IMG/VR virus record: IMGVR_UViG_3300008517_000092 | Coordinates: 1-20,687 of that record | Strand: one strand, 5' to 3' | DNA from: a virus | DNA: 20,687 nt | Shown here: positions 1 through 20,687 of the stretch, one piece after another | Layout: each line of letters starts with the position of its first letter | How positions within the stretch are numbered: position 1 is the stretch's first letter | The notes under the pieces: model-generated | What the model saw: the letters and a program-made list of their open reading frames with translations, nothing else | Told to the model about the DNA's origin: nothing | Database searches by the model: none | Made by a program: the position numbers and the translations under genes

Positions 1-195
1 AGCTATAACCGAGAGAATAGTATAATCTCCGTTATTAGAAATAGAACCTGAAATGGTGATTAGATCTCCTACCATAAGCTTATTCTCTAAAAATTTGGCA
101 GCAACTTGGGTTATAGTATCTTCGCCTTCTCCACCATCCACAAAGGCGATATCGGTTCCTGTGATCTTGCCGCTGATCAAATATCCGGATTGCAT
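1..195 (-). CDS. Tail protein downstream of tape measure (N-terminal 65 residues only)
   Basis: The reading frame starts at ATG 195-193, one base after the tape-measure stop codon, and stays open to the window edge, so only the N-terminus is visible. The visible part is rich in Gly, Thr, Ile and Asn and ends with a beta-strand-like stretch (GDLITISGSISNNGDYTI). This looks like small beta domains found in phage tail and virion proteins. In siphophages the gene after the tape measure is usually the distal tail protein or a tail-tip component, so that role is inferred from position. The TMP-to-gene spacing suggests translational coupling. No specific family can be named from 65 residues. Confidence 0.6.
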   Translation of the reverse strand, partial: MQSGYLISGKITGTDIAFVDGGEGEDTITQVAAKFLENKLMVGDLITISGSISNNGDYTILSVIA

Positions 196-196
196 A

Positions 197-3100
197 TTAA
201 GCACCCCCTACCGATCTTAAATATTCACTCTCTAATGTACTACCTTCGCCTATTTTTCTATCAATGCTTTCTAAATATTTATTATATTCCGTATTATCTG
301 CGATCCTTGCATTGATTATTATTATGCTTTCCATATTAGATAACATTTCAACGGTATTGATCCTGATTGCCTGGAATTGCCCAGCTAATAACCCCGCTGT
401 CTCTTCTGTTATGCCTGCGATTGCTCCCGTCAGTCCTGTTCTTTTCGCCTCTTCTAATCCTATACCTGCGGCATCTAAAATCGCCTGCATTGTTTCCCAT
501 TGAGCTGAAGCCATATCAACCATATTTTGATATAGTCCCGCTAAAGTTTTTATTTCCTCAACTGTCAATCCGCCTCCGGATAGAATATCAAATTGTTCCA
601 TCCAATCTCTAAGGTATTGAGTAATAATAGTTTTCTTAAAAGCATCTATCATCGCTCTCTGCATCATATCTTTGAAAGTATTGGCGAATACTTCAGCAGA
701 ATCCAATCCTTCATCGAATCCTCCGGCAATAGAATCGGCAATCGTCTCTTCTGTTATACCGGCAATCTCTTTCATTAATTCTTTTGCTTCTTCTATGATG
801 TCTGGAATTGTTGTTTCTTCAAATAAATCTATACCCGCTGCCTCTGCAATTGCCAATATTTGTTGCCATTCTGTTTCTACTCTTTGGAGTGTTATTAAAT
901 ATATATCTGCTAAAAGCTTTATTTCTTCGGCTGTCAAACCACCTTCGGCAAAATGTTCAAAACTTCTATACCAACGCTCCAGATATTTTGTGAGTATAGT
1001 TCTTTTAAAGGCATCTATAATTGCCTTTTTCATCATTTCGTTAAAGGTGTCGGCAAAAACCTGGGCTGAATCTAACCCCTGGGAAAATCCTTCAGCTATA
1101 GCATCGGCAATCGCTGAAGCGGTAGTACCTGTAAGAATTTGATTATATTGCTCATTTAGATTATCTATTTCTGCATTAATATTTTGTATGGACGATAGCC
1201 ATTGTTCTATCTTTTGTTGGTCAGTTTCGCTCCAAGTCCACCAGAGGAATTGTCCATAAGCTTCTTCTTCGGCTGCGATCATGTCATTATAAGTGTCAAT
1301 TTGCTCATTGAGTAAATCAATCATATTCTGTATTGCTTCTGGTTTTGCAGTCCCTACGGCTTGATTTAATATATTTTGTTGCTCTTGTAGTTCAAGGGTA
1401 ATCTCATGTAATTCTTCTTCGAGTTCGACGACATCAGAATGATGAACAACAAATAAATTAAAGATACTACTTACGGCAGTTATTATTCCGCCCAAAATCC
1501 CGAAAATGTTACCTGTCGCAAATCCAAATGTTATCTGACCTATTCCACTAACTAAATTGGCTAAATTATTTATCATCTGACCGAGTTCTGTATCGATTTC
1601 ACCTATAGCGGTAGCCAAAGAATGTAAAAGATCCACCGTCTTATTTATTTCGTCTCTTGTGTTCTCCCAAGTATTCTTTTGTGCTTCGGCGATTTCTTTA
1701 TTAATTAATAATACGGCATCGGCATATTCTGAATATTCTATCTTCATTTCTTCCAGGAAAATTATATATTCTCCTAGTTGTTGATTATTTAATCTTTCTC
1801 CGTATTCCGCTATTTTATCATTTATTTTTTGTCTTGCTTCGCCAAATCTAACTTCTGCTATTAATTGCCTTTCTATATTTCTTAATCTATCCCGTTCATA
1901 TTTGTCATCTGTGAGTTTCAAAAGTTCATTGGTCTTTTTGTGGATCGAAATTATCTTTTCTTCAGTCGTTTGGTAAGCTTCAAGATAAGATTCCAACATA
2001 TATCTATCTTTTTCGGCTTTCTCTTTCTCTATTTTGATTATTTCATTTATTTTATCTTTTACAAAGTCAAAATATTTTTCATTAATTTTCGTTTCTTCTC
2101 CGAGTGCTTTTTTAGCTATTTCTAGCCTTTGCTTATAAGCTATATCTGTTTCCCCTATTTGTCTTTCTAAATTCTCTTTGAATATAGTCAGATTCCCTTC
2201 CGCTATCTTTTTATCGTATGTTTCATTGATTTCCAATATATTTTGGTTATGTTTTTCTACTAGTGCCAGGTATTCAGCGGATCCTTCTTTGTGATCTTCT
2301 ATTATAGCCTCAAACCTTTTCCTCTCACTATCGAGATCTTTCTCCCTTGCCTCAGTAATATAATCAAAATATTCTTCCTCTGCCTTTTTCCTCTTCTCTG
2401 TTATTTCGCTATTATATTCGGCTATATCTAGCATGATTTCTTTGGTTAATTCGGCTACTCCGCTATATTCCGATAGCATATTAGATAGAAAACCACCATA
2501 ATTTATGGCATCTTCGGCCAGTTGTGCATTATGTTCTTCAACATATTCTTCACCAAATTGGGCTACGATTTTCCAATAAGATTTATATTGATCTGCCATA
2601 TATTCTAATTTATCTTTTACGTCTTCGACTTCCTTATCGCTGATTGCAAGTACAGGGACAACTACAGGTTTTTCACGTTCTATTTCTTCTGGCTTAGTCA
2701 CAATTGGTCTCTCTTGTAATTCTATCAACCTTCTTAATGCTTCTGTTTTGGCATCTACTATAAGAGTAGTTTCTTCTATTTTAAGTCTTAGATCATTTTC
2801 TTTTAAAGTTGCGGTTTCAGTTGCGAAAGTCAGATCATTTATTAGATCTAAATATTCACTATCTTTCTTTATGATTTTATCTAATTGTGCTTCTGATAAT
2901 AATGCTCCCTTAAATCCGCCCAATTCAAGTTGTATCATTTTCTTTCGTACTCTCATTTGTCCCTGAATACTTCTTATTGCTTTATTTGAGGCATCTTCAT
3001 CTTTTTCCCATCTCATTAATTCTAGTTCCGCCTGTTTTTTCTCAACCTTTGCCCTTTCCAATTCTAATTCCATGATCTTTACGCTTAGATTAAAAGAACC

Positions 3101-4459
3101 TTCTTTAGCCAAAGTTAGGATATCGATAGAACGTGCAACCCCTTCGGCAGCAAGTCCAAGAGTGGGGAAATATATTGCCAGGGCTTCCTCTGCTGCTTTT
3201 AATTGAATCGTTTCTTCTTTAGTGAGTTTTGTCTTGCCTCTTAGATCCTCTATGGTTTTAACCAGGTTATCAATCCTGCTTTGTTTCTTATATAAAGTAT
3301 TGGTCAATTCTACATAAGTTCTTGATAATTTTGAAAGTTCATCATTAGCCCCGGACATCACATAATTAATTTGGCTGGCTATATTATTCATAAATGCAAG
3401 CATTTCATCACCGAGTGGTTTCAATTTTGCCATTATATTATTCTTCATGATAGCCCATTGATTATCAGTGGTTTCCATCATGGTCTTAAAAGCCTTTCCT
3501 GTGGCTCCTAATGAATTTTCTATCTCATATAAAGTTTTATCGAATTGTTTACCTTCACCTGTCATAACTGCAAGTAATCCGATAAGTCCTCTAACGTTGG
3601 GGAATAATGACATCAAAGCAGCTTCGTTTCCTCTCGTTGCTTCTATTATTTCATGTAAAATCGTTTTGAATCCTTTTGATTTTAATGCAGATATATCAAA
3701 CTCGATCCCTAATTCCCTGGCCTTATCTGCTGCTTCGCCTGTTCCCTTAGATACACGGAGCATAGCAGTTACTATTCCTCTGATACCGGTAGATACAATA
3801 TGCGGGGATATCTTTTTTACTGCTTCGGCATACATAGCAGCTAATTCATTGAAGGATAATCCTGCCTCTGCAGCAAGTCCCGTTACCATAGAAATAGTTG
3901 GTCCGAGTTCATCCATTTTTACTTTTCCGAGTTTTATTATGGTAAATAATTTATCGGAAATTTCTGCTGCTGTTCCGGCAGCTGCTCCATAAGCATTCAT
4001 CACATAAGTCAGGGCATCGGCAGCGGTAAATGTATCGGTAACTGTAGCAACAGCAAGTTCGGCAGAAGTCCTTAATATATTCATAGCCTCAGCCCCGTCA
4101 TAGCCAGCACTTACGATCTGGTAGAGTGCCTTTGTGAGTTTCTGGGCAGTATCTGGGACGGTCTTGGACATATCGATTATTTCCTTAGATATTCCCTTAA
4201 AATTATTTTGGACAGCTTTCGATATGGTCTGGACTTCCTTCATTGCAGTTTCAAATTCTTTGGAGAAGTTGTAGGCCTGTTTAGTCATCTTAGCAAAGAC
4301 AAGAGCGGAGCCTATCGCAAGGCCGGCAAAAATATCCATACCGGTAATAGATCTCGCAAGTCCTCTCAATATTCCCTTGGCCTGGACCGCGCCTGTCTGC
4401 AATCCCGTATTATCGATTTTTGTATGCCAATATAAGCTATCGCCTGTCATTAAAGCCAT
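197..4459 (-). CDS. Tail tape measure protein, TP901-like, 1420 aa
   Basis: Tape measure proteins fill the tail tube lumen during assembly, set tail length and help DNA delivery. Residues about 60-380 resemble the TP901-type tape-measure core: Ala-rich helices with phrases such as KALYQIVSAGYDGAEAMNIL, GPTISMVTGLAAEAGL and a later NVRGLIGLLAVMTG. Residues about 380-960 are charged, helical and coiled-coil-like. A long hydrophobic Gly/Ile/Phe-rich segment lies at about 974-1006, as is common in these proteins. The C-terminal part (about 1109-1350) is a tandem duplication, annotated separately. The start follows HNH stop codon TAA by one base, with an SD (AAGGTGG) inside the last HNH codons. 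Length suggests a tail of roughly 200 nm if about 0.15 nm per residue applies, which is an inference. Confidence 0.93.
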   Translation of the reverse strand: MALMTGDSLYWHTKIDNTGLQTGAVQAKGILRGLARSITGMDIFAGLAIGSALVFAKMTKQAYNFSKEFETAMKEVQTISKAVQNNFKGISKEIIDMSKTVPDTAQKLTKALYQIVSAGYDGAEAMNILRTSAELAVATVTDTFTAADALTYVMNAYGAAAGTAAEISDKLFTIIKLGKVKMDELGPTISMVTGLAAEAGLSFNELAAMYAEAVKKISPHIVSTGIRGIVTAMLRVSKGTGEAADKARELGIEFDISALKSKGFKTILHEIIEATRGNEAALMSLFPNVRGLIGLLAVMTGEGKQFDKTLYEIENSLGATGKAFKTMMETTDNQWAIMKNNIMAKLKPLGDEMLAFMNNIASQINYVMSGANDELSKLSRTYVELTNTLYKKQSRIDNLVKTIEDLRGKTKLTKEETIQLKAAEEALAIYFPTLGLAAEGVARSIDILTLAKEGSFNLSVKIMELELERAKVEKKQAELELMRWEKDEDASNKAIRSIQGQMRVRKKMIQLELGGFKGALLSEAQLDKIIKKDSEYLDLINDLTFATETATLKENDLRLKIEETTLIVDAKTEALRRLIELQERPIVTKPEEIEREKPVVVPVLAISDKEVEDVKDKLEYMADQYKSYWKIVAQFGEEYVEEHNAQLAEDAINYGGFLSNMLSEYSGVAELTKEIMLDIAEYNSEITEKRKKAEEEYFDYITEAREKDLDSERKRFEAIIEDHKEGSAEYLALVEKHNQNILEINETYDKKIAEGNLTIFKENLERQIGETDIAYKQRLEIAKKALGEETKINEKYFDFVKDKINEIIKIEKEKAEKDRYMLESYLEAYQTTEEKIISIHKKTNELLKLTDDKYERDRLRNIERQLIAEVRFGEARQKINDKIAEYGERLNNQQLGEYIIFLEEMKIEYSEYADAVLLINKEIAEAQKNTWENTRDEINKTVDLLHSLATAIGEIDTELGQMINNLANLVSGIGQITFGFATGNIFGILGGIITAVSSIFNLFVVHHSDVVELEEELHEITLELQEQQNILNQAVGTAKPEAIQNMIDLLNEQIDTYNDMIAAEEEAYGQFLWWTWSETDQQKIEQWLSSIQNINAEIDNLNEQYNQILTGTTASAIADAIAEGFSQGLDSAQVFADTFNEMMKKAIIDAFKRTILTKYLERWYRSFEHFAEGGLTAEEIKLLADIYLITLQRVETEWQQILAIAEAAGIDLFEETTIPDIIEEAKELMKEIAGITEETIADSIAGGFDEGLDSAEVFANTFKDMMQRAMIDAFKKTIITQYLRDWMEQFDILSGGGLTVEEIKTLAGLYQNMVDMASAQWETMQAILDAAGIGLEEAKRTGLTGAIAGITEETAGLLAGQFQAIRINTVEMLSNMESIIIINARIADNTEYNKYLESIDRKIGEGSTLESEYLRSVGGA
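370..1140 (-). repeat. Tandem duplication inside the tape measure gene (two units plus a partial third)
   Basis: Two adjacent blocks of about 120 residues are clearly homologous. Unit 1 (bases about 1140-771) contains AIADAIAEGFSQGLDSAQVF, DAFKRTILTKYLERW and EGGLTAEEIKLLADIY. Unit 2 (about 770-421) contains TIADSIAGGFDEGLDSAEVF, DAFKKTIITQYLRDW and GGGLTVEEIKTLAGLY. A third partial copy of the leading helix (AGITEETAGLLAGQF) lies at about 420-370. The copies have diverged at many positions, so this is an old protein-level duplication and not an assembly artefact. Confidence 0.88.
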
Positions 4460-4460
4460 T

Positions 4461-5078
4461 TTATTCCACCTTAACCAATATCATTTCTTTAAAATATTTT
4501 TCCCAAAAATCTCTATTAAAATTAACCTTGGTATTACAAGACCTGCAAAGTGCTATTAGATTATTTGGTAAACAATTCTTTTTGATATAGTCAATATGAT
4601 GTATAGTGAGTTTAGAAATATTCTCACATTCGGGCATACCGCATAATTGACATTTGTAACCATCTCTTTGTCTAATTAATTCTTTTAATTGTTTATTAAA
4701 TTCAGGAGAATAAGGTTCAAAAGAAATTCCACCTTGCCAACTTGAATTATTTTCACCTATAGCCGATTTACTCATCTTTAATTTTGTTTCTTTATTATGG
4801 TGAGTTCCTGTAAATCTTTTAATTATCATTAATATAAATTCTTCCGAACGTTGTTTACCTCTGTTAGCTTTGCTTATTTTTTCTTTAGTCTTTTCTGAGC
4901 AATATTTTCCTTTATTCCAAGGGATTTGTCCTTTTCTAAATTCAGTCCCTTGTGAAACATGTTTACCTAAATGAAATTCACTCATTTTTTTTAAAGTTTC
5001 GTCATTTAAATTTTCTCTCAAGTGGGCAGTTCTATTTTTTTCTATAGTTTCTTCTGTATGACGGCTTCCTTTTCTCAT
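4461..5078 (-). CDS. HNH homing endonuclease with NUMOD3 motifs, 205 aa
   Basis: This is a probable free-standing homing endonuclease. The N-terminal two thirds holds short basic NUMOD3-like DNA-binding motifs (SEKTKEKISKANRGKQRSEE at about 61-80; HNKETKLKMSKSAIG at about 95-109). The C-terminal third is an HNH domain: RQRDGYKCQLCG (zinc-binding C143 and C146), LTIHHID (H160, H161, D163), PNNLIALCRSC (N172/N173, C178, C181) and a final N near 186. It sits between the GT2 gene and the tape measure with no spare bases: its ATG directly follows the GT2 stop, and the tape-measure ATG begins one base after its own stop. Both neighbours appear complete, so it is neither inside an intron nor an intein. 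It likely cuts HNH-less relatives at this junction to spread. Confidence 0.9.
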   Translation of the reverse strand: MRKGSRHTEETIEKNRTAHLRENLNDETLKKMSEFHLGKHVSQGTEFRKGQIPWNKGKYCSEKTKEKISKANRGKQRSEEFILMIIKRFTGTHHNKETKLKMSKSAIGENNSSWQGGISFEPYSPEFNKQLKELIRQRDGYKCQLCGMPECENISKLTIHHIDYIKKNCLPNNLIALCRSCNTKVNFNRDFWEKYFKEMILVKVE

Positions 5079-6269
5079 TTATCCTTCCTTATCAATCTTT
5101 TTTTTTGTCTTCTCGGTAGCATTCCAGATATCCCATCTAATTGGCAACCTATTGTTATTCAATCCAATCCCCATATTCATATATTCTCCGGCTTTTTCGC
5201 TATTTCCCTTTTCGAATTCATAAATGGCTAACCAATTGAGAATTTCGGGGAGTACGATTTTCGAATTGTTAATTTGTAATCGTTCATATAAACTTCCCTT
5301 TGTCTTGCAAATATCGAGTGCTGTATCAAAATAATTTTTTGCCTTTTCATTGTCCCTGCCGGTCCAGTAATTTCCCAGCATCAAATATATTTGAGAGATC
5401 CTGCTCGAATAATGGCAGGCCTCTCTTTCTATCCTTTCCGCATTCTCTATGTCGTCTTTGGCCAAGTATGCCCCCACCAACTTGACAAAAACTTCAAGAA
5501 AGGAAGTCCAACCCTCATTATAATTCGCCTTTCTCATATTCTTGATCCATAATCCGCCATGGAGAATCGTATTTTCAAAATCTTTCATGACATAATATGT
5601 TTTGACTAAATGTGTCAAATTATGCAGATTATCCGGATGTTCCTTGAACTCTTTTTGGAGCATCGGCAGGCTGCGAGCCATTTTATTATCAAATAATTTT
5701 TCACCCTTTCCCCCCTGAAATAGATAGCCATAATGGTTAAAGATTATATTGGGAGCAAAAAGATATGGAGTTTTTATTTTAGGTTTATTATGAACAGACT
5801 GTTCATAGTGAAAATTATTATCATTTTTGAATATTCTTGGCTGTAGCATTTCCGAATATTGCTTTAAATCACTTACATAATAGTTATATAGCTTCACAAA
5901 TACCGTGGGCTGCTTATATTCCGGGTTCAGAATTATATCCTCTAAGGGATATAGGCACCTCTGGAGCAATTCCTCATCAGCATCGATTATCATAATCCTA
6001 TCCCCGATAGCCTTTCCGATCCCATAATTGCGGGCCTTGCTGAAATCCCAAGGGATAAATTCTTTTTTGTATATCTTGTCGGTAAACTTTTTGGCAATAT
6101 TTATCGTCCTGTCCGTTGATCCGGTATCCACTATAACCAGTTCGGTAAGTGGTTTTAATGTCTCATCATCCTTCATTTGAATAATAGGCAAGAAGGAATC
6201 CAAACATCTTTGTAAATTCGCTTCCTCATTTTTGACTATCATACATATTGATAATTTTGGTTTTTCCAT
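5079..6269 (-). CDS. GT2-family glycosyltransferase with C-terminal TPR-like region, 396 aa
   Basis: The N-terminus is a GT-A fold family 2 glycosyltransferase: LSICMIVKNEEANLQRCL at residues 6-23, ELVIVDTGSTDRT at 43-55, FSKARNYG at 76-83, and the metal/nucleotide-sugar DxD motif IDADEE (D96, D98). Residues about 205-390 form helical TPR-like pairs (for example ENAERIEREACHYSS, NEKAKNYFDTALDICK, LNWLAIYEFEKGNSEKAGEY). GT2-TPR proteins are known among bacterial protein and glycan glycosyltransferases; the SunS S-glycosyltransferase is a related architecture. No membrane segment is seen, so it should act in the cytoplasm. The start has a good SD (AAGGAGA, 6 bases upstream). It lies just downstream of a small virion-like protein and the giant Ser/Thr/Tyr-rich repeat protein. 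Virion glycosylation is an inference; donor and acceptor are unknown. Confidence 0.9.
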   Translation of the reverse strand: MEKPKLSICMIVKNEEANLQRCLDSFLPIIQMKDDETLKPLTELVIVDTGSTDRTINIAKKFTDKIYKKEFIPWDFSKARNYGIGKAIGDRIMIIDADEELLQRCLYPLEDIILNPEYKQPTVFVKLYNYYVSDLKQYSEMLQPRIFKNDNNFHYEQSVHNKPKIKTPYLFAPNIIFNHYGYLFQGGKGEKLFDNKMARSLPMLQKEFKEHPDNLHNLTHLVKTYYVMKDFENTILHGGLWIKNMRKANYNEGWTSFLEVFVKLVGAYLAKDDIENAERIEREACHYSSRISQIYLMLGNYWTGRDNEKAKNYFDTALDICKTKGSLYERLQINNSKIVLPEILNWLAIYEFEKGNSEKAGEYMNMGIGLNNNRLPIRWDIWNATEKTKKKIDKEG

Positions 6270-6284
6270 TATTTCTCCTTTTTA

Positions 6285-6572
6285 TTAATCTAAATTATCT
6301 AAAACTTCAAAATCAACCATTTCTCCATATCCCTTCCAGGCTGCTGATTCTATGTATAGTTGAATATGCCATTTTCCCACGGCATCTAAATCGCCTGCTT
6401 TCGTGGTATAAGATACACTGTCTGTCCCCTCTGCTGTAGCAGTCCATTCTCCCTTTACCCTCGTTGCGCCAGGTTTAGAATATAATATTTTCCAGACAGT
6501 AGCTGTTGATATATTACATCCAGCGTCTAATATAATTTTCGTTCCAATATCATTTTTATATATTTTACTCAT
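6285..6572 (-). CDS. Small beta-rich phage virion-associated protein, 95 aa
   Basis: This short protein alternates hydrophobic and polar residues in a way typical of a beta sandwich: YKNDIGTKIILDAG at the start, ATVWKILYSKPGA, GEWTA, then GDLDAVGKWHIQLYIES and a final FEVLDNLD. Similar small domains occur in phage tail and baseplate-associated proteins (BppU/Ig-like N-terminal modules). That resemblance is from memory of motif style only. Its ATG overlaps the stop of the repeat protein by one base (TAATG), with GGAG upstream, so the two are translationally coupled and probably act together. The exact role is unknown. Confidence 0.72.
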   Translation of the reverse strand: MSKIYKNDIGTKIILDAGCNISTATVWKILYSKPGATRVKGEWTATAEGTDSVSYTTKAGDLDAVGKWHIQLYIESAAWKGYGEMVDFEVLDNLD

Positions 6573-9500
6573 TAATCTGTCTCCAAATCAATTTTAGAAT
6601 TAAACGTAATCTCTTTCGTTATATTCGAATTAAGCGTAACCCCTCTTGTAATTCCCGAATCTAACGAAATTTCTTTTGTTATTATCGAATTTAACGCAAG
6701 CTCTTTTGTTATGTCAGAATTTAATGTAATCTCTTTTGTTATATAAGAAAGGAAAGTTATGGTTTCTTTAAATCGAAAGGCAGTTCCACTAAATGTAAAC
6801 TGTCCACTACTTACATACTCATAATCTACGCCTGCAATTTCGTAAGTACATTCGGCTTCACCCGAATAGGTTAATTCCCCACTGCTAATATAGGCAAAAC
6901 CAATTATTGTGGTCGCAATCCCTGAATAAATGAACGATCCACTACCAGTATAAGGATAAATAAAGGTAAAGGAATAAGTTGCTTCTCCTGAATAATTTAG
7001 ACTTCCATTTGTTATATAAGCAAATTCTAATTCACAAGTTCCTTCACCGCTAAAAGTAAAAGTTCCGTCTGCTAAATAAGCAAAGTTTATGGTGTAGGAC
7101 TGTATCGCAGTCCCCGAATATGAAAAACTTCCACTTGCCGTATAGCTAAAACCTAAGCTGTATAATCCCGCTCCACTAAAATTAAACGAACCGCTTCCTA
7201 CATAAGTAAAGCCAACTGTTATTGTTGCCTCTCCTGAATAGGTTAATTCTCCACTTCCCGTATATAAATAATAACGGGAATGTATTTGAGTGGCAGTTCC
7301 ATTAAAGGTAAGTGAACCACTTCCCACATATTCAAAATCCGCAATTGTTAGATAACTATATTCAGCAGCACCTGAATATATAAGCTCTCCACTGCTTATA
7401 TAAGCAAATCCAATTATTGTTATGGCAGTTCCTGAATAGGCAAAATCTCCGCTTGCTGTGTAAGTAAAATCTGTTATATAGGATTGAGTTGCTGTTCCAA
7501 AATATGCTAACGAGCCACTTCCTGTATAAGCTAATCCTAACTCATAAGAACCTGCTCCACCAAAGGCAAAACTTCCGCTTGTTATAGTAGAAAACTCAAT
7601 AGTTGTGATTGCATTACCTGAATAATTGAACGTTCCGCTTGTTGTATATAGAAAGTCAGTTTTATAAGATACTACTGCACTGCCAGAGTAAATTAAAGAA
7701 CCGCTTCCTGTATAGGCAAATCCCAAAACGCAAGTTGCACTACCCGAAAAGGCTAAACTTCCGCTACCTGTATAACTAAATCCTAAGGTGTATAATCCCG
7801 CTCCACTGTAATTAAATGAACCACTACCTGTATATTCAAAATCAGCACCAGCAATGGTATATTCACATACTGCTGCACCCGAATAAATAAAATCCCCGCT
7901 TGCTATATAGCCAAAAGAGTAAGTATGAGATTGAGTCGCTTCTCCAGAATAATTGAAATTTCCACTACCCACACAATAAAACCCTAAACTATAAGCACCT
8001 ATCCCACTATAATTAAAAGAGCCTGTTCCTACCGTGATAAAATTCTTACTATGAGTTTGGATTGCAGTTCCACTAAAGACACAAGATCCACTACCTATTT
8101 GGGAGAATCCAACAGAATAAGTTGCTTCTCCGCTAAATGTCAAAGAACCGTCTGCTACATAACTAAAATTGCGTGTATAAGATTGCTCGGCAACTCCTGA
8201 ATAGGCAAGTTCCCCGCTTCCTGTAAACAAGAAATCGCATAGATAGGAAAAGATTGCTTCTCCTGAATATATAAGTTCACCAACCGCTGTAGATAAAAAA
8301 TCACGTGTATAAGTTACAACTGCCTCGCCAGAATATGCTAATGAACCACTGCCCACAAAAGAAAGACCAACAATTATTACCGCACTACCAGAAAAGGCTA
8401 AACTTCCACTACCTGCAGTTAGATAATCTTTTGAATATACATAAACAGCACTGCCAGAATAAGATAACTGACCGCTTGCTATAATTAGATAATTTCTTGT
8501 ATGAGATTGAGTGGCAGTTCCTGAATAAATAAGCTCTCCAGTCCCTGTATATTCAAACTCACCCCCTGCACTTGCTGCCTCAATAATCACCGTAGCCGCT
8601 GCCCAATCTCTCGATGTCGATGTAAATACTGCTGTGCCTGTGTTGCCTGCGCCTTCCAATGTTCCACTACTTAAAAAATCCGTTTCATATACTCTTGCGA
8701 GAAGGCTGCCACTTTCGTCAGGATTATAAAATTTTATTCTCATTGCTGTTACTGTTTGAGTACCAGCAGGAATTTCTTTTTCTACCCATTCTATGTCTGC
8801 AAAAGCACCTTCATAAATATTATGCCAATCATCAGAATAATAGACATCTACACTTATCTGTGATAGATATATTGCACTATAATCTGCCATAAATCTTATT
8901 TTATTACAACTTATAGCAGAAATAGTAAGTGTTAAATAAGGAGACCAACCAAGATTCGGTATACCATAATATAGAGTGGAGGTTTCAGTATCTTCATCAT
9001 AAGCCCTGTATTCAGTATTCCAGCCTGTTTCATCAAATCCAGTAGGTGATACCCATACATCAAAAGTGGTCTTATCTCCCCCAGCACCACCGATATCATT
9101 AGCTTGAATAGCGTTAAATCTTTCTTCTAATTGTGCAGGAGTTTCATAATCATTATCATCACTGTCAATACCCATAACCTGTAAGACTAAACTGCCTGCC
9201 GTTAAATCGGTAAATTCTACTGAAGGTGCAGTCGGAGTTGCACTGTCTCCTGTTGCAATGCCCGAATTGTGAATAGGTGTAAGTGCCTTAACGCCCTTAT
9301 AACATATTATTTCACCTATCCAATCTTCACTATCACCATTCCAAGTATATTCCGTTGTTTGGTTTGCGTCTCCTGCCTCTGCCCATTTCCAAGCTATATA
9401 TAAAGTGGTTGCTCCATTGGCTATGTTATTAAAGACCATATTCCAATCGCCATAAGAACCAGTTTCTAATATTGCAACATCGTCATCTTTGCTTATGTAA

Positions 9501-9604
9501 GCAATGAGTAAGTCACCAACAGATGTTCCCACTGGTGCAGTCATTAAGATACTTGTGCCACCATCTGTCTTAAATTGAGATATTCCTACAAATTCTACAG
9601 CCAT
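6572..9604 (-). CDS. Giant Gly/Ser/Tyr-rich repeat protein, probable tail fibre or virion adhesin, 1010 aa
   Basis: Three regions are visible. Residues 1 to about 340 are non-repetitive: a beta-rich virion-like domain (VGTSVGDLLIAYISKDDD, IICYKGVKALTPIHN) followed by a segment like a discoidin/carbohydrate-binding fold (ISCNKIRFMADYSAIYLSQ and TVTAMRIKFYNPDESGSLLA). Residues about 350-947 are 28 imperfect repeats with core FxYxGSGSLxYSGxAT. Residues 951-1010 are 10-residue LNSxITKEIx repeats. There is no signal peptide or membrane anchor. The start has SD AGGTGAG about 9 bases upstream and directly follows a 44-aa ORF. Its location between tail chaperones and tape measure suggests a tail-associated protein: fibre, tube decoration or receptor-binding protein. 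It could also be a structural spacer without receptor function. I do not recognise a named family for the repeats. Confidence 0.85.
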   Translation of the reverse strand: MAVEFVGISQFKTDGGTSILMTAPVGTSVGDLLIAYISKDDDVAILETGSYGDWNMVFNNIANGATTLYIAWKWAEAGDANQTTEYTWNGDSEDWIGEIICYKGVKALTPIHNSGIATGDSATPTAPSVEFTDLTAGSLVLQVMGIDSDDNDYETPAQLEERFNAIQANDIGGAGGDKTTFDVWVSPTGFDETGWNTEYRAYDEDTETSTLYYGIPNLGWSPYLTLTISAISCNKIRFMADYSAIYLSQISVDVYYSDDWHNIYEGAFADIEWVEKEIPAGTQTVTAMRIKFYNPDESGSLLARVYETDFLSSGTLEGAGNTGTAVFTSTSRDWAAATVIIEAASAGGEFEYTGTGELIYSGTATQSHTRNYLIIASGQLSYSGSAVYVYSKDYLTAGSGSLAFSGSAVIIVGLSFVGSGSLAYSGEAVVTYTRDFLSTAVGELIYSGEAIFSYLCDFLFTGSGELAYSGVAEQSYTRNFSYVADGSLTFSGEATYSVGFSQIGSGSCVFSGTAIQTHSKNFITVGTGSFNYSGIGAYSLGFYCVGSGNFNYSGEATQSHTYSFGYIASGDFIYSGAAVCEYTIAGADFEYTGSGSFNYSGAGLYTLGFSYTGSGSLAFSGSATCVLGFAYTGSGSLIYSGSAVVSYKTDFLYTTSGTFNYSGNAITTIEFSTITSGSFAFGGAGSYELGLAYTGSGSLAYFGTATQSYITDFTYTASGDFAYSGTAITIIGFAYISSGELIYSGAAEYSYLTIADFEYVGSGSLTFNGTATQIHSRYYLYTGSGELTYSGEATITVGFTYVGSGSFNFSGAGLYSLGFSYTASGSFSYSGTAIQSYTINFAYLADGTFTFSGEGTCELEFAYITNGSLNYSGEATYSFTFIYPYTGSGSFIYSGIATTIIGFAYISSGELTYSGEAECTYEIAGVDYEYVSSGQFTFSGTAFRFKETITFLSYITKEITLNSDITKELALNSIITKEISLDSGITRGVTLNSNITKEITFNSKIDLETD
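6575..6754 (-). repeat. 30-bp coding repeats (LNSxITKEIx) at the 3' end of the repeat-protein gene
   Basis: Six consecutive 10-residue units encode residues 951-1010: FLSYITKEIT, LNSDITKELA, LNSIITKEIS, LDSGITRGVT, LNSNITKEIT and a degenerate FNSKIDLETD. The 30-bp period is visible in the DNA without spacers. Regular alternation of hydrophobic residues could build a beta-solenoid-type stack or an oligomerisation tail. It differs in sequence and period from the larger repeats upstream. Confidence 0.88.
6760..8557 (-). repeat. Array of 28 coding repeats of 20-25 residues (60-75 bp)
   Basis: I count 28 copies around the core GSGS(L/F)xYSGxA. Most are 20 residues long, ending in phrases such as TLG, VLG or IIG before the next FxY. 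A second class is about 22 residues, ending in phrases such as SHTRN, SYTRD or SYKTD. Four are longer (about 23-25 residues), including YTIAGAD and YEIAGVD. The Gly-Ser-Gly turn, aromatic residue and small-residue pattern are strongly kept, while DNA-level identity is moderate. This suggests a repetitive beta structure under protein-level selection. Confidence 0.92.
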
Positions 9605-9617
9605 ATTATTTACTCAC

Positions 9618-9752
9618 CTACACATAAGTTATAGTGAAATCAGTCATATTCCAATTATTAAAGTCCGTTCTCATGATATTACCTTCAAAACAAAAAGATA
9701 TAACAGGAAAAGGTATATTATATTGTATAGTTCCATCATTTTGTATATTCAT
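9618..9752 (-). CDS. Small hypothetical protein, 44 aa
   Basis: The reading frame starts with ATG at 9752-9750 and ends with TAG at 9620-9618. It begins MNIQNDGTIQYNIPFPVISF and contains MRTDFNNWNMTDF. It is preceded by an SD-like AGGTGAA inside the end of the previous gene and is followed 13 bases later by the repeat-protein start, so it fits the operon exactly. It has no recognised domain. Aromatic and Asn/Thr-rich composition resembles a fragment of a virion beta protein. Support comes from its SD, the absence of a gap and the lack of any competing frame. Confidence 0.6.
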   Translation of the reverse strand: MNIQNDGTIQYNIPFPVISFCFEGNIMRTDFNNWNMTDFTITYV

Positions 9753-9758
9753 AACTTT

Positions 9759-10160
9759 TTATTCACCTATCAGTTTAACAGTAATTTTTTCTGTTCCACC
9801 ACCACTTGGAATAGTATGCGGAGCGTCAGAAAATCTTTCAGCCCATAATAATCCTGTTCCCGCTGTGTCGGTTATGTAGTAACCATAGTGAGAACCTGCA
9901 CCAGTCAGTGTAAAAGTTTTCTGCGGTTGTTCTGCTGTGGTTGTTCCTGTAACGGTCGCAATAGTCCAATCTGCCTTCGCTAAAGATATTGCGGAATATC
10001 CTGCGGTATCTGCTTCTGTAAAATCTCCAACAACGGTATCTTCAGCTGGTGAAATATCATTTTTGAAAAGTTTTAACTTTACATCATCCCCTGGTGTAAT
10101 CTTATTTAATGAGTAACTTAATAATAGGACTTCTCCTACGTCTGGTACTAAAAGTGCCAT
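9759..10160 (-). CDS. Probable phage structural beta protein, 133 aa
   Basis: The sequence begins MALLVPDVGEVLLLSYSLNK and continues with VKLKLFKNDISPAEDTVVGDFTEADTAGYSAISL, written here as features: a short lysine/asparagine beta hairpin, a DFTEAD turn and a GYSAISL strand. It ends in a beta-rich half with GSHYGYYITD and LLWAERFSDAP. I recall similar small proteins encoded near phage tail fibre genes, but I cannot name a family with certainty. It has the strongest SD in the window (AAGGAGGTGA, about 7 bases before ATG), so high expression is likely. The following 44-aa ORF and the repeat protein share the same GGTGARTAA leader style, suggesting one cassette. Confidence 0.75.
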   Translation of the reverse strand: MALLVPDVGEVLLLSYSLNKITPGDDVKLKLFKNDISPAEDTVVGDFTEADTAGYSAISLAKADWTIATVTGTTTAEQPQKTFTLTGAGSHYGYYITDTAGTGLLWAERFSDAPHTIPSGGGTEKITVKLIGE

Positions 10161-10195
10161 TTTTTATTCACCTCCTTTCTTTAATATATTTATTT

Positions 10196-10938
10196 TCATA
10201 ATAGACCTTTTAATTCGTTAATATCTTTAATCTCCATATTGCTTATTTCTTTCCTTTTTTGTTTTTTGGGATCATAACTGGGAATACTACTCATCAACAT
10301 CGCCAGGTTAGTATATGAGTAATTCCATAAGATATCCCTCATGGACATCCGGGGAAAATAATGCATCAATCCGCCAATTATTCGCCAGGGGTTACCTTTT
10401 TCTTGGTCTGTAGAAGGTTCATCCCCTTTATCGAAACTAAAGACGCCAAAAAAGGGTTTACATCCATTTGTTGAACTATTACCGTCATTAGCTTCAACCC
10501 CTCCTTCGCGGTCAGGTTTTCATTCAGGAATTTAATTAATCTTTTTGATGGTTCTTTTTCGCTGTTGACAATTCCGTAGGCAATCATCTTGATCATTTTG
10601 TCTTTGTTTTCAATTATATTCTTTGCCCCCAGATCTAAAAGATTGATTTCCTTCCCCTCGTTTTTCATAGCCCCTACTAATTCATCGGTATCTAAATCCA
10701 ATAAAATTTTGCTGATTTTTAATAGGGTCCCCATTTTGATGGGATAGATAACGAATTTTCTTTCAGAGGGAATTAAACTAAGTTTATGGAATATATTTTT
10801 ATTTTGGATGGTAATAGTAAAATCAACTCCCTCTTCGAGAATTGAATCTACAGCATTCTGGCGGATCTGCTTATTTTCTTTATTACTCGAGGCCCCGAGT
10901 TTATCCTTGATTACTTTTTTTTTATTCTTTTTCGGCAT
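10196..10938 (-). CDS. Tail assembly chaperone GT fusion made by -1 frameshift, 247 aa
   Basis: Ribosomes reading the 186-aa chaperone frame meet AAG-AAA-AAG at 10404-10396. If they slip back one base there, they read 66 further codons in the -1 frame to TGA at 10198-10196. That frame begins GNPWRIIGGLMHYFP, continues with MRDILWNYSYTNLAMLMSSI and PSYDPKKQKRKE, and ends NELKGLL. The W-N-Y-S-Y-T-N-L pattern is typical of the T domain of siphophage G/GT tail chaperones. The stretch has no start or ribosome binding site of its own, so fusion is the natural explanation. In known phages such as lambda, G and GT are made in a fixed ratio and load the tape measure with tube subunits. The exact slip base is inferred. 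Confidence 0.85.
10378..10938 (-). CDS. Tail assembly chaperone G (unshifted product), 186 aa
   Basis: This is the zero-frame product. It begins with a very basic stretch (MPKKNKKKVIKDKLG) and then alternates alpha helices and short strands, including FHKLSLIPSERKFVIYPI, DLDTDELVGAMKN and IKMIAYGIVNSEKEPSKRLI, which fits G-like chaperones that transiently coat the tape measure. It ends with KKKVTPGE just past the slippery site. The start has GAGAGGA about 7 bases upstream. It lies after the major tail protein and a hairpin, the normal chaperone position, although the tape measure here is about 5.7 kb further on rather than next door. Confidence 0.82.
   Translation of the reverse strand: MPKKNKKKVIKDKLGASSNKENKQIRQNAVDSILEEGVDFTITIQNKNIFHKLSLIPSERKFVIYPIKMGTLLKISKILLDLDTDELVGAMKNEGKEINLLDLGAKNIIENKDKMIKMIAYGIVNSEKEPSKRLIKFLNENLTAKEGLKLMTVIVQQMDVNPFLASLVSIKGMNLLQTKKKVTPGE
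10396..10404 (-). other. -1 ribosomal slippery site in the tail chaperone gene
   Basis: The zero-frame codons are AAG AAA AAG followed by GTA. The best slip is at G-AAA-AAG, where the A-site AAG can re-pair as AAA; this is not a perfect XXXYYYZ heptamer because the P-site would move from AAA to GAA. The evidence that a shift occurs is the conserved-looking T-domain coding in the -1 frame after this point. No downstream pseudoknot was established by eye. Confidence 0.72.
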
Positions 10939-10966
10939 ATTTTTTCCTCTCTAAATTAAATTATAA

Positions 10967-11006
10967 CCGCCCTTCGATTATTTTAATTTGCTATACCGAA
11001 GGGCGG
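10967..11006 (-). terminator. Hairpin after the major tail protein gene (terminator or attenuator)
   Basis: A perfect 10-bp GC-rich inverted repeat (CCGCCCTTCG / CGAAGGGCGG, arms 10997-11006 and 10967-10976 in minus-strand order) encloses a 20-base AT-rich loop. On the minus strand it is followed by TTATAATTTAATTT, a T-rich but interrupted tail. It lies 13 bases after the stop of the tail protein and before the chaperone gene. A partial terminator here would make far more tube protein than downstream products; an mRNA-stabilising 3' hairpin is the alternative. Confidence 0.7.
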
Positions 11007-11019
11007 GCAGAAAATAATT

Positions 11020-11544
11020 TTATACTGCTACTTGTGTAATCTTCATAGGAGCAATCTTTGTTGAAGATGCTGTCATCAATACATCGGCAGCAAAATTTAT
11101 CTGGCCTGATTCGGTTTTGGCAAATCGAAGATCTCCCCCGGAACGAACATTTGCCCTAGGAATTTCTACTTTCAATTTGTAGTTACCAAAAGATTTAGAT
11201 ATTGCCTCTACACATTTTTCATTTGCAACGATAGCCCCAGATGTAGACGCACTCCATACTGTTGTGGCGGCAACTCCACCAAAAGCCTTCAATAGTATAG
11301 CGGTCCCCAAATCCCTTGTAGCAAATTCAATGGTTCTTTTGCTTGTTCCAATAATTGATATATCTGGAAGATCTGCATCCTCTACATAAAGGTCAGTTAC
11401 TCCGGGAGTTTCAAAAATAAGATGAGCGCTATCAGGAACGATAGCGGTTATAGTAGATATAGAAGGTCCAGTTGCCATAATTCCAGAAGCCATCAGATCT
11501 CCAATTTTTATGCTCTCTAATCCTATCAATCTTATCTTACCCAT
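11020..11544 (-). CDS. Probable major tail (tube) protein, 174 aa
   Basis: The protein is short, beta-rich and has no membrane or signal segment. It begins MGKIRLIGLESIKIGDLMAS, has an acidic turn (DLYVEDADLPDI), the phrase TSKRTIEFATRD, then VEIPRANVRSGGDLRFAKTE, and ends MKITQVAV. Composition and size match tail tube proteins. Position is the strongest evidence: it follows a gp10-like and a tail-terminator-like gene and precedes a hairpin plus a frameshifted chaperone gene. The leader, with GGAGGTAAT in a small inverted repeat, is almost identical to that of the major capsid gene, as expected for a protein made in many copies. No family was verified. Confidence 0.75.
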   Translation of the reverse strand: MGKIRLIGLESIKIGDLMASGIMATGPSISTITAIVPDSAHLIFETPGVTDLYVEDADLPDISIIGTSKRTIEFATRDLGTAILLKAFGGVAATTVWSASTSGAIVANEKCVEAISKSFGNYKLKVEIPRANVRSGGDLRFAKTESGQINFAADVLMTASSTKIAPMKITQVAV

Positions 11545-11571
11545 TTTATATTACCTCCAGTAATTTATTTT
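11545..11571 (-). promoter_or_regulatory. SD-hairpin leader of the major tail protein gene
   Basis: Minus-strand ATTACTGGAGGTAAT (11564-11550) is an imperfect 6-bp inverted repeat with a GGA loop. It contains the SD and lies five bases before the ATG. The same element, with C in place of T at one stem position, precedes the major capsid gene at the same spacing. The change swaps a G-C for a G-U pair, so the stem is kept. Confidence 0.7.
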
Positions 11572-11963
11572 TCTATAAAACATTTTATTCTCAAGTTGAC
11601 ATATGACATCGATATTTGATCCGTATCTTGCAATAGGATCTGATTATTTATCTCAAAAATATAGTAATTTGAAGCGTTATTGTATGCCTCTATTGCGTCC
11701 GCTACCGCATCAATAATTGCCCTTAATTTTGCTATATCGGGGGTCCCATTATTAAAATTTTTACAATAGCAATTAATCATAAAAGTGGCATCGTTTATAA
11801 TTTCATCTCCAGAATAATTAGATAAAGGAATTATCACGATATCTCGTAATTCAGAATTCAAGGGTTTTTTATTTCGATAAACCCTACCATCGATTTTGGC
11901 CTGGACCTCATCTGTATTAATGATAGGAAATAGTATATCGTTTATGTCGAATGTTGTTTTCAT
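11565..11963 (-). CDS. Tail terminator/tail completion-like protein, 132 aa
   Basis: The sequence begins MKTTFDINDILFPIINTDEV, then has GRVYRNKKPLNSELRDIVIIPL, described here as a strand-turn-strand unit, and a middle FMINCYCKNFNNGTPD strand, a helix (AIIDAVADAIEAY) and final strands ending in CFIEK. This alpha/beta pattern and length are typical of siphophage tail-terminator or tail-completion proteins that cap the tail where it meets the head. Its ATG overlaps the previous gene by four bases (ATGA), and the major tail protein follows. The assignment rests on size, pattern and gene order, not on a specific motif. Confidence 0.65.
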   Translation of the reverse strand: MKTTFDINDILFPIINTDEVQAKIDGRVYRNKKPLNSELRDIVIIPLSNYSGDEIINDATFMINCYCKNFNNGTPDIAKLRAIIDAVADAIEAYNNASNYYIFEINNQILLQDTDQISMSYVNLRIKCFIEK

Positions 11964-12385
11964 AATCCATATTCCTTTATCTTTGATTTTAGAAGTGCCT
12001 TCGCTGCCGGTATGCTACCAGTAATTACATCATATCCCTTCGATTCTACGGCTGCAGCGTATTCCATTCCCGCTACTACAATTAATACAAATCCTTTATT
12101 ATTTTCTCTCAATATCTCATCTGCCACTTTTTTCGCCTGAGCTTTACCTTCTGCTTTCCCTTCTACATTTTCCTGAATAATGTTTCCATCCCTGGCAATG
12201 ATATATCCGATTGAGCTTCTCAAGTTCCCAGTCTGGTCCTTATATGTCCTTATATTCCTGGCATCATTGACAAAATTTTCGCCTACCATGGCCAGGGTCC
12301 AGATGATCCTTTGCTCTATGCTGACCGTAAATCTGTTTATATGTCTGTCTACGTCCCCTTGTGAAAATCCAGGAATCAAAGGCAT
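11960..12385 (-). CDS. HK97 gp10-like neck/tail protein, 141 aa
   Basis: Features fit HK97 gp10-like proteins, which act at the head-tail connection: an N-terminal helix (VDRHINRFTVSIEQRIIWTL), a central phrase TYKDQTGNLRSSIGYII, and VVAGMEYAAAVESKGYDVI before a C-terminal helix ending KEYGL. The pattern TGNLRSSIGY followed by AGMEYAAAVESKG is characteristic of the family as I know it. The ATG begins one base after the LAGLIDADG endonuclease stop; its SD (GGAG) lies in the last codons of that endonuclease. It overlaps the next gene by four bases. Confidence 0.82.
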   Translation of the reverse strand: MPLIPGFSQGDVDRHINRFTVSIEQRIIWTLAMVGENFVNDARNIRTYKDQTGNLRSSIGYIIARDGNIIQENVEGKAEGKAQAKKVADEILRENNKGFVLIVVAGMEYAAAVESKGYDVITGSIPAAKALLKSKIKEYGL

Positions 12386-12386
12386 T

Positions 12387-13142
12387 TTAATAACTCCATT
12401 TATAGCTATAACATTTTACTGGACATTCTCCAATATAATTTAAGAACTGTTTGGTAGAAGAAGTTGAAATTCCTATTACATTGTTACCAACTTGCCTTAT
12501 GGCTTTGAAACCCAATTTGATTAATTGTATTACTAACCATTCGACATCTGAAATCGGGAATCCGCAAGTGCATAACACAATATATGGTCTGCATCTTTTC
12601 TTATGGACTAAACAACCATCCCCAAGCATTTCTTGCCTCAAAACTAATGATGTTAACTTTAAATCTCGTGGTATTATTTTATGTCCATTGGGATACCATC
12701 TATTTCTAATCGGTAATAATTCTTCATAGCATAAAGAATCATAATGATAAGAATAATTATTCCACCTTTTGTCTTTTTCTTCGTGAATTTTCCCAGCTTG
12801 TTTTATACCAAAAGAATTTAAGATATCCGAAATATATTGAATATATTCTAGATGTTTTGAACTATATGCAAAATTTGCTGAATATTTAGATTGTGAACGT
12901 AAATTCCCATCGCCTAATAATTCCCCATCAATCCATTGTTTTGCTTTTTCTGATAGATTACAATGGTTACCTCTTGCTAAATTTTGTGCTTCACTTTTGG
13001 AACGAATTGAAATATTAAGTTTCTTTAACCAATAATATATAGTTGTTTTATCATAATTGAACAATTTGGCAATTTGGAAAATAGACAATTCCTCTTCTAA
13101 ATATTTTTGATTTAGCCAATTTTTATTTTTGTAATTTTTCAT
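12387..13142 (-). CDS. LAGLIDADG homing endonuclease with N-terminal helix-turn-helix, 251 aa
   Basis: Residues about 16-46 form a helix-turn-helix-like domain (IFQIAKLFNYDKTTIYYWLK). Two LAGLIDADG motifs follow: WIDGELLGDGNL at 70-81 and VLRQEMLGDGCL at about 167-178, with expected catalytic acidic residues near D78 and D175. Between them, NGHKIIPRDLKLTSL is typical of single-chain LAGLIDADG enzymes. It should be a cytoplasmic DNA endonuclease that copies itself into uninterrupted relatives. It sits between two complete genes, six bases after the stopper-like gene and one base before the gp10-like start, so it is free-standing. Start: ATG with AAGG in the previous gene's last codons. Confidence 0.92.
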   Translation of the reverse strand: MKNYKNKNWLNQKYLEEELSIFQIAKLFNYDKTTIYYWLKKLNISIRSKSEAQNLARGNHCNLSEKAKQWIDGELLGDGNLRSQSKYSANFAYSSKHLEYIQYISDILNSFGIKQAGKIHEEKDKRWNNYSYHYDSLCYEELLPIRNRWYPNGHKIIPRDLKLTSLVLRQEMLGDGCLVHKKRCRPYIVLCTCGFPISDVEWLVIQLIKLGFKAIRQVGNNVIGISTSSTKQFLNYIGECPVKCYSYKWSY

Positions 13143-13148
13143 TTTAGT

Positions 13149-13454
13149 TTATACCTTAATTTCAATATGTTTTTGATATTCAAACAATTGCAAAATTATA
13201 TGTTCCTTACTAAAAAAGGTTAATTTTGCAGCCTTAGGAACGTCTCCTGCGCCGGCAAAAATCGGAGAAGAGATAAACCAGTTATATCCGATCATGTTCC
13301 CGGATTCCCCTATGATATATTTAATTGAATTCGGTTGAGCATTACAGACAATCCCTATTGATACCAATGTCCCTACTGTATATATCCCGGCTGTACTATA
13401 TGTCCCAGGGGTATAGTAACTCAAGATAGCCGTATGAGGATATCTCTCTATCAC
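13149..13454 (-). CDS. Head closure/stopper-like protein, 101 aa
   Basis: The start codon is GTG at 13454, overlapping the previous stop as GTGA. The protein is beta-rich (YPHTAILSYYTPGTYS, FISSPIFAGAG, LTFFSKEHIILQLFEYQKH). Size and position, after a connector-like gene and before a gp10-like gene, match head-closure proteins that sit under the connector and stop DNA leaking. A GYNWFISSPIF phrase resembles small beta-barrel connectors in outline only. The role is inferred from gene order; function is not shown by a motif. Confidence 0.65.
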   Translation of the reverse strand: MIERYPHTAILSYYTPGTYSTAGIYTVGTLVSIGIVCNAQPNSIKYIIGESGNMIGYNWFISSPIFAGAGDVPKAAKLTFFSKEHIILQLFEYQKHIEIKV

Positions 13455-13744
13455 CAGATTGCCTCCCCAGTAACTGTTGATTCGTCCATATCGTATTTCC
13501 GCAATATCCTTTTTGCCATTGTGATCAGTTGAGCTCCACTATACTTTATTGAAAAAGCCCCTTCTCTTAGGTCGGGATGTGCAGCGAGGGTAAAATAGAG
13601 GGATGCGGCAGCCAAATCTATATCTTTAGAGTTACCTGACACATAAGTCCCCCCAGTTGCAATACTCCTATCTAAAAGAAGTTTCTCTAATAAATTATCA
13701 TTTTTATATTCAGTTAATGATTGTAGAGCTTCTTTATTGTTCAT
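13451..13744 (-). CDS. Head-tail connector/adaptor protein, 97 aa
   Basis: This small mainly helical protein follows the major capsid gene directly (stop TAA then ATG with no gap). Helices include MNNKEALQSLTEYKND, IDLAAASLYFTLAAHPD and AQLITMAKRILRKYDMDE. Size, helix content and location match phage head-tail connector (adaptor) proteins that bind the portal. A clear SD is lacking, so it is probably translated by coupling to the capsid gene. It overlaps the next gene by four bases. Family membership was not verified. Confidence 0.68.
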   Translation of the reverse strand: MNNKEALQSLTEYKNDNLLEKLLLDRSIATGGTYVSGNSKDIDLAAASLYFTLAAHPDLREGAFSIKYSGAQLITMAKRILRKYDMDESTVTGEAIW

Positions 13745-14875
13745 TTAGCTTGCTATACCCCATGAACCATCAGTCGCAACTTCAGTGTCAAGGGAAAGCA
13801 CCCTGTCTATTGTGGGCCAGGATGGAAATGCGTTCAGTTCGCTTTTAGTATATTCGGCCACAGGATCGACATCAGACCATTTAGAGATCAGGATAGGTCC
13901 CTTCTTGGCTTGGACTACTTGCTTAGGAGGATTCGTCTCTTCCGCTATTGGCCCGTGAAGCATATCCCCGCACTTCAAATCTTCGAGAAAAGTTACAAAT
14001 CTATCTTCTTTGTCAGCGTTAAGCCATGGATCAACATGTACAAGTGTATGATCTGCATTTTCATAACTTATTCTGGTGTCGATTATGACTATTGTTGGAT
14101 ATCCTTCTGATTTTAGAGCCTCATTTGCCAATTCTAATGTGGGAGCTCTCTGTTTTCTTGTCCCGCCATAAATAGCATAGGGCATTACGAAATCCTTGAC
14201 CTGGGCTGAAATTCTAAAGGCCAGCCATTTAGAACGGTTCATTAGCATATATCTGGGTGCTATTCCAAGATCCCGGGCCGCCTCCATAACATTTTCTATG
14301 TCAGTAATGGGCTCTGAAGCGGCATGAAGGGCTACTTCCCAATAAGTGCCAACTGCCCCCTTCACACCTAATTTATTATCAGTAGGAAGCCCAAAATCGA
14401 TATCTTCTTCAGTTATTACTCCCCCGACATTTGTGGTCCTAGAAAGGGTTATTGTTCCTTTTGATAAGGCCTGGAAAATAATCCACTCTAACCGGGCATT
14501 TGCACCATCTACACAGTCATCTACATCGCCAAATACAAGGTCAAGTAGAGCCTTCTGTTCTGGTCTCGCCATGGCCTTTAATATATTGTAAGTATTTAGA
14601 TCTGTTTCTGTCATTTTCTTTTTCATTCTAATTGCGGGAATTTCTCCCGATAACTTATCTACAGCCCTTCTGGTTTTTAAAGGTGCACTTGTATCATATG
14701 CAACCACATCGGCAGCCACTCTATGCCCTTTACTCCCGATCAAAGTTTCATAACTCAGAAAGGGAGTCGATTTTAAGGGAAAGAATGTAGGCCAGAATAG
14801 TTTTTTATATACCCGTGCAGTGAGATAGGCCTGCATGGTCTTTTTATTTATTTCTTTCAATAATGAATATTCCAT
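13745..14875 (-). CDS. Major capsid protein, lambda gpE-like (HK97 fold), 376 aa
   Basis: The protein forms the icosahedral shell. Evidence for the lambda-E-type family is the overall layout: an N-terminal segment with KKLFWPTFFPLKST and FLSYETLIGSKGHRVAADVV, the phrase RAVDKLSGEIPAIRMKKKMTE, shown here by its key R/K/E residues, a central helix region with ARLEWIIFQAL and a C-terminal half with DHTLVHVDPWLN and GPILISKWSDVDP. It has no long N-terminal delta domain, consistent with a separate scaffold gene, which is present two genes upstream. An SD-hairpin leader precedes it. Gene order (scaffold, decoration, capsid, connector) agrees. Confidence 0.87.
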   Translation of the reverse strand: MEYSLLKEINKKTMQAYLTARVYKKLFWPTFFPLKSTPFLSYETLIGSKGHRVAADVVAYDTSAPLKTRRAVDKLSGEIPAIRMKKKMTETDLNTYNILKAMARPEQKALLDLVFGDVDDCVDGANARLEWIIFQALSKGTITLSRTTNVGGVITEEDIDFGLPTDNKLGVKGAVGTYWEVALHAASEPITDIENVMEAARDLGIAPRYMLMNRSKWLAFRISAQVKDFVMPYAIYGGTRKQRAPTLELANEALKSEGYPTIVIIDTRISYENADHTLVHVDPWLNADKEDRFVTFLEDLKCGDMLHGPIAEETNPPKQVVQAKKGPILISKWSDVDPVAEYTKSELNAFPSWPTIDRVLSLDTEVATDGSWGIAS

Positions 14876-14902
14876 TATATATTACCTCCGGTAATTTATT
14901 TG
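14876..14902 (-). promoter_or_regulatory. SD-hairpin leader of the major capsid gene
   Basis: Minus-strand ATTACCGGAGGTAAT (14895-14881) is a perfect 6-bp inverted repeat around GGA and contains the SD. The spacing to ATG (five bases) and the flanks (AATAA upstream, ATATA downstream) are almost the same as before the major tail protein gene: about 27 of 30 aligned positions agree. No other start in the window has this element. Confidence 0.72.
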
Positions 14903-14922
14903 ATTTTTATCTTTAATTTTTT

Positions 14923-15519
14923 TTATGCGAATCTTATCCTGTCGGTGAGAGCAGTCTTATCCGCACTGGTAACAAAATAAGGTAATTCTGATTCATCTAC
15001 GGTACCCCTGACAATGGCCCCCGCAAAGATATTATCCAATAAGGTCGTTACGCCTGGTTCCCTTACTTCTATGGTATCCCGCAGTATGGCACTTGCTGCG
15101 TATTTCACCGTAGCCTCAGATGCAGAAGCCGCATTCGCTTCCTCAATAATAGCCCCCGATGCAATATTGGCATATGCCGCAATTGTTTCGAGTATGAGAG
15201 CCGTAGTTGATAATCTGGAAATTGTTATAGCCACTACTCCTAATTTGATATATTCTCCCGCTATGAATAAATGGGGGGCTTCAACCAATAGAAGCGTAGC
15301 TCCGGATTCATGTTCTGCTGTTAATCTCACAGATTTGATTATATTATACAATCCTGCAGTAGAAGCATCGGCATTTAATAATGCTCCCTTTTTGATTTCC
15401 TTAGTATCGGTTGGGAATCTGTTAGTTTTTACAGTCACTCCACCAGGAATGTCTTCTAAAATCTTTAAAAACACAGGGTCATATATAGCCCCTGATTCTT
15501 TTCTAATTTGTAAACTCAT
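14923..15519 (-). CDS. Probable capsid decoration/head protein, 198 aa
   Basis: The sequence begins MSLQIRKESGAIYDPVFLKI and has a beta-rich, Ala-rich body (LFIAGEYIKLGVVAITI, SGAIIEEANAASASEA) and a C-terminal VRGTVDESELPYFVTSADK. It lies between scaffold and major capsid, where lambda-like phages usually encode the decoration (head stabilisation) protein, and the body contains many short beta strands. The start has a good SD (TAGGAGA, 8 bases). It is longer than lambda gpD, so the assignment is positional. A head fibre or accessory capsid protein remains possible. Confidence 0.66.
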   Translation of the reverse strand: MSLQIRKESGAIYDPVFLKILEDIPGGVTVKTNRFPTDTKEIKKGALLNADASTAGLYNIIKSVRLTAEHESGATLLLVEAPHLFIAGEYIKLGVVAITISRLSTTALILETIAAYANIASGAIIEEANAASASEATVKYAASAILRDTIEVREPGVTTLLDNIFAGAIVRGTVDESELPYFVTSADKTALTDRIRFA

Positions 15520-15539
15520 TGTTTTTGTCTCCTATTTAT

Positions 15540-16289
15540 TTATTTTTTCTCTTTAATTTCTTCGCCTTTCTTGATTTCTTCCTCTGACAGTCCCTGGAGA
15601 GCTTCCCCTTTGGGTCCCTTATTTTTTTCTTCCGCAAAACTTTTCGCCAATTCCTCTCCCATAGATCCTGTCGATTCACCTTTCGATGGCTCTTCTCCAT
15701 CTTTAAGTTTCTTATCAATCTCGGCCTGTTTGAAGTCCAGAACTTTGTCCTTCAAATTCTTAACGCTTTCTTCAATGTCCTCGTCTTTCTCGACTGTAAT
15801 ATAAGATAGGAATCCTTCACTTAAATCTGCTTTTTTAAGTGCATCTTTTATCAAAGTCTCCCGCTTTGTCTTAACAGTTGTTCCGCTCAAATCCTTCACC
15901 AAAGTAGTTAATCTCTTAACTTCTTCAGTTAGATCCGATACTTTCTTATCACTTTCACTCATATCTGCCTGTTCTTCCTTCTTCTTTTTTTCAGCTTTTT
16001 CCTTTGTCGCTGCCTCTTCTTTTTCCTTTGCTGATTTTAGATCATGAGTAGTGATGGCCTGCGATACCCTCCGGTCTGTCTCACTCTGCAGGTATTTATT
16101 GAAACTTCCTTCAAGCCCAGCCTCTTTTATTGCCTCGATAAGCTGTTCTGATGTAAGTTCAATTTTCCCTTTTAATTTTTCAATTTCCGCATCAATTTGA
16201 CTTTCTTCAGTCACCTTAATCTTTTCTGCTAACGCCTCATCAAGCCCTGCTTTCTTCAGTGCTTTTTTAATTTGAGTTGTTAAATCCAT
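15540..16289 (-). CDS. Head scaffold protein with repeated helical motif, 249 aa
   Basis: The protein is very rich in Lys and Glu and mostly helical, as scaffolds are; they occupy the procapsid interior and leave before DNA packaging. A long charged coiled-coil (about 85-135) sits between homologous motifs: LTTQIKKALKKAGLDEALAE at the start and ETLIKDALKKADLSEGFLSY near 144-163, with partial IEAIKEAGLEGSFNKYL at 51-67. The C-terminus is Gly/Glu/Lys-rich and likely disordered. It has a strong SD (AAGGAGA, about 9 bases) and precedes the decoration and capsid genes. The lambda-E-type capsid lacking a delta domain needs such a protein. Confidence 0.85.
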   Translation of the reverse strand: MDLTTQIKKALKKAGLDEALAEKIKVTEESQIDAEIEKLKGKIELTSEQLIEAIKEAGLEGSFNKYLQSETDRRVSQAITTHDLKSAKEKEEAATKEKAEKKKKEEQADMSESDKKVSDLTEEVKRLTTLVKDLSGTTVKTKRETLIKDALKKADLSEGFLSYITVEKDEDIEESVKNLKDKVLDFKQAEIDKKLKDGEEPSKGESTGSMGEELAKSFAEEKNKGPKGEALQGLSEEEIKKGEEIKEKK

Positions 16290-16312
16290 TTTAATTAATC
16301 TCCTTTATATTT

Positions 16313-16501
16313 TTATTTTAAATTTACTTTTAAAGCCGAATTTCTCAATACTTCAGATATATTGCTCTGTTTCTTTCTTACTTCCTTTTCTACTTCTGAC
16401 ATCAGTTTCTTATCTTTCCTGATTTCCACAGCCTTAATCAAAGTATCTACTGCGTTGGCAATTTCCCATTTTTTCTGTCTTTCTTTTTCTGTTTCCGGCA
16501 T
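16313..16501 (-). CDS. Small charged phage protein, 62 aa
   Basis: The protein begins MPETEKERQKKWEIANAVDT and is one or two charged helices with LIKAVEIRKDKKLMSEVEKE. I recall similar short proteins next to phage scaffold genes, but no function is known to me. Its SD is weak (GGAAG about 12 bases from ATG), so expression may be low. It is the first gene after the promoter-terminator region. No domain is visible. Confidence 0.62.
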   Translation of the reverse strand: MPETEKERQKKWEIANAVDTLIKAVEIRKDKKLMSEVEKEVRKKQSNISEVLRNSALKVNLK

Positions 16502-16536
16502 TTATTTATACACTTCCGATTTGATTATTCTCGCAT

Positions 16537-16587
16537 AAAAAAAGAGAGCCATTCGAAAAGTTTTTAAACTTCCTCAAATGGCTCTCT
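16537..16587 (-). terminator. Intrinsic terminator between the glycosyltransferase cassette and the scaffold unit
   Basis: On the minus strand an 11-bp perfect stem (AGAGAGCCATT / AATGGCTCTCT, arms 16587-16577 and 16553-16543) with further pairing in its 23-base interior is followed by a run of seven T. This is a textbook Rho-independent terminator for leftward transcription. The T run is only on this side, so it is one-directional. It ends the sugar-gene transcript and would also block most transcription starting from the promoter just upstream. Confidence 0.9.
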
Positions 16588-16614
16588 GGATTGGAGCTCT
16601 ATTTATTTATTTTT

Positions 16615-16642
16615 ATTATAACATTTTATTTAATTTTTGCAA
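16615..16642 (-). promoter_or_regulatory. Candidate extended -10 sigma70-type promoter at the end of the sugar cassette
   Basis: On the minus strand a perfect TATAAT (16620-16615) is preceded by TG one base away (TGTTATAAT), an extended -10. A TTGCAA (16642-16637) lies 16 bases upstream, matching the -35 consensus at four of six positions. The -35 is in the last codons of the methyltransferase-glycosyltransferase gene. Transcription would start near 16605-16609 and meet the terminator within about 70 bases. AT-rich DNA makes TATAAT common, but the combined elements and location are suggestive. Confidence 0.5.
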
Positions 16643-18261
16643 ATTTCTTTGTATTTTCTAAAATTATTCATAAATTCTGTCCCCTGGCTAATCCCATAAT
16701 TTTTTATAGCCTGGCATGTTATTCTGTTCTCCAATTCCTTTTCGTTTACTTTAAATATTTTATTCACTTCTGTAAAGCAATAGGCCGTCTGGATGGGAAT
16801 ATCCTTTATCCTGTCTTTGATCTGCCTCGATGCTGATGTTTCGCTATGCTCATATCCCCCATAGGTATAATAGATGGGTATGATATTTTTTATATATCCG
16901 GAGAATACCATTATATCCAACAGTAAGGTATCGGGGGCAACATTCATTCTTTTTATCCTAATTTTCTCATAGAGCATATCCGATTCGTTATAGGCCTTTA
17001 GTAGATTGCTTTTCTTTATAATAGTATTACTAAGTGATATTTTCCCAGAAAGAGTAAATAATTCCGATATGATATGATCATAAATCGATTTTAGATATCG
17101 ATGGTACCAGATATCCCCCGTAAATTTGCCATTTTTCATTAATGCACATGAATTCGACAGGTGGGTATTTTCAGGACAGTTCTTTAAGTCCCGCATAATC
17201 TTCCTGATACATCCCGGGAATATCAAATCATCGATGTCGAGAAAAAAGATATAATCATTGCTTGCCTTCTTCAAACCCTCATATCGTGCCTTATGTTCAC
17301 CCGAATTAATTTTGAGATTAATTAACTGGGAATTGGGTAAACTACGTAATTTCTCCTGCAGCAATATCTTTGTCCTATCGATTGAGCAATCATTCACATA
17401 GATTATTTCTAGGTCCGGATAACTCACTTTCCATAAATTTTTAATTGATCTTCCAATATATTCCTCCCCATTATAAACAGGAATGATAATTGATACGCCC
17501 TCTTTAGGAATTTTTTCCTCAAGTTTGTTTCTTGCCGAACCGATAGCGATTAGCCAACTGCCCACATTATCGTCTCCATTAAATGATCTGGCCAGATTCC
17601 GCGATAATTGCAAGGTTATAAGTTCGGGATTTATTCGCTTCAAATAATATGCCTCTGAGCCCAACCCTATGATCTGCTCATGAAGCATAGACAAACCAGC
17701 TTCTTTGAATAGATCCGATAATGTTAAAAAGTCCCTCTCGAATCCGTATTCCCACGTTCCCTCCTTCTGTGAATATGATTTTGATAGTTTGTATGTATCC
17801 GAACCGCCATAAGGCACCCCCACTATGATGTACTTGCCCAATTTGCCCATTTCCTTAAGCATTTCTATTATCTTTAAATCGTCAAAATGCTCTAAGAGCC
17901 CCATACTGAAAACCATATCATAATAATTGCGTCTCGATTCATTTTCTCCAAAATCAGACAAATCTATTTCTCGAAATATACAATTATTTATCTGGTAATC
18001 ATTAGCAATCCTATTCGCCAATTTAACGCTCTCCGGATCTTTATCTATTCCCTCACATTTAGCACCCCTGAGAGCCAATTCAATACAGTATTGACCGGTG
18101 CCAGTCCCCACATCAAGAATAGACTTGTTTTTCAAATCAAAATATTTCAGTAGAATACCTATGAATTCAGATCTGAGCAACATGCCACCCGGTTCGTTCA
18201 TAATAGAAACAGAATCTATGTTCTGATAGCTCTTCCAAAGAGAATTCCATACCTTGCTCAT
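16630..18261 (-). CDS. Fused SAM methyltransferase and GT2 glycosyltransferase, 543 aa
   Basis: Residues about 1-230 are a class I SAM-dependent methyltransferase: motif I SILDVGTGTGQYCIELAL at 47-64, acidic GIDKDPESVKLAN at 71-83, and MVFSMGLLEHFDDL at about 116-129, as in small-molecule or sugar methyltransferases. Residues about 253-370 are a GT2 domain: GVSIIIPVYNGEEYIGRSI, EIIYVNDCSIDRT and DYIFFLDIDDLIFPG with the DxD motif (D342, D344). The C-terminal 170 residues are not recognised. Both activities in one chain suggest transfer and capping (methylation) of the same glycan, as on phage or host surface sugars; this is inferred. SD AAGGAGATATA, five bases before ATG, is formed by the last codons of the previous gene, which abuts it. 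Confidence 0.9.
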   Translation of the reverse strand: MSKVWNSLWKSYQNIDSVSIMNEPGGMLLRSEFIGILLKYFDLKNKSILDVGTGTGQYCIELALRGAKCEGIDKDPESVKLANRIANDYQINNCIFREIDLSDFGENESRRNYYDMVFSMGLLEHFDDLKIIEMLKEMGKLGKYIIVGVPYGGSDTYKLSKSYSQKEGTWEYGFERDFLTLSDLFKEAGLSMLHEQIIGLGSEAYYLKRINPELITLQLSRNLARSFNGDDNVGSWLIAIGSARNKLEEKIPKEGVSIIIPVYNGEEYIGRSIKNLWKVSYPDLEIIYVNDCSIDRTKILLQEKLRSLPNSQLINLKINSGEHKARYEGLKKASNDYIFFLDIDDLIFPGCIRKIMRDLKNCPENTHLSNSCALMKNGKFTGDIWYHRYLKSIYDHIISELFTLSGKISLSNTIIKKSNLLKAYNESDMLYEKIRIKRMNVAPDTLLLDIMVFSGYIKNIIPIYYTYGGYEHSETSASRQIKDRIKDIPIQTAYCFTEVNKIFKVNEKELENRITCQAIKNYGISQGTEFMNNFRKYKEICKN

Positions 18262-19239
18262 TTATATCTCCTTTATAATTTCCTTAGTTTGTTTTAGCTG
18301 ATTCTTAAATGTCCAGCCTTTGTCTATAATCCATTGCCTATAAGCGCTTGAATAATAATCTTGAGATTTTATTATATTAACCGCTCCCTCAATCGTATTA
18401 AATATATCACCCTTTCGGTATAATTCTTTGGCCCCCCTGAAATTATGGATTACCGGTTTAATTCCCCTGGCCATGGCCTCGAAAATACCATACCCAAAAC
18501 TTTCATGTATCGATGTATGAAGCAGATAATTTTTATCTTTCCAGAAGCCCCCCATGTCATCAATCCAACCGTAGAATTTTACATTATCCCGTAGTCCCAT
18601 TTCCTTGATCATATATTCCAGGTATATTTTATATCTCAAATCCTGGAATGAACCTGCTATATGAAGTCTATATTGTGGATCAACGATAAAACCTCCATAC
18701 ATAAAACCTTTATGATTAATATTATGAATCCCTTTAATTAACTTATTTAATATTTGCAAGGCCATTTGGGGATTTTTCTTATAGTTAATGAATCCAACCC
18801 AGGCTATGTTATGCCCAGGCTGCCGCTTCCTCCATGGAGTAGAGTCTAGATCAATTCCATTAGAAACGATTTCTGTTTTAACTTTATTCTCGATATCGGG
18901 TATAAATTCTTTCAGGATTTCCTTGATATGGGGAGCTACCAGAATCAATTTATCTACTATAAGCCAATTGATCTGTCTAGGAAAATCCGTAAATACTTCA
19001 TAACTATGAAGTCTGATTATAACCTTTTTGCCCTTGATCCCCTCGTAATTCGTTCCTATAATGGCCGATTGATTGCACCATTCCAGCCAGACAATATCAG
19101 CCCAGTCGATTGCATTATATACATCCTGCTGGGCTCTGATTATGAACTTCCTGACGATATAATCGGCTGACAATCCCTCGATTATCGGGTCTATGAATTG
19201 GTCAAGTCCTGCCAGGCATATAAAACCTATCTTTTTCAT
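18262..19239 (-). CDS. GT4-type glycosyltransferase, 325 aa
   Basis: The C-terminal half has the GT-B nucleotide-sugar site: VSNGIDLD at 125-132, RLHIAGSFQDL, NVKFYGWIDDM, then TSIHESFGYGIFEAMARGIKPV (E246, G249 and E254 are the key residues) typical of family 4. The N-terminal half is an alpha/beta fold (IVWLEWCNQSA, VIIRLHSYEVFTDFP, LILVAPHIKEIL). At 325 residues it is slightly short, and no membrane segment is seen. The strong SD (AAGGAGG, about 9 bases) suggests good expression. It is translated immediately before the MT-GT2 gene, so the two likely act in sequence. The acceptor is unknown. Confidence 0.9.
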   Translation of the reverse strand: MKKIGFICLAGLDQFIDPIIEGLSADYIVRKFIIRAQQDVYNAIDWADIVWLEWCNQSAIIGTNYEGIKGKKVIIRLHSYEVFTDFPRQINWLIVDKLILVAPHIKEILKEFIPDIENKVKTEIVSNGIDLDSTPWRKRQPGHNIAWVGFINYKKNPQMALQILNKLIKGIHNINHKGFMYGGFIVDPQYRLHIAGSFQDLRYKIYLEYMIKEMGLRDNVKFYGWIDDMGGFWKDKNYLLHTSIHESFGYGIFEAMARGIKPVIHNFRGAKELYRKGDIFNTIEGAVNIIKSQDYYSSAYRQWIIDKGWTFKNQLKQTKEIIKEI

Positions 19240-19252
19240 TTATCCCTCCTTC

Positions 19253-19471
19253 TCAAAATAGAACTTTATCTCTTTTATATATAGTTTTATATAATACTTT
19301 GCCTTTAAAAACAAAACCTAAAATCGTTGATTTTAATAATCTCCGTTCAAATTCTTTGCGGGTTATTTTTTCCTCATTAGATGAATATTCATAATTTTTT
19401 CTATCCCAACCATCTGGATCAATAATTTTACAATCATACTCTTTGATCCATTCTGAACTAGCCTTTTTCAT
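19253..19471 (-). CDS. Small conserved-looking phage protein, 72 aa
   Basis: The middle phrase IDPDGWDRKNYEYSSNEEKI, followed by ITRKEFERRLLKST, resembles short proteins I have seen encoded near phage portal and head genes, but I do not know a function. The protein is charged and ends with a strand-like GFVFKGKVLYKTIYKR. It has a clear SD (AAAGGAG, about 7 bases before ATG). It is 13 bases upstream of the GT4 gene and 15 bases downstream of the 58-aa gene, so it belongs to the same transcript. Confidence 0.68.
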   Translation of the reverse strand: MKKASSEWIKEYDCKIIDPDGWDRKNYEYSSNEEKITRKEFERRLLKSTILGFVFKGKVLYKTIYKRDKVLF

Positions 19472-19486
19472 TTATTTCTCCTTTCA

Positions 19487-19663
19487 TTATGGTTCGAATT
19501 TCTCGCCTGGTTCTCTACTGATCGCAATTCCCTGTTTAATGGCTTTTAATTTTGCTGCTGCTTCGGATTTTTCATTACCGGCCGTATAGGTAAAACAAGA
19601 TTTATTATTTTCTCCGTACTTCCAGCCCGGTTTATTGTCTTTTCTGCATTTTACCAATGGCAT
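19487..19663 (-). CDS. Small phage protein with KPGWKYG motif, 58 aa
   Basis: The reading frame runs from ATG 19663 to TAA 19487 and is short enough to be missed by ordinary ORF length limits. It begins MPLVKCRKDNKPGWKYGENN and continues with SCFTYTAGNE, then a helix ending KAIKQGIAI. The two Cys with Gly-Trp and Tyr-Thr-Tyr spacing, then a Lys/Ala helix, recall a small widespread phage protein found beside portal, minor head and protease genes; I cannot give a function. SD AAAGGAG overlaps the end of the 59-aa gene. It sits five bases after that gene. Confidence 0.78.
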   Translation of the reverse strand: MPLVKCRKDNKPGWKYGENNKSCFTYTAGNEKSEAAAKLKAIKQGIAISREPGEKFEP

Positions 19664-19668
19664 CTATC

Positions 19669-19848
19669 TCACTCCTTTGGCTCGAATACTATATTATTTT
19701 TTTGATTAGGTAATGGCTTTTTATGATCATTTTCTCCCGATATAATCTTCCAGGGAATCCCCGGAGGTTTGGGAAAAGCCTTACATTTATTAAATTTCTT
19801 TTCAGAATTGATAAAATTTTTACATTTTGCACAAATTATTTCGTTCAT
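19669..19848 (-). CDS. Small zinc-ribbon-like phage protein, 59 aa
   Basis: Begins at ATG 19848, overlapping the previous gene's stop (ATGA), and ends at TGA 19669. The N-terminus has CAKCKNF, and a further KCKAF about 13 residues later, so three cysteines could bind a metal, perhaps with His41 or Asp. The remainder reads PKPPGIPWKIISGENDHKKP and ends NNIVFEP. The IPWKIISGENDH...KP pattern is one I associate with a common small protein encoded beside phage minor head genes. Function is unknown. Translational coupling with the minor head gene is likely. Confidence 0.82.
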   Translation of the reverse strand: MNEIICAKCKNFINSEKKFNKCKAFPKPPGIPWKIISGENDHKKPLPNQKNNIVFEPKE

Positions 19849-20687
19849 TTTAATAACCCCTCAACTAATAATTTTCTTAATGGTGGTAATTTATTCGCCC
19901 TGTAAAGAGCGAATATTTCAGCCCACGATTCAGTTAAACCGTCACCCTCTGCATATCCACTTATCATCATTTTTAATAAACTTCTATCTTTTAAAAATGT
20001 ATATTCTTTTACAAATTCAGATTTTACAGATAGCTTTTTAGCATAATCTAAAATATGCCCATATTCATGGTCAACTATATGTTCTATATTCTTTAGTCTG
20101 TTGAAGCCAGTAGCAAAACAATTTTCTAATGATTCTTTTAATAAAGCAGTTCCTTTCTTTGAAAAAAATTTCTCATTAAAAGATATAGCTGATTCATTAC
20201 TTGTTAAAGGCCACGCTTCGGCAAATGTTCCGCTTTTAATAGGCCCAAATTTTGCATACGGATATACTCTTTTAAGTGCCCTTCTTATAGCCTGGGAACT
20301 ACCGACAAAATTAGGTCTAACTTTGTAATCTTTTATTAAATCGGTTAGCCGTTTATTAATCATATTAGCATTATCTAAACTCACCCTACCAAAGTTAACC
20401 CCAACTATATTTCCTTTAGGATTAATTAAACTTTCCCCATATCTTGTCGCTTCTTCCATTGTTTTCGCTGGCACAAATCCAAGACCAATTGGTCTAATAA
20501 CCTCAGGTCCCGGCATGATTACCTTCGTCACGCTATCTTTTAACTGAAAATCACCGGTAAAATTGTCCCTTATAAAATATGGTGTATTCTTATATCCCGC
20601 TATCTTTTTAGCATTCAGTTTTACCCATCTCGCCGCCTTTTTGGGAATCTTCGAAATATACTTTGATTTGGGGATCTTCCCGGTTTT
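19845..20687 (-). CDS. Probable minor head protein, C-terminal part with HExxH metallopeptidase-like domain (5' end outside window)
   Basis: The frame is open from the window edge, 52 codons before the first internal GTG at 20531, so the true start lies outside. The visible 280 residues begin with a basic stretch (KTGKIPKSKYISKIPKKAA), followed by a linker-like region. A zinc-site motif HIVDHEYGHILDYAKKL lies about 207-211 residues into the visible part, and TESWAEIFALY follows about 45 residues later and could give the third ligand. This HExxH plus E pattern fits gluzincin-type peptidases such as the lethal-factor-like group. Head assignment rests on its position before small head-associated genes. 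C-terminal extensions with peptidase or toxin domains on Mu-F/SPP1-gp7 minor head proteins are known. A separate peptidase is possible. Confidence 0.68.
   Translation of the reverse strand, partial: KTGKIPKSKYISKIPKKAARWVKLNAKKIAGYKNTPYFIRDNFTGDFQLKDSVTKVIMPGPEVIRPIGLGFVPAKTMEEATRYGESLINPKGNIVGVNFGRVSLDNANMINKRLTDLIKDYKVRPNFVGSSQAIRRALKRVYPYAKFGPIKSGTFAEAWPLTSNESAISFNEKFFSKKGTALLKESLENCFATGFNRLKNIEHIVDHEYGHILDYAKKLSVKSEFVKEYTFLKDRSLLKMMISGYAEGDGLTESWAEIFALYRANKLPPLRKLLVEGLLK

Follow-up and report, generated by a model that had tools for sequence, protein, structure and literature searches.

The gene at 6572-9604 (minus strand) of the window, that is, of the whole 20,687-base IMG/VR virus record analysed here, raises the question of what a protein with 28 similar units does among the tail genes of a phage. 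Its open reading frame, which begins with ATG, encodes 1010 amino acids and has homologues in two further records, L015 (62% identity) and L005 (51% identity). Drawing on sequence comparisons, we infer with a probability of roughly 0.6 that the product is a virion adhesin of a long-tailed phage, located on the tail or baseplate, predicted both to be present in the virion and to bind, in which a CBM-like head sits on a length-variable stalk and a conserved partner protein, MALLV, may help in attachment. The proposed mechanism assigns the binding of surface glycans to a CBM32-like jelly roll in the N-terminal part of the protein and the formation of a rigid stalk to the 28 units, each contributing one coil to a stacked beta-solenoid; a C-terminal decapeptide array may cap or anchor this stalk, and MALLV would help to attach or assemble the repeat protein on the tail or baseplate. 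Stalks would differ in length between phages, and thereby in reach, as whole mid-array units are added or removed, while a swap of head domains would change the target.

The 28-unit array and its flanking domains

The array extends over residues 350-949 (~600 residues; 6758..8557, minus strand) and is composed of units of 20, 22 or 24-25 amino acids with the core consensus F/Y-x-Y-x-G-S-G-x-L/F-x-Y/F-S-G-x-A. The core pattern G-x-[LFYCI]-x-[YFLCI]-x-G-x-[AGVTIP] matched this stretch exactly 28 times, compared with a mean of 0.62 and a maximum of 5 matches in 2000 composition-preserving shuffles of the same residues, which bears out the 28 repeats over nearly 600 residues of a preliminary description of this DNA. 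Its three length classes were likewise recovered, as 12 units of 20, 13 of 22, one of 24 and two of 25 amino acids, the first unit being counted among the 22-residue class after trimming of its lead-in. Two glycines of the core are invariant (28/28 units), core position 10 is Y or F in every unit and core position 11 is S in 25 of the 28. The array is a protein-level repeat, because unit cores are on average 56% identical as DNA and Tandem Repeats Finder detected no DNA-level tandem repeat of the 28 units; neither measure revealed near-identical tandem duplication of units. Also in agreement with the preliminary description, which had assigned the repeat to no named family, it matched no family of Pfam, NCBIfam or PHROG above the cut-off. 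The only Pfam match, Bflower_3 (PF21786, beta-flower), scored 15.2 bits over the repeats, far under the cut-off of 34, and was rejected. A beta-flower is a closed barrel built from 8-12 strands (Durairaj et al. 2023, PMC10584680), whereas the phage protein has 28 units in a row.

Differences in unit length are confined to one loop, between the A of one unit and the F/Y of the next, which comprises 5 (e.g. TYSVG), 7 (e.g. TQSHTRN) or 9-10 residues (e.g. VCEYTIAGAD). The loop sequences are characteristic of their class and conserved within it across three phages. Judged from these sequences, the loops look like a class-specific, conserved part of the architecture rather than a hypervariable, diversifying surface.

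Downstream of the array the protein ends in ~5 copies of a ~10-residue repeat (xITKEITLNS; 6575..6744, minus strand), recognized from the sequence and by Tandem Repeats Finder, for which the corresponding ~30/60-base repeat at 6597-6744, encoding ITKEITLNSx units, was the only one in the gene. Comparable short arrays also end the proteins of L015, L005 and a further relative, L098. This C-terminal array was absent from the preliminary description, as were the MALLV gene and the likely beta-solenoid nature of the units.

At the other end of the protein, the alignment delimits a beta-rich domain 1 (residues ~1-155; 9140..9604, minus strand), which had low pLDDT in the structure model and for which no Pfam assignment was found. 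The model of residues 1-347 is confident over residues ~181-311 (8672..9064, minus strand; pLDDT about 85, mostly 84-94). This part matched CBM32 and F5/8C jelly rolls in Foldseek with E values of 3e-5 to 1e-3 at probability 1.0, and in VIA-align with Z scores of 11-13, the best being 13.1 to 2yc2 and 12.6-13.0 to CBM32 and chitosan-binding modules (rmsd mostly 2.4-3.1). In its predicted structure the domain is therefore a CBM32/discoidin-like jelly roll by fold, in line with the carbohydrate-binding-like domain previously placed before the array. The fold is what it has in common with CBM32 and F5/8 type C; sequence identity in the structural alignments is about 6-16%, the domain alone matched no Pfam family up to E 10, and a PDB sequence search with its alignment gave no useful match. 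The top structural matches include APC10 and IFT25, proteins that do not bind sugars; the CBM32/discoidin fold thus also occurs where there is no sugar binding, and binding of glycans is here predicted from the model. Residues ~313-345, beyond the CBM-like domain, appear to be a resumed tail of domain 1, which would make the CBM-like domain an insertion.

L005, L098 and L095, a podovirus-like relative of L005, retain the CBM-like domain but have, in place of domain 1, an unrelated domain whose start is rich in Cys, indicating that head modules are swapped. Moreover, in another record (L073) the array and a lectin-like Laminin_G_3 (LamG) domain occur in one chain (E 4e-5). Both features are typical of adhesins and argue against a passive structural spacer, such as a neck or whisker-like fibre, that would bind no host and use its CBM-like domain as a docking module. 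We consider such a spacer quite improbable, even though the loops are conserved within their classes with no diversification seen and MALLV lies near sheath-stabiliser and sheath genes in T4-like loci. In its favour, too, the carbohydrate-binding module on the neck fibres of Anabaena phage A-1(L) failed to bind the host of that phage (PMC10966104), a result that also counsels caution about the glycan binding proposed here.

Predicted fold of the repeat units

Structure prediction of several repeats, as proposed in the preliminary description, yielded an all-beta model from eight units and nine aligned relatives, in which a beta-solenoid is no more than hinted at, the mean pLDDT of 59.6 keeping the model at low confidence. 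An alignment that stacked overlapping stretches of the repeats in 43 rows was rejected, identical stretches having been aligned to themselves. In Foldseek the repeat model had no significant match (best E 0.13), and nearly all of the structures listed were beta-solenoids; a viral structure library searched with the same model also returned no significant match. When the Foldseek list was re-examined with VIA-align, DUF2807 chains ranked first and third, the model (pLDDT 59.6) reaching Z 14.4 to 3ljy_A and Z 14.2 to 3jx8_D at an rmsd of 2.4 over 160-162 residues; the Foldseek E value of this low-confidence model to 3ljy/3jx8 was 2.6. Independently of the model, the sequence profile of the units found its best chains in four DUF2807 structures (3jx8, E 6.6e-7; 4opw, 0.0018; 3ljy, 0.011; 3lyc, 0.036) and, being that of a Gly/Ser-rich periodic sequence, also matched Rhs/YD and WD40-type chains. 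Profile and model give a weak hint that each unit is one coil of a DUF2807-like beta-solenoid, which we take as the likeliest fold. DUF2807 (PF10988, 'putative auto-transporter adhesin, head GIN domain') resembles the array in its Gly-Ser-Gly spacing and in the predicted beta-solenoid; however, it is a bacterial domain with few coils, whereas the phage protein has 28 regular units. No Pfam match to DUF2807 was found in the 1010-residue protein up to E 1, and the L005 protein scored 15.4 bits against a gathering cut-off of 24.2.

The same evidence bears on whether the units could instead be repeats of three intertwined chains in an obligate trimeric fibre shaft, either a triple beta-spiral or a triple beta-helix. 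The alternation of Gly and hydrophobic residues and the shortness of the units recall fibre shafts in general, and a monomer model of low confidence is what would be expected of an obligate trimer. Since profile and monomer model both favour, if weakly, a DUF2807-like solenoid of a single chain, we regard a trimeric shaft as unlikely. Coils of a beta-solenoid rise nominally by 0.48 nm each. If the units do form a single-chain solenoid, 28 coils would give a stalk of about 13 nm.

Relatives of the array and its MALLV partner

Viral contig searches with the natural N-terminus or a natural repeat segment gave no matches, and tblastn of the N-terminus against named phages found none; a consensus of the units, the kind of query proposed in the preliminary description, retrieved relatives with arrays, and the repeat counts, whose comparison it had also proposed, differ among them. 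The closest relative, L015, a 39-kb record with a tape measure protein and no detected sheath gene, has 15 units, and L005 has 19. The order of units is colinear, as none of 500 unit-order shuffles reached the alignment score of the 28-unit protein with either L015 or L005. End units are colinear among the homologues, with the last units of the 28-unit protein corresponding to those of L015, and it is chiefly in mid-array that these two differ in number. In L095, which adjoins the same downstream genes as L005, the protein stops after the CBM-like domain; it has no array, and its 37-kb record has no MALLV. L098 carries a much-changed array of the same kind, interrupted by further domains. The 28, 19 and 15 units, the arrayless L095 and the altered L098 indicate that the array is gained, lost and resized, and the sequence comparisons support a change of stalk length by block gain and loss of units. 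The suggestion that variable order of the loop classes would allow both length and loop change is thus upheld for length and not for the loops, which are conserved within class in the three phages. PDB sequence searches with the full protein or MALLV gave no useful match, and no relative could be confirmed when bacterial and archaeal genomes were scanned with the consensus of the repeat or of MALLV, so that no host is named.

Upstream of the repeat gene lies the conserved partner gene (9759..10160, minus strand), whose 133-residue product we named MALLV after its start, MALLVPDVGE, and whose homologues are also upstream of the repeat gene in relatives. MALLV is found 0-3 genes upstream in all IMG/VR groups that were identified by the repeat alone (L005, L006, L007, L008-L010 and L011-L012). 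The pair also occurs in the Synechococcus myoviruses S-CAM1, S-CAM3, S-SSM7, Sf-FS3 and S-SCSM2R, where it corresponds to PHROG 10467 (MALLV) and PHROG 11522 (repeat protein), both without assigned function; the MALLV protein of the window matches phrog_10467 with E 1.4e-8. The MALLV homologue of S-SCSM2R is labelled 'tail fiber rope protein', a name that was set aside, as no experiment could be traced behind it. A search with MALLV alone gave at least 353 IMG/VR matches. Among 51 non-redundant MALLV loci, 20 contain a repeat ORF (E<1e-3), always downstream on the same strand and 4-2229 bases away, and shuffled ORFs of these loci gave 0 matches to the repeat profile. Many MALLV loci have no repeat protein, and similar repeats occur in Microcystis/Pseudanabaena phages that lack MALLV.

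The 16 kb around L005 share with the window only MALLV (69%) and the repeat protein (49% over the BLAST segment). No tape measure or sheath was detected in the L005 record, which carries connector and internal-virion-type genes and is therefore considered podovirus-like, whereas S-CAM1 has a contractile sheath; since both carry the pair, it crosses morphotypes. Repeat and MALLV occur together in phages of siphovirus-like, podovirus-like, T4-like and Mu-like type. On these comparisons of gene content, the repeat gene and MALLV form a mobile module, and MALLV is possibly the attachment partner of the repeat protein.

Gene context and probable place in the virion

Within the window, the stop of the repeat gene overlaps the start of a gene for a 95-residue protein (6285..6572, minus strand); genes of similar size occupy this place in L015, L005 and L098, and BLAST detected no similarity between the 95-residue protein and its L005 counterpart. 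A tape measure gene (197..4459, minus strand; PF10145, E 1.6e-26; phrog_991, E 1.2e-41) and a tail-chaperone-like gene (10378..10938, minus strand; PHROG 12247, E 4e-12, a family without assigned function) are also present. The placement between tail chaperones and tape measure given in the preliminary description therefore holds as regards the neighbours themselves but is not conserved, as the chaperone-like gene lies on opposite sides of the module in the window and in L015, both with the pair inside a tail operon. Mu-like L019 encodes an array of the same kind as the N-terminal part of a fusion with GP46 (PF07409, E 1.4e-12, above cut-off), a domain absent from the 1010-residue protein, and this fusion adjoins the baseplate wedge gene. 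Likewise, in Mu-like L025 the gene after MALLV encodes a single protein that opens with an array and ends in a GP46 domain (E 7.9e-6; its 26.2 bits fall slightly short of the 28.6 cut-off); next comes a baseplate wedge gene (phrog_6, E 2.7e-46). Sheath-stabiliser and sheath genes follow MALLV in T4-like L063, and the pair comes shortly after the proximal tail fibre gene in S-CAM1. The GP46 fusions, the sheath-side MALLV, the tail-fibre neighbour and the tail operon point to a place at the tail or baseplate, as far as gene context can predict it.

The fusion to GP46, a virion protein, and the persistence among structural genes in several phage types also make it scarcely credible that the gene encodes a non-virion accessory protein inserted into a structural operon, although its neighbours in the window include glycosyltransferases and homing endonucleases and the literature searched held no virion proteomics of any carrier phage. 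The least unlikely of the alternatives considered, though still improbable, is that the protein is a multi-copy decoration of the tail or capsid which lets the phage adhere weakly and in a general way to polysaccharide or mucus, and not a fibre at the tail tip dedicated to receptor binding. It would be compatible with the proximity of tube, chaperone and tape-measure genes in the window and L015, with the CBM-like fold and with an array dispensable in L095; however, the GP46 baseplate fusion in Mu-like loci and the podovirus-like carrier in which no tape measure was detected speak against a site restricted to the tube. Of the two roles offered in the preliminary description, an extendable adhesin is accordingly predicted as the likeliest, in the sense of an adhesin or fibre, and a decoration specific to the tail tube is not favoured in view of the podovirus-like, T4-like and Mu-like contexts.

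A tail or baseplate adhesin of this kind belongs with phage fibres and beta-solenoid adhesins, and what is new is the regular, length-variable array together with its portable partner. In most cases, receptor-binding machinery is specific to a single tail architecture. The pair adjoins a tape measure, podovirus-type head and connector genes or T4-like tail-fibre genes, or is fused to a Mu-like baseplate protein, and as an adhesin it would be a general-purpose cassette. More tentatively, at a little under even odds, MALLV and the G-S-G beta-solenoid protein may constitute a previously unrecognised virion module independent of morphotype, a plug-in adhesin of adjustable length that swaps heads and brings its own attachment protein. 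The stalks of 15, 19 and 28 units would offer a natural length series for the effect of reach on adsorption, and the adhesin reading would name large sets of phage proteins without a function, namely PHROG 11522, PHROG 10467 and the MALLV matches in IMG/VR. The cyanophage pair (S-CAM1, S-SSM7) shares with that of the window the order of the two genes, the kind of ~20-residue unit and the start and end motifs of MALLV; it differs in that the arrays of PHROG 11522 (~2.1 kaa) are longer and irregular and the MALLV domain is split by insertions. The PHROG 11522 HMM did not match the 1010-residue protein, and L006 bridges the two with a match to this family at E 7e-5.

MALLV and a candidate frameshift site

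In T4-like loci (L026, L051, L063 and similar), MALLV, the 133-aa protein encoded just upstream of the repeat gene in the window, occurs without a repeat partner and is followed downstream by a sheath-stabiliser-like gene and a sheath gene; MALLV probably functions independently of the repeat. An open -1 frame (window 10196-10420, minus strand), covering 87 codons in the stretch read, overlaps the chaperone-like ORF (10378-10938), runs on to approximately 10196 and adjoins an A-rich site, ACC AAG AAA AAG G, an arrangement that makes a G/GT-type programmed frameshift a candidate.

Repeat proteins of other loci

A 1868-aa relative (L098:743-6349) carries an array of a drifted unit, 'LxGxLxFTGxIxK', which by inspection is broken up by apparent DUF2341/LamG-type domains, and ends C-terminally in LSI-type short repeats. 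Downstream of MALLV in L087, a 293-aa protein (L087:3730-4611) consists of very regular units, 'YTITPSGGVVLSGxNxI', and its NosD-like match (Pfam, E 2.5e-6) is a further hint of a beta-helix.

Glycosyltransferase and homing-endonuclease-like genes

The structural region of the window contains three glycosyltransferase or glycosyltransferase-like genes, all on the minus strand. A GT2 gene (5079-6269; PF00535, E 2.7e-19), retained at the corresponding position in L015, the closest relative, immediately precedes the HNH-like gene and the tape measure gene, and two ORFs judged glycosyltransferase-like by inspection (16630-18261 and 18262-19239) lie upstream of the head genes. Structural genes also flank two homing-endonuclease-like genes recognized by inspection, HNH-like (4461-5078, minus strand) and LAGLIDADG-like (12387-13142, minus strand); genes of similar kind are located elsewhere in L015 and in L095, which has the CBM-like domain without the array.

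Follow-up and report, generated by a model that had tools for sequence, protein, structure and literature searches.

The window analysed here is a viral stretch of 20,687 nucleotides, and its minus strand carries the promoter, leader and terminator described below together with all relevant genes. Upstream of these elements lay a methyltransferase-glycosyltransferase gene (16630–18261), and the glycosyltransferase cassette directly upstream spanned 16630–19239. The first gene downstream (16313–16501) coded for 62 amino acids and had no family match. It was followed by a scaffold-like gene (15540–16289; phrog_172 head scaffolding, E = 1e-4) and by the gene of the major head protein (13745–14875; phrog_29), which lies within the capsid-tail block that the segment would control. 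Two homing-endonuclease-like genes, recognised by eye from their translations, were present among the tail and head genes (4461–5078 and 12387–13142). Positions 6572–9604 coded for a protein of 1010 amino acids, consisting mostly of repeated GSGxxxYSGxA units.

The promoter showed the −35 hexamer TTGCAA (16637–16642, minus strand) and, at 16-bp spacing, an extended −10 (TGTTATAAT, 16615–16623, minus strand) in which TGT precedes TATAAT (16620–16615). An alternative −35, TTTGCA at 16638–16643 with 17-bp spacing, fitted equally well. The −35 is placed inside the last codons of the gene at 16630–18261 and the −10 just past its stop; RNA start is expected near 16608. The initial annotation had described an extended −10 with TTGCAA at this spacing, overlapping the gene end, and the site was confirmed: it outscored dinucleotide-shuffled versions of the leader in which it lies (p = 0.015). 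Promoter-like sites in the AT-rich DNA of the window were at background level (37 found versus 41.6 expected in the 10.7 kb scanned). Therefore, chance had to be excluded through comparison among relatives, most of which carried a similar −35/−10 pair.

The intrinsic terminator (16536–16587, minus strand) was composed of a 45-nt hairpin (16587–16543) with a GC-rich stem, immediately followed by a U7 tract (16542–16536). The RNA (73 nt) gave a folding energy of −25.9 kcal/mol (z = −5.5), and 0 of 200 shuffles folded as well. These values, and the presence of the hairpin in 28 relatives, bear out the earlier claim of a strong terminator about 70 bases on, before the scaffold genes. A simple terminator scan did not pick up the window terminator, probably because of the stem and loop limits of the scan. 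The distance from the terminator to the next start codon was 36 nt, which leaves scant space for another promoter; hence, late transcription passes this point, arrives from upstream through it, or starts inside the downstream genes.

The leader contained box 1 (AGAGCTCC, 16593–16600), the linker AATCC (16588–16592) and box 2 (AGAGAGCC, 16580–16587), all on the minus strand. Box 2 served at the same time as the 5′ arm of the terminator and paired with GGCUCUCU ahead of the U-tract. The leader box AGAGCUCC and this terminator arm together gave GAGNNCC-N6-GAGNNCC; GAGCTCC and GAGAGCC at 16599–16580 were the sole such tandem pair within the window. The leader RNA alone folded into a small hairpin of −4.5 kcal/mol (16581–16597, minus strand), the predicted antiterminator, in which G16597-C-U-C16594 paired with G16584-A-G-C16581. 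This hairpin and the terminator were mutually exclusive, with box 2 common to both, and forcing the leader hairpin stripped the terminator of the GC-rich base beside the U-tract. A rival fold between AGAGCT and the terminator had been proposed before. The leader segment was correctly placed (16600–16595), but its conserved partner was the 5′ arm (GCUC:GAGC) and not the 3′ arm.

The tandem cores resembled the RNA site of the Com zinc finger. The SELEX study of Nowacka et al. (2019) on Com of H. sputorum, a relative of Mu Com, gave the consensus NGAGNNCC(N)2-3GAGNNCCNN (PMC6483171). The selected RNAs had a variable stem of 3–4 nt between the cores and an invariant C–G loop-closing pair, and the zinc finger bound CC(N)2-3GAG in the loop (PMC6483171). 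Mu Com is a translational activator of mom (PMC6483171). The GCUC:GAGC stem in the window, closed by a C–G pair, agreed with the short variable stem of a Com-type site. The CC..GAG spacing departed from the SELEX result, being 6 nt in the window (linker plus the first A of box 2) compared with 2–3 nt. Across the related elements this spacing was 2–3 nt in 56 of 128, 4–7 nt in most others and 2–7 nt in nearly all. The window element may therefore work like a Com site, with its membership in the Com-type class being provisional.

The central pairs between box 1 and box 2 were kept in 112 of 129 elements, compared with a mean of 57 and a maximum of 72 for shuffles; these counts, like all element counts, include related sequences. 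The observed combinations were CU/AG, CG/CG, CA/UG, UG/CG, CU/GG and others, and about 1 in 8 elements broke a hairpin pair. Two other explanations of the boxes were tried and rejected. Box 1 could pair with the 3′ arm of the terminator in only 39/129 elements, versus 112/129 for the 5′ arm, and a direct repeat did not account for the boxes, whose centres were identical in only 36/129.

For the comparison among relatives, 67 loci were chosen by a major head protein search, blind to the motif, and 28 of them, which had a scaffold gene and enough upstream DNA, were used for the hairpin. A hairpin of the same build was found in all 28; its distance to the scaffold gene ranged from 42 to 1605 nt, and mostly it stood directly ahead of that gene or of the 62-aa gene. 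Upstream of it stood a promoter and then a box AGAG(C/T)NCC just ahead of the hairpin. The promoter, leader and terminator reported earlier in the late operon are thus present and conserved as a triad, and the comparison across related phages that had been proposed gave the promoter in most relatives. Invariant in the 26 aligned sequences were AGAG..C of box 1, AGAG.GCC of the 5′ arm (box 2), GG...T of the 3′ arm and the T run, while the hairpin interior varied. The promoter model reached p ≤ 0.05 against dinucleotide shuffles in 17/26 homologous loci, with p-values that ignore relatedness, and a convincing promoter was absent in 9/26. In a wider set, which likewise ignores relatedness, the same threshold was reached in 38/80 AT-rich and 13/36 other elements. 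The element was absent from more distant capsid relatives (46–56% identity).

The pattern GAGNNCC-N2..8-GAGNNCC occurred 32 times on the late strand and 0 times on the other strand in 587 kb of capsid-homologous loci; the reversed motif gave 1 and 0 in the same DNA. Most relatives had not kept the gene upstream of the proposed gate at this position. Its methyltransferase-glycosyltransferase fusion was seen in few of them (L017, L018, L024 and L041), so the slot upstream of the gate is a variable accessory site.

Seven of the longer relatives showed 3–4 matches to the tandem pattern each, all on the late strand and each copy ahead of a block of late genes. Four genomes were scanned for terminators, and the element hairpins were the strong late-strand terminators in them, with one more comparable hairpin in G003. 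The G003 copies preceded the ParB-like/terminase/portal, the scaffold-capsid-tail and the tail spike/endolysin blocks. All three copies of G005 carried one variant, AGAGTGCC/AGAGCGCC, which points to a factor of that phage acting in trans. The middle copy of G002 had a duplicated tandem site with a small hairpin between (L008 about 6246–6298; G002:C1:22310–22362). Pattern scans returned at least 100 viral stretches and 19 bacterial-genome stretches, some of these 19 by chance. Behind the element, 13 of 16 diverse loci had a terminase, portal, scaffold, head protease or major head protein gene. The genome search at order level around one host covered two genomes.

The clade of the window also encoded a candidate regulator, a protein of 59–82 aa with the pattern R-C-x2-C ... 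I-K-C ... C, upstream of the terminase-proximal element. The distance was 0 to about 2.7 kb in G001, G002, G003, G005, G011, G013 and G014; the G005 member was divergent and was assigned by eye from the alignment. The G003 com lay 12 kb upstream of the element homologous to that of the window, and no com gene was found within the 20.7-kb window itself. These clade proteins matched phrog_6417, a ‘translational regulator’, with E of about 1e-6 to 1e-8, and scored under the cut-off of Pfam Com (PF10122). Their profile matched a profile of gut-phage Com proteins at 96.9%, with no sequences shared between the two. They were without a match in the annotated phage collection. Structure prediction with AlphaFold gave the Com-like protein five strands at a pLDDT of 82, and a PDB comparison returned nothing meaningful, which was anticipated for a chain of 60 residues.

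Starting from the motif, a Com-like gene was found within 3 kb upstream in 28 of 78 elements, whereas positions drawn at random from these loci gave 8.7%; with three elements to one com, this value would be expected to reach about 1/3 at most. Com ORFs have no conserved stretch for an alignment-based search, so a degenerate DNA pattern was used to collect them and gave 92 distinct ORFs. Starting from these ORFs, a tandem site was present between the zinc ribbon and 600 nt past the gene in 42/92, versus 2 for the reversed motif; about half of the 92 had no strict site nearby. The second core was the arm of an intrinsic terminator in 18 of the 42 sites, a number for which shuffling the downstream DNA gave a mean of 0.6 and at most 3. 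Central pairing was found in 25 of the Com-first sites versus 9.4 for shuffles. Gut-type phages often had com ending at the element (L187, L191, L201, L209, L215, L216, L218, L222, L223 and L252), and the gut-phage record MT836094 showed, in order, Com, the site, a terminator of −32 kcal/mol and a head-type gene cluster. The sites lacking a terminator included com-methyltransferase pairs, e.g., in Escherichia phage Chuche.

We consider it likely, and hold with good confidence, that this segment gates transcription of the scaffold-capsid-tail genes and is opened by Com-like antitermination. The gate reading had been raised in the initial annotation, and the conserved layout, the position ahead of late blocks and the covarying hairpin make it the best supported one at the level of sequence. 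RNA would begin near 16608 and terminate about 70 nt later by default, because the 5′ arm pairs with the 3′ arm ahead of the U-tract; a short default RNA is expected. Before the 3′ arm is made, box 1 and box 2 would form the small Com-type hairpin. The phage Com-like zinc ribbon, presumably produced earlier in infection, would bind this nascent hairpin and hold box 2 out of the terminator stem, so that RNA polymerase could continue into the late genes. Without Com, the terminator is far stronger than the leader hairpin (−25.9 versus −4.5). As the terminator loses its GC-rich base while the leader hairpin is kept in place, a protein trapping this hairpin early should give read-through. With one gate per late block, a single small protein would switch on the late genes together. 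We infer that the window phage has its own Com, which would bind here and prevent termination, and that the Com-like protein of the clade would open all late blocks.

Four alternatives to Com-like antitermination were weighed. Because Com is a known translational activator (PMC6483171), it might bind the leader and act post-transcriptionally in the manner of Mu mom control, by changing how the first gene is translated or how stable its RNA is. We regard this as very unlikely, although it is the least unlikely of the four. A second class of sites overlaps a G-rich Shine–Dalgarno stretch and not a terminator, which speaks for it. At the window site, by contrast, the second core is a terminator arm located 79 nt before the next start codon (16580 to 16501), and the competing fold ends in a U-tract without a ribosome site. 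The site did not fold against the start region as in Mu mom; its competing partner was the 3′ arm of the terminator. The second class was seen just past com in L273, L278, L281, L286, L308, L309 and L313 as GAGAGCC-N3..4-GAGCNCC. Behind it came a G-rich Shine–Dalgarno stretch (GGGGGTGA), able to pair with the second core, and then the start codon of a tape-measure-like protein (MADG...). At these sites the same switch probably acts on translation.

The next explanation, somewhat harder to accept, is that the terminator merely insulates the upstream glycosyltransferase genes, with the late genes using read-through and the promoter-like sequence being there by chance. The variation of the upstream genes between relatives, in which promoter, box 1 and hairpin stay, argues against it, even though accessory cassettes often end in a terminator and promoter-like sites in AT-rich DNA were not above background. 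Box 1 is nearly invariant though a terminator needs none, and unrelated phages have the same element ahead of their terminase, portal and head genes. The earlier suggestion of a terminator for the upstream genes only leaves this conserved leader box, the promoter and the copies before unrelated late genes unexplained. Less probable still is a small RNA of about 70 nt acting in trans, with the terminator as its 3′ end. The compact promoter-leader-terminator anatomy would suit such an RNA, as would the short RNA expected as default product, but the copies stand directly ahead of late operons, with scant promoter space behind the window copy. In addition, conservation does not extend to the hairpin interior, the covariation of box 1 is with box 2 in cis, and the motif equals a protein-binding site. 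We give the lowest probability to lambdoid processive antitermination (Q, put or nut/boxA) loaded at the leader. A gate before late genes would fit it, and so would a boxA-like TCTTTGA(A/C)AATTAAATA which several relatives carry 20–40 nt ahead of box 1, close to where the RNA should begin (L007, L018, L019, L024, L025, L035, L036 and L037). Neither the window nor its closest relatives had this stretch, and the boxA/nut reading was rejected because the stretch is confined to a subset of relatives; in its carriers it might add Nus-factor control. No Rfam family matched the element at its gathering score; the Rfam scans, of the window at a permissive threshold and of ten element loci at the gathering threshold, returned chance-level hits and tRNAs only. 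The leader sequence thus lends no support to the lambdoid comparison made earlier: neither put-like nor nut-like parts turned up there, and each operon has a leader copy of its own instead of one long-range modification.

The proposed Com-like antitermination at this gate can be compared with three known systems. The likeness to the Mu Com/mom leader includes a small CxxC...CxxC zinc ribbon, GAGNNCC-like cores with CC(N)nGAG in the loop, positive control via RNA refolding and a com gene close upstream of the target. The differences are that the competing structure here is an intrinsic terminator, that the targets are terminase, portal, capsid and lysis genes, that there are several sites per genome, and that no mom gene was seen at the element. 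LicT/SacY-RAT systems involve a protein-dependent choice between antiterminator and terminator folds. They share with the gate an upstream antiterminator hairpin that uses bases of the terminator 5′ arm, so that the two folds exclude each other, whereas protein and RNA motif are unrelated and the gate would be a phage late-gene timer and not a sugar sensor. The lambda pR′-tR′ region has a promoter, a short leader and a terminator just before the late genes and makes a short RNA by default, and the gate has the same arrangement. Lambda Q, however, is loaded from a DNA site, and the RNA polymerase that it modifies stays so over kilobases, whereas here each late block is preceded by a separate RNA site. 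By analogy, the gate would work like hairpin control of the LicT/RAT type and serve the same end as lambda Q; it is neither of these, since its recognisable parts are those of Com.

Late-gene control is, to our knowledge, understood in only a minority of the phages that infect sediment and gut bacteria. With less assurance than for the window gate, we think it probable that Com proteins are widespread phage late-gene antiterminators, with tandem GAGNNCC leaders as a trans-controlled late regulon and with the terminator and ribosome-site versions as forms of one RNA switch. A literature search for the motif letters, and for Com together with antitermination, returned the Com RNA-binding study (PMC6483171) as the only relevant paper, and among the papers searched none joined Com with termination control. 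If the proposal is true, a compact rule, a tandem AGAGNNCC leader before a terminator, would predict late operons and their regulator from sequence alone. It would also give a role to Com-like genes in phages whose neighbouring genes are structural and not mom. An RNA motif known in vitro would be joined to more than a hundred natural sites, and the question would come down to a single small protein and a leader of 75 nt.

Upstream of the elements in L224, L206 and L257 were small ORFs whose strand pattern resembles that of Com but in which the four cysteines are missing (e.g., VREPYTGKLLFRFDPERDLIEIQDRGQKTIIDL). These ORFs could possibly be zinc-less Com proteins.
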